Shown: positions 1 through 64,000 of the stretch, one piece after another | How positions within the stretch are numbered: the stretch's first letter is position 1 | How the letters are laid out: each line of letters starts with the position of its first letter | From: Rhodobacter sp. TJ_12 | GTDB lineage: Bacteria > Pseudomonadota > Alphaproteobacteria > Rhodobacterales > Rhodobacteraceae | Direction: 5' to 3' | DNA: 64,000 bases | NCBI RefSeq assembly: GCF_020023995.1 | Contig: NZ_NRRD01000004.1 | Location: 62,001-126,000 of the forward strand | The notes under the pieces: model-generated | Told to the model about the DNA's origin: nothing | Databases searched by the model: none | The model's input: the letters and a program-made list of their open reading frames with translations, nothing else | Made by a program: the position numbers and the translations under genes

Positions 1-40
1 TTCCCGCCCCAACGCCCCTTCTGACACAGGTCAGGCAAAG

Positions 41-75
41 AAAAACCCCGCCCCTGACGGATCAGGGCGCGGGGT
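41..75 (-). terminator. Rho-independent terminator after the mraY-side genes
   Basis: A GC-rich inverted repeat (46-57 with 62-74, one bulge) is followed on the minus strand by TTTTTCTTT. It sits about 20 bases after the stop of the small membrane protein gene, so it would end or thin out the dcw transcript before the next gene outside the window. Confidence 0.75.
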
Positions 76-97
76 CGGAAGGCCGGTTGGCTCTGGA

Positions 98-454
98 TCA
101 GGCGCGCTTTTTCAGGCCCGGGCCAAGGATACCGACAAAGCCAAAGACGACGGCCAGCGCGATCACCAAGGGCGTCAGCCCCGGCTGCATCATCGCAAAG
201 ATCAGCGCGACAAGGTCCAGCGCGAGCAGGAAGACCCAGATCGCCATGCGCGCGCGCTCGGGCGTCATCTTGCGGTCATCGGCGCCCACCATGACATCCA
301 GCAGACGGCACAAAGCCAAAAGGCCGATGGTCAGCGCAACGACCGGGCCCCAGCCCAGCGTCAGATTGCTCATCCCCGACAGATCGGCGAAGAGAACAAG
401 AAACGGCAGCATCAGCGCCGTGATTTTCAGCGGGTCGGTGAAGTTCTTGATCAT
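98..454 (-). CDS. small hypothetical membrane protein downstream of mraY
   Basis: Unrecognised 118-residue protein with about four hydrophobic segments (roughly residues 10-25, 33-50, 70-85 and 92-110), so probably an inner-membrane protein. A purine-rich AAGGAAGG ribosome site lies upstream of the ATG. It starts 27 bases after mraY ends and is followed by a terminator, so it is probably the last gene of this part of the dcw transcript. A role in envelope growth is suggested only by its position. No catalytic motif is visible. Confidence 0.75.
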   Translation of the reverse strand: MIKNFTDPLKITALMLPFLVLFADLSGMSNLTLGWGPVVALTIGLLALCRLLDVMVGADDRKMTPERARMAIWVFLLALDLVALIFAMMQPGLTPLVIALAVVFGFVGILGPGLKKRA

Positions 455-481
455 GCGGGGTCCGTCCTTCCTTTCAAAGGG

Positions 482-1564
482 TTACCTGACCTTCAACGTG
501 GCAAGACCGATAAGCGCAAGGATCAGGGAAATGATCCAGAAACGGATCACGATTTGCGGTTCGGCCCAGCCCTTCTTTTCGAAGTGGTGGTGAATGGGTG
601 CCATCAAAAACACCCGTTTTCCGGTGGCCTTGAAGTAAGCCACCTGAATGATGACGCTCAGCGCCTCGACGACGAACAGCCCGCCGACGATGCCCAGAAC
701 AAGCTCGTGCTTGGTGCAAACGGCAATCGCGCCCAAAGCGCCGCCCAGTGCCAAAGAGCCGGTATCGCCCATGAAAACCGCCGCTGGCGGCGCGTTATAC
801 CAGAGGAACCCAAGCCCCCCGCCGATCAGCGCGGCGGTGAAGACAAACAACTCCCCAGTGCCCGGCACGAAATGCACGCCCAGATATTGGGTAAAGTCGG
901 TGCGGCCCACCACATAGGCGATAGAGCCCAAAGTGCCCGCCGCAATCATCACCGGCATGATCGCCAGACCATCCAGGCCATCGGTCAGGTTCACGGCGTT
1001 CGCGGCGCCCACAATGACAAACATGCCGAAGGGAATGAAAAAGAGCCCCAGATTGATCAGCGTATCCTTGAAGACCGGCAAAGCGAGTTGCCATGCCAGA
1101 TCATCGGGATGCACCAGCGCCGCCAAAAGTGACGCCGCCGCCGCCAAGGCCAGCCCCAAAGCCATGCGGGTGCGCCCGCTTACGCCCTTGGTGTTTTGCT
1201 TGGTGACCTTGGCATAATCATCGGCAAAGCCAATCGCGGCATAGCCATAGGTCACGCCCAGCACGATCCAGACATAGGCCTCATCCAGCCGCGCCCACAA
1301 AAGCGTGGAAACCAGCAGCGCCGACAGGATCAGCAAGCCCCCCATGGTGGGCGTGCCCGCCTTGGCCAAGTGGCCTTCGGGCCCGTCGTCGCGGATCGGC
1401 TGGCCTTTGCCCTGTTTGCGGCGCAGCGCATCGATCAGCGGGCGCCCGAACAAAAAGCCGAACAGAAGCGCGGTGAAGAATGCCCCCCCGGCCCGGAAGG
1501 TGATGTAGCGGAACAGGTTGAAGAAATCGCCCCCGTCCGAAAGATTGGCGAGCCAGTAAAGCAT
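482..1564 (-). CDS. mraY: phospho-N-acetylmuramoyl-pentapeptide-transferase MraY
   Basis: Integral membrane enzyme that moves phospho-MurNAc-pentapeptide from UDP to undecaprenyl phosphate, forming lipid I. At 360 residues it has the normal family length, with about ten membrane segments. Family motifs are present: DDYAK near residue 115, NLTDGLDG near residue 193 and the histidine motif HHHFEKKGW near residue 325. The start codon overlaps the murF stop as TAATG, so the two genes are translationally coupled. It is the usual dcw neighbour of murF. Confidence 0.98.
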
Positions 1565-3015
1565 TACTCTTTTCCCTTGAAAGCTTCCGCCGCGCCCGGT
1601 TGACCCAGTTTGCGCAACGCGTCAACCACGAGGCTGACCTTCGAACCTTTCGAGCCCTTCACCAGCACCACATCTCCCGCATCTACGAGGTGGGGGGCAC
1701 GCGCGGCGAGATCCTTGGCGGATTCGAACCACTCCCCCCGTTGGTCGCGCGGCAAAGCCTCGAACATCTGTTTCATTCTGGGGCCCGCCGCGTGTATCAC
1801 GTCGATTATTGCCATTGCGGGATGTTCGGCAATTGCGGCATGGAGCCGCCCCTCCTCGGCGCCCAGCTCCAGCATATCCCCCAAAATCGCGACGCGGCGC
1901 CCCCGATGGACCCGGCCCACGCCATCGCGCGGGGTCTGCCCGGCCAGCACCTCCAGCCCCGCCGCCATCGAGGCGGGGTTGGCGTTGAACGCATCGTCGA
2001 AAAGATCGAAGCTTTGCGCCTCGTCGATGATATCGAGCCAGACCCGCTCGCGCGCCCCGCGCCCTGCAGGCGGCACCCATTGGCCAATATCAAGCGCGGC
2101 AATGGCGGGGTCCGCGCCCACCGCACCCGCCAAGGCAAGCACGCCCAAAGCGTTGTTTGCAAAGTGCTTTCCGGGCGACATCACCTTGAACAGCAGCGGC
2201 ATACCGGCCTGTTCGGCCTGTACGATCGTGGCATCGCCCCGGATCGTCGTGGCACATAACAGGTGGTCTGAGCCGGGCGCAGGCCCAAAGGTAACGACAT
2301 GGGCGGCCTGCGCGCGCGCGGCCTCCAGCAACAGGTCTGTCACCGGCAAGCCCGTGGGCACCACGGCGGTCCCGCCGGGCTCCAGCCCTTCGAAGATCGC
2401 CGCCTTTTCGCGCGCAATCCCTTCGAGGTTTTCAAAGGCTTCCAGATGCGCCGCCGCCACGGTTGTGATCATTGCGGCATGGGGTCGCGCCATCTTGACG
2501 AGTGGCAAAATCTCGCCGGGATGGTTCATCCCGATCTCGACCACGGCGAAATTAGCCTCTTGCGGCAGGCGCGCCAGCGTGATCGGCACGCCCCAGTGGT
2601 TGTTGAAGCTGGCCTCGGCGGCATGCACGGTGCCTTGGGCCGACAAGACGGCGCGCAGCATTTCCTTGGTGGAGGTTTTGCCCACCGATCCGGTGACCGC
2701 GATCACCTGTGCCCGCGCCCGCGCCCGGCCCGCGCGGCCAAGGTCTTCCAGCGCGGACAGCACATCGGGCACGATCAAAAGCGGATCGGCCTCGGTGCAG
2801 CCTTCGGGCACCCGGCTGACCAAAGCCGCACAGGCGCCCTTTTTCAGCGCATCGGCCACAAAATCATGCCCATCGCGCACATCCTTCAGCGCCACGAACA
2901 GATCGCCGGGCCGGATCGAGCGGGTGTCGATCGAAAGTCCCGTCGCCGCGAAAGCCTTGGTCGCGCGGCCCCCGGTGGCGGTGGCCGCGTCGTCCGATGT
3001 CCATAAAACTGCCAT
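1564..3015 (-). CDS. murF: UDP-MurNAc-tripeptide--D-Ala-D-Ala ligase MurF
   Basis: Cytoplasmic ATP-dependent ligase that adds D-Ala-D-Ala to UDP-MurNAc-tripeptide, the last soluble step of peptidoglycan precursor synthesis. The 483 residues show the Mur-ligase order: an N-terminal substrate-binding domain, a central ATPase domain with the P-loop [10 protein letters not shown] near residue 110, and a C-terminal domain. It begins 2 bases after murE ends and its stop overlaps the mraY start, so all three are one transcription unit. Confidence 0.97.
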
Positions 3016-3017
3016 TT

Positions 3018-4502
3018 TCAGATCACCCCATCCAGCGCAGCCACGGCAATCGAGGCCTGCTCTGCATCATCAAAGGGGAAGACATCGGCGCCGATCACCT
3101 GCCCCCGCTCATGCCCCTTGCCCATGATCAACAGCGCATCGCCCGGCCCCAGCGCATCGACGCCGCGCAAGATGGCCTCGGCCCGGTCGCCGACGTCCAG
3201 TGCCTCCGCCCCCGCGCCTTCCATCACCGCCGCGCGAATGCTGGCCGGGTCTTCGGTGCGGGGGTTGTCATCGGTAACGATCACCAGATCGGCATGGGCC
3301 GCCGCCGCCGCGCCCATCAGCGGCCGTTTCGTGCGGTCGCGATCCCCGCCTGCGCCGACAATCGCCACCAAGCGCCCCAAAACATGCGGGCGCAGCGCCT
3401 TGAGCGCGGTCTCCACCGCATCGGGCGTATGGGCATAATCGACAAAGACCGTGGCCCCATTGGCGCGGGTCGCCGCCAATTGCATCCGCCCCCGCACGGT
3501 GGTGAGCTTGGGCAGCGCCTCAAACACCTCGGCCGGTTCCGCCCCACAGGCAATCACCAGCGCGGCCGCGGTCAGCACATTCATCGCCTGAAACCCGCCG
3601 ATCAGCGGCAGGCGCACCAGTTGCGGCCCGCCCAGATAGAGAAACCGCACATCTTGGCCCGAGGCATCGAAGCGTTGCGCCTGAAGCTGAATTTCGCAGG
3701 CATCGGCCCGACCGATCCGCACCACCTTTTGCCCGCGCGCCACCGCCTGCAAGGCCAGATCGGTGCCCTTGGGGTCATCGACATTGATCACCGCGGTGCC
3801 ATCATCGGGCAGCACCCGGTTGAACAGCCCCGCCTTGGCGTCGAAATAGTCTTCGAAGGTTTCGTGGTAGTCGAGATGGTCTTGGGTGAAATTCGTAAAC
3901 GCCGCCGCGCGCAGCATCACCCCATCCAAACGCCGCTGCGCCAACCCGTGTGAGCTTGCCTCCATAGCCGCATGGGTCACCCCCGCCGTCGCCATATCGG
4001 CCAAAAGCCGGTGCAAGGTGACGGGTTCGGGCGTGGTATGGGCCGAGGGCGCGCTATAGGCCCCTTCGACCCCGGTGGTGCCGATATTGGCGGCTTCATG
4101 GCCCAAGGCCTGCCAGATCATCCGGGTAAAGGCCGCGACCGAGGTTTTGCCATTGGTGCCGGTCACCGCCACCATCGTCGCGGGCTGCGCGCCAAAAAAC
4201 AGCGCCGCCGCACAAGCAAGCGCCAGGCGTGCATCTTCCACAACAACCAGCGCGACCGGGGCATTGGCCAAAAGCGGCTTGGCGATTTCTTCGCCCGCGC
4301 GATCGGTCAGCACCGCCACCGCGCCGCGTTCGATCACGCCCTCCAAAAAGGTCGCCCCATGCGCCTTGGTGCCGGGCAGGGCCGCGAACAGATGACCGGG
4401 TTTGACAAGGCGGCTGTCGACCGAAAGCCCGCTGACCGAAACATCCTCGCCCGAGCGGGCCGTCAGCCCCAATGCGCTCAATGGCTTCGCTGTAAGGGGC
4501 AT
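3018..4502 (-). CDS. murE: UDP-MurNAc-tripeptide synthetase MurE
   Basis: Adds the third amino acid to UDP-MurNAc-L-Ala-D-Glu in the cytoplasm. The 494 residues contain the ATP-binding TGTNGKTS motif near residue 116 and the DNPR signature of enzymes using meso-diaminopimelate (DDNPRTEDP near residue 410), as expected for a Gram-negative. The ATG at 4502 fits family length. A gap of about 114 bases separates it from ftsI and shows no gene. Confidence 0.97.
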   Translation of the reverse strand: MPLTAKPLSALGLTARSGEDVSVSGLSVDSRLVKPGHLFAALPGTKAHGATFLEGVIERGAVAVLTDRAGEEIAKPLLANAPVALVVVEDARLALACAAALFFGAQPATMVAVTGTNGKTSVAAFTRMIWQALGHEAANIGTTGVEGAYSAPSAHTTPEPVTLHRLLADMATAGVTHAAMEASSHGLAQRRLDGVMLRAAAFTNFTQDHLDYHETFEDYFDAKAGLFNRVLPDDGTAVINVDDPKGTDLALQAVARGQKVVRIGRADACEIQLQAQRFDASGQDVRFLYLGGPQLVRLPLIGGFQAMNVLTAAALVIACGAEPAEVFEALPKLTTVRGRMQLAATRANGATVFVDYAHTPDAVETALKALRPHVLGRLVAIVGAGGDRDRTKRPLMGAAAAAHADLVIVTDDNPRTEDPASIRAAVMEGAGAEALDVGDRAEAILRGVDALGPGDALLIMGKGHERGQVIGADVFPFDDAEQASIAVAALDGVI

Positions 4503-4616
4503 ATCTGGTGTCCTTCTTTCCCGTTTATGCCATTTATCGGGAAGGCGATGCCTGCGTCAACGCGCCCCGCCCCCGCTGAGCGGCGCATGGCCAGCCCGCA
4601 AGGTGCCATCGTGCGA

Positions 4617-6419
4617 TCAGTGGCCCGAGGCTTTGACCAGTTGAATGCCCTCAAGCGTTTCGGGCTCCACATCGCTGGGGCGCAGCCCCAAGATCGGCGC
4701 GATGCGTCGGATCACCTCGGCCGCCACCGGCACCGCCGTCCAGCCCGCCGTGCGCCGGTTCGCATTGGCGGCAAAAGACGAAGGCTCATCAAGCGTGAGC
4801 ACCAGCACATATTTCGGGTCCGAAGCCGGAAAGGCCGAGGCAAAGGTGGCAATCACCTTATCGTCATAATAGCCGCCTGTCGGGCGCACCTTATCGGCGG
4901 TGCCGGTCTTGCCCGCCACCTCGTAGCCCGGCACATCCGCAAAAGAGGCGGTGCCGCGCGTCACCACTGCGCGCATCATCGCAATCGCGGTGCGCGCCAC
5001 ATCGGGGCGCATCACCTGTTCGCCCGGCGGATGATCGGCGCTGTGGATCAGCGTCGGCGTGACCCGGCGCCCGCCATTGGCAATCGTCGCATAGGCGGCG
5101 GCCAAATGCATCGGCGAGGCGGCGATGCCATGACCATAGCCCACCGTCATCGCCGAAAGCTCGGACCATTTCGGCGGCAACAGCGGCCGGCCCACCGAGG
5201 CTTCGGACAATTCCACCGGCGTGGTCTGCATGAAGCCCAGCTTTTCCAAAAACTCTTGCTGGCGCTCCGGCCCAATCATCTGCACGATCCGCGCCGTGCC
5301 CACGTTAGAGCTTTCGACGATCACATCGGTGACCGAAAGCTCGGGGCCGTAATTGTGGAAATCACGAATGCGGAACTTGCCCCAGACCATGGGCGACTTC
5401 GTTTCAACCTTGGTCTCGGGGGTCACCAGACCCAGCTCCAACGCCTGCGCGGCAGCAAAAATCTTGAAGGTGGAGCCCAGCTCATACACCCCCTGCACCG
5501 CGCGGTTGAACAGCGGGCTATCCGACGCATCCCCCTTGGTCAGCGGCGCGGGCCGATCATTCGGGTCAAAATCAGGCAGGCTTGCCAGCGCGACAATCTC
5601 ACCGGTATGGGCCTCCATCACCACGGCCGCCGCGCCCTTGGCATTCATCAGCCGCATGCCGCCCGCCAGCAATTCCTCCAGCGCCTGCTGCACCGTCAGA
5701 TCAAGCGACAAGGTCAGCGGCGCGCCATTATTGGCCGGATCGCGCAGCCAGCCGTCAAAGGCTTTCTCCACCCCCGCCGTGCCGATGATTTCCGCCGAGG
5801 CGACCCCCTCGGTGCCAAAGCGCGCGCCGCCCAACACATGGGCCGCCAGACGCCCGTTGGGGTAAAGGCGCATCTCGCGCGGGCCGAACAACAGACCCGG
5901 CTCGCCAATATCATGCACGGCCTGCATCTGTTCGGGCGAGATTTTCTTTTTGATCCAGACGAATTTGCGCGACCCGGTGAAATCTTTGCGCAGCCGCTTG
6001 GCATCCAGATCCGGGAAGATGGCGACCAGCTTTTCGACCGTGCCTTCGGGGTCCACCATCATCGGCGGCTGGGCGTAAAGCGCATGCGTTACAAGATTGG
6101 TGGCCAGCACCCGGCCTGCACGGTCGGTGATATCGGCGCGCTGTGCCAAGATCGCCGGGGCCGAGGTGCCGCGCTGCGGCTCTTGCGGGGTGGCCGAAGC
6201 GATCATGCCCATGCGCAGCCCCACCGCCGAAAAGCAGATCATGAAAATGCCCATGACAAGCCACATCCGCCATTCGGCCTTGGCGCGGGCGGCCTCGCGC
6301 CCGGCCTCGCCGCGCGCGCGAATGTTTTCCCGTTCGATCTTGTCGGGATTTTCGCCCTTGGCGCGGGCTTCCAGAATATGCGCCAACGGGCGCAGGGGCT
6401 TGCGTGGTGTCGGGGTCAT
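4617..6419 (-). CDS. ftsI: division-specific peptidoglycan transpeptidase FtsI (PBP3)
   Basis: Septal class B penicillin-binding protein that cross-links peptidoglycan at the division site. The 600-residue protein has a basic cytoplasmic N-terminus, one membrane anchor (about residues 52-70), a dimerisation domain and a transpeptidase domain. The three active-site motifs are intact: STFK with Ser316, SSN at 370-372 and KTG at 504-506. No PASTA domain is present. Its start overlaps the ftsL stop by ATGA, so the two are coupled. Confidence 0.97.
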   Translation of the reverse strand: MTPTPRKPLRPLAHILEARAKGENPDKIERENIRARGEAGREAARAKAEWRMWLVMGIFMICFSAVGLRMGMIASATPQEPQRGTSAPAILAQRADITDRAGRVLATNLVTHALYAQPPMMVDPEGTVEKLVAIFPDLDAKRLRKDFTGSRKFVWIKKKISPEQMQAVHDIGEPGLLFGPREMRLYPNGRLAAHVLGGARFGTEGVASAEIIGTAGVEKAFDGWLRDPANNGAPLTLSLDLTVQQALEELLAGGMRLMNAKGAAAVVMEAHTGEIVALASLPDFDPNDRPAPLTKGDASDSPLFNRAVQGVYELGSTFKIFAAAQALELGLVTPETKVETKSPMVWGKFRIRDFHNYGPELSVTDVIVESSNVGTARIVQMIGPERQQEFLEKLGFMQTTPVELSEASVGRPLLPPKWSELSAMTVGYGHGIAASPMHLAAAYATIANGGRRVTPTLIHSADHPPGEQVMRPDVARTAIAMMRAVVTRGTASFADVPGYEVAGKTGTADKVRPTGGYYDDKVIATFASAFPASDPKYVLVLTLDEPSSFAANANRRTAGWTAVPVAAEVIRRIAPILGLRPSDVEPETLEGIQLVKASGH

Positions 6420-6787
6420 TGCAGATCCTCCTGCCCCCGCGCGGCCACATCAATCGGCGCGCCCAGCCCCATCGCCGCAAAATTGGGCGCCATCTCTTCG
6501 GGCTGCGGATAGGCCACCTGCGCGGCGGTGCCGAATTGTTCGGGCGCCAGCGGCAGCAGCTGCAACGAGGCGAAGTTGAGATTGACCAGTTCGCGCAGCC
6601 GCTCGGGGCGGTTCAAATAGGCCCATTCGGCATTGAGCACGTTGAGCCCCTCTTGCAGATCGGCGATCTCTTGGTTCAGGCTGCGCAGTTCCGCCAACCG
6701 ATCCTTGGTGGCGTAATTGACGTGATAGGCCCAGAAGGCGAGCCCCAAAACAACAAGAGCGGCAAGAAGATAGGAGACGGTCTTCAT
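6416..6787 (-). CDS. ftsL: cell division protein FtsL
   Basis: Small bitopic division protein of 123 residues: one membrane segment at about residues 5-20, then a coiled-coil-like stretch (about 28-60) rich in Leu, Glu and Gln, and a low-complexity tail. FtsL sequences are poorly conserved, so the call rests on size, topology and position between rsmH and ftsI, which is diagnostic in dcw clusters. ATGA overlaps join it to both neighbours. Confidence 0.88.
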
Positions 6788-7800
6788 CTGCGGCGATCCC
6801 GATATTTATCATCGTAAAAAACAGGGGCGGGTAGGCCCAAAGTGGTGCGATCCGCCCGGCCTGCGGGGGTTTCGGTGCGCGCGCCCACGCGCAAAATGGC
6901 CGAACGCGCCCGCGGGTTCTCGGCCAGTTCCTGATCGTCGGGGCCGACCCCCTTGCGGGTCAAAAGCGTGAAAGCGGGGGCTTCGGCCTCGGTCACAGGG
7001 GCATACCGATTGCCGCCCCCCGCCCGGCCAGAGCGCGCCTGAAAAAAGCGTTTCACGACGCGATCTTCCAGCGAATGAAAGGTGACAACGGCCAGCTTGC
7101 CACCGGGCTTCAGCGCACGTTCGGCGGCCTCCAACCCTTCGATCAACTGGCCGAATTCATCATTCACCGCGATGCGCAGCGCCTGAAAGCTGCGCGTGGC
7201 GGGGTGGCTTTGGCCAGGTTTCGGGCGCGGCAGGCAACGTTCCACCGTGGCGACCAATTGCTTGGTCGTCTCGTAAGGCGTGGTTTTCCGCGTCTCGCAG
7301 ATCGCGCGCGCGATCCGGCGCGAGGCACGCTCTTCGCCATAGTGATACAGAATATCTGCCAGTTCGCCCTCGTCTGCGGTATTGACCAGATCCGCCGCCG
7401 AGGGCCCCTCTTGCGACATGCGCATATCGAGCGGGCCATCGCGCAGGAAAGAAAAGCCACGCTCGGCTTGGTCCAACTGCATCGAGGACACCCCAAGGTC
7501 GAGCACGATCCCATCCACGCCCTCGGGCGCCTCCGCTTGGGCAACGCTATCCAATTCCGAAAAGGTGCTTTCCACCAGCGTCAGCCGCGCGCCATAATTG
7601 CCCCGCCAGCTTGCCGCCATGTCAAACACCAGCGGGTCACGGTCGATGCCGATCACCCGGCCCGCGCCAGCGGCCAAAAGCCCGCGCGTATAGCCGCCCG
7701 CGCCAAAGGTGCCATCGATCCATGTGCCAAAGACAGGCGCGACCGCCTCAAGGAGCGGTCGCAGCAAAACGGGCACATGCGGGGCGGTGGCGGGCTCCAT
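6784..7800 (-). CDS. rsmH: 16S rRNA m4C1402 methyltransferase RsmH
   Basis: SAM-dependent methyltransferase that modifies C1402 of 16S rRNA in the decoding site. The 338 residues include the N-terminal HVPVLL motif, the SAM-binding [10 protein letters not shown] loop near residue 29 and the family-typical [10 protein letters not shown] near residue 242. It is the second gene of the dcw cluster, one base after mraZ, and its stop overlaps the ftsL start. Confidence 0.97.
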
Positions 7801-7801
7801 C

Positions 7802-8299
7802 TTAGCCTCCGCTTGCCAACAGGCTCAGCGGGTCGAAATCTTCGCCCACTTCGGCCATCAGTTTTTCGAGCCGCGCCGCATCCACTTCGGCGAAAGTCTC
7901 GGGGTTCCAAATCTCAAAGGTTTCGCCCATGCCCGCGAAATAGGCATCTCCCGCCAGCTTGAAACGCTCCCGCAGGTTCGCGGGCAGCACCAAGCGGCCA
8001 TCTGGGTCAATCTCGGTCGGGTGGGCCTTGTTCAGCACAAAGCGCTGCAAAAGCGCGCGGTTCGGGTCATTGTAAGGGCGCGCGTTGATCGCCTGCGCCA
8101 GCTTTTGAAACCCGTTGAACGAATGGACCTGCAACATCTTTTGGCTGTCGGCGCCGTAAACGATGACAAGGCGGGGACGTTTGGTGACAGCGGCTTCCGG
8201 GTCGCCTTCTTCAAGTTCACGACGAAACAGGGCGGGGATCGACACGCGTCCCTTGCTGTCCACCTTGAAGGTGTATTCGCCGATGAACATTCCCGCCAA
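7802..8299 (-). CDS. mraZ: transcriptional regulator MraZ
   Basis: First gene of the dcw cluster, encoding a DNA-binding repressor with two AbrB-like domains. The domains are seen as [16 protein letters not shown] at the N-terminus and [14 protein letters not shown] in the middle. I chose the TTG at 8299: AGGAG at 8308-8312 is 8 bases upstream, and the resulting N-terminus (MAGMFIGEY) matches the length I recall for relatives. The ATG at 8290 is the alternative, but its SD is poor. The product is 165 residues. Expression is probably controlled by the leader terminator just upstream. Confidence 0.93.
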
Positions 8300-8342
8300 G
8301 GCGGTAACTCCTGTCCCGTTCCCCCGCGATGGCCCGTTATGG

Positions 8343-8381
8343 AAAACGGCGGATCGAGCTGCTGCCACTGCTCGATCCGCC
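8343..8381 (-). terminator. leader terminator upstream of mraZ
   Basis: A perfect 12-bp stem (8370-8381 with 8348-8359) encloses a 10-base loop and is followed on the minus strand by GTTTTCC. It lies about 44 bases before the mraZ start, inside the leader. Partial termination here would release a short RNA and lower dcw transcription. Confidence 0.85.
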
Positions 8382-8536
8382 GCCCTCGTCCCATCTCTGG
8401 GCTGTCCGGTCTGCACGCGCCACCTGGGGGGATGTCTGCTCGCCCGCGCGCCGGATCTCTTTCGTTCGTGAAGCGGGTGCCTGTATGAAACCTGGCTTTT
8501 GCGCCGTGGGGTCTTGGTGCCCCTTGCCCGTCTTCC
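8343..8536 (-). ncRNA. upsM: UpsM-like sRNA from the dcw leader
   Basis: In Rhodobacter sphaeroides the dcw mRNA has a long leader (268 nt reported) whose internal terminator yields the abundant sRNA UpsM (206 nt). Here the terminator lies about 44 bases before mraZ, and the best promoter upstream would give an RNA of about 190-195 nt, close to that layout. The 3' end is well supported by the hairpin. The 5' end is inferred from a weak promoter. Reported biology includes RNase E cleavage after pairing with the sRNA StsR. Homology by position, not by alignment. Confidence 0.65.
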
Positions 8537-8544
8537 GTGAACAA

Positions 8545-8574
8545 GTGATGCCATGGCACAGAGTGGGATTTCAA
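8545..8574 (-). promoter_or_regulatory. candidate promoter of the dcw leader/UpsM
   Basis: TTGAAA (8569-8574) is followed after 18 bases by the weak -10 CATCAC (8545-8550). The spacer contains CCATGG, so a heat-shock-type sigma factor is also conceivable. The placement agrees with the leader length expected from R. sphaeroides. The match to consensus is only moderate. Confidence 0.35.
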
Positions 8575-8731
8575 GGGAAATTTTGGGCAATCATGGAATC
8601 TGCGCCCCTGCATGTTGTTTCTGGCGGGCCCCAAACGCAAGAGTTTGTGCCGCGCACGCCCAAAATCTGCGCATAAATTGCGAAGGTATATAAAATGCAC
8701 ACAAGATATGGGAGAGGTAGCACATCCCAGA

Positions 8732-8932
8732 CCGCACCCCATGAAGTGGGGGCATTTCCCATTATTTTGCGGCACAGCATCCGAGAACAGCGCGTCTGAC
8801 GGCCAAAGCCCCCAGAAAGCCCCCCATTCACACCAAAACACGCTCAGGTGATTCGGTGTGAGGCTGACGGTTTTCGCCAATGTCCCGTGATTTCCCATGC
8901 CCCGCGCGCGCCCGCACCCCATGATTTCCCAT
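8732..8932. repeat. repeated TGGG-containing motifs upstream of the dcw leader
   Basis: CCGCACCCCATGA occurs at 8732-8744 and 8912-8924. TGATTTCCCAT occurs at 8888-8898 and 8922-8932, with a shorter ATTTCCCAT at 8754-8762. On the minus strand these read as ATGGGAAAT and TCATGGGGTG, i.e. TGGG-type half sites resembling those bound by MraZ in other bacteria. The 8600-9004 stretch has no supported gene. Confidence 0.5.
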
Positions 8933-9004
8933 AGCGTGTCGCCCGCCCCATCGCGGTCATGGCCGAGAAATCGCAACCGGGCCCTGCCCCGCCACGCAGC
9001 GCGC

Positions 9005-9664
9005 TCAGGGGGTGGGATCGACGGGGGCGGGATCGGAGGGCGCGGAACTGCTAGGCGCAGGATCGGTGGGCGCGGGCACGCCCCCCCACCGCACAAGCCC
9101 CATTTCCTGCGCCGCGCGCTGCGACAAAACCGGGCTGATGAGGCCGCGCTGCGCCTGATACTGGCGCACGGCCTCTTGGGTCTCGTCGCTCAACAGCCCC
9201 GTGATCGGCCCCCTGTAATAGCCCCGCGCCAACAATGCGCGTTGCAAGGTGGCAATCAGCGCAGGCGTCATCTCGGCGGCGCAGACGCGCTGAAACCACA
9301 TCTTTTCCCCACCCTCGACGATGCGCGCATGGGTGGTGGTGCGATAGCCCGCCGGGCGGGTGACCTCGCCGGTGGTTGGATCGCGTTGCTCGGGCGTGAC
9401 CAGCACATGTTCGGTGACCGTTTCCACCACGGCGGGGCGGAATTGTTCGGTGAAACAGCCCGGCGTATCGGGCCCCGGCGCCTTGGCCAGCCATTCGCCC
9501 GCAAGGGAATCTCTGGGCCCGGCGGCGACAATTTCGGGCGCGTCGTCCGGCGGCACGGGCGTGCTTTGCGGCTCGGCCATCGGCCCACAGCCCGACAAGC
9601 CCCACAGCCCGGCCCCCAAAAGCGCCGCGGGCAGAGCAGAAATGGCGAAACGAACGGACGGCAT
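9005..9664 (-). CDS. lipoprotein with a C-terminal peptidoglycan-binding domain
   Basis: 219 residues. The chosen ATG gives a clean lipoprotein signal peptide ending in LSGC (lipobox Cys about residue 26); an upstream in-frame start would bury it. A middle region of no recognised fold is followed by a peptidoglycan-binding-1-type repeat (about residues 130-175, with LQRALLARGYY and GLLSDETQEAV) and a Pro/Ser/Asp-rich tail. It is probably an envelope protein anchored in the outer membrane that contacts peptidoglycan. It ends about 700 bases upstream of mraZ. Confidence 0.85.
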   Translation of the reverse strand: MPSVRFAISALPAALLGAGLWGLSGCGPMAEPQSTPVPPDDAPEIVAAGPRDSLAGEWLAKAPGPDTPGCFTEQFRPAVVETVTEHVLVTPEQRDPTTGEVTRPAGYRTTTHARIVEGGEKMWFQRVCAAEMTPALIATLQRALLARGYYRGPITGLLSDETQEAVRQYQAQRGLISPVLSQRAAQEMGLVRWGGVPAPTDPAPSSSAPSDPAPVDPTP

Positions 9665-9666
9665 GA

Positions 9667-10167
<501 letters not shown>

Positions 10168-10227
10168 TCCAGCAGGCTTGGGCCCCTTCCGGCCCCACAT
10201 GGCACGGGTGCGCCCAAGCGGCGCGCC

Positions 10228-10827
10228 CTATGCCTGTAGCTCCGCATCCCAATACAGAAAATCGATCCAGCTTTCGTGCAAATAGCCCGGCGGAAAGCGC
10301 CGCCCGATGCGGTGCATATCCTCGGCATTGGGTTCGCGCGCGGGCTGGCGCAGCCGCAGCCCCGAGGCCTTGAGCGATTTATTCGCCTTTTTCAGATTGC
10401 ACGGGGCACAGGCGGCAACCACGTTTTCCCAGCTTGTCACGCCGCCCTTGGACCGCGGGATCACATGATCGAAGGTCAAATCGCCCTTTGCGCCGCAGTA
10501 TTGGCAACAAAAACCGTCCCGCAAAAAAAGATTGAAGCGCGTGAAGGCCACGCGCTTCTGGGGTTTGACGAATTCTTTGAGCACGACGACAGAGGGAATA
10601 CGTATGCTTTGCCTTTGGCTGCGCACGACCTCGTCATATTCGGCCAGGATCGTGACCCGATCCAAACAGACCGCCTTGACCGCCTCTTGCCACGGCCACA
10701 GCGAAAGCGGGTAGTAGCTCAGCGGTCGGAAATCGGCATTCAGCACAAGCGCCGGATGACGGCGCAGCGCCGATGGCTCGCGCACGAATTGCTTTCGAAA
10801 GTCGCTCCTGTCGCCATGATCGAGCAT
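10228..10827 (-). CDS. HNH endonuclease family protein
   Basis: 199 residues with a C-terminal HNH domain. Zinc-type cysteine pairs CQYC (about 112-115) and CAPC (about 142-145) flank the catalytic segment TFDHVIPRSKGG, and an Asn follows in SWENVVAAC. The N-terminal half matches a widespread housekeeping subfamily with the segment VLNADFRPLSYYPLS. The substrate is unknown. No phage genes surround it, so it does not look like a homing element. Confidence 0.9.
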   Translation of the reverse strand: MLDHGDRSDFRKQFVREPSALRRHPALVLNADFRPLSYYPLSLWPWQEAVKAVCLDRVTILAEYDEVVRSQRQSIRIPSVVVLKEFVKPQKRVAFTRFNLFLRDGFCCQYCGAKGDLTFDHVIPRSKGGVTSWENVVAACAPCNLKKANKSLKASGLRLRQPAREPNAEDMHRIGRRFPPGYLHESWIDFLYWDAELQA

Positions 10828-11019
10828 AAGATGCCCTCCCGCCTGTCGCTTGCGGGCAGCGATGCGGAGAAGCCCCCGCTCCTGCCGTCGTCATAACTAT
10901 ATATGGCGTTCGCCACAGAGCAAGGCCCGCGATCTGTGGCGAGCCTGCCCGGGCAAAGGCTTTGCATGACTTTGCAACGCGCAGATGACGACCTGCCCGG
11001 GAATCGGGCAGTCGCGCGG

Positions 11020-11682
11020 TTAGCTGGGCAGATATTCCTTCAGGAAGGACAGCGCCGTGCCCAGCCCATCGGGCGAGATGCCGTGACCGGTGCCCTCCAT
11101 CACATGGGCATAGGTAGTGAAACCGGCCTCCAAAAGCGCATCGGCGGTCTTTTGCAGGTCCGAAAACGGCACGATCTGATCGGTATTGCCATGCGCCAGC
11201 AGCACCGGCGGCTTGGTCTGCAATTCTTCTTGCAGCGCCTCGGGGCGCAACAGGCGGCCCGAAAAACCGATGATCCCGGCAAAGGCCTCGGCGCGGCGCG
11301 GAATGACATGCAGCGCCATCATCGTGCCTTGGGAAAAGCCAAAGACCACAATCTGCGACGGGCTCAACCCCTCGTCCGCCATCACCTTATCAAGGAAGGC
11401 GTCAAGATCGAGCGAACTTTGCGCAAAGCCGGCCGCGGCCTCTTCGGGTTTCGATTCGTCCATCCACGGGATCGGAAACCACTGCCGCCCGAACGGGTTG
11501 GTGATGCATTCCTCGGGCGCGTCGGGGGCCAAGAACAGCGTATCGGGCAAATGCTCGCCCAACGGATCGGCCAGCCCCAGCAGGTCATCCCCATCGGCGC
11601 CGTAGCCATGCAGGAAAATCACTGCCGATTTCACAGTGCCAGACCGGGGCGCGACCCGCCCAAGCTTCATATCGCGTGTCAT
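11020..11682 (-). CDS. carboxylesterase/phospholipase-type alpha/beta hydrolase
   Basis: 220-residue serine hydrolase of the YpfH/carboxylesterase-2 family. The nucleophile elbow is GFSQGT, the acid is in NTDQIVP and the catalytic His is in GTGHGI near the C-terminus; an oxyanion segment HGYGADG lies near the N-terminus. The ATG at 11682 is fixed by an ATGA overlap with the upstream glycosylase gene. Probable substrates are short-chain esters or lysophospholipids. Confidence 0.9.
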   Translation of the reverse strand: MTRDMKLGRVAPRSGTVKSAVIFLHGYGADGDDLLGLADPLGEHLPDTLFLAPDAPEECITNPFGRQWFPIPWMDESKPEEAAAGFAQSSLDLDAFLDKVMADEGLSPSQIVVFGFSQGTMMALHVIPRRAEAFAGIIGFSGRLLRPEALQEELQTKPPVLLAHGNTDQIVPFSDLQKTADALLEAGFTTYAHVMEGTGHGISPDGLGTALSFLKEYLPS

Positions 11683-12311
11683 GGTGCGACCCCCTCGCGT
11701 GATTTCATGGTTGCGTAATAGGCCCAAAGCCCGCGTGCAGCAACCGCCCGCCACGGCGACCAGCGTGCAGCAAGCGTGCCAAATTCCTTGCGTTTTGGCC
11801 GTTCAGGCAGTTCAAACAGCAGCCGCGCGGCCTCGGCCAAGGCCAGATCGTCAACGGCAAAGACATCGGCGCGGCCCAGCGCGAAGATCAGATACATCTC
11901 CACCGTCCAGCGCCCGATCCCGGGCAGCGGCAAAAGCTGATCGATCACCTGTTCATCGGGCAAGCTGCGCAGCGCGGCAAAATCGATGCCCGAACGCGCC
12001 AGCGCCTGCACATAGCGCACCTTTTGGCGCGACAACCCGCAAGCGCGCAGATCGTCTTCGCTTGCCGCGGCCAAAGCCGGTGCAGGGCCAAAGCCCGCAT
12101 CCAGAAGCTTTTTCCGGATCGAGCGGGCGGCAGCGGTCGAGACCTGCTGCCCCAAGATCGCATCGCGCAAGGCCTCGAACCCGTCGTCACGGCGCCGCAG
12201 CGGCCAAGGCCCGGTCAGCGCCAATGCATCGGCAAAGCGCGGCTCTGTGCGCGCCAGCCATGCCGCGCCCTCGGCAATATCGTCTTCGGTTTCGATGATG
12301 CGCCCGACCAT
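11679..12311 (-). CDS. DNA-3-methyladenine glycosylase (AlkA-like)
   Basis: 210-residue base-excision repair enzyme of the HhH-GPD superfamily that removes alkylated purines. The helix-hairpin-helix is LLPLPGIGRWTVEMY (about 128-142) and the catalytic Asp lies in VFAVDDLAL. The sequence ILGQQVSTAAA is the typical first helix. It lacks the extra N-terminal domain of E. coli AlkA. Translationally coupled with the esterase gene. Confidence 0.92.
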   Translation of the reverse strand: MVGRIIETEDDIAEGAAWLARTEPRFADALALTGPWPLRRRDDGFEALRDAILGQQVSTAAARSIRKKLLDAGFGPAPALAAASEDDLRACGLSRQKVRYVQALARSGIDFAALRSLPDEQVIDQLLPLPGIGRWTVEMYLIFALGRADVFAVDDLALAEAARLLFELPERPKRKEFGTLAARWSPWRAVAARGLWAYYATMKSREGVAP

Positions 12312-12376
12312 GGCCCCACCCTGCCCGGTTTCGCGCCCGCTTGCCAGCCCCGTTCCGTCACGCTAGGGCTGACCCC

Positions 12377-13609
12377 ATGAAAGATACATCTGGCCTTTTG
12401 CCCCCTGCCGCGCCGCATGCCCGGCGCAACACCGTGGTTTTGGTGGCCGCGCAAGCGCTTTTGGGCGCGCAGATGTCGATGATCTTCACCGTGGGTGGGC
12501 TGGCCGGCGCGTCGCTGACACCCGATCCGTGCTGGGCGACACTGCCCTTGTCGCTGATCGTGCTGGGCTCGGTGCTGACCGCGCAGCCGATGTCGGAATT
12601 CATGGCGGCCTTTGGGCGGCGCGCGGGGTTTATTCTGGCGACATTTGCCGGGGCCGTGGGCGCGGCAATTTCCGCCTATGCCTTGCAAACCGGATCTTTC
12701 GCGCTGTTCTGTCTGGGCGGGGCCTTTACCGGTATCTATATGTCGGCACAGGGGTTTTACCGCTTTGCGGTGACCGATGGCCTGCCGATTGAGTCGCAAT
12801 CGAAAGCGATTTCATGGGTCTTGGCCGGGGGGCTTGCCGCCGCGATCATTGGCCCGCAACTGGTCAAGGTGACGGCGCAGGCGATGGTGGTGCCGTTTCT
12901 GGCCACCTATCTTGCGATCATCGGCATCAATGTCTTGGGGCCGATCCTGTTTGCCTTTTTGCGCATTCCCGCGCCGGGGCGGCGGGTCAAAGGCGCGCAT
13001 CATGGCGGGCGCACGCGGCTGCAACTGCTGCGCGATCCGCAAATTGCCGTGGCGATGATTTGCGGTATGGTCTCTTACGCGCTGATGAACCTTGTGATGA
13101 CCTCGACCCCGCTGGCCGTGGTGGGCTGTGGCCATGACACGACCGATGCCGCCAATATCGTTTCTGCCCATGTGATGGCGATGTATCTGCCCTCGTTCGT
13201 CACCGGCCATCTGATCGCGCGTTTCGGGCGCGAGGTGATCGTGGGCATTGGCATGTTCATTCTGGCTGTATCGGGCGCGGTGGCGCTGACCGGGGTGAAC
13301 CTTGAGCAGTTTTATCTGGCGCTGATCTTGCTAGGGCTTGGCTGGAACTTTGGCTTCATTGGCTCCACCGCGATGCTTAGCGCGGCGCATAGCCCCGAAG
13401 AACGCGGCCATGTGCAGGGGATGAACGATTTTGTCGTCTTTGGCGGGGTGTTTTTGGCCTCGCTTTCTTCGGGCGGGCTGATGAATTGTTCCTCTGCGGG
13501 GGATAGCACGGCGGGCTGGCAGGCGGTGAACCTGGCGATGCTGCCGTTCCTGACGCTGGCGGGCGCGGCGCTGATCTGGCTCGCGCTGCGGCCCAAGGAC
13601 ACCCGCTAA
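12377..13609 (+). CDS. MFS transporter
   Basis: About 410 residues with 11-12 hydrophobic segments, the usual size of a major facilitator carrier. The typical loop is seen as AAFGRRAGF near residue 80, and inward-facing arginines recur. The ATG at 12377 removes an implausible polar leader. It stands alone between divergent DNA-repair genes and the convergent pgi operon, so the substrate cannot be inferred. Confidence 0.9.
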   Translation: MKDTSGLLPPAAPHARRNTVVLVAAQALLGAQMSMIFTVGGLAGASLTPDPCWATLPLSLIVLGSVLTAQPMSEFMAAFGRRAGFILATFAGAVGAAISAYALQTGSFALFCLGGAFTGIYMSAQGFYRFAVTDGLPIESQSKAISWVLAGGLAAAIIGPQLVKVTAQAMVVPFLATYLAIIGINVLGPILFAFLRIPAPGRRVKGAHHGGRTRLQLLRDPQIAVAMICGMVSYALMNLVMTSTPLAVVGCGHDTTDAANIVSAHVMAMYLPSFVTGHLIARFGREVIVGIGMFILAVSGAVALTGVNLEQFYLALILLGLGWNFGFIGSTAMLSAAHSPEERGHVQGMNDFVVFGGVFLASLSSGGLMNCSSAGDSTAGWQAVNLAMLPFLTLAGAALIWLALRPKDTR

Positions 13610-13836
13610 AACGCATCGCAAGGGCCCGGCCCGTAATAGCCGCGCAGCGGCCCGGGCAGCGCCCAACATCCCCTCGGGCGGGCGCTTTACCCGCGTTGCG
13701 CGCAGATCCCCGTTAAGATGTGGTGCACCAGAAAGGGGCCACTACAAACAGGGCGCCCACCCGGCAGTCGGGGCCGCCCGCACGCAAGGCAAGGCCTGCG
13801 GGCCATCGCCCCAAGAATACCGGGTCCCGCTCAACC

Positions 13837-15450
13837 TCAGTTCCGCAAGGCACGGATGCGCTTGGCCAGCATCTGGGTGGAGCCATCCTTGCCCGCCCCG
13901 TCGGAGCGGCCATCAAGCACCGGCGCAAGGGCCAGGGCAAGCTCTTTGCCCAGTTCCACGCCCCATTGGTCAAAACTGTTGATCCCCAGCACCACGCCTT
14001 CGACAAAGACCCGGTGTTCATAAAGCGCGATCAACCCGCCCAAGGTTTCCGGCGTCAACTGATCAAACATCAGCGTAGTGGAAGGCCGATTGCCCGGGAA
14101 CACCCGATGCCGCGCCTGACGCTCTAGCTCTGCGCCCTCCAGCCCGCGCGCGCTCATCAGCCCGGCGGCCTCTTGCAACGAGCGGCCGCGCAGCAGCGCC
14201 TCGGATTGCGCCAGACAATTGGCCATTAGCAACAGATGCTGATGGTCCAGATCAGGCTCCATCCCATTCGCCGTGACGATGAATTCGCACGGGATCACCC
14301 GCGTGCCTTGGTGGATTAGCTGGTAAAAGGCGTGCTGGCCATTGGTGCCGGGCTCGCCCCAGACCACCGGGCCCGAATGATAGGGCAGATCGGTGCCATC
14401 CATCGCCACGCGCTTGCCGTTACTTTCCATCTCTAGCTGTTGCAGATAGGCGGGCAAGCGGGCCAAGCGCTGTTCATAGGGCAGCACCGCGCGGGTGGCA
14501 TAGCCCAGCACCTGATTGTGCCAAAGACCCACCAGCGCCAAAAGCACCGGCAGGTTGCGCGCGAAAGGCGCGGTGCGGAAATGCGCATCCATCGCCGCAG
14601 CACCCGCATGAAAGCGCGCGAACATCTCGGGCCCGATGCCGATCATCAGGCTCAGCCCGATCGGTGACCAGACCGAATAGCGCCCGCCGACCCAATCCTC
14701 AAAGCCAAAGACCCGCTCGGGCGGGATGCCGAAATCGGCGGTCTTGTCGGTGGCCGAGGAAATCGCCGCGAATTGCTTGGCCGGGTCTTTGACCACCTCG
14801 GCCATCCAGCGCCGCGCGGTTTCGGCATTGGTCATCGTCTCGATCGTGGTGAAGGTCTTGGAGGCCACGATCACCAGCGTCGTTTCCGGGTTCAGATCGG
14901 CCAGCACATCATGGATATGCGCCCCATCGACATTGGAGACGAAATGCAACCGCGGCCCAGAGGCGAACGCGGAGCATGCCATCGCCGCCATCGCCGGGCC
15001 AAGGTCGGACCCGCCAATGCCGATATTGACCACATCGGTGATCGGCCCGCCTTGCCCGGTATAGCGCGCCTCGCGCAGCGCATTGGAAAATTCCTGCATC
15101 CGCGCCAGCGTTGCCCGCAGCGCAGGCATCACATTGGTGCCATCGACCAAAATGCTGTCTTCGGGGCTGCGCCAAGCGGTGTGCAGCACCGCGCGCCCCT
15201 CGGTTTCATTGATCTTGGCGCCCGCAAACATCGCATCGCGGCGCGCGGCAACCTCGGTCTTTTCGGCCAGTTCCAGCAAAAGCGCGCGGGCCTCACTGTC
15301 GATATTGGTCTTGGAATAGTCAAAGAGAAACGGCCCGGCCTCGGCCGAAAATGTCTCGGCCCGCGTAGGATCAGCGGCAAAAAGATCAAGAATATGCCGG
15401 TCCTTCACGGTCGCAGCATGGCTTAGGAGTGCATCAAAACGGTTCATCAT
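13837..15450 (-). CDS. pgi: glucose-6-phosphate isomerase
   Basis: Interconverts glucose-6-phosphate and fructose-6-phosphate. 537 residues. The phosphosugar isomerase signatures are present: the GGSDLGPAM loop, the sequence [13 protein letters not shown], and [18 protein letters not shown] near the C-terminus. The ATG at 15450 overlaps the pgl stop (ATGA); a second ATG follows at once. Last gene of the zwf-pgl-pgi operon. In an Entner-Doudoroff organism it recycles fructose-6-phosphate into glucose-6-phosphate. Confidence 0.97.
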
Positions 15451-16118
15451 GGGGCCCAATGGATCGTTGCGAATGGCAGCATCGTGCGCACTGGCGCCTG
15501 ATCTTCGGGCAGCCTCGCGGCACGTTCAAGGGCGGCACGCTTCCCCGCCCCGGTGATCAATATATGGCAATGCATCGCGGCGCGCAAAACCGGCGCGCTC
15601 AGCGTGATACGCGGCTCGCCCGCCGCTTCGGCGCGCAAGGCCATGACCGGCGGCGCATCCTCATCCAGCGCCTCGGCCAGCTTATCCGCGCCCGGAAACA
15701 GCGAGGCGGTATGCATATCCGCCCCCATTCCCAAAAGCAGCACGGTCAGCGGCAACACCGCGCGCACCCCCTCGGACAGTTCTTCCAACCGGTCTTCGGG
15801 CTGCGGGGCCGGGGCGTAAAGCGGCACCAGCCGTGCCGCCGCGGCGCGGCCTTGCAACAGCCGGGCACGCAACAGCGCGGTATTCGAGCGCGGGCTGGTT
15901 TCATCAACCCAGCGTTCGTCATTGAGCAGCACATCGACCCGCGCCCAATCCAGTTCGAGATCCGATAGCACATCGAAGATCGGCCCCGGCGTGGTGCCGC
16001 CGGGCACGCAGAGCGTGACCCGATCTTGCACCTCTAGCGCGCGGCGCAACTGGCTGGCGATCTTGTCCGACAGCGCCACCATCAGCATTTCGCGGTCGGG
16101 GTAGTCGACGAATTTCAT
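15447..16118 (-). CDS. pgl: 6-phosphogluconolactonase
   Basis: Hydrolyses 6-phosphogluconolactone, the product of Zwf. 223 residues of the NagB/RpiA/Pgl fold, with [14 protein letters not shown] near residue 38, LNDERWVD near residue 65 and [16 protein letters not shown] near residue 130. Middle gene of the operon, overlapping zwf by ATGA and pgi at the other end. Confidence 0.96.
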
Positions 16119-17590
16119 TCCCGAATCTCCCGCCAGCGGCGCCCGTCGCGGTGCATCAGCATCAAGGCGTCTTCCGGCCCGGACGAGCCCGCATCATAAG
16201 GCCGGGGCTTGTCACCGCGCGCTTCCCAGCCTGCGATGATTGGATCGGTCCAAGCCCAGGCGGCCTCTACCTCGTCGCCGCGCATGAACAGCGTCTGGTT
16301 GCCCCGGATCACATCCATGATCAGCCGCTCATAGGCATCTGGAATATCGGCCCCCTCCTCGCCCAGCGCTTCGGCAAAAGACATATCGAGCGGCACCTGC
16401 ACCAGACGCATGCCCCCCGGCCCCGGTTCCTTGATCATCACCTTGAGGTTCATCCCCTCGTCAGGTTGCAACCGGATCACCAGCACGTTTTCGCGCCAGC
16501 TGGCCTCGTCTTCATCAAAGATCGAATGCGGCGGCGCCTTGAAGGTGATGGCAATTTCCGAGGCGCGACCGCGCAATTTCTTGCCGGTGCGCAGATAGAA
16601 GGGCGTGCCCTGCCAGCGCCAGTTCGCGATCTGCACTTTCAGCGCGATATAGCTTTCGGTGCGACTGTCGGGGTTTTCGGCATCTTGCAGATAGCCGGGC
16701 TGGGCGGCGCGCGTGTCGTTTGCCTTCACGCCCGCATATTGCCCGCGCACGATGTCGCTGGCCGGGACGGGCTGCAAGGCACGGATCACCTTCACCTTTT
16801 CGTCGCGCACCGCATCCGGGTCAAAGTGATAGGGCGGCTCCATCGCGATCAGGCACAATAGCTGCATCAGGTGGTTTTGCACCATGTCGCGCATCGCGCC
16901 GGATTTGTCATAATAAGCCCCGCGCCCGCCGACGCCGACCGTTTCCGACACGGTGATCTGCACATGATCAATGTATTGGGCGTTCCACAACGGCTCGAAC
17001 AGGATATTGGCGAAGCGCACCGCCATCAGGTTTTGCACCGTTTCCTTGCCCAGATAGTGATCGATCCGGTAGATCTGGCTTTCTTCGAAGTGTTCGGCCA
17101 GCGTTGCATTCAGCGCCTTGGCGGAAGCCAGATCGCGCCCAAAGGGTTTTTCCACCACGATCCTGGCCTCGCTATCGGCGATGCCATGGTCATGCAGCCG
17201 TTCGGCCAAGGCCCCAAACAGCGAGGGCGCGACCGAGAAATAGAATGCATGCACGCGGCCGGGCTGCACCTTTGCCTTTAGCTCCGACCAGCCGCCCTCG
17301 CCCGTGGCATCGACGGGAACGTAATCGATACACTCAAGGAAGGTGTCGATATCGCCATCGTCGCGCTTCGTCGCATCAACGAATTGGCCAATCGCCGCGC
17401 GGACCTGTTCGCGGAAAGCCGCGCCATCCATGGCCGAGCGCGCCGCGCCGATGATGCGCGCGCCTTGCGGCATCTGCCCGGCATGAAAGCGGCGATAGAG
17501 CCCGGGCAAGATCTTGCGTTGGGCAAGATCGCCCGTCGCTCCGAAGATCACGAGATCAAAAGGGTCCACAGGGATAACACGCGACACCAT
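16115..17590 (-). CDS. zwf: glucose-6-phosphate 1-dehydrogenase
   Basis: NADP-linked oxidation of glucose-6-phosphate, feeding the Entner-Doudoroff and pentose phosphate routes. 491 residues. The N-terminal Rossmann motif GATGDLAQRK and the active-site RIDHYLGKE (near residue 175) are intact. The ATG at 17590 has GGAG 8 bases upstream; a longer in-frame start would run into the operator. First gene of the operon. Confidence 0.97.
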   Translation of the reverse strand: MVSRVIPVDPFDLVIFGATGDLAQRKILPGLYRRFHAGQMPQGARIIGAARSAMDGAAFREQVRAAIGQFVDATKRDDGDIDTFLECIDYVPVDATGEGGWSELKAKVQPGRVHAFYFSVAPSLFGALAERLHDHGIADSEARIVVEKPFGRDLASAKALNATLAEHFEESQIYRIDHYLGKETVQNLMAVRFANILFEPLWNAQYIDHVQITVSETVGVGGRGAYYDKSGAMRDMVQNHLMQLLCLIAMEPPYHFDPDAVRDEKVKVIRALQPVPASDIVRGQYAGVKANDTRAAQPGYLQDAENPDSRTESYIALKVQIANWRWQGTPFYLRTGKKLRGRASEIAITFKAPPHSIFDEDEASWRENVLVIRLQPDEGMNLKVMIKEPGPGGMRLVQVPLDMSFAEALGEEGADIPDAYERLIMDVIRGNQTLFMRGDEVEAAWAWTDPIIAGWEARGDKPRPYDAGSSGPEDALMLMHRDGRRWREIRE

Positions 17591-17644
17591 GGGGCTTGCT
17601 CCGATTCTTGGCACGACTGGCCCCTCCTCGCGGCTGGCGCCAGA

Positions 17645-17689
17645 TGTTAGCGGTAACAAATAACCTGTCTACCTTGGCGCTTTGTTCAA
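17645..17689 (-). promoter_or_regulatory. zwf promoter with palindromic operator
   Basis: TTGAAC (17684-17689), an 18-base spacer and GGTTAT (17660-17665) form a plausible sigma-70 promoter. Directly downstream lies TGTTAGCGGTAACA (17645-17658), an imperfect palindrome that would cover the transcription start. The same core recurs in the edd promoter, which supports shared control by a LacI-family-type repressor; PckR of rhizobia is a possible analogue. Confidence 0.6.
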
Positions 17690-17741
17690 GTCTAGCCCGG
17701 CGTTCGGGGAACGCAAAGTCCTTTGACGTAAAGGAAAGCAA

Positions 17742-18302
17742 TCAAAGGGCCTGAAGCGCCTTGGCGATGCGATAAAGACGCGCGCGTTTGAGCAGCGCGC
17801 GCAGCGGCTGCGGTTGCCCCGAAAGCGCTTCGGCCCGAACCCGCACCGCTTCGACCACCTGCGCCACGATATCTGGGGCATCCGCTAGAAGCGCGAGCAA
17901 AAACGCATCGACATCGAGCCGGTCGAGCCCTTCGGCGGCCAAGGTGCCGCGCGGAAAATCCGACCGGTTTTGCGTCACGATCGCATCGGCCCCGCCAGCG
18001 ATGGCGGCGGCCAGAACATGGATGTCGTTTTCATCGGGCAGATGCAGGCGCGCCTCCAGCCCCGGGCGGGGCGCGATGCTGGCCTTGGGAAAGCGCGCCT
18101 TCAGCGCCGCAATCTCGCCGCGTGCGACCGCCTCATCGCCCGCAGAAAGGCGCGCCGCGGCCCGCGCCCATTCCTCTAAGATCCGCTCCGACCATAGCGG
18201 CTGGTAAAGCCCCTGCGCCGCGCAGCCGATCAAAATCTCGCGCATCACCGTTGGGTAAAGCACACAAGCATCCAGCAGCGCTTTTTGTGGGGCAGCGCGC
18301 AT
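17742..18302 (-). CDS. PIN-domain protein (VapC-like RNase fold)
   Basis: 186 residues. The PIN fold acidic residues are visible in LLDACVLYP (Asp about 11), RILEEWAR, and DENDIHVLAAA, with the C-terminal TQNRSDFP motif. PIN proteins cleave RNA, and many are toxins. No antitoxin gene is next to it. Instead the ATG overlaps the stop of the upstream rRNA methyltransferase (TGATG), so the two are made together. It could be a solitary VapC or an RNA-processing enzyme. Confidence 0.85.
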   Translation of the reverse strand: MRAAPQKALLDACVLYPTVMREILIGCAAQGLYQPLWSERILEEWARAAARLSAGDEAVARGEIAALKARFPKASIAPRPGLEARLHLPDENDIHVLAAAIAGGADAIVTQNRSDFPRGTLAAEGLDRLDVDAFLLALLADAPDIVAQVVEAVRVRAEALSGQPQPLRALLKRARLYRIAKALQAL

Positions 18303-19522
18303 CAATCGAGCCGGAAGAACAAGGATTTCAGATAGCCCGATTCGGCCAATTGCGGCAGCATCGGGTGATCGGGCCCGGCAAAGCCCGTGTGCAAAAGCTG
18401 TGCGCGCCGACCGCCGCGGCCCAGCCCGCGCGCGGAAGCATTGCGGAATTGTGCCAGATCGGCAGCATGCGAACACGAGCACAAAACGATATAGCCCCCC
18501 GGCGCGACCAAGGGCGCGGCCAAGCGGGCGATCCGTTCATAGGCGCGCAGCCCCGCCTCCAGCGCAGGCTTGGCGGGGGCAAAGGCGGGCGGGTCACAGA
18601 TCACCAGATCGAATTGCGCGCCTTCGCGGGCCAGCGCTTCCAGCGTGGCAAAGGCATCGCCCTGCCGGGTGGCAAAACGCGCGCCCAGCCCCATCGCCTC
18701 GGCGCCCCGCGTGGCCAGATCAAGCGCCGCCGCCGAGGCATCGACCGACAGCGCGCTTTCAGCCCCACCGGCCAAACAGGCAAGCGCAAAGCCCCCCACA
18801 TGCGAAAACACATCCAGCACCCGCGTCCCCGGCGCCAGTCGCGCGGCAAAGGCATGATTGGGCCGCTGGTCATAGAACAACCCTGTTTTCTGCCCGCCCA
18901 AAAGATCGGCCAAATAGGTTGCCCCATTCATCTGCACCGGCACCGGGGCGGTGACGGCACCGGTCATCACACGCGTTTCCTCGGGCAGACCTTCAAGCCC
19001 GCGCGCCCGACCCGAGCCGTTCTTCACCACCGTCTGCACGCCAGTGACCTCGACCAAGGCAGCGACCAGTTCATCAAGCATCGTCTCGGCCCAAGCTGCA
19101 TTGGGCTGCACCACCGCCACATCGCCAAAGCGGTCGATGATGACACCGGGCAAGCCATCGGCTTCAGCATGCACCAGCCGGTAAAACGGCGCCTCAAAAA
19201 GCCGCGCCCGCAAGGCCAGCGCGCGCGCCAGTCGCGCCGCGATCCAACCGCGATCAATCACCGCCTCGGCGTCGCGATCCAGCACCCGCGCAATGATCTT
19301 CGATTTCGGATTGACCGTCACCGTCGCCATCGGCCGCCGCTCAGCATCTTCCAGCGTGGCAATCGTGCCCGGCGCCAGCGCCTGCGTGCGCCGGTCAGTC
19401 ACCAATTCATCGCCATAGACCCAAGGAAAGCCGTGGCGAATGGCGCGCGCCTCCGCCTTGGGGCGCAACCGCACAACGGGGCGGGGCTTCGGCGCGGCAG
19501 GATCGGTCGCAAGATCGGTCAT
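18302..19522 (-). CDS. class I SAM-dependent rRNA methyltransferase, RlmI-like
   Basis: 406 residues. An N-terminal PUA-type region (RHGFPWVYGDE near residue 30) precedes a Rossmann methyltransferase domain with TRVLDVFSHVGGFAL and the catalytic-loop motif ICDPPAFAP; a Cys-containing VLCSCSHAA follows. This matches m5C1962 23S rRNA methyltransferase RlmI and relatives. The ATG at 19522 lies 20 bases after a terminator-like hairpin, so its expression may depend on readthrough. Confidence 0.88.
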   Translation of the reverse strand: MTDLATDPAAPKPRPVVRLRPKAEARAIRHGFPWVYGDELVTDRRTQALAPGTIATLEDAERRPMATVTVNPKSKIIARVLDRDAEAVIDRGWIAARLARALALRARLFEAPFYRLVHAEADGLPGVIIDRFGDVAVVQPNAAWAETMLDELVAALVEVTGVQTVVKNGSGRARGLEGLPEETRVMTGAVTAPVPVQMNGATYLADLLGGQKTGLFYDQRPNHAFAARLAPGTRVLDVFSHVGGFALACLAGGAESALSVDASAAALDLATRGAEAMGLGARFATRQGDAFATLEALAREGAQFDLVICDPPAFAPAKPALEAGLRAYERIARLAAPLVAPGGYIVLCSCSHAADLAQFRNASARGLGRGGRRAQLLHTGFAGPDHPMLPQLAESGYLKSLFFRLD

Positions 19523-19541
19523 GGAAAGGCGGCCTTTACAC

Positions 19542-19567
19542 AAAAAGAGGGGGCGTTCCCGCCCCCT
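19542..19567 (-). terminator. terminator in the leader of the methyltransferase gene
   Basis: A perfect 8-bp stem (19548-19555 with 19560-19567) with a 4-base loop is followed on the minus strand by CTTTTTG. It lies upstream of the methyltransferase start and not after any recognised gene, so it is either an attenuator or the 3' end of a small RNA. Confidence 0.75.
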
Positions 19568-19675
19568 GTAGCTTGCCTTGGCAAATTTCGAAAGCCCCGC
19601 CGGACGGCGGCACGCCCGCGCCTGCTGTGTCCGCACAGGTATGAAAAGACGGATACAGGCGATAGGCTGCGCTTC
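19542..19675 (-). ncRNA. candidate sRNA or attenuated leader
   Basis: A TATATT -10 (around 19683-19688) with a poor -35 would start an RNA near 19675 that ends at the terminator, about 135 nt. The interval folds locally: CGCCTG with CAGGCG, and CCGCC-loop-GGCGG. I could not match it to 6S, SRP or tmRNA. The 5' end is a guess. The rest of 19523-19916 holds only this and the edd promoter. Confidence 0.3.
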
Positions 19676-19789
19676 TGCTAAAATATAATCTCCAAAACAA
19701 CTATGGCGAAACCTTGATTCAAATCGTGTATTTCCATGCCCGACACGTGCCTGCGCGCCGCACGCCAAGAGCGCAGCACGCACAAGCGC

Positions 19790-19818
19790 TTGATTTGTTA
19801 GCGCTAACGATATAGATA
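19790..19818 (+). promoter_or_regulatory. edd-eda promoter with perfect palindromic operator
   Basis: TTGATT (19790-19795) and a TATAGATA -10 region (19811-19818) flank GTTAGCGCTAAC (19797-19808), a perfect 12-bp palindrome. A protein bound there would block RNA polymerase. The motif closely matches the operator downstream of the zwf -10 box. Confidence 0.65.
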
Positions 19819-19916
19819 AAAGACAAGAGTCGCCCCGGAGGCTCAAAGCCCCCAGAATAGAGGCGCACCGCACGCCCGTTGCGGTCGCCCCGTCGACACG
19901 CCAACCGGATGATACG

Positions 19917-21743
19917 ATGACCCAGACCGATACCCTGCCGCCGCTTGATCCCACGCTTGCGCGGGTGACCGCGCGCATTCGCGCCCGCTCGGCCGCGCGC
20001 CGCGCCGATTATCTGGCCCGCATCGATGCCGCCGCCGCCGCAGGCCCCGCCCGCGCGCATCTGACCTGTGGCAACCAAGCCCATGCCTATGCGGCAATGG
20101 GCAGCGATCAGGAGGCGCTGGCCAAGGGGCGCGCGCCCAATGTGGGGATCGTCACCGCCTATAACGATATGCTGTCCGCCCATGCGCCCTATGGCGATTA
20201 CCCGGCCCAGATCAAAGCGGCGTTGCGCGACATTGGCGCCACCGCGCAGGTGGCGGGCGGCGTGCCGGCGATGTGCGACGGCGTCACCCAAGGCCAGCCG
20301 GGGATGGAACTGAGCTTGTTTTCGCGCGATGTGATCGCACTGGCCGCCGGTGTCGCGCTGTCCCACAACACCTTCGACGCGGCGCTTTACCTCGGCATTT
20401 GCGACAAGATCGTGCCGGGGCTGGTCATGGCCGCGGCCACCTTTGGGCATATTCCGGCGGTGTTCCTGCCTGCCGGGCCGATGCCTGCGGGGCTGCCCAA
20501 TGACGAAAAGGCGAAGGTGCGCCAGCAATTCGCCACCGGCGAGGTGGGGCGCGATAAGCTGATGGAAGCCGAGATGGCCTCGTATCACGCGCCGGGCACC
20601 TGCACCTTTTACGGCACTGCCAATACCAACCAGATGCTGATGGAATTCATGGGGCTGCATCTGCCGGGGTCGAGCTTTGTGAACCCGGGCACCGATCTGC
20701 GCCAAGCGCTGACCGTGGCGGGCGCAAAACGCGCCGCCGAGATCACCGCGCTTGGCAATGGCTTCCGCCCGGTGGGCCGGGTGCTGGATGAGCGCGCCTT
20801 TGTGAACGGGCTTGTCGGGCTGATGGCGACGGGGGGCTCCACCAACCTTGTGCTGCACCTGCCCGCAATGGCCCGCGCCGCCGGGATCGAGCTTGACCTC
20901 GAAGATTTTGACGAAATTTCCTCGGTCGTGCCGCTGATGGCCAAGGTCTATCCGAACGGTCTGGCCGATGTGAACGCCTTCCATGCGGCGGGCGGGCTAC
21001 AATTCCTGATCCGGCATCTGCTGGGGGCGGGGCTGTTGCACGCAGATGCCGCCACCGTCTGGGGCGACAGCATGGCCGATTACACCAAAGAGCCGAAGCT
21101 GATCGACGGCGCCCTAACATGGGTCGAAGGCCCCACAGACAGCCAAAATGACAAGATCCTGCGCCCGGTGGCCGAAGGCTTTGCGCTCACCGGCGGGCTG
21201 AAACAGCTTTCGGGCAATCTGGGACGCGGGGTAATCAAAGTGTCCGCCGTCGCGCCCGAGCGCCATGTGATCGAAGCCCCCGCGCGGGTGTTCCACGACC
21301 AAGAGGCTGTGAAAACCGCCTTCAAAGCCGGGGAGTTCACCACCGACACCGTGGTTGTCGTGCGGTTCCAAGGCCCGCAGGCCAATGGCATGCCGGAATT
21401 GCACTCGCTCACCCCCACCCTGTCGGTGCTGCAAGATCGTGGGTTGAAGGTCGCGCTTGTCACCGATGGGCGGATGTCGGGGGCGTCGGGCAAAGTGCCT
21501 GCCGCGATCCATGTCTCGCCCGAGGCGACCTGCGCGGGCCCGATTGCCAAGCTGATCGATGGCGATATCGTGCGCTTGGATGCGGTCGCGGGCACACTGG
21601 ACTGCCTCAGCGAAGGCTTTGACAGCCGCCCCCCTGCGCAGCCCGATCTGAGCGCGAACAGCCATGGTCTGGGGCGCGAGCTTTTTGAAACCTTCCGCCG
21701 CACTGTCGGCCCCGCGACATCGGGCGCCAGCAGCGTTCTATGA
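19917..21743 (+). CDS. edd: 6-phosphogluconate dehydratase
   Basis: First Entner-Doudoroff enzyme: it dehydrates 6-phosphogluconate to KDPG using a [4Fe-4S] cluster. 608 residues, normal length for Edd of the IlvD/Edd family. Motifs include [15 protein letters not shown] (cluster Cys), [27 protein letters not shown] and [16 protein letters not shown]. Followed after about 100 bases by eda, with no terminator between them. Confidence 0.98.
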
Positions 21744-21841
21744 CTTCCCCCCGCGCGTCTTTTGCGTCTTTATGACCGCAACAAACGTGCCTGCCCGCCC
21801 CATTGCGGGGCTAGGCCCGCCCAACCTGACAGGAGGCTTCC

Positions 21842-22492
21842 ATGACCCCCGCCGCCCAATCCGCCGCCGCCCGCGACATTTGCGCGATGGCCCCCATCGT
21901 TCCGGTGATCGTGGTGTCTGACACCGCCCATGCCGCGCCGCTGGCGCAGGCTTTGGTGGCCGGCGGCCTGCCCGCGCTTGAGGTAACCTTGCGCACCCCC
22001 TGCGCGCTGGAAGCGATCCGCGCCATGGCCGATGTCGAAGGCGGCATCGTCGGCGCGGGCACCTTGCTGAGCCCCGCCGATGTCAAAGCGGCCAAAGCCG
22101 CAGGCGCGCGCTTTGGCGTGGCACCGGGGCTGACCGACAGCCTTGTGAAGGCCTGCGAAGATGAAGGCCTGCCGCTTTTGCCGGGCGCCGTCACCGCCTC
22201 GGAGGTGATGTATGCGCTTGAACTGGGCTATGACATGTTGAAATTCTTCCCCGCCGCCACTTCGGGCGGGGCGCCCGCGCTTAAGGCGATTGGTGCACCG
22301 ATGCCGCAAGCCAGCTTTTGCCCCACCGGCGGGGTCAGCCTGAAAAATGCCCGCGATTACCTAAGCTTGCCGAACGTTCTTTGCGCGGGTGGCTCTTGGG
22401 TGGCACCCGCTGGCATGATGAATGCCGGCAATTGGACCGGGATCGAGGCGCTTGCGCGCGAGGCCGCCGCCCTGTCACGCGCCAAGGGTTAA
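21842..22492 (+). CDS. eda: 2-dehydro-3-deoxyphosphogluconate aldolase
   Basis: Cleaves KDPG to pyruvate and glyceraldehyde-3-phosphate. 216-residue class I aldolase: catalytic Glu in LEVTLRTP, Schiff-base Lys in YDMLKFFPA, and a phosphate-binding end around FCPTGGVS. AGGAGG lies 6 bases before the ATG. It completes the route zwf-pgl-edd-eda present within 6 kb. Confidence 0.98.
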   Translation: MTPAAQSAAARDICAMAPIVPVIVVSDTAHAAPLAQALVAGGLPALEVTLRTPCALEAIRAMADVEGGIVGAGTLLSPADVKAAKAAGARFGVAPGLTDSLVKACEDEGLPLLPGAVTASEVMYALELGYDMLKFFPAATSGGAPALKAIGAPMPQASFCPTGGVSLKNARDYLSLPNVLCAGGSWVAPAGMMNAGNWTGIEALAREAAALSRAKG

Positions 22493-22497
22493 GCCCT

Positions 22498-22517
22498 AGG
22501 GGGTAAGCGCCCCCTTT
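22498..22517 (+). terminator. terminator of edd-eda
   Basis: AGGGGG (22498-22503) pairs with CCCCCT (22510-22515) around a 6-base loop, followed by a short T run. It starts 6 bases after the eda stop. Confidence 0.6.
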
Positions 22518-22529
22518 CAACGCGCCGTT

Positions 22530-22802
22530 TCAGACAGGAGCCCCCCGCCCCGCCCGGCCACCGCGCCGGGCCGGTTTCGGCTGGGCGCGGCTCAATCCCT
22601 CGGTCAACAAAGCCGTCATGGGGTGATCGGGCGCGCCCGCATAGGCCGCCATCACGGTGCGCATTGCCGCGGCCTGATCGGCCCCCATCGGCAGGCTCAG
22701 CGCCCAATCGGTGAAAATCGAGCGGCATTCGGCATCGCTGATCCCCTCGATCCGGTAGCTTTCGCGGATCAGCCCCTTCGGATCTGCCTCGGTCAGGTTC
22801 AT
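22530..22802 (-). CDS. small hypothetical protein downstream of glnE
   Basis: 90 residues, acidic in the first half (SYRIEGISDAECRSIF) with a basic Gly/Arg-rich tail. No known domain is recognised. It begins 16 bases after glnE ends on the same strand, so the two are probably cotranscribed. Codon use looks like its neighbours, and the N-terminal MNLTEADPKG with a start near glnE supports a real gene. Confidence 0.7.
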   Translation of the reverse strand: MNLTEADPKGLIRESYRIEGISDAECRSIFTDWALSLPMGADQAAAMRTVMAAYAGAPDHPMTALLTEGLSRAQPKPARRGGRAGRGAPV

Positions 22803-22817
22803 CGCGGATTTCCCTTT

Positions 22818-25589
22818 TTACGCCAGCGCGCGTTCAACGATCTGCGCCACTTCGGATGTGGTCCGCGCCAGCCGTTCGGCAAGGGCATCCAGATGATCGG
22901 CATCGGCTTCGCGCAGCAAAAACGCCCGTCCGCCCTCGCCGATCGCTTCCATATCCAACGGCCGGTCGGTCAGCAAGCGCCCCCCCGCCTGAAGCCGCCA
23001 TAGAAACCGATAGGCCGAGGCCAACCGTTCCCCCTCTTCCTTGCTGATATAGCCCTCGCGGGGCCCAAGGCGCAGTTGCGCCTCCACCCGCCGCGCCGTG
23101 GCGCCCGCGCGCAGCGCAAAGCTTTGCGCCAGCAATTCGATATCTTGCAACCGGCCCGGGCCGATCTTGGCCTCCCATGCGCCATCGGGGGCCTTGGCCG
23201 CAAAAATCCGCGCCCGCATCTGCGCCAGATCGGGCAGCACCTTCTCCGCCGCCCCCTTGGCTTGCAAGACCGCCGCGCGCACCGCCTCGACATCCGCGCC
23301 CAAGCCGGTATCGCCCACCAAGACCCGTGCCCGGGTCAGCGCCAAATGCTCCCAGGTCCAGGCTTCTTCCATCTGGTAGGCGCGAAAACTGTCAAGCGAC
23401 ACCGCCACCGGCCCCTGCCGCCCCGAGGGGCGCAGCCGCATATCCACCTCATACAACCGGCCCTCGGGCGTGGGCGCGGTCAGCGCGGTGATAAAGGCCT
23501 GCGTCAGCCGCGCGAAATAGGGCCGCGTGGCCAAGGGTTTCGGCCCGTCGGACCCTTCTGCCCCCTGCGCATCATAAATCACGATCAGATCGAGATCGGA
23601 GGCCGCGTTAAGCCGTTCAGCCCCAAGGCTGCCCATCCCCACCACAACCGCACCCCGCCCCGGTGCGGGGCCATGTTTACGGGCGAATTCCGCGCCGACC
23701 TCAGGCCAAAGGGCCGCCACCGCCGCCCCGGCTATATCGGCATATTGCTTGGCGGCCTCGCCCGCATCGGCCAGCCCGCGCAGGTGGTGCACGCCGACCC
23801 GGAACCGCAACTCCTTGGCCCAGCGCCGCGCCGCATCCAGCTTTTGTTCGTAATCCGGCGCCGCCGCCAGGGCCACGATCAGATCTTCTTGCAGCTTGGC
23901 CTGCCCCGGCCAGGCTTCAAAGAAGGTGCCGCCCAAAACCGCATCCAAAACCCCGGCATTGCGGCTGAGATGCGCAGCCAGCCCCGGTGCGGTGGCGCAA
24001 ATATCCACGATCAGGTCGATCAGTTGCGGATTCGCCTCAAACAGCGAAAACAACTGCACCCCGGCGGGCAACCGCGCCAAGAAACCGTCGAACTGGCGAA
24101 GTGCTTCCTCCGGGCAGGCCGCGCGCCCCATTCGGCCCAGAATCTCCGGTTCGATGCGGCGAAAGATCACCTGTGCCCGTTCGGAGCGCAGCGCCGGATA
24201 GGCGCGCCAACCCTCAACGATGGCGGCCTCGGTCTCGCTCAGGTCGGGGCGTTGCGCCTCTGCCCCGGGGGCAAAGAAGGCGCCCGTCAGTTCTTCGACC
24301 CGCTCCAGCCGTTCCTTCAGACGCGCGGTCCACGCCGCCACATCGCCCTCGCCCATCATATAGGCGATCCGCGCGATCCCCTCTTGCGCGCTTGGCATCA
24401 ACTGGGTCTGGGCATCGTTGACCATTTGAATGCGATGCTCGATCTCGCGATGTTCGCGGTAGTGTTCGGTCAATTCGCGCGCCACATCGGCAGGCACCCA
24501 GCCTTTTACCGCCAGCTTGGCCAAGCCGCCCACGGTAGAGCGGTCGCGCAAATCCGCGTCGCGCCCGCCCGCAATCAATTGCCGGGTCTGGGTGAAAAAC
24601 TCGATCTCGCGGATGCCGCCCTGCCCCAGCTTCATATTATGGCCCGGCACCTCGATCCGCCCGCCCAGCCCCTTATGGGCGCGGATACGCAGCCGCATGT
24701 CATGGGCATCTTCAATCGCCGCGAAATCCAGATGCTTGCGCCACACGAAGGGGATAAGCGTTTGCAAGAACCGCTCTCCTGCCGCGATATCGCCACCGCA
24801 AGGCCGCGCCTTGATATAGGCGGCCCGTTCCCAGGTGCGCCCCTCGGCCTCGTAATAAAGTTCCGCCGCCCCCATCGAAATGCAGACCGGCGTGACAGAG
24901 GCATCGGGGCGCAGCCGCAGATCGGTGCGAAACACATAGCCCTCGGCGGTGATGTCATTGAGCATCGCCGCCATCTTGCGGGTCACCCGAATAAAGGCCG
25001 CGCGCGCCTCCATCCGGTCATCGGGCGCGAATTGGGTTTCATCGAACAGGCAAATCAGATCGATGTCAGAGGAATAATTGAGCTCAAACGCCCCCATCTT
25101 GCCCATCGCCAAAGCGACCATACCGCCCGCCGTTTCGGCATCTTGCGCGGTTTTGCCGGGCAGCTTGCCGCGGCGGATTTCCTCGGCCACCAGCAGACGC
25201 AGCGCCAGCGTGACCGCCGTATCGGCCAAAAGCGTCAGCGCCCATGTCACCCGTTCAAGCGACCACGCTCCGCCCAGATCGCACAAAGCCGCGAGCGCCG
25301 CGACCCGGCGTTTGGCGCGGCGCAATTCCACGTCCAGCGCATCAAGCGCGACGCCGTCCAACCGTGCGATCTCGGCGCCGAAAGCGGCCAGCGGATCGCC
25401 CGAAAGCGCCGCCTTGAGCCAATCTTCCTCGCGCAGCAAAAGCCCCGCCAAATAGGGCGAACAGCCTGCCGTGCCCTGCACAAGGCTCTGCACCTCGGGG
25501 GCAAAATCGCCATAATGCGCGGCGACATCGGCGCCACGGGCGGGATCGAAGGCAATCGGTTGCCGGGTCAGGCTGGCTGCAAAACTCAT
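22818..25589 (-). CDS. glnE: bifunctional glutamine synthetase adenylyltransferase/deadenylase
   Basis: Controls glutamine synthetase by adding or removing AMP in response to PII. 923 residues with two nucleotidyltransferase halves, each followed by a helical domain. The metal-binding motifs are YSSDIDLICLFDE in the N-terminal (deadenylase) half and NAASDLDLIVIYD in the C-terminal (adenylylating) half; the N-terminal GQGGIREIEFF segment is also intact. Normal family length. No regulator or PII gene lies next to it. Confidence 0.97.
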   Translation of the reverse strand: MSFAASLTRQPIAFDPARGADVAAHYGDFAPEVQSLVQGTAGCSPYLAGLLLREEDWLKAALSGDPLAAFGAEIARLDGVALDALDVELRRAKRRVAALAALCDLGGAWSLERVTWALTLLADTAVTLALRLLVAEEIRRGKLPGKTAQDAETAGGMVALAMGKMGAFELNYSSDIDLICLFDETQFAPDDRMEARAAFIRVTRKMAAMLNDITAEGYVFRTDLRLRPDASVTPVCISMGAAELYYEAEGRTWERAAYIKARPCGGDIAAGERFLQTLIPFVWRKHLDFAAIEDAHDMRLRIRAHKGLGGRIEVPGHNMKLGQGGIREIEFFTQTRQLIAGGRDADLRDRSTVGGLAKLAVKGWVPADVARELTEHYREHREIEHRIQMVNDAQTQLMPSAQEGIARIAYMMGEGDVAAWTARLKERLERVEELTGAFFAPGAEAQRPDLSETEAAIVEGWRAYPALRSERAQVIFRRIEPEILGRMGRAACPEEALRQFDGFLARLPAGVQLFSLFEANPQLIDLIVDICATAPGLAAHLSRNAGVLDAVLGGTFFEAWPGQAKLQEDLIVALAAAPDYEQKLDAARRWAKELRFRVGVHHLRGLADAGEAAKQYADIAGAAVAALWPEVGAEFARKHGPAPGRGAVVVGMGSLGAERLNAASDLDLIVIYDAQGAEGSDGPKPLATRPYFARLTQAFITALTAPTPEGRLYEVDMRLRPSGRQGPVAVSLDSFRAYQMEEAWTWEHLALTRARVLVGDTGLGADVEAVRAAVLQAKGAAEKVLPDLAQMRARIFAAKAPDGAWEAKIGPGRLQDIELLAQSFALRAGATARRVEAQLRLGPREGYISKEEGERLASAYRFLWRLQAGGRLLTDRPLDMEAIGEGGRAFLLREADADHLDALAERLARTTSEVAQIVERALA

Positions 25590-25714
25590 GGCGCTACAGT
25601 AGCCACCGCGCGAAAGCCGTCAATCACTCCTTCACCCGGCCCCGCGTCTTCATCGCACCAACGCCCCATACGGCCTTGCAAGGCGCGTCTTGGGGTTGTA
25701 TCACGCCGCCCAAC

Positions 25715-25788
25715 GCGGGTGTTGTGTAATGGTAAGACCCTAGCCTTCCAAGCTAGAGATACGGGTTCGATTCCCGTCACCCGCTCCA
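25715..25788 (+). tRNA. tRNA-Gly (anticodon TCC)
   Basis: A full cloverleaf can be drawn: acceptor GCGGGTG with CACCCGC, anticodon stem CTAGC/GCTAG with loop CTTCCAA giving anticodon TCC (25747-25749), and a T loop in GGTTCGATTCC. CCA is encoded (25786-25788). A decayed transposon begins about 165 bases downstream. Confidence 0.96.
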
Positions 25789-25951
25789 ACAGCCCCAACC
25801 CGGCCGCTTCCCCGAAATCGTCAGTCCAAGATCATGCGGCGGATGCGCCGCTTGCAGCAAAAGGGCGCCCTGTGGGCGCCCGAATTTCCTTGATCTTCCC
25901 CCAGTCAGGCCGCCCCCGCTTTGGAGCGTCGGCTTTGTGGGGCCAGTGGCT

Positions 25952-26081
25952 TTGTAGAACTACTTTGAGTTTTTCCCAAAACTCAAAATCTTCAAAAATA
26001 ACCCAGCATATTCAATGACATGAAGACACCCCTTCAGATCGTCAGGCTGAGTTTTTCCCGTAGATAGGGTAAGTTCTTCCC
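25952..26081 (+). repeat. left-end repeat array of the transposon
   Basis: Three related sites: TGAGTTTTTCCC at 25966-25977 (part of the terminal repeat), TGAGTTTTTCCC at 26048-26059 and TAAGTTCTTCCC at 26070-26081. The first is also part of a perfect hairpin, TTGAGTTTT-TCCC-AAAACTCAA (25965-25986). Confidence 0.75.
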
Positions 26082-26112
26082 GAGACACCCATCTTTTTTC
26101 CAATGCGCACAT

Positions 26113-26135
26113 AAAAAAGGCCCGCAAGGCGGGCC
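26113..26135 (-). terminator. terminator after the TniQ-like fragment
   Basis: A 7-bp GC stem (26119-26125 with 26129-26135), a 3-base loop and six T on the minus strand make a strong intrinsic terminator. Confidence 0.85.
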
Positions 26136-26172
26136 GAAAACAAGAGACTTCAGGGAGGAGGCTCGGCGCCTG

Positions 26173-26668
26173 TCAGGCCGTCCGATAAGCCAGAGCTTCA
26201 GATGGCGACAAAACCACCGCCGCGAGCCCGTGTTCTTTGGGTTTGCGGAAGGCAGGAAGCTGGCCTGCCAAGATCGCGCTCAAGATTTCGATTGTTGTCC
26301 CGGCGCCTCGTTGGCAGACATAACTGATTGGATAAAGGTCGCGACCGTTCTCGTTCGCGGCCGAAGGCAGTTCAGAAAGTTTTACGAGAAAAGCGTCGAA
26401 AGAGCGCCGCGCGAAGACCACCTGGCGTACTTCACCTCGTGCGTTGCGGGGTACGAGGGGCTCGATCATCCCCTCTGCATATAGGGTTTGCATTTGAAAC
26501 AATGAAGCGCCGATGTAATCCGCGACCTCAGCCATCGGAATGGCCGTTTCGAAATCCTGCAGGAGAGTGACAATTTCTTCGGCATCAAAACGTAGCAACC
26601 CGGCCTCCGCATCCGTCGCGCTCGCCGGCACCTTGCCCAACTTTTGAAGCAGGCGGGACATGCGCCGT
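26173..26668 (-). pseudogene. C-terminal fragment of a TniQ-like transposition protein
   Basis: About 165 codons remain. The conserved-looking pieces are a helix-turn-helix stretch (MAEVADYIGASLFQMQTLY), the FARRSFDAFL motif and an end resembling TniQ C-termini. TniQ helps choose the target in Tn7- and Tn5053-type elements. The 5' part is missing: reading upstream enters IS66 sequence in another frame. Identification rests on motif pattern only, so another HTH protein is possible. Confidence 0.55.
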
Positions 26669-27199
26669 TCACACGGGTTTGGCGTAGTTCCAAGGCAGCA
26701 ACTCTTTGATATCCGCTTGTTTGTGCCCGCCCGCAATGGCTGTCAGGACGCCGGATAGATAGCCATGAGGTTCGATCCCGTTGAGTTTGCAGGTTTCGAT
26801 CAGGGACGCGATGACCGCCCAATTTTGCGCCCCGGCATCATGGCCAGCGAAGAGCGCGTTTTTGCGGTTGAGGGCGATAGGACGGATGGTGCGCTCGACG
26901 GGGTTGGAATCCAGTTCGATGCGACCGTCGTCGAGGAACAGGATCAGCCCGTCCCAGTATTTTGCGATGTATTTCAGGGCTTCTCCGGTTGGTGATTTGG
27001 CTGAGACGCGGGCACGGCTTTGGGCAAGCCAAAGCGCGCATACGTCGATGATGGGTTTTGAGCGCTCTTGCCGAGCAGCGAGCCGTTGGTCGGCAGGCAG
27101 GCCGCGCAGATCTTTTTCGATGCGATAGAGCGCCTGGATTTGGACCAGGCCTTCCTGCGCAATCGGGGCTGTGCTGGACTGGGTGACCTCATGCAGTCT
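26669..27199 (-). pseudogene. IS66 family transposase TnpC, C-terminal fragment
   Basis: Reading minus from about 27199 to the stop at 26669 gives about 176 residues typical of the end of IS66 TnpC: an acidic segment with ELDSNPVERTIRP, the NALFAGHDAG motif and the usual ending KELLPWNYA. The N-terminal two thirds, tnpA and tnpB are absent. The fragment splits the TniQ-like and DUF6880 pieces, so an IS66 copy inserted here and then lost most of itself with flanking DNA. Confidence 0.85.
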
Positions 27200-27900
27200 G
27201 CGGCGGCCACGTCCTGCAAGATGCGCTCCAACGTGTTATTGCGATGCGCACGGGCGCGGCTTTCGCGCTCCGAGTGGCGGACATAGTCGTGCTGGGCGAG
27301 GTCCGCGGCAGAGATCGGCGCGTCAAAAGCCGCAGTCGCCTTTCCCTTCAGCGCGGCAAGCCCGTCCGGGCCAAGCGCCGGCGCAAGAACGTCAATCGCG
27401 TGATCAAAGGCGCCGTAACCATCTGCGACCGTGGCCTCAAGGATTTGCTCGGCCAAGGTCTCTGCGCTGAGCGTCAGCTGCGGGGCGATCTCGCCAATGG
27501 CCTCCATTGCGGCGCGCATCGTGTCACCAATGCTGCCCCAGCTGTCATCGGTGCGCGCATGGATACCTTCAGCGAGATGCAGCTGCGCCCAGAGCAGATC
27601 AAAGGCCAAAGACGGCGCAGTGGGCGCGATGCGGGTTGTGATCAGCTCGATAACCCCGGTCAACTCCTGCGCGAGCTTTTTCTGTGCGGGACGGTTGAGG
27701 AAACTTTGGGCCCGCCGGATCGCGGCAAAGCGCTTGCGGATATCGGCGGCCACGGCCTCGGGTCCGTCATCGGCGGCCAACGCCATGCGCACCCGACGTT
27801 GCCGCGCGGCATCCCCCTTCACTGTCTCAAGGAGAAGATCGGCCAGAGCCTCGGCGCCGAGTGCCATCAGATTGGTTTTGTTGAGCGGTTTTCCGGCCAT
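27200..27900 (-). pseudogene. truncated DUF6880-type protein
   Basis: The first about 230 residues are an intact, mostly helical Ala/Leu-rich protein beginning MAGKPLNKTNLMALG, of a type I associate with DUF6880 (uncharacterised). The frame then continues into IS66 DNA out of frame and runs on to 26974, giving a nonsense tail. A TTGACT box just upstream could be its promoter. Probably a cargo gene of the transposon, now broken. Confidence 0.6.
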
Positions 27901-27965
27901 GGCGCTGCCTTTGTATCTCCGAGGTCATCCTAGCATAACGAACGCCCCCGCAAGTCAACATATAG

Positions 27966-27986
27966 AAAAGGCGCCCATCGGGCGCC
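27966..27986 (-). terminator. terminator of the complex I subunit gene
   Basis: GGCGCCC (27970-27976) pairs with GGGCGCC (27980-27986) around ATC, with TTTTC following on minus. It lies inside the right end of the transposon, about 70 bases after the ETC subunit stop. Confidence 0.7.
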
Positions 27987-28003
27987 CTATATATATAGAC
28001 CTC

Positions 28004-28050
28004 GGGAAAAACTTAGCCTTCGTTGGGAAAAACTCAGGTTAGCTCTACAA
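28004..28050 (-). repeat. right-end repeat array of the transposon
   Basis: Two sites in inverted orientation: GGGAAAAACTTA at 28004-28015 and GGGAAAAACTCA at 28025-28036, the latter inside the terminal repeat that ends ...CTACAA at 28050. The host gene stop is only 4 bases further on. Confidence 0.75.
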
Positions 28051-28053
28051 GGC

Positions 28054-28365
28054 TCAGTGGGTCCAGTTCGCCCGGCGATTGGGTTGGAAATTCTCGCCAT
28101 AGCCCATCGGGCGAATGTTCACCGCCCGTTTGTGGGCCCCGGTCACGGTGTAGTCGATCCCGTGGCTCTTGGCATATTGCTCTGCGGCCTCGCGGCTTTC
28201 GAATTTCAACCGCACCTGGCTTTGCATATCGCCCGAGCCGGTCCAGCCCATCAGCGGGTCGATATCGCGCCCCTCAGACGGCAGGAAATCCAGATACCAC
28301 AGCCGGGTCTTGGCTTGGCCGGACTGCATCGCGTTGCGGGCAGGTTGATAGATACGTGCGCGCAT
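28054..28365 (-). CDS. ETC complex I subunit (NDUFS4-like)
   Basis: 103-residue homologue of the mitochondrial 18 kDa complex I accessory subunit NDUFS4, found in alphaproteobacteria. Family segments: [32 protein letters not shown] and the C-terminal basic stretch ending ANWTH. It probably stabilises the NADH-binding arm of complex I. GAGAGG precedes the ATG. The transposon stops at its 3' end without damaging it. Confidence 0.92.
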
Positions 28366-28481
28366 GGGGAACCTCTCTGCTGACCTTTTGTTTCTAGCGC
28401 TTCAGGCCAAAAGCGCAAGCCTTGCATACCGCTGTGTGCCGAAATCGGCAGGCGAACAGGGTCAAAGCTACGGGAAGGGTT

Positions 28482-28534
28482 GCTACCGGCCGGGTCTGGG
28501 GAGCGAGGGGTGGGGTGGTGCCCCGGCCGGTAGC
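28482..28534. repeat. 13-bp inverted repeat around a G-rich loop
   Basis: GCTACCGGCCGGG (28482-28494) is perfectly complementary to 28522-28534. The 27-base loop is G-rich, and together with the stem end offers four G runs (GGG, GGGG, GGGG, GGGG) on plus. It sits in the 350-base gap between the ETC gene and uvrB. There is no T tract, so it is not a standard terminator. Confidence 0.7.
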
Positions 28535-28673
28535 CTATGCTGCTTGCCCGGCCACCATGCGAAACCCGCCCGGAAATCGCAAGCAGAAATGCCGCGCAAG
28601 CCATTGATATGCATGAAAAATTGGAGCATTTACCTTAACCTTTCCGCAACACTTTCCACAAGGCCTTGAAAGA

Positions 28674-28688
28674 GAACGAAAAGGGACC
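28674..28688. promoter_or_regulatory. possible LexA box upstream of uvrB
   Basis: GAAC-N7-GACC, one base off the alphaproteobacterial LexA site GAAC-N7-GAAC (GTTC-N7-GTTC on the other strand). It is 30 bases before the uvrB start. A single near match of this kind can arise by chance. Confidence 0.3.
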
Positions 28689-28717
28689 GACATTGAGGCC
28701 TGCCTCAGGAGCCCGCA

Positions 28718-30901
<2,184 letters not shown>

Positions 30902-30989
30902 CGCAAAACTCTCGCGCATAAGCTTAAAAACCTACAAAATTACACGTTTTCGGTGTATGGTCGGGGTGTTTTGACCAAGGAGTTTTCAA

Positions 30990-31355
30990 ATGAAACAACC
31001 GACCGAAAACCACCGGGACTGGTTGCGCGGCCTGCTAGAAGGGGCTCCGCGCAGTGAGATCGCGCACTGGCGCGACAGCATGCACAAGAAACTCGAATAT
31101 CTTGAACTGGCCTTGCCGGATGGCGCGCATCTGCCCGAGCCGACCCTGCAGGGCTATGATGACCCGCTGTTTTATGATGATCCGCTTTTCTATGATGACC
31201 CGCTCTTCAAGCGCATTCTGGCCAAGGACCCAAAGCGGGCCGATTGGGTCGAACGCCTTAAAATCGCGCGTCAGGTCAAGGCCGCGCGCGATCTGCTGAA
31301 GACCATGGAAGAGGTCTTAAAGACGAAAGAGCGCGACCACATCCCCCATCGCTAA
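30990..31355 (+). CDS. hypothetical protein with tandem YDDPLF repeats
   Basis: 121 residues, soluble, charged, not recognised. Residues about 56-73 are three tandem copies of YDDPLF; the C-terminal third is a Lys/Glu-rich helix. AAGGAG stands 9 bases before the ATG. It follows uvrB after 88 bases and may have its own promoter in the AT-rich gap. Confidence 0.75.
   Translation: MKQPTENHRDWLRGLLEGAPRSEIAHWRDSMHKKLEYLELALPDGAHLPEPTLQGYDDPLFYDDPLFYDDPLFKRILAKDPKRADWVERLKIARQVKAARDLLKTMEEVLKTKERDHIPHR
31155..31208 (+). repeat. three 18-bp tandem repeats in a coding region
   Basis: Units at 31155-31172, 31173-31190 and 31191-31208 differ only at a few positions, nearly all synonymous. They encode YDDPLF three times in frame. 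Confidence 0.9.
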
Positions 31356-31483
31356 GCCCGCGCCCAACACTGCGGACGCTCCAGAGGGCGGTCGGCTCTG
31401 GCGCCGCCCCCATCGGCTGGATAGACTTCGAAAATCACCCTTTTTTCTGCTAGGGTTGTCTTGTTTCGGAGGAGGACAAGACC

Positions 31484-31801
31484 ATGCAAAGCCCCACTTT
31501 GGGGTCGCGGTTCGTGAATCCTGTCAAACCCGCGATGCCCGAACTGACCGAGGATGAGCGCGCCCGTGCCGTTGCCGCCTATTGCGCGCATCTTAACGCC
31601 CCCGGCCTTCAGCCCGCCGACCGGCTGCCCCCCGATCCCGCCGATCCAAGCCTGTTTGACGCGCCCGTGCTTGATGCGGTCGCGCGGTCGAGCGGGGCGG
31701 CAGCGGCCTGCGTGGCGCATATCCGGCGCAGGCGCGATCGCAAGGCGGCGCTGGCACTGCTGCGCGCGCTGCAACAGCAGGCCGCCACCTCAATGACGTG
31801 A
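31484..31801 (+). CDS. small hypothetical protein
   Basis: 105 residues, unrecognised, with no signal peptide or membrane segment. Ala/Arg-rich C-terminal helices follow a Pro/Asp-rich middle. GGAGGAGG precedes the ATG, supporting a real gene. It is convergent with the monooxygenase gene. Confidence 0.65.
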   Translation: MQSPTLGSRFVNPVKPAMPELTEDERARAVAAYCAHLNAPGLQPADRLPPDPADPSLFDAPVLDAVARSSGAAAACVAHIRRRRDRKAALALLRALQQQAATSMT

Positions 31802-31838
31802 CCGGCGCGCCGATCCCCATCCCGATCCCCGGCTGGCG

Positions 31839-32156
31839 TCAGAAATCTGCCGCCACCTCATACATCACCGGCTCAAACCCCCGGCACAGGGTGTTGATCA
31901 CCTTGTTGCGCGCAATCATTTCGGGGCTGCGCAGCATCGCTTGGTAATCGCCGCGCTTTTCCCACTTGGAATAGGTGGCGATGCGGGTCTGGGCATCGTT
32001 CATATGCAGCCCCGCCCCTAAAAACCCATCGGCCTTGCTGATGCATTCCGCATAGGCCGCTTTCAGATGTTCCATCAATTCGGTGGCCGTGGCCGGTGTC
32101 ATCTCAAAGGTGCAAATCACCGTCTGGCCGTCAAAATCGGCTTTGATCTCTGGCAT
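31839..32156 (-). CDS. antibiotic biosynthesis monooxygenase (ABM) domain protein
   Basis: 105-residue single-domain protein of the dimeric alpha/beta-barrel (ABM) type. It has the alternating strand-helix pattern, with TVICTFEMTPATATELMEHL and ATYSKWEKRGDYQAMLRS. Such proteins are small cofactor-free oxygenases or heme/quinone-related enzymes. GGAGG precedes the chosen ATG at 32156. Confidence 0.75.
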   Translation of the reverse strand: MPEIKADFDGQTVICTFEMTPATATELMEHLKAAYAECISKADGFLGAGLHMNDAQTRIATYSKWEKRGDYQAMLRSPEMIARNKVINTLCRGFEPVMYEVAADF

Positions 32157-32410
32157 TGATTTTCCTCCTGTCTCCCTTGCGACAGGATGGCACAGCTCTG
32201 CACAAAATCCAGCCCCTTCGCGCGCCCCCTCCGCCAAAGTGACGGGCAGGTAACAGAATTGTTGCAATGCGCTAGGTTTCGGACAAATCTTTCCCGGTCG
32301 GTAAAATCCGGCCACCGCAGGCGCGCGCACGTTGCAAGACTGTCATGGAACGCGCCTAGGTGCTGGCTGGTGCCCATTGTGGGCCCAACCGTCCAACGGG
32401 GAGACTGAAA

Positions 32411-33508
32411 ATGAAACCGATCCACTTGCTTGCCGGGGCTGCTGCGCTTCTGGCCTCGACCGCGCTGGTGCAGGCCGAAGATATGGCCGCGCTGGAGGCG
32501 GCCGCGAAAGAAGAAGGCATGCTGACCACCATTGCGCTGCCGCACAGCTGGTGTGGCTACGGCGAGGTGATCGCGGGCTTCAAAGAGAAATATCCCGATA
32601 TCGAAGTGAACGAGTTGAACCCCGATGCGGGCTCGGCCGATGAGCTGGAAGCGATCCGCGCGAACGTCGGCAACACCGGCCCGCAAGCCCCCGATGTGAT
32701 CGATGTGGGTCTGTCCTTTGGCCCGCAAGCCAAGGAAGAAGGCCTGTTGCAGCCCTATAAAGTGGCCACGTGGGACGATATCCCCGCATCGGTGAAAGAT
32801 GCCGATGGCTATTGGTATGCCGATTATTATGGCGTGATGTCCTTCATGGTGAACAAAGACCTTGTGATGGACACGCCCACCGATTGGGGCGACCTGCTCA
32901 AGCCCGATTACGTGGGCCAAGTGGCGCTGGCCGGTGACCCGCGCGCCTCGAACCAAGCGATCTTGTCGGTGCTGGCGGCGGGCATGGCTGCGGGCGGGGC
33001 AGCGGGGCAAGAAGCCGGCGAAAAGGGCCTTGAATACTTCAAGGAAATGAACGCGAACGGCAATTTCGTGCCGGTCATCGGCAAGGCGGGCACGCTGGCG
33101 CAGGGGGCCACCCCCATCGTGGTGATGTGGGACTATAACGCCTTGGCCGCGCGCGACACGCTGGCGGGCAACCCGCCGGTCGATGTGGTCGTGCCCGACT
33201 CGGGCGTTTTGGCGGGGGTCTATGTTCAGGCGATTTCCGCCCATGCGCCGCATCCGAATGCCGCGAAACTCTGGATGGAATATCTTTATTCGGATGAAGG
33301 CCAAAACCTCTGGCTCAAAGGTTATTGCCACCCGGCGCGCTTCAACGCGATGGCCGAAGCGGGCGTGATCCCGCAAGAGCTGATCGACGCGCTGCCCCCA
33401 GCGGAAGCCTATGCCAAGGCCTATTTCCCGACGCTGGATGAGCAAGGCGCCAATAAAGACGCCGTGACCGCAGGCTGGGATGCGGTCGTGGGCGCCAACG
33501 TCCAATAA
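32411..33508 (+). CDS. ABC transporter periplasmic substrate-binding protein
   Basis: 365 residues with a Sec signal peptide (cut after about residue 22, VQA-ED) and a family 1 (PotD/FbpA-like) binding-protein fold. It leads an ABC importer of the polyamine/iron/2-aminoethylphosphonate branch. The ligand cannot be read from sequence. The ATG at 32411 follows the GGGGAGAC ribosome site. A terminator-like hairpin after the gene would make this product more abundant than the permeases. Confidence 0.9.
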   Translation: MKPIHLLAGAAALLASTALVQAEDMAALEAAAKEEGMLTTIALPHSWCGYGEVIAGFKEKYPDIEVNELNPDAGSADELEAIRANVGNTGPQAPDVIDVGLSFGPQAKEEGLLQPYKVATWDDIPASVKDADGYWYADYYGVMSFMVNKDLVMDTPTDWGDLLKPDYVGQVALAGDPRASNQAILSVLAAGMAAGGAAGQEAGEKGLEYFKEMNANGNFVPVIGKAGTLAQGATPIVVMWDYNALAARDTLAGNPPVDVVVPDSGVLAGVYVQAISAHAPHPNAAKLWMEYLYSDEGQNLWLKGYCHPARFNAMAEAGVIPQELIDALPPAEAYAKAYFPTLDEQGANKDAVTAGWDAVVGANVQ

Positions 33509-33529
33509 ACCGGGGCCCCTGCCCCATCA

Positions 33530-33560
33530 CCGCCCCTGGCCCGCGCCGGGGGCGGCTTTT
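33530..33560 (+). terminator. intra-operon attenuator after the binding-protein gene
   Basis: CCGCCCC (33530-33536) pairs with GGGGCGG (33549-33555) and is followed by CTTTT. Partial termination would reduce permease expression relative to the binding protein. Confidence 0.6.
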
Positions 33561-33579
33561 GACCAAATGGACCCCAAGC

Positions 33580-34461
33580 GTGACAGAGCATCCCCCGCCG
33601 CCCCCGCGCCCGCGCCGCAGGCTCAACCTCGCCTGGATCGGCATTTTGCCTTTTGCCGCCTTTGTCGCGCTGTTTTTGATTGCGCCAACGATGAAGATCG
33701 TGATCGGCGCGTTTCAGCGCGCCGATGGCAGCTTCACGCTGGAAAATATCTTTGGGCTGTTCACGCCGACGATCTTGTCCAGCTATTGGGTGTCGATCAA
33801 AATCTCGCTCGCCTCTTCGGCTTTGGGGTCTTTGATCGGCTTTTTGATGGCCGCGGCAATGGTGCTGGGCGGTTTGCCGCGGTTCATACGCTCGCCCCTA
33901 CTGACCTTTTCGGGCGTGGCGTCGAACTTTGCAGGCGTGCCGCTCGCCTTTGCGTTTTTGGCAACCCTTGGCCCGCTGGGTTTGGTCACCATGTGGCTGC
34001 GCACCGAATTTGGCATCAACCTGCGCGCGATGGGGTTCAATATCCTTAGTTTCTGGGGCCTGACGATCACCTATATCTTCTTTCAGATCCCCTTGATGAT
34101 CTTGATCATCACCCCCGCGCTGGATGGGCTGAAACGCGAATGGCGTGAAGCCGCGCAATGTTTGGGCGCTTCGGCCACGCAATACTGGACGCAAGTGGCG
34201 CTGCCGATCTTGGCCCCCAACATTTTGGGCACCTTCGCGCTTTTGTTTGCCAATGCGTTCGGGGCTGTGGCCACGGCCATTGCGCTGACGGGGTCAAGCC
34301 TTAACATCGTGCCGATCATGCTGTTTGCGCAAATTCGCGGCGATGTGCTGGGCAACCCACATCTGGGCTATGCGATGGCCTTTGGCATGATCTTGGTAAC
34401 AGCGCTGGCCAATGTGCTTTATATCGTGCTGCGGATGCGCTCAGAAAGGTGGCTCAAATGA
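33580..34461 (+). CDS. ABC transporter permease (first)
   Basis: About 293 residues with six membrane segments and an EAA-type loop (EWREAAQCLGAS near residue 190) that contacts the ATPase. I chose the GTG at 33580 over the TTG at 33559, which lies in the T tract of the preceding hairpin; neither has a strong SD. The stop overlaps the next start by ATGA. Confidence 0.85.
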   Translation: MTEHPPPPPRPRRRLNLAWIGILPFAAFVALFLIAPTMKIVIGAFQRADGSFTLENIFGLFTPTILSSYWVSIKISLASSALGSLIGFLMAAAMVLGGLPRFIRSPLLTFSGVASNFAGVPLAFAFLATLGPLGLVTMWLRTEFGINLRAMGFNILSFWGLTITYIFFQIPLMILIITPALDGLKREWREAAQCLGASATQYWTQVALPILAPNILGTFALLFANAFGAVATAIALTGSSLNIVPIMLFAQIRGDVLGNPHLGYAMAFGMILVTALANVLYIVLRMRSERWLK

Positions 34462-35240
34462 AACGCGCCGCCGCTTGGTCGATCCTTCTGGTCGGCATGA
34501 TCTATTTCATCCTGCCGCTGGTGGGCATGGTCGAATTCTCGCTTTCGATGAAACGCGGTATCTATAGTTTCGAAGCGTATCGCGTTGTTTTTGCCGATCC
34601 GCAATTTCGCCAGACCTTCTCTTACTCGGTGATGATGGCGGTGCTGACGATCCTCTTTGGCGTGCTTTTGGTGGTGCCCACGGCGTTTTGGGTGCGGCTC
34701 AAGCTGCCGGGGCTGCGCCCCTATGTGGAATTCGTCACGCTATTGCCGCTGGTGATCCCTGCCATCGTCGTCGTCTTTGGCTATATCCGGCTTTACAACA
34801 CCTCTAGCTGGTTGCCGATGACCGGCTCTGTCACCGGCACCAACCTGTTGCTGCTCTTTGGCTATTCGATGCTGAGCCTGCCTTATATGTATCGCGCCAT
34901 CGACACCGGGCTGCGCACGATTGATGTGGCCACGCTGACCGAGGCCGCGCAATCGCTCGGCGCGGGCTGGTTCACGATCTTGGCGAAAATCATCATGCCA
35001 AATGTTTTGGTGGCGGTGCTTTCCGGCGCGTTCGTCACCTTTGCCATCGTGATGGGGGAATTCACGCTTGCCGCGCTTTTGGACCGGCCCGCCTTTGGCC
35101 CCTATTTGCAGCTTATGGGCGCGAACAAGGCCTATGAGCCCTTTGCCCTATCCACCATCGCTTTCATCATCACTTGGGCCTGTATGGGGCTGATTCAGCT
35201 CGTGACCCGGCTCACCAAACACGACAAGGCCGCCCGATGA
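34458..35240 (+). CDS. ABC transporter permease (second)
   Basis: 260 residues with six membrane segments. The EAA loop is TLTEAAQSLGAGWF. The ATG at 34458 has AAAGGTGG upstream and overlaps the stop of the first permease, and its own stop overlaps the ATPase start, so assembly is coupled. Confidence 0.9.
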   Translation: MKRAAAWSILLVGMIYFILPLVGMVEFSLSMKRGIYSFEAYRVVFADPQFRQTFSYSVMMAVLTILFGVLLVVPTAFWVRLKLPGLRPYVEFVTLLPLVIPAIVVVFGYIRLYNTSSWLPMTGSVTGTNLLLLFGYSMLSLPYMYRAIDTGLRTIDVATLTEAAQSLGAGWFTILAKIIMPNVLVAVLSGAFVTFAIVMGEFTLAALLDRPAFGPYLQLMGANKAYEPFALSTIAFIITWACMGLIQLVTRLTKHDKAAR

Positions 35241-36283
35241 GCTATCTCACGCTATCGCATCTGGAAAAAAGCTTCGGCCCGGCGCGGGTGGTGAAGGATT
35301 TCAACCTGACCGTGGACCAAGGCGAGTTCATCTCGCTTTTGGGGCCCTCTGGCTGCGGCAAGACCACGGTTTTGCGCATGGTGGCGGGGTTTGAACTGCC
35401 CACCGCCGGCGGCATCACGATCGAGGGGCGGGACGTGACCCGGCTCAAACCCAACCAGCGCAATATCGGCATGGTGTTTCAGGCCTATGCGCTGTTTCCC
35501 AACCTGACGGTCGCGCAAAACGTGGGTTTTGGGCTGAAGGTGCAAGGCGCGCCCAAGGCCTCGATCAAGCCGCGGGTGGCGGAAATGCTATCGCTGATTG
35601 GCCTTTCCGACCTTGGCAACCGCTACCCGTTCCAACTTTCGGGCGGGCAGCAGCAGCGGGTGGCCTTGGCGCGTGCGCTTGCCCCCAAACCCTCGGTGCT
35701 GCTTCTGGATGAGCCGCTTTCCGCGCTGGATGCCAAGGTGCGGGTCAGCCTGCGCAATGAAATCCGCCAAATTCAGCGCGAATTGGGCATCACCACGATT
35801 TTTGTCACCCATGACCAAGAAGAGGCGCTCTCGATGTCGGACCGGGTGGTGGTGATGCATGAAGGCATTGCCGATCAGGTCGGCACGCCCTTTGACATCT
35901 ACAACCGCCCCGCGACCCGGTTTGTGGCGGGCTTTGTCGGCACGCTGAACACGCTGGAAGCCAAAGTGCTGGATGCGGCGGCTGGCAAGGTGACGCTTGG
36001 CGGGACCGAAATCACCCTGCCCGCCCCCTTGCCTGCGGGCCCCACCGTCACGCTGGGCCTGCGCCCCGAAGCGATCCGGCTTAGCGCGGCAACGGGCCCG
36101 CAGCTTCGCGCCACGATCAAGGATGTGGATTTTCTGGGATCAGTGATCCGGCTGCGCGCCGATCTGGCGGGGCAGCCGATCGCCTTTGACACGTTCAACA
36201 CCACGCGGGTCGCCCCGCCCAAAGTGGGCGAGACGGTCGCGCTGGGGCTGGATACGGCGGATCTTTTGGTGATCGGCGCTTAG
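35237..36283 (+). CDS. ABC transporter ATP-binding protein (PotA-like)
   Basis: 348 residues. Walker A is GPSGCGKTT, the signature is LSGGQQQR, Walker B is [11 protein letters not shown] and the switch His is in VTHDQEE. A C-terminal TOBE domain (about 270-345) is present as in polyamine, iron and maltose importer ATPases. Last gene of the importer operon. Confidence 0.95.
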
Positions 36284-36605
36284 CGTGCAACTGCCGGTCA
36301 CCACATAGGGCTGCGCGGTGGTCATTTTACCGATTTGGCTCAGCACCATCGGGTAAAATTGCCCGTCAATCAAAGCCGCTGCGGGCGCCGTATCGAACCA
36401 TTGATCTCAGACAAGCTAGCCCCCCTCGGGCCCGGCATCGAACCGCAACAACCGCCCGGCGCGTTCGGGTTTCGACCAATCGGTCAGCACCGCGCTGAAC
36501 GATCCCGGCGCCCCTTGCACGATTTCACACGCGCCCATTTGCGCATAGCTTTGCGCCGCTGCGCCCCCCTGTCCCGTCTGCGACGCGGGGGCGCCCGAAG
36601 CGCGC
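36284..36605. other. gene-free stretch with possible decayed coding sequence
   Basis: No intact gene. On minus, two short open stretches look protein-like (one with QFYPMVLSQIG near 36340, one ending at about 36420 with WSKPERAGRLLRF). They are in no continuous frame and may be remnants of a lost gene. Confidence 0.4.
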
Positions 36606-37469
36606 TTATTTCCGGCCCCGAAAGAAACGCGCACGCTCATAAAGCTCTTCAAGCCGCTGCATCCTTGCCGATGTGGTCTCCCATGTCAGCGCCTGCACGG
36701 CGGCCATCAAGGTTTCCACGATCAACTGGATCGCCACGGTGCTATCCCACGCGCTTGGCACCTCCACCTGCGCGGACAGACGAATGCGCGCATGCGCGGC
36801 GGCGGGGCTGACCCAAGGATCGGTGATTAAGATCACCTCCGCCCCCTGTTCAGCGGCCATTTCCACCAGTTGTAAAACGGCGTTTTCATAGCGGCGAATG
36901 TCAAAAACCAGCAAAACATCGCCCTGCCCAATCTCCAAAAGCGCGGGCGGCCAGGCGTTTGACACCGGCATCAACAGTTCCACATCCGGGCGGATCACCT
37001 TCATATGGGCGACGAAATATTCCGCCATCGCCAGCGTGATCCGGCCCCCGGTGGCAAAAATCTTGCGCGCCGGATCGGCCAACAACGCTGCCGCCGCATC
37101 GAAATCGGCCTGTTCGATCTGCGACAGCGTGGTATGAAGATTGGCCATCACCGCATCGGCGAAACGGTTCAGCACATGCCCCTCGGGCGCTTGCGCGGCC
37201 CAAAGATCATGCTTGGCCAAAGGGCCGACAAGGCGCGATTCGAGTTCATCGCGCACCGCCGCTTGCAGCCCCGCATAGCCGCCATAGCCCATTTTTTGGG
37301 CCAGCCGCACCACGGTGGGCGAGCTAACGTCAGCCCCGCGCGCCAGCTGCGTCACCGAGCCCAAAAGCGCCAGCGGATATTGGCGCAGGATGTGACTGGC
37401 CAATTGTCGCTCGGCCCGCGTCATCGTGGCGATCGCCGCGCGCAATTCTTCTTCGATGGTTCGTTTCAT
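36606..37469 (-). CDS. MurR/RpiR family transcriptional regulator
   Basis: 287 residues: an N-terminal HTH-6 domain (about 1-75, with LARGADVSSPTVVRLAQKMG as recognition region) and a C-terminal SIS domain (about 125-265), which in this family binds phosphosugars or similar effectors. The ATG at 37469 fits family length. It is divergent from the amidohydrolase-TRAP operon across 160 bases and is the obvious local regulator. Confidence 0.92.
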   Translation of the reverse strand: MKRTIEEELRAAIATMTRAERQLASHILRQYPLALLGSVTQLARGADVSSPTVVRLAQKMGYGGYAGLQAAVRDELESRLVGPLAKHDLWAAQAPEGHVLNRFADAVMANLHTTLSQIEQADFDAAAALLADPARKIFATGGRITLAMAEYFVAHMKVIRPDVELLMPVSNAWPPALLEIGQGDVLLVFDIRRYENAVLQLVEMAAEQGAEVILITDPWVSPAAAHARIRLSAQVEVPSAWDSTVAIQLIVETLMAAVQALTWETTSARMQRLEELYERARFFRGRK

Positions 37470-37629
37470 TGCCGCCAAAATGGGCACTCCTTGCTGCGCG
37501 AGCCATGCCGCACCGCCGAACAGATTGTAACAGAAATATTCCGCCTGAAATGATGTTGACAGTTTCCGCGCCCCGGTCAAGCCTGCAAGAGGAGATCGAA
37601 GAATCGACGCGGAGCACGGGGAGCGACGG

Positions 37630-38400
37630 GTGGAAGATCAGCTGCAAGGCGCGGTCGTCATCGAAAGACGCGCGGCTCAGGGGCCGTTTGTTTTCGTTTG
37701 CGAACATGCGGTGAATGCCTTTCCCGCGCCATGGGGCGATCTGGGCCTCAGCAGCGAGGTGCAATCGGCGCATGTGGCGTGGGACCCGGGCGCGCTGGGG
37801 CTGGCGCGCGGCTTGGCCGAACGGCTCGACGCCCCCTTGGTGCGCGCCACCACCTCGCGGCTGATCTATGACCTCAACCGCCCGCCGCAGTCGCCCGGCG
37901 CGATGCCCGCGCGCTCCGAAATCTTTGACATTCCCGGCAATGCCGCGCTGGACCCGGCCCAGCGCCTGACGCGCACACAAGCGCTTTATCTGCCATTTCA
38001 TGCGCAATTGCGCACACTTTTGGCCGAAAAGCTGGCACTGGGGCAGCGCCCTATCCTTGTCACAGTGCATTCTTTTACGCCGGTCTATCATGGCCGCCCG
38101 CGCGCGGTCGAATTGGGCATCATCCATGATGCAGACCCGAGCCTTGCCTGCGCCGTGCTGGAAGAGGCGCGCGCGCAAACCCCGCTCGATGCGCGGCTGA
38201 ATGATCCCTATAGTGCCGCAGATGAGGTGACCCATACGCTGGCGCTGCACGCCACGCCGATGGGGCTGCGCAATGTGATGCTCGAATTGCGCAATGACCT
38301 GATCGCCGATGCGCTCGCACAAGCGGCCATGGCCGCGCGTCTGGCCCCGGTTCTGCTGGCCGCGCTGGCCCGCCTCGACAAACCGCTGGAGGTCGTGTGA
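37630..38400 (+). CDS. N-formylglutamate amidohydrolase-like protein
   Basis: 256 residues of the HutG/N-formylglutamate deformylase family: FVCEHAVNAFP near residue 22 with metal-binding Glu/His, a DLNRPP motif and VTVHSFTPV near residue 138. The usual substrate is N-formylglutamate from histidine, but no hut gene is near. The neighbours suggest it cleaves another N-acyl or gamma-glutamyl amide. GTG start; TTGACA at 37556-37561 may be the -35. The stop overlaps dctQ (TGATG). Confidence 0.85.
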   Translation: MEDQLQGAVVIERRAAQGPFVFVCEHAVNAFPAPWGDLGLSSEVQSAHVAWDPGALGLARGLAERLDAPLVRATTSRLIYDLNRPPQSPGAMPARSEIFDIPGNAALDPAQRLTRTQALYLPFHAQLRTLLAEKLALGQRPILVTVHSFTPVYHGRPRAVELGIIHDADPSLACAVLEEARAQTPLDARLNDPYSAADEVTHTLALHATPMGLRNVMLELRNDLIADALAQAAMAARLAPVLLAALARLDKPLEVV

Positions 38401-38906
38401 TGCCGCGCTTTCTTGTCGCCTATGTCCATGCCGTCGAGGCGGTGAACCGCAAGCTTGGCCGCATCGCCATGTATCTGCTGTTTGTGATGATGGGGATCAT
38501 GGTCTGGTCGATGATCACCAAATTCGCCCATATCCCCGCGCTGTGGACGCTGGAAATGGCGCAGTTCACGCTGGTCGCCTATTACATGCTGGGCGCGCCG
38601 TGGACCATGCAATCCGAGGTGAACGTGCGCATGGATCTGATCTATGCGCGCTTTTCTCACAAGGGCAAAGCGCTGACCGATGCGCTGACGGTCTTCTTCT
38701 TGATGACCTATCTGGCCATCATGCTTTATGGCGCGTTTGACAGCACCGTTTATTCCTACACTTACAACGAGCGAAACCCGACCGCGTGGCGGCCGGTGCT
38801 TTGGCCGCTTAAGACCATCATCACCTTCAGTTTCGCTTTGATGCTGCTGCAAGCCACAGCACTTCTGATCCGCGACATTGCCACTTTGCGCGGGGAGAAG
38901 ATCTGA
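38400..38906 (+). CDS. TRAP transporter small membrane subunit DctQ
   Basis: 168 residues with four membrane segments, the usual DctQ size and topology. It forms the membrane complex with DctM. The start ATG shares bases with the amidohydrolase stop, and the stop shares bases with the dctM ATG. Confidence 0.9.
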   Translation: MPRFLVAYVHAVEAVNRKLGRIAMYLLFVMMGIMVWSMITKFAHIPALWTLEMAQFTLVAYYMLGAPWTMQSEVNVRMDLIYARFSHKGKALTDALTVFFLMTYLAIMLYGAFDSTVYSYTYNERNPTAWRPVLWPLKTIITFSFALMLLQATALLIRDIATLRGEKI

Positions 38907-40231
38907 TGGATCACAATACCATCGCCCTTTTGATGTTTTCCTCGCTGATGCTGATGATGCTCACCGGGCAGCGCGTCTTTGGCGCGATTGGCTTTGTTGC
39001 GGTGATTGCGGCGCTGACGCTTTGGGGGCCGGGCGGCACCGATATGGGCTTTTCCGCCGTGATGAAGCTGATGAAATGGACCCCGCTGCTGACGCTGCCG
39101 ATGTTCGTTTTCATGGGCTATGTGATGAGCGAAAGCCGCTTGGCCGAAGACCTGTATCGGATGTTTCACGTCTGGTTCGGCCCGCTGCCGGGTGGGCTCG
39201 CCATTGGCACGATTTTGTTGATGGTGCTGATTTCGGCGATGAACGGGCTGTCGGTCGCGGGCATGGCGATTGGGGCCACGATCGCGCTGCCCGAACTGGT
39301 GCGGCGCAACTATGACAAGCTGATGATTTCGGGCGTCATTCAGGCGGGCTCCAGCCTTGGCATTTTGATCCCGCCCTCGGTCGTGCTGGTGCTGTTTGCA
39401 CTGATTGCACGCCAGCCCGTTTCCAACCTGTGGCTGGCGGGCATTGGGCCGGGGCTTTTGATGGCGGTGATGTTCATCGCCTATATCACCATCCGCACTT
39501 GGCTGAACCCGAAGCTGGCCCCGCGCATGAGCGCCGAGGAACGCGCCAGCATCCCGCGGGCCGAGAAATACAAGCTTCTGCGCGCAGGGCTTTTGCCGGT
39601 TTTCATCTTTGCCGCGATGATGGTGCCCTTCATCAACGGCTGGGCCAGCCTGACCGAGGCCTCGGTCGTGGGCGTTGGTGCCACGGTTTTGGTCGCCGCC
39701 CTCAAGCGCCGCCTGACTTGGCGCGTCTTCGAAACCGCCACCAAGCAAACGCTGCATATCACGGTGATGTTCATGCTGATCATCACGGCGGCGCTGTCCT
39801 TTGGCGCGGTGTTCGATGGCTTGGGCGCGGGCCGCGCGATCCAGACCTTCTTCACCTCGGATCTGGGGCTCGCGCCTTGGATGATCTTGGTGCTGATGCA
39901 GCTCAGCTTTCTGGTGCTTGGCATGTTCTTGGACGATACCGCGATGCTGGTGATCGTCGCCCCGGTTTTCGTGGGGCTGGCCAAAGCGCTTGGCTTCGAT
40001 CTGATCTGGTATGGCGTGCTTTATACCATCACCTGCCAAATCGCCTATCTGACGCCGCCCTTCGGCTATAACCTGTTCTTGATGAAGGCGCTGGCGCCCC
40101 CCGATTTTACGCTGCCCGTGATCTATCGCTCGGTGCTGCCTTTCGTGTTGGTGATGGTTCTGACCTTGGTTTTGATCATGGTGTTTCCGCAAATTGCGCT
40201 TTGGCTGCCGCAAACGGTTCTGGGGCGCTGA
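38906..40231 (+). CDS. TRAP transporter large membrane subunit DctM
   Basis: 441 residues, about 12 membrane segments. The substrate/sodium-channel subunit is recognised by SAMNGLSVAGMAIGAT, GSSLGILIPPSVVLVL and the C-terminal TPPFGYNLFLMK. It drives solute uptake with a sodium gradient. Coupled to dctQ. Confidence 0.95.
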   Translation: MDHNTIALLMFSSLMLMMLTGQRVFGAIGFVAVIAALTLWGPGGTDMGFSAVMKLMKWTPLLTLPMFVFMGYVMSESRLAEDLYRMFHVWFGPLPGGLAIGTILLMVLISAMNGLSVAGMAIGATIALPELVRRNYDKLMISGVIQAGSSLGILIPPSVVLVLFALIARQPVSNLWLAGIGPGLLMAVMFIAYITIRTWLNPKLAPRMSAEERASIPRAEKYKLLRAGLLPVFIFAAMMVPFINGWASLTEASVVGVGATVLVAALKRRLTWRVFETATKQTLHITVMFMLIITAALSFGAVFDGLGAGRAIQTFFTSDLGLAPWMILVLMQLSFLVLGMFLDDTAMLVIVAPVFVGLAKALGFDLIWYGVLYTITCQIAYLTPPFGYNLFLMKALAPPDFTLPVIYRSVLPFVLVMVLTLVLIMVFPQIALWLPQTVLGR

Positions 40232-40276
40232 CGAACAACGACCCCGAATGGGGCATCCCACAACAAGGAGAGAGAA

Positions 40277-41314
40277 ATGACGACGACGAGACGGAAGTTT
40301 CTGACCACCGGTGCCGTGGGTGCCGCCGCCGCCGCAGGGCTTGCCGCCCCGGCGCGCGCGCAAGACACGATCAAATGGCGGCTGCAAACCTATGCAGGCC
40401 CGGCGCTGGCCGAAGAGGTGGTGAAACCCGCGATCGAGGCGTTCAACACCATCGCCAATGGCCAAATGGAGATCGAGCTTTACACCTCGGACCAGTTGGT
40501 GCCGACGGGCGAATTGTTCCGCGCCATGCAAAACGGCACCATCGATGCCGTGCAATCGGATGATGACTCTATGGCCTCTCCCACCGAGGTGACGGTGTTT
40601 GGCGGCTATTATCCCTTTGCGCTGCGCTATTCGCTCGATGTGCCTGCGCTTTTCAATTCCTGGGGGTTGAAGGAAATCTGGGAAGAAGAATACGCCAAGG
40701 TGGGCATCAAGCACATCTCGGCGGGGTCGTGGGACCCGTGCCATTTCAATATGAAAGAGCCGGTCAACTCGCTTGAGGATCTGCGCGGCAAACGCGTCTT
40801 CACCTTCCCAACCGCCGGGCGCTTCCTCGCGCAATTCGGCGTCATTCCGGTGACGATCCCGTGGGAAGATGTGGAAGTTGCGTTGCAAACCGGCGAGCTT
40901 GATGGCCTTGCGTGGTCGGGCATCACCGAAGATTACACCTCGGGCTGGTCGAAAGTGGCGCCCTACTTCCTGACCAACAACATCTCGGGCGCTTGGATTG
41001 GCCACTTCTTCGCGAATATGGAGCGCTGGAACGCCGTTCCCGCCCACCTGCAGCAGCTTTTGCAAACCTGCTTCGACCAATCGCATTATCGCCGCCAATG
41101 GTGGTATTGGGCGGGCGAAGCCAAGCTGCGCGTCGAAGGCGAGGATATGAAGCTGACCTCGCTGCCGCCGGAAGATTATGCCAAGCTCGAAGAGGCCGCG
41201 CATAAATTCTGGGATGAAATCGCCGCCGAAAGCCCGCTGAAGGCCAAGGTCGTCGAGATCATCCGCAAATATAACGACACGATGGTGAAGGCTGGCGCGC
41301 CTTACCGCAGCTAA
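40277..41314 (+). CDS. TRAP transporter substrate-binding protein DctP
   Basis: 345 residues. A twin-arginine signal (TRRKFLTTGAVG) ends at APARAQ, so it is exported folded. The DctP fold includes an Arg/Asn-bearing region around LRGKRVFTFPTAGRF. Some Tat-exported TRAP proteins bind 2-keto acids or amino acid derivatives, but the ligand here is unknown. A stable hairpin follows the gene. Confidence 0.93.
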   Translation: MTTTRRKFLTTGAVGAAAAAGLAAPARAQDTIKWRLQTYAGPALAEEVVKPAIEAFNTIANGQMEIELYTSDQLVPTGELFRAMQNGTIDAVQSDDDSMASPTEVTVFGGYYPFALRYSLDVPALFNSWGLKEIWEEEYAKVGIKHISAGSWDPCHFNMKEPVNSLEDLRGKRVFTFPTAGRFLAQFGVIPVTIPWEDVEVALQTGELDGLAWSGITEDYTSGWSKVAPYFLTNNISGAWIGHFFANMERWNAVPAHLQQLLQTCFDQSHYRRQWWYWAGEAKLRVEGEDMKLTSLPPEDYAKLEEAAHKFWDEIAAESPLKAKVVEIIRKYNDTMVKAGAPYRS

Positions 41315-41321
41315 TCGGTTC

Positions 41322-41343
41322 GGGCCGGGGACTGCCCCGGCCC
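41322..41343 (+). other. stable intercistronic hairpin after dctP
   Basis: A perfect 9-bp GC stem (41322-41330 with 41335-41343), loop ACTG, no T tract. Such hairpins often protect the upstream message, keeping the binding protein abundant. Confidence 0.6.
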
Positions 41344-41397
41344 AAGCCCCAACGGCCTGCGCGCGGCGGGACAACCGCGCCACTAGTGGAGGAAATC

Positions 41398-42759
41398 ATG
41401 CCCGCAAACCTGACCTTCGAGACGCTGAAAACAGCCGTTGCCAGCGGCGAGATCGACACGGTGATCGCCTGCATTTGCGACATGCAGGGCCGGTTGCAGG
41501 GCAAACGCTTCCATGCGCAGCATTTCATCGACAGCGCTTGGGAAGAAACCCATTGCTGCAACTATCTGCTGGCCACCGATATGGAGATGGTCACGGTGGA
41601 GGGCTATGAAGCCTCTAGCTGGCGGCGCGGCTATGGCGATTATGTCATGAAGCCTGATCTTGACACGCTGCGCCGCATCCCGTGGGTGGATGGTACGGCG
41701 CTGGTGATGTGCGATGTGCTGGACCATCACACCCATGATCCCGTGCCGCATGCGCCGCGTTCGGTGCTAAAGCGCCAGATCGACCGCGCCAAGGCGATGG
41801 GCTTTGACGTGATGATGGCGACCGAGCTTGAGTTTTTCTTGTTCGAGCAAAGCTATCCCGATCTGTTTGACGCGGGCTATCCGATCCCCACCCCGATGGC
41901 GCGTTACAATGTCGATTATTCGCTGATGGGCACCGCACGTGACGAGCCGATCATGCGCGACATCCGCAATTTCCTTTATGGCGCGGGCATTCCGGTCGAA
42001 TGTTCGAAGGGCGAGGCCGAATGCGGCCAAGAAGAGATCAACGCGAAATATTCGCACGCGCTTGATACCGCCGATATGCACACGCTGATCAAGCAAGGGG
42101 TGAAGGAAATCGCCCAGCAACACGGCGCCTCGGCCACCTTCATGGCGAAATACCATACCGACAAGGCGGGCTCGTCAAGCCACGTGCACCAATCTTTGTG
42201 GCAAGACGGCGCGAATGCGTTCTACGACCCCGAAGCCGAATATGGGATGAGCGCGTTGATGCGCCATTTTCTTGCCGGTCAGCTAGAATTTTCGCGCGAT
42301 ATCAGCTATTTCTTGGCGCCTTATGTGAACAGCTACAAGCGCTTCTGTGTCGGGTTGTTTGCGCCGACGAAAGCCGTCTGGTCGCTGGACAATCGCACCG
42401 CAGGCTACCGGATCTGCGGCGAGGGCACCAAGGGCGTGCGCGTCGAATGCCGCATCGGCGGCGCCGATCTGAACCCCTATTTGGCGTGTGCGGCGCTGTT
42501 GGCGGCGGGGCTTGAAGGCGTCGTAAACAAGCTTGATCCGGGCGCGCCGATTTCGGGCGATCTTTATCATGCCGAAGCGCCCGAAGTGCCCAAAACCCTG
42601 ACCGAGGCCGCCGAAGCGCTGGAAAATTCGGATTTCCTCAAACGCACCTTCGGCGAAGAGGTGGTGGCGCATTATGTCCGCGCCGCGCAGTGGGAAATCG
42701 AAGAAAGCCAGCGCGTCGTGACCGATTGGGAACGCCAGCGCGGGTTTGAACGCGCCTAA
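41398..42759 (+). CDS. glutamine synthetase-like gamma-glutamyl ligase
   Basis: 453 residues with a glutamine synthetase catalytic domain. ATELEFFLFEQ and ECGQEEINAKY carry metal-binding Glu residues, SSHVHQSLW the catalytic His, and a Tyr-rich NSYKRF stretch precedes the Arg-rich TAGYRI. It belongs to the PuuA/GlnA-like group that joins glutamate to amines, not to the short GlnA of nitrogen assimilation. Its setting in a transporter/dehydrogenase operon supports an amine substrate. GGAGG precedes the ATG. Confidence 0.88.
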   Translation: MPANLTFETLKTAVASGEIDTVIACICDMQGRLQGKRFHAQHFIDSAWEETHCCNYLLATDMEMVTVEGYEASSWRRGYGDYVMKPDLDTLRRIPWVDGTALVMCDVLDHHTHDPVPHAPRSVLKRQIDRAKAMGFDVMMATELEFFLFEQSYPDLFDAGYPIPTPMARYNVDYSLMGTARDEPIMRDIRNFLYGAGIPVECSKGEAECGQEEINAKYSHALDTADMHTLIKQGVKEIAQQHGASATFMAKYHTDKAGSSSHVHQSLWQDGANAFYDPEAEYGMSALMRHFLAGQLEFSRDISYFLAPYVNSYKRFCVGLFAPTKAVWSLDNRTAGYRICGEGTKGVRVECRIGGADLNPYLACAALLAAGLEGVVNKLDPGAPISGDLYHAEAPEVPKTLTEAAEALENSDFLKRTFGEEVVAHYVRAAQWEIEESQRVVTDWERQRGFERA

Positions 42760-42805
42760 CAAAACAGTTTTACGGGGCCGAAGGGGCCACGAGAGGAAGG
42801 TCGAC

Positions 42806-44194
42806 ATGACGAAGATGATCCAGTGTATCTCGCCGGTGGATGGGCGGGTCTATGCCGAGCGGCCGGCCCTAAGCCTGCCCGATGCAGAAGAAATGGCCGC
42901 ACGCGCCCGCGCTGCGCAGCCCGCATGGGCCGCGCGCCCGCTGGAAGAGCGCATCGCGCTGGTGCAAGCCGGTGTGGCCAAGCTCAACGAGATGAAAGAC
43001 CGCGTGGTTGAAGAACTGGCGTGGCAAATGGGCCGCCCCACCCGCTTTGGCGGTGAATTTGGCGGCGTGAATGACCGCGCCAATTACATGGCCGAGATCG
43101 CCGCCGAAACGCTGGCCCCCAAAGTGGTGGAAGACAGCGCCAATTTCCGCCGCTATCTGGCGCGCGAGCCGGTGGGCGTGGTGTTCATCATTGCGCCGTG
43201 GAACTACCCCTATCTGACCACGATCAACACGCTCGCCCCGGCGTTGATTGCGGGCAATACGGTCGTGCTGAAACACGCCACGCAAACCATGCTGGTGGGC
43301 GAACGGCTGGCTGAGGCCTTCCACGCGGCGGGCGTGCCCGAAGATGTGTTCCAAAACGTCTATCTGACCCATGACGTGACCGAAGCGCTGATCGGCCAGC
43401 GTGCGTTCAACTTCATCAACTTCACCGGCTCGGTGAATGGCGGCGCCACGATCGAGCGCGCGGCGGCGGGCACCTTTACCGCTGTGGGGCTGGAGCTGGG
43501 CGGCAAAGACCCGGGCTATGTGATGGCCGACGCCGATCTTGATGCCGCGGTCGATGGCCTGATGGATGGCGCAATGTTCAACGCGGGCCAATGCTGCTGC
43601 GGGATTGAGCGGATCTATGTGCACGAAAGCCTGTATGACGCCTTTGTTGAAAAGGCCGTGGCTTGGGTGAAAAATCTCAAACTGGGCAACCCGTTTGAAC
43701 CCGAAAGCACGCTTGGCCCGATGGCGAACAAGCGCTTTGCCCATATCGTGCGCGAACAAATCGCTGAGGCCGTGGCCGAAGGTGCAGAGGCGCTCATTGA
43801 CCCGGCGCTTTTCCCGGCCGATGACGGCGGCGCTTACCTCGCCCCGCAGATTTTGGTGAATGTGAACCACGAAATGCGGGTGATGCGCGAAGAAAGCTTT
43901 GGCCCCGTGGTCGGCATCATGTCGGTAAAAGACGATGAAGAAGCCATCGCCGCGATGAACGACAGCCCCTATGGGCTGACCTGCTCGATCTGGACTGCCG
44001 ATCCCGACAAAGCCGCCGAAATTGGCGCGCGGATCGAGACCGGCACCGTCTTCATGAACCGCTGCGACTACCTTGACCCGGCTTTGTGCTGGACCGGCTG
44101 CAAAGACACCGGGCGCGGCACGGCCCTGTCGGCGCTTGGCTATTACTCGGTCACACGGCCAAAATCCTACCATCTCAAGAAGGTGACGAAATGA
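42806..44194 (+). CDS. NAD(P)-dependent aldehyde dehydrogenase
   Basis: 462 residues. Catalytic residues are visible: PWNYP (Asn about 133), LELGGK with Glu230 and GQCCCG with the nucleophile Cys264 (Cys263 and Cys265 flank it). The C-terminal half has the usual EESFGPV motif. It would oxidise the aldehyde made by the adjacent alcohol dehydrogenase. Its stop overlaps that gene by ATGA. Confidence 0.95.
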   Translation: MTKMIQCISPVDGRVYAERPALSLPDAEEMAARARAAQPAWAARPLEERIALVQAGVAKLNEMKDRVVEELAWQMGRPTRFGGEFGGVNDRANYMAEIAAETLAPKVVEDSANFRRYLAREPVGVVFIIAPWNYPYLTTINTLAPALIAGNTVVLKHATQTMLVGERLAEAFHAAGVPEDVFQNVYLTHDVTEALIGQRAFNFINFTGSVNGGATIERAAAGTFTAVGLELGGKDPGYVMADADLDAAVDGLMDGAMFNAGQCCCGIERIYVHESLYDAFVEKAVAWVKNLKLGNPFEPESTLGPMANKRFAHIVREQIAEAVAEGAEALIDPALFPADDGGAYLAPQILVNVNHEMRVMREESFGPVVGIMSVKDDEEAIAAMNDSPYGLTCSIWTADPDKAAEIGARIETGTVFMNRCDYLDPALCWTGCKDTGRGTALSALGYYSVTRPKSYHLKKVTK

Positions 44195-45345
44195 GCGTTC
44201 CGAGCATGAACTGGGGCTATCCCACGCCGATCAAATTCGGCCCCGGGCGGATCAAGGAATTGGCCGAGCATTGCAAGGCCGTGGGCATGACCAAGCCGCT
44301 TTTGGTGACCGACAAGGCGCTGTCGAGCCTGCCGATCACGGCGGATGCGCTGGATGTGCTGGCCAAAGCGGGCCTTGGCCGCGCGATGTTTTGCGAGGTG
44401 GACCCGAACCCGACCGAAGCCAATATGAAAGACGGCATTGCCGTTTACAAAGCGGGCGGGCATGATGGCGTTGTCTGCTTTGGCGGTGGCTCGGCGCTGG
44501 ATCTTGGCAAAATGATCGCGCTGATGGCAGATCAGCCTGAAACGCTCAGCGTGTGGGAATTGGAAGATATCGGCGATTGGTGGACCCGTGCCGATGGCGA
44601 AAAAATCGCCCCGATCATAGCAGTGCCCACCACGGCGGGCACGGGCTCCGAAGTGGGCCGCGCGGGCGTTTTGACCAATTCCGACACGCATAAGAAAAAG
44701 ATCATCTTCCACCCGAAGCTGATGCCCGCCATCACCATTTGCGACCCGGAACTGACCGTGGGCATGCCCGCGTTCATCACCGCGGGCACTGGCATGGATG
44801 CGCTGGCGCATTGCCTTGAGGCCTATTGCAGCCCGCATTATCACCCGATGAGCCAAGGCATTGCGCTTGAAGGGATGCGGCTTGTGTTTGAAAACCTGCC
44901 CAAGGTCTATGCCACACCGACCGACCTTGAAGGCCGCGCGCATATGATGAGCGCGGCGGCAATGGGGGCGGTGGCCTTCCAAAAGGGTCTGGGTGCGATC
45001 CATTCGCTCTCCCACCCCGTGGGCGCGGTTTATGGCACGCACCACGGCACCACCAATGCCTGCGTGATGCCGATGGTGCTGGATTACAACCGTTCGGCGA
45101 TTGAGGCGCGGATCGAAAAAGCCGCCGCCTATCTTGGCATTGACGGCGGGTTTGACGGCTTCCGCGCCGCCATTGTGGCGCTGCGCAAGGAACTGAGCAT
45201 CCCCCAAACGCTCACCGAGATGGGCGTGAAAGAGGAAGACCTCGATATGCTCACCGAAATGGCGCTGGAAGACCCGTCCTGCGGCGGCAACCCGATTGAA
45301 ATGACGCGCGAAAATACCCGCGCGCTGTTCGCAGCCTGCCTCTAA
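44191..45345 (+). CDS. iron-containing alcohol dehydrogenase
   Basis: 384 residues of the group III (iron) ADH family. The nucleotide site is FGGGSALDLGKM. Metal ligands lie in GMDALAHCLEAY and in the His-rich GAIHSLSHPVGAVYGTHH. Coupled to the aldehyde dehydrogenase and last gene of the operon, so an alcohol is probably oxidised in two steps to the acid. Confidence 0.94.
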   Translation: MSVPSMNWGYPTPIKFGPGRIKELAEHCKAVGMTKPLLVTDKALSSLPITADALDVLAKAGLGRAMFCEVDPNPTEANMKDGIAVYKAGGHDGVVCFGGGSALDLGKMIALMADQPETLSVWELEDIGDWWTRADGEKIAPIIAVPTTAGTGSEVGRAGVLTNSDTHKKKIIFHPKLMPAITICDPELTVGMPAFITAGTGMDALAHCLEAYCSPHYHPMSQGIALEGMRLVFENLPKVYATPTDLEGRAHMMSAAAMGAVAFQKGLGAIHSLSHPVGAVYGTHHGTTNACVMPMVLDYNRSAIEARIEKAAAYLGIDGGFDGFRAAIVALRKELSIPQTLTEMGVKEEDLDMLTEMALEDPSCGGNPIEMTRENTRALFAACL

Positions 45346-45504
45346 GCGCGCCCGCTTGCCCAACCCGGCGGCGGTTGTGCGCCGCCGGGATTTTGAACTG
45401 GTGTTTTCCTGCCATGGCGGGCCAAAACTGGCTTGCTGTGACGTGTTTCATCTCGTCTCTGCGGTGAAATTGGGTATAACGGCCCAAAGACTTCGGAGGA
45501 CCGC

Positions 45505-47673
45505 GTGTTTTTTGCCCACCCGACCCGGCCCGTGACGGCCCGTAACCGCCTTCGGGCCGTGCTTCTTGGCGCCTCGGCGCTTGCCGTCGCCGCGCCTGTT
45601 TTGGCGGAACCGCTGACCGGGTGGAGCCGCAACACCTATGGCATGCCGGGTCTGGTTGACCTGCCCACCGCCGAGGTGCGCCCCGATGGCGAGCTTGGCT
45701 TTTCCGTCACAGGCATGGGCGATGGCACGTTCCGCAACACGCTGACCTTTCAGATCGCGCCGCAGCTGACCGGCGCCTTTCGCTATTCGCGCGTGCCGGG
45801 GCTCAACCCGGTCGAAGATGACATCACCGGCCTGCCCACCGGCGCCTATGAGGCGCTTTTCGATCGCTCGTTCGATATCCGGTGGCAATTTCTGGAAGAG
45901 GGACGCTACCGCCCCGCCCTCGCCATCGGTCTGAACGATTTCATCGGCACCGGCGTCTATTCCTCGGAATATATCGTCGCCACCAAGACCTTTGGCGAGC
46001 GGCTGCGGCTCAGCGGCGGGCTTGGCTGGGGGCGGCTAGGCTCCTTTGGCTCGATCGCTTCCATGGGCGACCGCCCGGCATATGATTACGGCTCCAACGG
46101 CGGGCAGTTGAACGGCAAGACATGGTTCCGGGGCGATGTCGCACCGTTCTTTGGGCTGGCTTGGGCGATGAACGACCGGGTGACGCTGAAGGCGGAATAT
46201 TCCTCGGATGCCTATGCGCAAGAAACCACCTTGGGCGATTGGACCCGCCGCAGTTCGATGAACTTCGGGGTGGATTACGCGCTCAACGACGTGTCGAAGC
46301 TGCAACTGTTCGTGCTGCATGGCGACAAGGTGGGCTTTCAATTCTCGCGCGCGATCAACCCGAAAGCGCCGCCCTTCCCCTCGGGGATCGAACGCGCACC
46401 GCTGCCAGTGCGCCCGCGCCCGCCGCGCGGCGCCGATATTGCCGGCTGGTCGGGCGCATGGAGCGCCGATCCGACCGCACAGCCCGCGATTCAGGGCGCA
46501 CTGGCCGATGCGCTGGCCAAGGACGGGCAAATCCTTGAATCGATGGCGCTCAGCGCCACGCGCGCCGAATTGCGCGTGCGCAACGAAACCTATGCCGCCC
46601 AGCCGCAAGCGCTCGGCCATGTGGCCCGCGCGGCAACCCGCGCCCTGCCCCCTTCGGTGGAAACGATCACCGTCACCTCGATGCGCAAGGGCATGGCGGT
46701 TTCTTCCGTGACCTTCCGCCGTTCGGATCTGGAGCGGCTGGAAAACACCGCCGCTGCGGAAATTCTGGCCACGACCACGATCACCGAAGCCGATGCAGAG
46801 GCCGCTTTGGTGCCCACGGCAGGGCTTTATCCGCGCTTTCGCTGGAGCCTGACGCCCTATGCCGAAGCCTCGATCTTCGACCCGGACAATCCGTTCCGCG
46901 TGGATCTGGGCGCGCAGCTTGCAGGCCGGTTCGAGATTGCGCCGGGGCTGATCGTGTCGGGCGCCGTGCGCCAAAAGCTCGTGGGCAATCTGGATGACAG
47001 CACTCGGGTGTCGGATTCGATTGCCCAGCATGTGCGCTCTGACTTGGCCGAATATCAAAAGCATGGCGATCTGGCGCTGCGGAACCTGCAATTGGCTTGG
47101 TATGCCCAACCGGGCCGCAACCTGTATTCGCGGGTGACGGTCGGCTATCTGGAACGGATGTATGGCGGCGTTTCGGGCGAGCTTTTGTGGAAGCCCGTCG
47201 ACAGTCGGCTGGCGCTTGGGGTCGAGGCGAACTGGGTCAAGCAACGCGACTTTGACCAGCATTTCGGCTTCCAAGATTATTCGGTCGCCACCGGGCATGC
47301 CTCCGCCTATTACGATTTTGGCGGCGGCTATGTCGGCGCGTTGGATGTCGGCCGCTATTTGGCCAAGGATTGGGGCGCGACCGTCGCGCTGGACCGGACC
47401 TTTGAAAACGGCTGGAAAGTGGGAGCTTTTGCCACTTTCACCGATATGTCGAATGCCGAATTTGGCGAAGGCTCGTTTGACAAGGGGATCCGCATCTCGA
47501 TCCCGGTGGTCTGGACCACGGGCAAACCCTCGGTCAACACGCTGTCGACCACGATCCGCTCCTTGCAGCGCGATGGCGGGGCCCGGCTGGATGTCGAGGG
47601 GCGGCTTTATGAAACCGTCGATGCGGCGCAGATGGGGACGCTTTACGATCAATGGGGAAGGTTCTGGCGATGA
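45505..47673 (+). CDS. YjbH-family outer-membrane polysaccharide-export protein
   Basis: 722 residues with a signal peptide (cut about residue 34, VLA-EP) and a beta-rich body. The N-terminal NTYGMPGLVDLPTAEV and EGRYRPALAIGLNDFIGTG segments are typical of YjbH, a partner of group 4 capsule/Yjb exopolysaccharide export. GTG start with GGAGGA upstream. Coupled by ATGA to a YjbF-like lipoprotein gene. Confidence 0.9.
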   Translation: MFFAHPTRPVTARNRLRAVLLGASALAVAAPVLAEPLTGWSRNTYGMPGLVDLPTAEVRPDGELGFSVTGMGDGTFRNTLTFQIAPQLTGAFRYSRVPGLNPVEDDITGLPTGAYEALFDRSFDIRWQFLEEGRYRPALAIGLNDFIGTGVYSSEYIVATKTFGERLRLSGGLGWGRLGSFGSIASMGDRPAYDYGSNGGQLNGKTWFRGDVAPFFGLAWAMNDRVTLKAEYSSDAYAQETTLGDWTRRSSMNFGVDYALNDVSKLQLFVLHGDKVGFQFSRAINPKAPPFPSGIERAPLPVRPRPPRGADIAGWSGAWSADPTAQPAIQGALADALAKDGQILESMALSATRAELRVRNETYAAQPQALGHVARAATRALPPSVETITVTSMRKGMAVSSVTFRRSDLERLENTAAAEILATTTITEADAEAALVPTAGLYPRFRWSLTPYAEASIFDPDNPFRVDLGAQLAGRFEIAPGLIVSGAVRQKLVGNLDDSTRVSDSIAQHVRSDLAEYQKHGDLALRNLQLAWYAQPGRNLYSRVTVGYLERMYGGVSGELLWKPVDSRLALGVEANWVKQRDFDQHFGFQDYSVATGHASAYYDFGGGYVGALDVGRYLAKDWGATVALDRTFENGWKVGAFATFTDMSNAEFGEGSFDKGIRISIPVVWTTGKPSVNTLSTTIRSLQRDGGARLDVEGRLYETVDAAQMGTLYDQWGRFWR

Positions 47674-48359
47674 AACGCAGGCCTCGTGCGGCGTTGGTCG
47701 CCGCTGCGCTGGCCTTGGCGCTGGTGGGCTGCGGCAACGATACGACACAGCTTGAAACCGGTCGCCAAGCGATGAGCGAATTGTTCGGCAAATTGCGCGC
47801 CAAGCGCGCCGCCGCAAAAGCCGGCCCCGCCTTGGATGCAGAGGCGATTGCCCGCAGCGGCATGGCCTCCAACCCCGGACCGGTGCTGATCGCCACGCTG
47901 GAAACGAACAAATCCACCTCTATCTTCGCGCAGCGCGGCCAGAACGGCACGATGCGCACTTGGCTGTCACCCTCGGGGCAGGCGGTGATCACCCGCAACG
48001 GGCTTTTGGTCGGCACCCGCGGCTTTGGCCATGACCTTATGTCTGCCGATACCAGCGCGCTTTCGGCCAAGCTGCGCGCGCGCAGCCCCGGTCAGGCGGC
48101 AATCGAATTGCGCTACCTCGACGGGCTGGGGATCGAACGCCCGTTGCCACTGACCTGCACCGTGATCCTTGGTGAGGCGGTAAGCTACAGCTTTGCCGAT
48201 ATCGACTTTTCCGGCTTGCAGATGGCCGCGCGGTGCGAAGGTCACGGCTTTGCCTTTGACGCAAGCTATATCGTCTCGGACGGGGGCGAGATCCTGTCCT
48301 CGCGGCAATGGATCGGCCAGCATCTGGGCTATCTGACCATTCAGACGCTGCGCAACTAA
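47670..48359 (+). CDS. YjbF/GfcB-family lipoprotein
   Basis: 229 residues. The lipobox is LVGC at about residue 20, and the mature part is a beta-rich domain as in YjbF/GfcB. The pair yjbH-yjbF recalls the E. coli yjbEFGH operon, but no yjbG is here. A terminator hairpin follows. Confidence 0.85.
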   Translation: MKRRPRAALVAAALALALVGCGNDTTQLETGRQAMSELFGKLRAKRAAAKAGPALDAEAIARSGMASNPGPVLIATLETNKSTSIFAQRGQNGTMRTWLSPSGQAVITRNGLLVGTRGFGHDLMSADTSALSAKLRARSPGQAAIELRYLDGLGIERPLPLTCTVILGEAVSYSFADIDFSGLQMAARCEGHGFAFDASYIVSDGGEILSSRQWIGQHLGYLTIQTLRN

Positions 48360-48383
48360 ACCGTTCGGCCCCAAACAAACAGC

Positions 48384-48414
48384 AAAGGACCGGCCACATT
48401 TCGGCCGGGCCTTT
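48384..48414 (+). terminator. terminator of yjbH-yjbF
   Basis: AAAGGACCGGCC pairs with GGCCGGGCCTTT with one mismatch around a 7-base loop. The T tract is weak. Confidence 0.55.
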
Positions 48415-48444
48415 CGCATTAGCATCGCAGACATTTGCCCAAAC

Positions 48445-48476
48445 AAAAGACCGGAAAGCTTGCGCTTTCCGGTCTT
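48445..48476 (-). terminator. terminator of the small secreted protein gene
   Basis: A perfect 13-bp stem (48447-48459 with 48464-48476), 4-base loop, then TTTTGTTTG on minus. Confidence 0.8.
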
Positions 48477-48502
48477 GATCTTTGCCCGAAACGGGCGAAA
48501 GA

Positions 48503-48688
48503 TTAGTTCGACGAGGCCGCGACGGCGATGCCGACGAGCAGCATGGCCGGGATCAGGATGCCGGCGTTCGACGACGAGGTTTCGGCGACGACCGGGGTCG
48601 CGTCAACGACCGGGGCGCTGTAGCCGCCGGCGAAAGCGGTGGAAGCCGAAAGGCTGGCAACCAGAGCGATGGTAGCGATCTTTTTCAT
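48503..48688 (-). CDS. small secreted Ala/Ser/Val-rich protein
   Basis: 61 residues: signal peptide (cut after STAFA, about residue 19), a short Val/Thr/Ser linker and a C-terminal hydrophobic segment of about 18 residues (ILIPAMLLVGIAV). A good GGAG site and a strong terminator support a real, possibly highly expressed gene. It is convergent with the yjb genes. In its general make-up it resembles the small YjbE protein, but this is a guess. Confidence 0.75.
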   Translation of the reverse strand: MKKIATIALVASLSASTAFAGGYSAPVVDATPVVAETSSSNAGILIPAMLLVGIAVAASSN

Positions 48689-49165
48689 GATAATTCTCCG
48701 TCATTGCTGTAGAAAGCCGCCAAGCCCGGCAGCATCACCGCGAGGAAAGCACATGCGCTGGTAAATGCAAAGGGAAAAACAGGGGCCGCCCCATGTGGGG
48801 CAAGGGAAGTGTTGCGGTTTTGCACCCGTCTTGGGAAAACCCGCCAAGGGGCGGTTTTGTCTCGCCCCGCCGCCCGGCCCACTCGCGTCGCAAAAGGCGA
48901 AAAACGGCACCATTTCAGGAAGTTATTGCCCGGTTGCTGGGGCGTCACCGGCTTTCGATGATCGGGCATCGCCAAGCCGGAAAAGAGGGCCATCTGTAAG
49001 GGCTGCACGGCGCGGCATGGGCGCTGTCGGGCCTGTCGCGAAGCTGTGAAGTCCGGGCTTTGGCCCCAAGCGCATCTGCATCAAGAAAGCCCCGGTCCAG
49101 GTCGCGCCCGTGGCGTCAAAAGATGTGCCGATATCCGCGCGCAAACAGCCCGAAGCCCCGCGCCG
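48689..49165. other. 477-base stretch without a supported gene
   Basis: Open frames here read as shadow translations. Two GC hairpins are visible (GCCCC-ATGT-GGGGC near 48795 and an AAAACC/GGTTTT-flanked stem near 48836-48862). No promoter or RNA gene is convincing. Confidence 0.5.
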
Positions 49166-49951
49166 CTAGCCGCGGCGCCGTATGATCAGCGACAAAACGA
49201 ACATCACTGCCGCCACAGCCACGATCGACGGGCCTGCGGGCGTGTCGAAATGGAGCGAGGCTTGCAAGCCCCCCAGCACCGCCGCCGCGCCAATCCCGGT
49301 GGCCGCCAAGGCCATCGTCTCGGGCCCGCGGGCCAGTTGCCGCGCAGTGGCGGCCGGAACGATCAACAGCGCCGCGATGAGCAGCGCACCGACGATCTTG
49401 ATGGCCACCGCCACAGTCAGCGCCAGCGCCACCGTCAGCACCAGCCGGGCATGGCGCGGGCTTTGCCCCGACGCTTGCGCCAGTTCTTCGTTCACCGTGG
49501 CGGTCAAAAGCCCCTGCCAGCGCCATGCCAAAAGCCCCGCAACCAAGGCCGCGCCGCCCCAGATCACCGCCAGATCGCTCCGGCTGACGGCCAAAATATC
49601 GCCAAACAGAAAGGCCGTCAGGTCGACCCGCAAGGCCGGAATGAACGAGGCGGCAACCAGCCCGAAGGCCAACGCGGAATGCGCCAATACCCCCAAGACC
49701 GTATCCATCGCATGGCCGCGCCCGGCCAAGGAGGCCACCGTCAGCGCCATCGCCAAAGCAACGACCAGCGTGCCCGCGTAAAGCGGCAGCCCCGCGCCAA
49801 AGGCCAGCGCCACGCCCAAAATCGCGGCATGGGATGTGGCATCGCCAAAATAGGCCATGCGCCGCCAGACCACGAAAGAGCCCAAAGGCCCGGTCGCCAG
49901 CGTCAAACCGATACCGGCCAGCGCCGCGCGGATCAGAAAATCGTCAAGCAT
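49166..49951 (-). CDS. znuB: zinc ABC transporter permease ZnuB
   Basis: 261 residues with about eight membrane segments of the ABC-3 (metal) permease family; YFGDATSHAAILGVAL and the NEELAQASG loop are typical. The ATG at 49951 overlaps the end of znuC by 8 bases. It forms the channel for zinc delivered by ZnuA. Confidence 0.94.
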   Translation of the reverse strand: MLDDFLIRAALAGIGLTLATGPLGSFVVWRRMAYFGDATSHAAILGVALAFGAGLPLYAGTLVVALAMALTVASLAGRGHAMDTVLGVLAHSALAFGLVAASFIPALRVDLTAFLFGDILAVSRSDLAVIWGGAALVAGLLAWRWQGLLTATVNEELAQASGQSPRHARLVLTVALALTVAVAIKIVGALLIAALLIVPAATARQLARGPETMALAATGIGAAAVLGGLQASLHFDTPAGPSIVAVAAVMFVLSLIIRRRG

Positions 49952-50753
49952 GGTCGTGGTTGCACCCCGGGCCGTGGCTATGTTGGTCATGCGCATGCGC
50001 GATATGCGGGGCGCCATGGTCATGGCCATGCCCCTCGTCCGCCTCGTGATCATGGTCATGCATATGCTGGTAAAGCGCAAAAGCCCCGCCGGTGCCCAGA
50101 CCGAAAAGGGCGCGATATTCCGGCGCCGCCGACACGACCTTGGGCGTGCCCTGGCAGCAAACATGGCCATTGAGACAAATCACCCGGTCCGAGGCCGACA
50201 TCACCACATGCAGATCGTGGCTGACCATCAGCACCGCTGCCCCGGTTTCGGCCCGGACCTCTTCGATCAGCCGGTAAAAGGCCGCCGTGCCGGGCTGATC
50301 GAGCCCTTGCGTCGGCTCGTCAAGGATCAAGATATCGGGCTTGGCCAACAGCGCGCGCGCCAGCAAGACCCGCTGAAACTGCCCGCCCGAAAGCCGCGCC
50401 AATTGCCGCTGGCCCAGCCCCGGCACGCCGGTGCGCGCCAATGCGGCCTCGGCCCGCGCATCGCTGACCCGGCGCGGCAAGGACAGGAACCGGCGCACCG
50501 TCATTGGCAAGCCGGCATCGATATGCAACTTTTGCGGCACATAGCCGATCACCAGACCGGGCTTGCGCATCACCGACCCGGTCGCCGCCGGTTCAAGCCC
50601 GATCAACGCCCGGATCAGCGTGGATTTGCCCGAGCCATTGGGCCCCACCACGGTGACGATCTCGCCTTTTTCGATGGCGAATTGCACGCCGCCCAGCACC
50701 GTCGCCTCGCCATGGCGCACGGACAGATTTTCTGCCGAAATCAGGGGGGTCAA
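49944..50753 (-). CDS. znuC: zinc ABC transporter ATP-binding protein ZnuC
   Basis: 269 residues. Walker A GPNGSGKST, signature LSGGQFQR, Walker B ILILDEPTQGLD, His switch VSHDLH. The last about 40 residues are very His/Asp-rich (HMHDHDHEADEG and onward), suggesting metal binding. The start is a TTG overlapping the zur stop (TTGA), which agrees with the usual N-terminus ISAENLSVRHG. Confidence 0.94.
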   Translation of the reverse strand: MTPLISAENLSVRHGEATVLGGVQFAIEKGEIVTVVGPNGSGKSTLIRALIGLEPAATGSVMRKPGLVIGYVPQKLHIDAGLPMTVRRFLSLPRRVSDARAEAALARTGVPGLGQRQLARLSGGQFQRVLLARALLAKPDILILDEPTQGLDQPGTAAFYRLIEEVRAETGAAVLMVSHDLHVVMSASDRVICLNGHVCCQGTPKVVSAAPEYRALFGLGTGGAFALYQHMHDHDHEADEGHGHDHGAPHIAHAHDQHSHGPGCNHDHA

Positions 50754-51274
50754 GGCTGCGCCTCCGCCGTGTTTTCCGCGGCCTTGGCGCGGCAAGCCGG
50801 GCACAATCCCAGCGCCTCGAAACTGGCGCGTTCGACCGAAAAGCCAAGATCGCCTGCCACCTGATCCAGCGCCATGCGCAACGGTGCGGCCCCCGCCTCG
50901 GCCACGGTGTCGCAATCGCGACAAATCAGGAAGACCGGTGCATGTGCCTCGCCCGGATGCATGCAGGCGGCAAAGGCGTTGAGCCGCTGCACCCGATGTG
51001 CCAGCCCCGCCTCCACCAGAAATTCCAACGCGCGATAGGCTACCGGCGGCTGATTGCCAAACCCCTCGGCGGCCAAGCGATCCAGCACCTCATAGGCGCC
51101 CATGGCACGATGCGCCTCCAGCAAGATTTCCAGCGCGCGCTTGCGCACCGGGGTAAAGCGCAGCCCGCGCCGCTCAGCCTCTGCACTGGCGCGCGCCAAC
51201 ACCTCGCCTGCGCAATGGGCATGGTCGTGCTGCGCAAAAGCGCAAAGCGGATCGGCGGGGTGTTCTTGCGTCAT
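50750..51274 (-). CDS. zur: zinc uptake regulator Zur (Fur family)
   Basis: 174 residues: winged-helix N-terminal half, then the metal-binding half with two Cys pairs, CRDC (about 122-125) and CPAC (about 160-163), and His-rich AFAQHDHAHC near the start. It represses zinc uptake when zinc is plentiful. First gene of zur-znuC-znuB. The start codon lies at the edge of a Zur-like box, with no visible SD. Confidence 0.93.
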   Translation of the reverse strand: MTQEHPADPLCAFAQHDHAHCAGEVLARASAEAERRGLRFTPVRKRALEILLEAHRAMGAYEVLDRLAAEGFGNQPPVAYRALEFLVEAGLAHRVQRLNAFAACMHPGEAHAPVFLICRDCDTVAEAGAAPLRMALDQVAGDLGFSVERASFEALGLCPACRAKAAENTAEAQP

Positions 51275-51315
51275 GTTATTTTATCACATTCTGCTTGACC
51301 TGTTACGGTATAACA
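51274..51315. promoter_or_regulatory. two Zur-like boxes in the zur/znuA divergent promoter
   Basis: TGTTATTTTATCACA (51274-51288) and TGTTACGGTATAACA (51301-51315) share the TGTTA-N5-TAACA layout, the second perfect in the arms. The second follows TTGACC (51295-51300), the likely -35 of znuA. The first overlaps TAAAAT, a likely -10 of zur. Confidence 0.65.
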
Positions 51316-51357
51316 TAGATAACCCTCTCCCGACCCGCAAGTTCCCTCGAGGTTTCG

Positions 51358-52332
51358 ATGAACAAGACCCTGATCCCCGCCCTTGCCCTGTTGCCCCTGC
51401 CCGCCTTGGCCGAGGTGCCGCAGGTGGTGACCGATATTCCCGCCGTCCATGCGCTGACCGCACAGGTGATGGGCGATCTGGGCCGCCCCGCCGTGCTGTT
51501 GGAACAGGGCGCCAGTGCCCACCATTATCAATTGAAGCCCAGCCAAGCCGCCACGCTGCAAGAGGCCGATCTGGTGTTCTGGGTCGGGCCGGAGCTAACC
51601 CCGTGGCTGGAGCGTGCGATCGACGGCCTGGCCTTGGGCAGCAAGCCGGTCGAATTGCTTGGGGCGCCCGGCACCCATCTGCAGGATTTCGACGGCCATG
51701 AAATCCACCATGACGCCGAAGACGGGCATGATGATGACGATCATGCCGCACATGAACACGCCGAAGAAGACCATGCCGCGGCGGCGGATGACGATCACGA
51801 TCATGTTCACGAGGGCATGGACCCGCATGCCTGGCTTACGCCCGAAAATGCCGAAACCTGGCTGGGCGTGATCGCGCAAGAACTGGCGGCGACCGATCCG
51901 GACCATGCCGCGACCTATGCCGCCAATGCCGCCGCCGCCCAAGACGCGGTGCGGGCGCTGGATACAAAGCTGCAAGCCATGCTGGCCCCGGTCGCAGGCA
52001 AACCCTTTGTCACCTTCCACGCGGCCTATGGCTATTTCACCGCCCATTACGGGCTCGATGTGGTGGGCGCCGTCAACCTTGGCGATGCCAGCGCCCCCGG
52101 CGCGGCGCATCTGAGCGCGTTGCGCGCCGATCTGGCGCAAAAGAACGTGGTCTGTGCCTTCCCCGAAGCGCAGCATGACCCCAAACAGATCGACATCTTG
52201 CTCGACGGCACCTCGGTCAAGCGCGGGGCCGTGCTCGACCCCTCTGGCTCGGCGCTGGACTATGGGCCGGGGCTTTACACCGCGCTGATGACCGATCTGG
52301 CCACGGCGCTGGTGGATTGTCTCGCCCCTTAA
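51358..52332 (+). CDS. znuA: zinc ABC transporter binding protein ZnuA
   Basis: 324 residues. Signal peptide cut after ALA-EV (about residue 18). Metal ligands are the His in SAHHYQL, the His in GMDPHAWL and the Asp/Glu region near the end; between them lies a His/Asp/Glu-rich loop (about 118-150) typical of zinc-specific proteins. Transcribed divergently from zur-znuCB. Confidence 0.95.
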   Translation: MNKTLIPALALLPLPALAEVPQVVTDIPAVHALTAQVMGDLGRPAVLLEQGASAHHYQLKPSQAATLQEADLVFWVGPELTPWLERAIDGLALGSKPVELLGAPGTHLQDFDGHEIHHDAEDGHDDDDHAAHEHAEEDHAAAADDDHDHVHEGMDPHAWLTPENAETWLGVIAQELAATDPDHAATYAANAAAAQDAVRALDTKLQAMLAPVAGKPFVTFHAAYGYFTAHYGLDVVGAVNLGDASAPGAAHLSALRADLAQKNVVCAFPEAQHDPKQIDILLDGTSVKRGAVLDPSGSALDYGPGLYTALMTDLATALVDCLAP

Positions 52333-52398
52333 AGCGATGCCAACCCCTTGTTTCCCCGGGGCGGGCGTGAAACTCTCCCGGGGTCAAAAGGAGGGGAC

Positions 52399-53424
52399 AT
52401 GCCAACCGATATCCGCCGTTTCGGAACCACGACGACCGGGCAAACCGTCGAGGCGGTGACCCTGCGCGCGGGGGAACTGACCGCGCGGCTGATCACCTTT
52501 GGCGCGCGGCTGCAAGATTTGCGTCTGGCGGGCACACCTTGGCCTCTGATCCTTGGCTCGGACAGTTTGGCCGCCTATGAAAGCGGCGCGCTGCCATGGG
52601 GCGGCGCGGTGGTCGGGCCGGTCGCAAACCGGCTTGGCGGCGCAGCCGTGACGATTGCAGGCGCGCCTTGGAAGGCCCTACCCAATGAGGGCGCGCATCT
52701 GTTGCATTCGGGCGCGGCAGGCATATCCGAGCAGAACTGGCAGATCGAGGCCGCCAGCGACACAGAGGTGACCTTTCGGCTCGATCTGGCGCATGGGGCG
52801 GCGGCGCTGCCCGGCAACCGGGTGCTGCGCGCACGCTATGCGCTTGTGCCCCCCGCCACGCTGGCGCTCACCCTGTCTGCCGAAACCGATGCCGAAACGC
52901 TGATGAATTTAGCCCATCATCCCTATTGGACCCTTGATGGCCGTGCCGATATCGCGGGGCACCGCCTGTCGGTGGCCGCCACGCGCATGCTGCCCACCGA
53001 TGCGCAGAACCTGCCCCTGCCCCCGGTCGATGTAACCGGCACCGGCTACGATTTGCGCGCGCCCCGCCCTCTGGCCGATCTGCCCCCGCTTGATCACAAT
53101 TACTGCCCCGGGGGCACGGGGCTGCGCCCGGTGGCACAGCTTACCGGCGCATCGGGCGTGACCTTGGCGCTGGAAAGCGATGCACCGGGGCTGCAGGTCT
53201 ATGACGGGCGTCACCTGAACACCGCGCCCGCGCTGGGGCTGACCGGCGCGCCCTATGGCCCCCATGCGGGTCTCGCGCTTGAACCGCAAATGTGGCCCGA
53301 TGCGCCGCACCACCCAGACTTTCCCCCAATCACGCTGCGGCCCGGCCAGATCTGGCAGCAAGACAGCCGGATGCACCTGCACCGCACCGCCCCCTTTTCC
53401 GAGCCTGCGAGGACTGTGTCATGA
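52399..53424 (+). CDS. galM: aldose 1-epimerase (galactose mutarotase)
   Basis: 341 residues. Catalytic His segments NLAHHPYW and LDHNYCP and the C-terminal ALEPQMWPDAPHHP support GalM. It interconverts anomers of hexoses. AAGGAGGGG precedes the ATG. The stop overlaps the regulator gene downstream (ATGA). Confidence 0.92.
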   Translation: MPTDIRRFGTTTTGQTVEAVTLRAGELTARLITFGARLQDLRLAGTPWPLILGSDSLAAYESGALPWGGAVVGPVANRLGGAAVTIAGAPWKALPNEGAHLLHSGAAGISEQNWQIEAASDTEVTFRLDLAHGAAALPGNRVLRARYALVPPATLALTLSAETDAETLMNLAHHPYWTLDGRADIAGHRLSVAATRMLPTDAQNLPLPPVDVTGTGYDLRAPRPLADLPPLDHNYCPGGTGLRPVAQLTGASGVTLALESDAPGLQVYDGRHLNTAPALGLTGAPYGPHAGLALEPQMWPDAPHHPDFPPITLRPGQIWQQDSRMHLHRTAPFSEPARTVS

Positions 53425-53936
53425 CCACCCCGCCCGCATCCGAAGTCACCGCGCTGTTTGCCGATCTGGCCACGCGTTTTGGCATGAGCCGGGCCGCCGG
53501 TGCCTGTTTGGGCACGATCTGGCGTGCGGCACAGGCCCCCTCGGCCGATGATCTGTGCACCGCCTTGGGGCTATCACGTTCCAATGTCTCGGTCGCGCTG
53601 AAGGAATTGCGGCAGGCCGGGCTGGTGCAGGTGGCCCGCGCCCCCGGCACCCGGCGCGATTTTTATGTCGCCGATCCGAACCCCTGGGCGCTGTTGCGCG
53701 CCGCCATCGCGGACCGGCACCGGCGCGAGATCGCACCGCTGACCGAACGGCTGACGACGCTGGCCGCCGCCGAGGCCGACCGGCCCGATGCCGATCCGCG
53801 GCTTGCGGCCTTGGCCGATATGGCGGCAGTGGCTGAAGACTGGTTTGGCAAGCAAATGCGGCGTGATGCGAACGAATTCGCGCAATTCCTTGGGGCCGAC
53901 AAAGCCGAGAAGAAAAAGAAAAAACGCGGCAAGTAA
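53421..53936 (+). CDS. GbsR/MarR-like transcriptional regulator
   Basis: 171 residues: winged-helix domain with LGLSRSNVSVALKELRQAGLV as recognition region, a linker and helical C-terminus ending in a Lys-rich tail. The GbsR group regulates osmoprotectant or envelope genes. Coupling to galM is by overlap only, so the target is unknown. Confidence 0.85.
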   Translation: MTTPPASEVTALFADLATRFGMSRAAGACLGTIWRAAQAPSADDLCTALGLSRSNVSVALKELRQAGLVQVARAPGTRRDFYVADPNPWALLRAAIADRHRREIAPLTERLTTLAAAEADRPDADPRLAALADMAAVAEDWFGKQMRRDANEFAQFLGADKAEKKKKKRGK

Positions 53937-54042
53937 GCCAAGGCGGCAAAGCCCCGGACAGGGAACCGCCCCGGCAGGAAACCGGGGCGCGCGGTCGCAT
54001 CGCACGGTGTGACGGAGCACGATCAGAAGCGGCGCCCCGCGA

Positions 54043-54723
54043 TCAGGCGCGGCGGCGCGCGGCGCGTTTCGTCATCCCGCTTACCCCTTTTTCGGCCTGC
54101 GCAACCTTGCGGGGCGCAGCCGCCGGGGCGGCGGCAACCGGACGCGCGGGCGGATGGGTCTCGGCCCGGTCTTGAGCGGCGCGTTCCTCGGGCACTTCCA
54201 TCAGATCTTCGATAAAAAGGCTCACAAGCTGGCTGCGCGCCGACACCCCGGCCTTACGATAGATCGAAGCGGTTTGCGCCTTCACCGTGCCTTCGGAGGT
54301 GGCGCGCAACTGCGCGATCTCGGCCAAGCTAAGCCCCTTAATCGCAAACAGGGCCACGTCGCGCTCTGCCGGGGTCAGCCGCCATTCGGTGAAACGCTCT
54401 TCCAGCAGATCGGCGAATTCGCCCGAGGCCCGGCGCAGCCCTTCGCGCGCCACCCGGGCCTCGCGGCGCATCGCCAAAAGCAGATGCGCCCCGAACCCCA
54501 GCCCAGCCAGAAGCGCCACCGCCGCGCCGATCTCGAACATCTCGTGCAATTGCCACGGCACCGGTGGCAAAGCGATGCCCAAAAGCGCCGCCAGAATATC
54601 TGAGACATAGTAAAGCGCCGCCACCGCCTGAAGCGCGAACAGCACCGCCACCACAATCCGCGACCCGATCCAGTTGCGCGCGGGGCGCACCGGGGCGGCG
54701 GCATCGATCTCCTTTTCGCCCAT
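54043..54723 (-). CDS. membrane-anchored LuxR-type HTH protein
   Basis: 226 residues. Two hydrophobic segments at about 22-45 and 60-85 precede a LuxR-type HTH (about 115-170, with LTPAERDVALFAIKGLSLAEIA and GTVKAQTASIYRKAGV). There is no receiver domain. The Ala/Pro-rich basic tail is unusual. It would be a DNA-binding protein tied to the inner membrane. Its ATG overlaps the stop of the upstream PepSY-like gene. Confidence 0.85.
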   Translation of the reverse strand: MGEKEIDAAAPVRPARNWIGSRIVVAVLFALQAVAALYYVSDILAALLGIALPPVPWQLHEMFEIGAAVALLAGLGFGAHLLLAMRREARVAREGLRRASGEFADLLEERFTEWRLTPAERDVALFAIKGLSLAEIAQLRATSEGTVKAQTASIYRKAGVSARSQLVSLFIEDLMEVPEERAAQDRAETHPPARPVAAAPAAAPRKVAQAEKGVSGMTKRAARRRA

Positions 54724-55265
54724 CAGTTCATCGTCCCCGCAGAAGCAGACCCGCTGTCCCCGCCAGGTCCGCCGGACGGCGCCCCCCCAGCCGGCCCCGG
54801 ACCAGCACCGGGGCCCGATCCCGGACCGGGGCGATCATGGCCACCAAAGCTGCCGCGCGCGGGCGGTGAACCGCCGGGGGGCGCGGCCCCATCGGGCGGA
54901 GGCGGCCGACCCGGACGGCCCCCTCCGCCCGGCCCGCCGCCACGCGGAGGGCGGGCATAGTCGCGCAAAATTTCATCGTTGCGGGGGTCCAACACGATCT
55001 CGCGCCGCCCCGCTTCGCCCTCGGCCACGATCCGCATCCGGCGCAGCCACGTGGTCGAAATCTCGATATCGGTATAGCCCTCGGCCTGAAGCTCCGAGAC
55101 GATCTCTTTTTGGCGGTCGGCATGGGCAGGCCCCGCCATCAAGACGACAAGCCCCAGCATCACCTGCCCCAGCGCGATCTTGCCCCAAAAGGCCAAACGG
55201 CCCGGCGTGGTATCGCGCGCCGCGGGTGGCACGAGAATTTCTTGTTTCATGTCGCGCCGTTGCAT
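54723..55265 (-). CDS. PepSY-like exported protein with Gly/Pro-rich tail
   Basis: 180 residues: hydrophobic segment or late signal (about 24-45, ending GPAHA), a PepSY-like domain (about 48-95, EIVSELQAEGYTDIEIS) and a long Gly/Pro-rich tail. PepSY domains often restrain proteases or sense signals in the periplasm. I chose the ATG at 55265 (AAGG upstream); an ATG at 55250 is the alternative. Probably a partner of the membrane-bound LuxR-type protein. Confidence 0.75.
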   Translation of the reverse strand: MQRRDMKQEILVPPAARDTTPGRLAFWGKIALGQVMLGLVVLMAGPAHADRQKEIVSELQAEGYTDIEISTTWLRRMRIVAEGEAGRREIVLDPRNDEILRDYARPPRGGGPGGGGRPGRPPPPDGAAPPGGSPPARGSFGGHDRPGPGSGPGAGPGPAGGAPSGGPGGDSGSASAGTMN

Positions 55266-55653
55266 CTGCCCCGCCTTGTTCGTGTCTACCCTTGCGCCAG
55301 ACCGGCAGGGGTGACCTGTCCGGTTCGGAGCCTGCGCCGTCCTATTCTGCCCGGTCCTTCCCCGGCGCGGCGCGCTTCGCCGGGGGCGCCTGCGCGGCCG
55401 CGCATGGGTCGTGCGTGAGCGACAGCCAACAGCCCCGGCCCCCCCGGTCGAAGCGATGCCCCAACCCGCAGCAGTCAAACCGGGCGAAGCATGGGTCGCG
55501 CCTTGGGGAACGGACCACATCCAGCAAACGCCGATCCCCCCCTGAAAGCAAGCATCACCACCCCGGTTTCGGCACGATCTCGCGGCATATAAACCCCCGG
55601 TATACACGCCGGCGCCGCTTGACCGCGTCCCAAGGCCCGGCCAAGCTGCGCGC
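55266..55653. other. divergent intergenic region without a gene
   Basis: 388 GC-rich bases between divergent genes. A TATAAAC/TATACAC patch (55588-55608) could contain the promoter of the pentapeptide-repeat gene. No RNA gene was seen. Confidence 0.4.
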
Positions 55654-56580
55654 ATGCATAATAGACCCATTTCAAAAACCCTTTCCCGCCGCCAAGCCGC
55701 TGCCCGCGCGCGCCGCAAACCGCCCGCATCGCCCGGCCCGGCGCCCCTTTCGCCGGCGCCCGCCGCCCGCACCGCTTCGGGCGCGGCGATCCTTGGGCTT
55801 TGGGGCTGGGCGGAACGCATCGTCTTGATGGGAACACTGGTGTCCATCGGGCTTGGTCTTTGGGCCTTTGGCGAGGAACGCAGCACGCGCCAAGCCGAAG
55901 CGCTCAGCCGGGCGTGGGAGGTGGTGACCACGCCGGTGCCGGGCAATTCCGGCAAACGCTCGGCGCTAGAATATCTAGCCGCGCAGGGGCTGACGCTGCG
56001 CGGTATCGATCTGTCTTGCGCGCGCATGGGCGGCAACTGGCACGAGACCGAGCTTTACTGCCAAAACCCGGTCGATCTGGAGGGCCTCGCCCCCCGCGCC
56101 CCCAAAGGCGCGCAAGTCGATCTGCGCATGGCGCATCTGGAAGGCGCGGCGCTGTCAGGGGCCGATTTCGCCGGGGCGAACCTGTCTTACGCGCATCTGG
56201 TGGCGGCCAGCCTTGACGGGGCCAATCTGCGCGGCACCACGCTTTTTGGCGCGCAACTCGACAAGGCCTCGCTTTACGAGGTGGACTTGCGGGGCGCCAC
56301 GCTCGGGCTTTCGCAAATCCGCGGCGCCAATCTGCAAGGGGCCGATCTGCGCGGCGCCACGCTGATGGCGGCGGATCTGTCAGGCGCGCATGTCAGCGGC
56401 GCCGATTTCCGCGACGCCGATCTGACCCAACTGGTGGCAGAGGGGATCTGGGCTTGGGAAGATGCGCCCCCGAAGGGGCTCACCAGCAGCGGCGTGAGCG
56501 TGAAATTTTGCACCCGCGACGATATCTTCAGCGAAGCGCAGCGCTTGTTGTTGGGCGATCCCTGCCAACCCGTAAACTAA
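55654..56580 (+). CDS. membrane-anchored pentapeptide-repeat protein
   Basis: 308 residues. A basic Pro/Ala-rich N-terminus, one membrane segment (about 50-72), then a run of A(D/N)LXX pentapeptide repeats from about residue 160 to 255 forming a right-handed helix, and a short C-terminal domain. Pentapeptide proteins can mimic DNA or act as scaffolds; with a membrane anchor, a scaffold is more likely. Function unknown. Confidence 0.85.
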   Translation: MHNRPISKTLSRRQAAARARRKPPASPGPAPLSPAPAARTASGAAILGLWGWAERIVLMGTLVSIGLGLWAFGEERSTRQAEALSRAWEVVTTPVPGNSGKRSALEYLAAQGLTLRGIDLSCARMGGNWHETELYCQNPVDLEGLAPRAPKGAQVDLRMAHLEGAALSGADFAGANLSYAHLVAASLDGANLRGTTLFGAQLDKASLYEVDLRGATLGLSQIRGANLQGADLRGATLMAADLSGAHVSGADFRDADLTQLVAEGIWAWEDAPPKGLTSSGVSVKFCTRDDIFSEAQRLLLGDPCQPVN

Positions 56581-56590
56581 CGAACCCCGA

Positions 56591-57823
56591 TTAGACCTTC
56601 ATCTCTTCGCCAAGGTGCTTGGCGACGGTGAAGATGTCTTTGTCGCCCCGGCCCGAGAGGTTGATCACGATGATATGGTCTTTCGGCAGGGTCGGTGCCA
56701 GCTTCATCACATGGGCGAGCGCGTGGCTGCTTTCCAGCGCCGGGATGATCCCTTCGGTGCGGCAGCAGAACTGGAACGCCTCCAAAGCCTCGGCATCGGT
56801 GATGCTTACATATTCCGCGCGCTTGATGTCGCGCAGCCAAGAGTGTTCCGGGCCAATGCCGGGGTAATCGAGGCCCGCCGAGATCGAATGGCCCTCCAAA
56901 ATCTGCCCGTCTTCGTCTTGCAGCAAATAGGTGCGGTTGCCATGCAGCACGCCCGGCCGCCCGCCGGTCAGGCTGGCGCAATGCTGCATCCGGTCATCCA
57001 CGCCCAAGCCCCCGGCTTCGACCCCGATGATACGCACCTCTTTGTCATCCAAGAACGGGTGGAACAGACCCATCGCGTTCGAGCCCCCGCCCACGGCAGC
57101 AATGATCGTATCGGGCAAGCGGCCCTCGCCCTCTTGCTGTTCCAATTGCCAGCGGGTTTCGCGCCCGATGATCGATTGGAAATCGCGCACCATCGCCGGA
57201 TAGGGCGCAGGGCCCGCCACCGTGCCAATGCAATAGAAGGTGTCGCGCACATTGGTGACCCAATCGCGCAAAGCATCGTTCATCGCATCTTTCAGCGTGC
57301 CCCGGCCAGAAGTCACCGGAACCACCTCGGCCCCCAAAAGCCGCATGCGGAAGACGTTCGGCGCTTGGCGCTCGACATCGGTCGCGCCCATATAAACGAT
57401 GCATTGCAGACCGAATTTCGCGCAGACGGTCGCCGTGGCCACGCCATGCTGGCCGGCCCCCGTTTCGGCGATGATCCGGGTTTTCCCCATGCGCCGCGCC
57501 AGCAGGATCTGGCCCAGCACATTGTTGATTTTATGCGCGCCGGTATGGTTGAGTTCTTCGCGCTTGAGATAGACCTTGGCCCCGCCCAATTCCTCGGTCA
57601 TGCGCGGCGCGAAGTAAAGCGGCGAGGGGCGGCCCACATAATCACGCCAGAGCAGATCCATCTCTTCCCAGAAGGTCGGATCGGTCTTGGCGTGTTCGTA
57701 TTGCGCCTCAAGCTCAAGGATCAGCGGCATCAGCGTTTCGGAGACGAACCGGCCCCCATGAATACCAAAGCGCCCATTCTCATCGGGTGCGGTCATGTAG
57801 CTGTTGGGCAGATCGTCAGCCAT
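56591..57823 (-). CDS. trpB: tryptophan synthase beta subunit
   Basis: Condenses indole and serine to tryptophan with PLP. 410 residues. The PLP Lys lies in [10 protein letters not shown] and the phosphate-binding loop is VGGGSNAMG; the GAGQHGVAT motif is intact. The ATG at 57823 fits TrpB length. trpA is not adjacent within the window. Confidence 0.97.
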
Positions 57824-57926
57824 TGGTCTCATTCCCCTGATACTCCACAACCGCCAATAGCCTGCCAAGGCAGCCGGGTAAAGTTCCCCTTATGGATAAG
57901 GCGAAAATACCGCAATCAAGGGCGGC

Positions 57927-58601
57927 TCACGGGTCTTGTGCGGCCCCGATGAAGGCGGCGATCTTTGCGGCGTCCTTTACCCCGGGCGCGCTTTCCACGC
58001 CAGAAGAGACATCCACCTGCGCCGCCCCGGTCAACCGCACCGCCTCGGCCACATTGTCGGGCGTGAGCCCGCCCGCCAGCATCCAAGGCCGCGCCCAGTC
58101 GCGCCCGGCAATCAGCCGCCAGTCGAAGGACAGGCCATTGCCGCCCGGAAGCGCCGCGCCCTTGGGGGCCTTGGCATCGATCAGGATTTGATCGGCCACC
58201 GCCTCGTAATCGGCAATGGCGTTGAGATCTGCCGCCTCGGCCACGCCGACCGCTTTCATCACCGGCAAGCCGGTGCGCGCGCGCAGCTCGGCCACGCGGG
58301 CCGGACTTTCTTTGCCATGCAGTTGCAACAGATCCAGCGGCACTTCGGCCAAGATCGCATCGATCAGCGCATCCTCGGCATTGACCACAAGCGCCACCTT
58401 GGCCAACCCGATGGGGGCCGCCAGCGCCAGATCACGCGCTTGGGCAATCTCGACATGGCGGGGCGAACGGGGAAAGAACACAAGCCCCATATACCCCGCC
58501 CCCGCCTGTGCGGCGGCGGTCACATCTGCGGGCTGCGTCAGCCCGCAGATCTTGCAGCGCACCCCACCGGGGCGACCGCGATTGACGGCAACAGTGACCA
58601 T
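57927..58601 (-). CDS. trpF: phosphoribosylanthranilate isomerase
   Basis: Third-step isomerase of tryptophan synthesis. 224 residues, TIM barrel, with [11 protein letters not shown] at the start (catalytic Cys), [12 protein letters not shown] and [10 protein letters not shown]. The ATG at 58601 is chosen; a GTG closer to KICG is possible. It lies just after lapA, so it can be read from the ihfB promoter, with trpB next. Confidence 0.95.
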
Positions 58602-58620
58602 TGCGCGGCGCAGGCGGCGC

Positions 58621-58977
58621 TTAGCCGCGCGGCTTGTCAAGCAGCGCCAGAACGTCGTCGCGCGGCCCTTGGGTCTTTTCTTTCAGACGGGCCAGTTCCC
58701 GCTCCAGATTCTGCGCGCGCTTGGTCGCTTTGCGCGCGGTCTTGCGGAAGCGACGCTCGCGGAAGAATTCCCAGAAAAAGCCAATCAGCAGCCCGGCCCC
58801 CAGCCCCGCAAAGATCACGAGGTAAAGCGGCACATCCACACGCCAATTCATCCCCAGATAGGTCTCTGCCTCGGCAGGCAAAAGTTGCAGTGCCACGATG
58901 CCCCGGTTGGACATCGCAAGAACGACCAGAACAAGGGCCAGCACCAACAGGAACAGATAGCGGATCAGGCGGATCAT
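58621..58977 (-). CDS. lapA: LapA family (DUF1049) membrane protein
   Basis: 118 residues, two membrane segments (about 4-22 and 48-72) and a basic, coiled-coil-like cytoplasmic tail, as in the lipopolysaccharide assembly protein LapA. It sits 8 bases after ihfB, a common arrangement in alphaproteobacteria. Confidence 0.85.
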
Positions 58978-58985
58978 CTGGGGTT

Positions 58986-59273
58986 TTACTCCTCTGCCCC
59001 GTTCAGCCGGTCACGCAAAAGCTTGCCGGTCTTGAAAAAGGGGACGTGTTTTTCTTCGACCGCGACCGAGGTGCCGGTGCGCGGATTGCGCCCGGTTCTA
59101 GCATCGCGTTTTTTCACAGAAAAGGCGCCGAAACCGCGCAATTCGACCCGATCACCACGGGCCATGGCCTCGATGATCTCTTCGAAGATCGTATTGACGA
59201 TTTTTTCGACGTCTCGCTGGAACAGGTGAGGGTTTTCCTCGGCAATCTTAGCGATCAATTCAGATCGAATCAT
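58986..59273 (-). CDS. ihfB: integration host factor beta subunit
   Basis: 95 residues of the DNA-bending HU/IHF family. The DNA-arm motif is [10 protein letters not shown] (about 60-69) and FGAFSVKKR precedes it. With IhfA it bends DNA at specific sites in transcription and recombination. Good promoter about 55-80 bases upstream. Confidence 0.95.
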
Positions 59274-59326
59274 AATGTCCCCCCATAGGCTTATCCGACC
59301 ATCAGCCCCGTTTTATCTTACCCCCG

Positions 59327-59354
59327 ACTATAGGGGGATTTTGCGGCGTCTCAA
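59327..59354 (-). promoter_or_regulatory. ihfB promoter
   Basis: TTGAGA (59349-59354), 16-base spacer, TATAGT (59327-59332). Probably drives ihfB-lapA-trpF. Confidence 0.65.
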
Positions 59355-59520
59355 ACAGCAAAGGCTTGGAAAAACGTGGGATTTAAGGGCGGATGCGGGG
59401 ATTGACGCCCATGTTTTGCGCTTTGGCGCCCCCCGAAAAGCCCGCACCCCCACGCCAAGCCCCCGTCAAAGCCCCGCGACAGCCCGCCGCGCAAGGACAA
59501 TGCGAATCGAATGCCCATAG

Positions 59521-59548
59521 CAAAAGGCCCCGCTTGCGCGGGGCCTTT
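59521..59548 (-). terminator. terminator of rpsA
   Basis: A perfect 11-bp stem (59523-59533 with 59538-59548) with TTTTG on minus, 22 bases after the rpsA stop. Confidence 0.85.
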
Positions 59549-59570
59549 CACCAGCCTGTGCAGGCAAATC

Positions 59571-61250
59571 TTATTCGCGGCCTTTGAGCGCAGCGCCCAA
59601 GATGTCGCCGAGCGAAGCGCCCGAGTCAGACGAACCGTATTGTTCCACGGCTTCTTTCTCTTCGGCGATTTCGCGCGCTTTGATCGACACGCCCAGTTTG
59701 CGGGTTTTGCTGTCGACGTTGACGACACGCACATCCACGTGGTCGCCCACTTGGAAACGCTCGGGGCGTTGGTCGGCGCGGTCACGGGCCAGATCCGAAC
59801 GACGAATGAACGACTTCATGCCGTTGTATTCGACTTCGATGCCACCGTCTTCGATCGCGGTCACGTTCACGGTGATCACCGAGCCACGTTTCACGCCATC
59901 AACCGCATCCGAGAAGGTGTCGGCATCAAGCGCTTTGATCGAGAGCGAGATACGTTCCTTGTCGATATCCACTTCGGTGACCGCGGCTTTGACCACGTCG
60001 CCTTTGCGGTAATCTTGGATCGCTTCTTCGCCGCGTTTGTCCCACGACAGATCCGACAGGTGAACCATGCCGTCGATGTCGTTGTCGAGGCCGATGAACA
60101 GACCGAATTCGGTGATGTTCTTCACTTCGCCTTCGATCATGCTGCCAACCGGGTGGGCGTCAGCGAACGATTCCCACGGGTTACGCATGCATTGCTTGAG
60201 GCCCAGCGACACGCGGCGTTTCGCGGTGTCGATTTCCAGCACCATGACGTCAACTTCTTGGCTCGTCGAAACGATTTTGCCGGGGTGGACGTTTTTCTTG
60301 GTCCAGGACATTTCCGAAACGTGGACCAGACCTTCGACACCGGCTTCCAACTCGACGAATGCACCGTAGTCGGTGATGTTGGTCACGCGGCCTTTGTGCA
60401 CCGAGCCCAGCGCGAACTTGGTTTCCACCGTGTCCCACGGGTCGTTTTGCAGCTGCTTCATGCCAAGGCTGATGCGGTGCGTTTCCTTGTTGATCTTGAC
60501 GACTTGCACCTTGACGGTTTCGCCGATCGACAGGATTTCCGACGGGTGGTTCACGCGGCGCCACGCCATATCGGTGACGTGCAGCAGGCCGTCAACGCCG
60601 CCGAGGTCAACGAACGCACCGTATTCGGTGATGTTTTTGACCACGCCATCGACCACTTGGCCTTCCGACAGGTTGCCGATGACTTCGGCGCGCTGTTCGG
60701 CACGCGATTCTTCGAGAATGGCGCGACGCGACACAACGATGTTGCCACGACGACGGTCCATTTTCAGGATTTGGAACGGCTGTTTCAGACCCATGAGCGG
60801 GCCAGCGTCACGCACCGGGCGCACGTCGACTTGCGAGCCGGGCAAGAAGGCCACAGCACCGCCCAGATCGACGGTGAAGCCGCCTTTGACGCGACCGAAG
60901 ATGGCGCCATCGACACGCTCTTCGTTGGCATAGGCTTTTTCGAGACGATCCCAAGCTTCTTCGCGGCGGGCTTTCTCGCGCGAGATGACGGCTTCGCCAC
61001 GCGCGTTCTCGACGCGATCCAGATAAACTTCGACCTCGTCGCCAACGGCGATCGTGGGAGCTTCACCCGGGTTCGAGAATTCTTTCAGGTCAACGCGGCC
61101 TTCCATCTTGTAGCCGACGTCGATGATGGCTTGGCCCGCCTCGATGGCGATGACTTTGCCTTTGACGACCGACCCCTCGTTCGGGGTGTCGATCTCGAAG
61201 CTCTCTTGCAAGAGGGCTTCAAATTCTTCCATGGTTGCTTTGGCGCACAT
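59571..61250 (-). CDS. rpsA: 30S ribosomal protein S1
   Basis: 559 residues with six S1 RNA-binding domains; repeats such as VKNITEYGAFVDLGG and VTNITDYGAFVELEAG are visible. S1 binds mRNA leaders and helps translation start. Start ATG at 61250 with AAAGGA upstream. Codon use is that of a highly expressed gene. It has its own promoter and terminator. Confidence 0.98.
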   Translation of the reverse strand: MCAKATMEEFEALLQESFEIDTPNEGSVVKGKVIAIEAGQAIIDVGYKMEGRVDLKEFSNPGEAPTIAVGDEVEVYLDRVENARGEAVISREKARREEAWDRLEKAYANEERVDGAIFGRVKGGFTVDLGGAVAFLPGSQVDVRPVRDAGPLMGLKQPFQILKMDRRRGNIVVSRRAILEESRAEQRAEVIGNLSEGQVVDGVVKNITEYGAFVDLGGVDGLLHVTDMAWRRVNHPSEILSIGETVKVQVVKINKETHRISLGMKQLQNDPWDTVETKFALGSVHKGRVTNITDYGAFVELEAGVEGLVHVSEMSWTKKNVHPGKIVSTSQEVDVMVLEIDTAKRRVSLGLKQCMRNPWESFADAHPVGSMIEGEVKNITEFGLFIGLDNDIDGMVHLSDLSWDKRGEEAIQDYRKGDVVKAAVTEVDIDKERISLSIKALDADTFSDAVDGVKRGSVITVNVTAIEDGGIEVEYNGMKSFIRRSDLARDRADQRPERFQVGDHVDVRVVNVDSKTRKLGVSIKAREIAEEKEAVEQYGSSDSGASLGDILGAALKGRE

Positions 61251-61363
61251 GCGTCTGAGTTTCCTTTACATCATGGTTTGACTGGCCATGCGGTTGGCTC
61301 CGCCGGTCTTTCGTTGCGAATGTCGCAAGGGGGCAGCACGCGGCTACCCCCTTCGACGGGGCT

Positions 61364-61392
61364 GCTATAGGCGCGAATCACCCGCAGGGCAA
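61364..61392 (-). promoter_or_regulatory. rpsA promoter
   Basis: TTGCCC (61387-61392), 17-base spacer, TATAGC (61364-61369), about 115 bases before the start codon. The spacing is optimal. Confidence 0.65.
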
Positions 61393-61416
61393 GGATTTGT
61401 TGGGTTTTGGCGGCGC

Positions 61417-62475
61417 TCAGGCGGTGGCGTGCAACAGAGCATCGATTTGATCCGCATATTCCCCATAAAGCGGGGCATCATGATCGGCCCCGCCGGTTTC
61501 GCGCAAAAACAGCGTCCGGTCGCGCGCGCGACGTTTAAGCTCGTGCAAACGTTGACACAGCATCCGGCGCGACCAATCCTCTGCGGGCAAGGCACGTTCG
61601 GCGGCAACCATTGCATTGGCATCCTTGCCGGTTAGCGCGCATCGAAATGCTTCGATCGCCGCAAGACGCGGCCTTGTTCCGGCGGCTTCACGATACAAAT
61701 CGCGGCCATGATGCTGATGCAATCGCGCCGCAAGGATCTCATGGACAAGCACAGGATGATATCCCTTCGTGATCTCCGCCGGATCACAAAGATCGTGAAG
61801 CTCCTTTCGCATCTCCACCGCAGCCGAGATCACCTCGTCCAACTCTGCGGCCTCCAGATCTTGGGTGAGCAGGCACAGGGCAAGCTCCCAAACCAGATCG
61901 ACATCCGTCCGCCCCAGCGCCTCGCCCAGAAGCATCATCCCAATGCCCTTAACGAAAGGGTCAGGGCGTTTGACAGCCGCAAAATCCGTGCAGAAAAAGA
62001 CCAAATGCGTGAACGCATAGCTGAGATCGCGGTTAAACGCCCACGCCTGCAGCGCATCTTGCAAGATGGCCGCGCCTTCCCAATCCGGCCAGCTCGCACC
62101 ACGGACCTTCGCGCGCAGATAGTCTTGCTCAAGGCGCCGATAAGGCGTGGCTTCGCACAGCTTGATCCCGTGATCGCACCAATCGAACAAAAGCCGCTCC
62201 CACGCCGGGTGCTTTGGTGCCAGCGCGCGCAAGAATACATAAGGCGTAAGGGCACGCCCGACTAAAAACGGATGCCCGCTCAACGCCAGATGCGTATCGT
62301 TGCCAAGCCAATGCATCAGTTGTCCGGCAAGCGCACTCAAACCCGGTTGCGGCCCATGGACTTGCGCCAGAAAATCGAGCGCCATCGACACCTCTGCCAC
62401 GGCCTTTGTCGCTTCGGGGCCGTCCGCCGGCAACGCGTCCAGAAGAACCGGCGCAAGCCGCAAAATCGCCTGCAT
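61417..62475 (-). CDS. unrecognised helical protein
   Basis: 352 residues, predicted all-helical and soluble, with many Trp, His and Leu and no signal peptide. I do not recognise a domain. Notable stretches: HHGRDLYREAAGTRP and KELHDLCDPAEITKGYH. GGAG stands before the ATG at 62475. A 68-residue gene ends 55 bases upstream on the same strand, so the two are probably an operon. Confidence 0.8.
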   Translation of the reverse strand: MQAILRLAPVLLDALPADGPEATKAVAEVSMALDFLAQVHGPQPGLSALAGQLMHWLGNDTHLALSGHPFLVGRALTPYVFLRALAPKHPAWERLLFDWCDHGIKLCEATPYRRLEQDYLRAKVRGASWPDWEGAAILQDALQAWAFNRDLSYAFTHLVFFCTDFAAVKRPDPFVKGIGMMLLGEALGRTDVDLVWELALCLLTQDLEAAELDEVISAAVEMRKELHDLCDPAEITKGYHPVLVHEILAARLHQHHGRDLYREAAGTRPRLAAIEAFRCALTGKDANAMVAAERALPAEDWSRRMLCQRLHELKRRARDRTLFLRETGGADHDAPLYGEYADQIDALLHATA

Positions 62476-62530
62476 CGTCCGTCTCTCCGCTTTTCGTGAA
62501 AACGCCGGGCGCGATGCGCCCGGCAACGGC

Positions 62531-62737
62531 TCAAGGCCGAACGATCTGGGGCTTGTCTTTTTCCACTTCAGAGCCGGTGTATACGTAGTCCGGGCTGACA
62601 AAGGTCCAGGCGGCCAAGTCACCGGGGCTGATCTCTTCGAGCTTCGCAGAATGCTCCAGCATCTCGCCCAGCGTCATCTTGGTATTCACAACGCCGGATT
62701 TCTGCAGGTATTCAATTGCTTTCGCACGGTTGCTCAT
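62531..62737 (-). CDS. 68-residue protein of unknown function
   Basis: A small acidic protein: a helical first half (AKAIEYLQKSG, LGEMLEHSAKLEE) and an aromatic-rich C-terminus (WTFVSPDYVYTG). No Cys. GGAGG lies 7 bases before the ATG; the longer GTG start is unlikely. It precedes the 352-residue gene. It could be a substrate, regulator or subunit for it. Confidence 0.75.
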   Translation of the reverse strand: MSNRAKAIEYLQKSGVVNTKMTLGEMLEHSAKLEEISPGDLAAWTFVSPDYVYTGSEVEKDKPQIVRP

Positions 62738-62908
62738 GTCTTTACCTCCATTCACTCGTACAAATTCAACCTCTGGGAGAATCTTTATATCCCAGTAAGG
62801 AAAGCGTGACCCCTTACCCCCCTATCCATCAAGTCGGGAAATCCTGACCCCATAGGGAAAGGGCGGCGCATCGCACCGCCCCTTTTGAAAACGCTCTAAT
62901 ACCGGCGC

Positions 62909-63541
62909 TCAGTCGATCCGGGTGACCAGATCCGAAAGCGGCTTGCGCACCTTTTTCATGCCCAAAAGCCAATCCCCCTCGTTGGCGCGGTAGCCCAGCG
63001 GCATCAGCGTGACCGAGCGCAGCCCCTTGTCGCGCAGGCCAAGGATCTCATCGACCTTGGCGGGGTCAAAGCCTTCCATCGGGGTGGCGTCCACCTGTTC
63101 TTCGGCAGCTTGGGCGAGCGCGATGCCAAAAGCGATATAGGCTTGGCGCGCGGCATGGTCGAAGTTCACCTCCGCCGGGCGGGGCAGGAATTGCGCCTTG
63201 AGGTTGTCATAGTAAGGCGTGACCATCTCGCGCGGGATCGCCCGCTCCGCCACGGTTTGATCGACCACCGCGTCGATCCGCGCTTCGGTGTAATTGTCCC
63301 AAGCGGCGAAAACGATCAGATGCGAGCCGTCGGTGATCTGCGCTTGATCATAGGCGGCCCCGCGCAGTTGCGCGCGCAGATCGGCATTGGTGATCACCAG
63401 AATTTCAAAGGGCTGAAGCCCCGAAGAGGTCGGCGCAAGCTGGGCGGCTTGCAGAATGCGGGCCACCTTCTCTTCCGGCACCGCTTTCGCCGGGTCCATT
63501 TTCTTGGTGGCATAGCGCCAGTTGAGCGTGTCGATCAGCAT
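62909..63541 (-). CDS. nitroreductase-family NAD(P)H oxidoreductase (NfsB-like)
   Basis: 210 residues, FMN-dependent. The N-terminal RYATKKMDPAK and LAPTSSGLQPFEILVI segments match the NfsB/YdgI group, which reduces quinones and nitro-aromatics with NAD(P)H. It stands alone. Confidence 0.92.
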   Translation of the reverse strand: MLIDTLNWRYATKKMDPAKAVPEEKVARILQAAQLAPTSSGLQPFEILVITNADLRAQLRGAAYDQAQITDGSHLIVFAAWDNYTEARIDAVVDQTVAERAIPREMVTPYYDNLKAQFLPRPAEVNFDHAARQAYIAFGIALAQAAEEQVDATPMEGFDPAKVDEILGLRDKGLRSVTLMPLGYRANEGDWLLGMKKVRKPLSDLVTRID

Positions 63542-63651
63542 GCGGTGTCCTTTGCGGATGAGGGGAGAAGGTGCAAGTTATACGCACATCCAAATCACGC
63601 AACACCAAGTTCTGCGCGCCGGCGCAGGGACCCCATGCATAAGCGCGCAGA

Positions 63652-64000
63652 TTAAAGCCCCGTCACGAAGAAGCTGGAAATATCGAAATAGAGATCGCGG
63701 TTCACGCCCGCTTTTTCCAGCGTCAACACATCAATCGGGCGCCCACCCGGCGCCATGATCATGCCCTGCGTTTGCACCTGCCAGCCGGGAAAGTGCTGCG
63801 CGACATAGGCATATTCGGCCGCCACGCTCTCTGCCGGAATGGCGCTGGCGGGGCTGGTGCCGGGGGGCTCGACCGAACCGGGGGGGTCAGCCTGATCTTG
63901 CAATGGCGCTCTCGGCGCAGACCGGGGCGCCATATCCACCGCGGCGACGCAGCCCGAAAGGGCAAAAATACCAAGCGCGGTCAAAACTTTGGCGATCGAA
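63652..64000 (-). CDS. lipoprotein, 5' end cut by the window
   Basis: At least 115 residues. The reading frame is open to the window edge, so the start codon may lie outside it. Lipobox LSGC is followed by a Pro/Ser-rich linker and a compact domain (about 60-110). Not recognised. Confidence 0.65.
   Translation of the reverse strand, partial: SIAKVLTALGIFALSGCVAAVDMAPRSAPRAPLQDQADPPGSVEPPGTSPASAIPAESVAAEYAYVAQHFPGWQVQTQGMIMAPGGRPIDVLTLEKAGVNRDLYFDISSFFVTGL

Follow-up and report, generated by a model that had tools for sequence, protein, structure and literature searches.

The analysis of positions 36606-45345 of the window (the whole 64,000-nucleotide stretch of DNA analysed) revealed an eight-gene cluster that is very probably an etoVWX-type operon for ethanolamine utilization by gamma-glutamylation. 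As such it is a further copy of an already described system. The original prediction had presented it as a new candidate route; this claim falls away because an operon with identical gene types and gene order has already been published for Phaeobacter sp. MED193 (PMC10132767). The window extends a route known from marine bacteria to a relative of Rhodobacter.

The window belongs to a genome of 3.58 Mb in 114 contigs. Eight complete open frames cover the region: rpiR is on the minus strand and seven plus-strand genes, at 37630-45345, diverge from it (Table 1). Pfam places all eight products in the families named originally, and the listed genes do lie on one strand, as described, with the gene for the RpiR-type regulator facing away from them. 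As the start of rpiR we chose the ATG at 37469; the frame used previously opens at TTG 37580. Overlapping stop and start codons, reported before at several junctions, are present at three of the six operon junctions (TGATG at 38398-38402 and 38904-38908, ATGA at 44191-44194), and the remaining three junctions are spaced by 45, 83 and 46 bases. The seven genes are presumably co-transcribed as one operon.

Table 1. Genes and candidate regulatory features of the probable ethanolamine gamma-glutamylation operon in the window
Feature	Position	Strand	Evidence
rpiR, MurR/RpiR-family regulator	36606..37469	-	Pfam HTH_6 and SIS; divergent from operon
Conserved promoter-region stretch, GAACAGATTGTAACAG ... 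TGAAATGATGTTGACA	37518..37561	+	Motif counts in rpiR-ggaH gaps
ggaH, FGase-family amidohydrolase, probable gamma-glutamylglycine amidohydrolase	37630..38400	+	Pfam FGase, 136 bits
etoV, TRAP small permease (DctQ)	38400..38906	+	Pfam DctQ; TGATG overlap
etoW, TRAP large permease (DctM)	38906..40231	+	Pfam DctM; TGATG overlap
etoX, TRAP solute-binding protein (DctP), putative ethanolamine-binding type	40277..41314	+	PDB 4uab/4xf5, 560 bits
Strong hairpin without T run, between etoX and ligase gene	41317..41348	+	Folding energy compared with shuffles
Glutamine-synthetase-like ligase, probable gamma-glutamylethanolamide synthetase	41398..42759	+	Pfam Gln-synt_C
Aldehyde dehydrogenase, probable gamma-glutamyl-aminoacetaldehyde dehydrogenase	42806..44194	+	Pfam Aldedh
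Iron-type alcohol dehydrogenase, probable gamma-glutamylethanolamide dehydrogenase	44191..45345	+	Pfam Fe-ADH and ADH_Fe_C; ATGA overlap
Terminator-like hairpin, 10-bp stem followed by ATTTT, between operon and yjbH	45364..45394	+	Folding energy

In the pathway proposed here, the TRAP transporter would import ethanolamine and the glutamine synthetase (GS)-like ligase would couple it to glutamate at the expense of ATP. The alcohol end would next be oxidised in two steps, by the iron alcohol dehydrogenase and subsequently by the aldehyde dehydrogenase, to give gamma-glutamylglycine, from which the FGase-family amidohydrolase would free glycine and glutamate. RpiR would govern the divergent promoter, with relief presumably exerted by ethanolamine or by an early intermediate. 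We infer the reaction of each enzyme, as well as the signal sensed by RpiR. A protect-oxidise-release route for an amino alcohol such as ethanolamine had been put forward in the original prediction and is supported here; a route of this kind, with ethanolamine as its probable substrate, has been proposed in print for an operon of the same type (PMC10132767) and for GlnA4 of Streptomyces (PMC6529630).

Comparison with solved structures was made for the binding protein and the ligase. The DctP protein of the window matched PDB 4uab/4xf5 with 560 bits; the second-best structure of a TRAP protein gave 86 bits. The ligase gave 613 bits with 5dm3 and 569 bits with 11zs, and every other solved GS scored 200 bits or less. 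We take 4uab to be Csal_0678 and 5dm3 to be Csal_0679. The similarity points to a solute-binding protein of the ethanolamine-binding type, the ligand being assigned from what is stated of Csal_0678 in PMC10132767 and from general background. Judged by its sequence, the ligase probably makes gamma-glutamylethanolamide. The Gln-synt_C domain that spans its catalytic region would also suit an ordinary ammonia-assimilating GS lying beside a TRAP transporter by chance. This we consider extremely improbable: the ligase scored 268 bits with the type I GlnA model TIGR00653 (cut-off 429) and 255 bits with the type III glutamate-ammonia ligase model TIGR03105 (cut-off 470), three more GS-like genes are present elsewhere in the same genome, and the dehydrogenases are kept alongside in 55 of 81 loci.

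The routes for putrescine (Puu) and isopropylamine (Ipu) also proceed by gamma-glutamyl protection, oxidation and release, with other substrates and other oxidising enzymes. The comparison with them, drawn from the start as one of the same idea carried out by different enzymes, is apt as an analogy. A true polyamine operon of the Puu type would share this logic and would likewise employ a ligase of the GS superfamily, but hardly any probability can be given to it here. In contrast to the Puu system, the ligase reached only 218 bits with the PuuA model NCBIfam NF045547, for which the cut-off is 650, and the transporter is a TRAP system of the putative ethanolamine-binding type. Moreover, Pfam assigns no flavin amine oxidase among the eight genes, in agreement with the earlier statement that an oxidase of the PuuB type is absent.

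The sole solved match of the ggaH product was 2odf, annotated as 'Hypothetical protein Atu2144'. It had been called a HutG-like amidohydrolase; it is a member of the Pfam FGase family, but no NCBIfam model matched at E 0.001, that of HutG N-formylglutamate deformylase included, and the product is thus not recognised as HutG by NCBIfam. None of the 25 NCBIfam models listed for the aldehyde dehydrogenase, out of 44 matching, reached its cut-off, and the same was true of all 15 models for the iron alcohol dehydrogenase.

Conservation of the locus was analysed in the best 80 of 138 confirmed named relatives and in 20 loci chosen from 87 matching family genomes (19 with etoX at 56-64% identity, plus G148). 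Since these loci were best-of-list or hand-picked, counts over the 100 are not even samples, and repeated or near-identical organisms occur among them (for example L068/L069 and L079/L080). Nineteen loci were dropped for short flanks; in the 81 counted, a gene was scored as present within 7.5 kb of etoX. The closest named etoX sequences among the best 80 of 138, a set from which records of the window's own genome may be absent, were those of Rhodobacter aestuarii (97%) and R. maris (96%). The search for the same operon in relatives, suggested originally as a check, found the complete set, with the seven other genes close to etoX, in 55 of 81 loci, which indicates that the grouping is more than chance. 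In all 55 full loci rpiR is near etoX, and it is divergent in those relatives' loci whose gene order was examined.

The other loci carry reduced sets. Only etoV and etoW were found near etoX in 15 of the 81. Three (L038, L044 and L103) lack ggaH alone, as does L101, which had been dropped for its short flank; L038 and L044 are both from Rhodobacter capsulatus, where the operon is thus present without ggaH. A search of the genomes of all four for a ggaH counterpart yielded only FGase relatives of 38-44% identity. Both rpiR and ggaH are missing from three loci (L115, L120 and L126), from two further loci a close ligase is missing in addition to these two genes, and three more have other partial sets. 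In L111 and L113 the position of the ligase is filled by a GS-like protein of only 32-34% identity. In two Sinirhodobacter species (L041 and L043) the transporter is kept in place and the catabolic genes are absent; these two genomes, as well as G004 and G159, yielded neither an orthologue of the ligase nor a complete EutB. On a wider scale, etoX was detected in 87 of 149 genomes of the family (E 1e-60). For the ligase, 31 of the 289 class genomes searched (E 1e-120) and 35 of the 72,556 plasmid records (E 1e-100) gave a match.

EutB, the ethanolamine ammonia-lyase large subunit, was sought in 35 chosen genomes, namely 21 with no close ligase seen beside etoX and 14 with a ligase-type operon (12 with a close ligase and two, L111 and L113, with a distant one). 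It scored above cut-off in seven of the 21 and in none of the 14. In six of the 21 transporter-only genomes (L097, L110, L117, L118, L122 and L130) the flanks of etoX are short, so genes farther out are unseen. EutB and EutC, the ethanolamine ammonia-lyase, adjoin etoVWX in five loci: L064, L068, L069, L087 and L088. Pfam confirmed EutC in two of these (L064 and L087); in the remaining three the confirmation came from similarity to the L064 protein. The genomes of L047 and L117 are EutB-positive, but no EutB was found within the available locus. When 16 of the 21 genomes were searched with the ligase, eight had an orthologue elsewhere (55-64% identity, one match being partial), four others had EutB and four had neither; ligase orthologue and EutB occurred together in none of the 16. 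These genomes are interrelated, and their counts are therefore not independent. Ethanolamine as the starting compound is almost all that EutBC and the glutamylation enzymes have in common, which supports it as the cargo of the transporter. The link between etoVWX and EutBC, which we do not claim as unpublished, is an independent support for this substrate.

The operon could also serve other amino alcohols, such as 1-amino-2-propanol, alaninol or 3-aminopropanol, with ethanolamine being one of several substrates. Ligases and dehydrogenases of such routes can be broad, and Ipu-type routes take related compounds. Nevertheless, we regard this as unlikely: the binding protein appears to be of the ethanolamine-binding type, and its relatives adjoin ethanolamine ammonia-lyase. 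In addition, EtoX of MED193 bound ethanolamine with a Kd of 7.9 uM and none of four phosphorylated compounds (PE, PC, G1P and G3P), no other amino alcohol being named among those tested in the available part of that paper (PMC10132767).

The varied surroundings of the transporter suggest, if only tentatively and with more doubt than confidence on our side, that the etoVWX-type TRAP system acts as a portable module and has three or more partner sets. These would be the glutamylation enzymes; EutBC, in certain gammaproteobacteria; and a set comprising a flavoprotein, a pyridine-nucleotide oxidoreductase and an FGGY kinase, which is found in a subclade whose sequence signature is changed and would act on a different small alcohol or amino alcohol. 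L119:8745-9794 codes for one such EtoX-like protein with the changed signature. The case for a separate third set is weakened because three of the 11 loci of this subclade (L115, L126 and L129) also carry a glutamylation ligase beside the transporter. The transporter of the window belongs to the first, known kind, with glutamylation partners.

Sequence analysis of 64 rpiR-ggaH gaps identified two recurrent motifs, TTGACAG in 37 and TGTAACA in 31, and the gap of the window contains both. The conserved stretch in which they lie is perhaps an operator together with a -35 box, a reading taken from motif recurrence; it was not reported by a simple promoter scan of the window. No inverted repeat common to the 64 gaps was found, and the commonest exact dyads with six-base arms occurred in only two of them. 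The hairpin between etoX and the ligase gene has a folding energy of -27.6 kcal/mol (z -4.0, no equally stable structure in 200 shuffles, computed for the window sequence only) and perhaps sets the amount of binding protein relative to that of the enzymes. The corresponding values for the terminator-like hairpin that follows the operon are -25.1 kcal/mol and z -4.7, again with none of 200 shuffles equally stable. A simple terminator scan of the window listed neither hairpin.

An ABC transporter encoded upstream at 32360-36283 was considered as a part of the system and rejected. A gene like that for its binding protein was found near etoX in 10 of 81 loci. All ten are from Rhodobacter, Sinirhodobacter, Sedimentimonas, Defluviimonas or Thioclava, and in two of the loci examined (L057 and L058) the ABC gene is downstream of the operon. 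The binding-protein gene was detected in 21 of 149 family genomes (E 1e-80); it lies no more than about 10 kb from etoX in four of these (G000, G046, G114 and G135) and is placed elsewhere in the remaining 17, a group that includes genomes with no match to etoX. When the neighbours of the ABC genes were compared across 16 loci plus that of the window, no cluster was common to at least three loci beyond the transporter's own four genes and overlapping frames. The transporter resembles those for 2-aminoethylphosphonate, with scores below the cut-offs (ATPase, 425.5 compared with 457.7 bits; binding protein, 62.2 compared with 310).

Several relatives of the system have been described. The ethanolamine pathway of Chromohalobacter salexigens, with Csal_0678 as its binding protein, was reportedly presented by Vetting et al. 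in 2015. PMC10132767 states that the function of these genes has been demonstrated, whereas PMC6529630 refers to the pathway as predicted in silico. The window has in common with it the glutamylation route and the ethanolamine-binding TRAP protein, as far as these sources describe them, and the solved structures nearest to the DctP and the ligase of the window are 4uab and 5dm3, respectively. In Streptomyces coelicolor, GlnA4 is a gamma-glutamylethanolamide synthetase, and glycine and glutamate are the end products (PMC6529630). That pathway is alike in its ligase, its aldehyde dehydrogenase and a predicted enzyme of the formylglutamate amidohydrolase type; it differs in that its legend gives a short-chain dehydrogenase and no iron alcohol dehydrogenase, and its regulator is etuRI (PMC6529630). 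Its transporter is termed there a putative ethanolamine transporter. The ethanolamine of phospholipid head groups can provide both nitrogen and carbon (PMC10132767), glutamylation routes are said to avoid acetaldehyde as a by-product (PMC6529630), and these ethanolamine routes are covered in a review (PMC9397018).

The closest published counterpart in gene content is the ethanolamine operon of MED193, MED193_10021-10056, which encodes RpiR (MED193_10021), GGAH, EtoV, EtoW, EtoX, ETAGA, GAADDH and GETADH (PMC10132767). According to the same source, growth on phosphorylethanolamine raised the levels of five proteins, namely GGAH, EtoX and the three enzymes of the pathway, and EtoX was raised under phosphate lack alone too (its Table 2). 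The pathway is labelled predicted in its Fig. 5, and the available part of the text reports no assay of a catabolic enzyme. The window is from another genome, that of a Rhodobacter/Sinirhodobacter relative. When compared by published gene list and not by sequence, the two operons are alike in their eight gene types, in the order of these genes and in the pathway proposed for them.

In the window the operon is preceded by genes of an ABC transporter of the 2-aminoethylphosphonate/iron/polyamine kind and followed by YjbH and YjbF-type exopolysaccharide genes. The ABC transporter was found within 7.5 kb of etoX, the gene of the solute-binding protein, in 10 of the 81 loci with enough flank, and in 17 of the 21 family genomes possessing it, it is located away from etoX. 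A YjbH gene was seen within the same distance in 18 of the 81.

The TRAP transporter genes etoVWX were also found in other settings. In two Sinirhodobacter species (L041 and L043; L-numbers denote loci of relatives around etoX) they are kept between the same outer neighbours, the ABC transporter and yjbH, and rpiR and the catabolic genes are absent from the locus. Four loci (L038 and L044, both of Rhodobacter capsulatus, together with L101 and L103) lack the amidohydrolase gene and retain the other operon genes. In two Pseudomonas loci (L111 and L113) the place of the ligase is taken by a glutamine synthetase-like protein, only 32-34% identical, whose gene is accompanied by etoVWX and the aldehyde and alcohol dehydrogenase genes.

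Comparison of 38 loci revealed a subclade of EtoX-like proteins with the altered signature SD[ED]ATM, VFGVPTAG, VAWCGFTEAY in eleven of them (L115, L117, L118, L119, L121, L122, L123, L124, L126, L129 and L130). A DAO/Fer2_BFD flavoprotein, a pyridine-nucleotide oxidoreductase and an FGGY kinase are encoded nearby in 8 of these 11 and in none of the remaining 27; the glutamylation ligase is also present in three (L115, L126 and L129). This subclade may transport a different substrate.

Finally, in five loci (L064, L068, L069, L087 and L088), from organisms which by name we take to be gammaproteobacteria, etoVWX adjoin eutB and eutC, the genes of ethanolamine ammonia-lyase, which replace those of the glutamylation enzymes.

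Coordinates of operon-flanking genes and variant loci
Feature	Location	Positions	Strand or place
ABC transporter	window	32360-36283	upstream of rpiR
YjbH and YjbF-type genes	window	45505-48359	downstream of operon
etoVWX without rpiR or catabolic genes	L041	8099-12146	
Distant glutamine synthetase-like protein	L111	11136-12587	
Altered-signature EtoX-like locus	L119	1821-5858 (minus) and 8745-9794	
etoVWX-eutB/eutC locus	L064	11118-13402	
etoVWX-eutB/eutC locus	L087	5314-7550	minus
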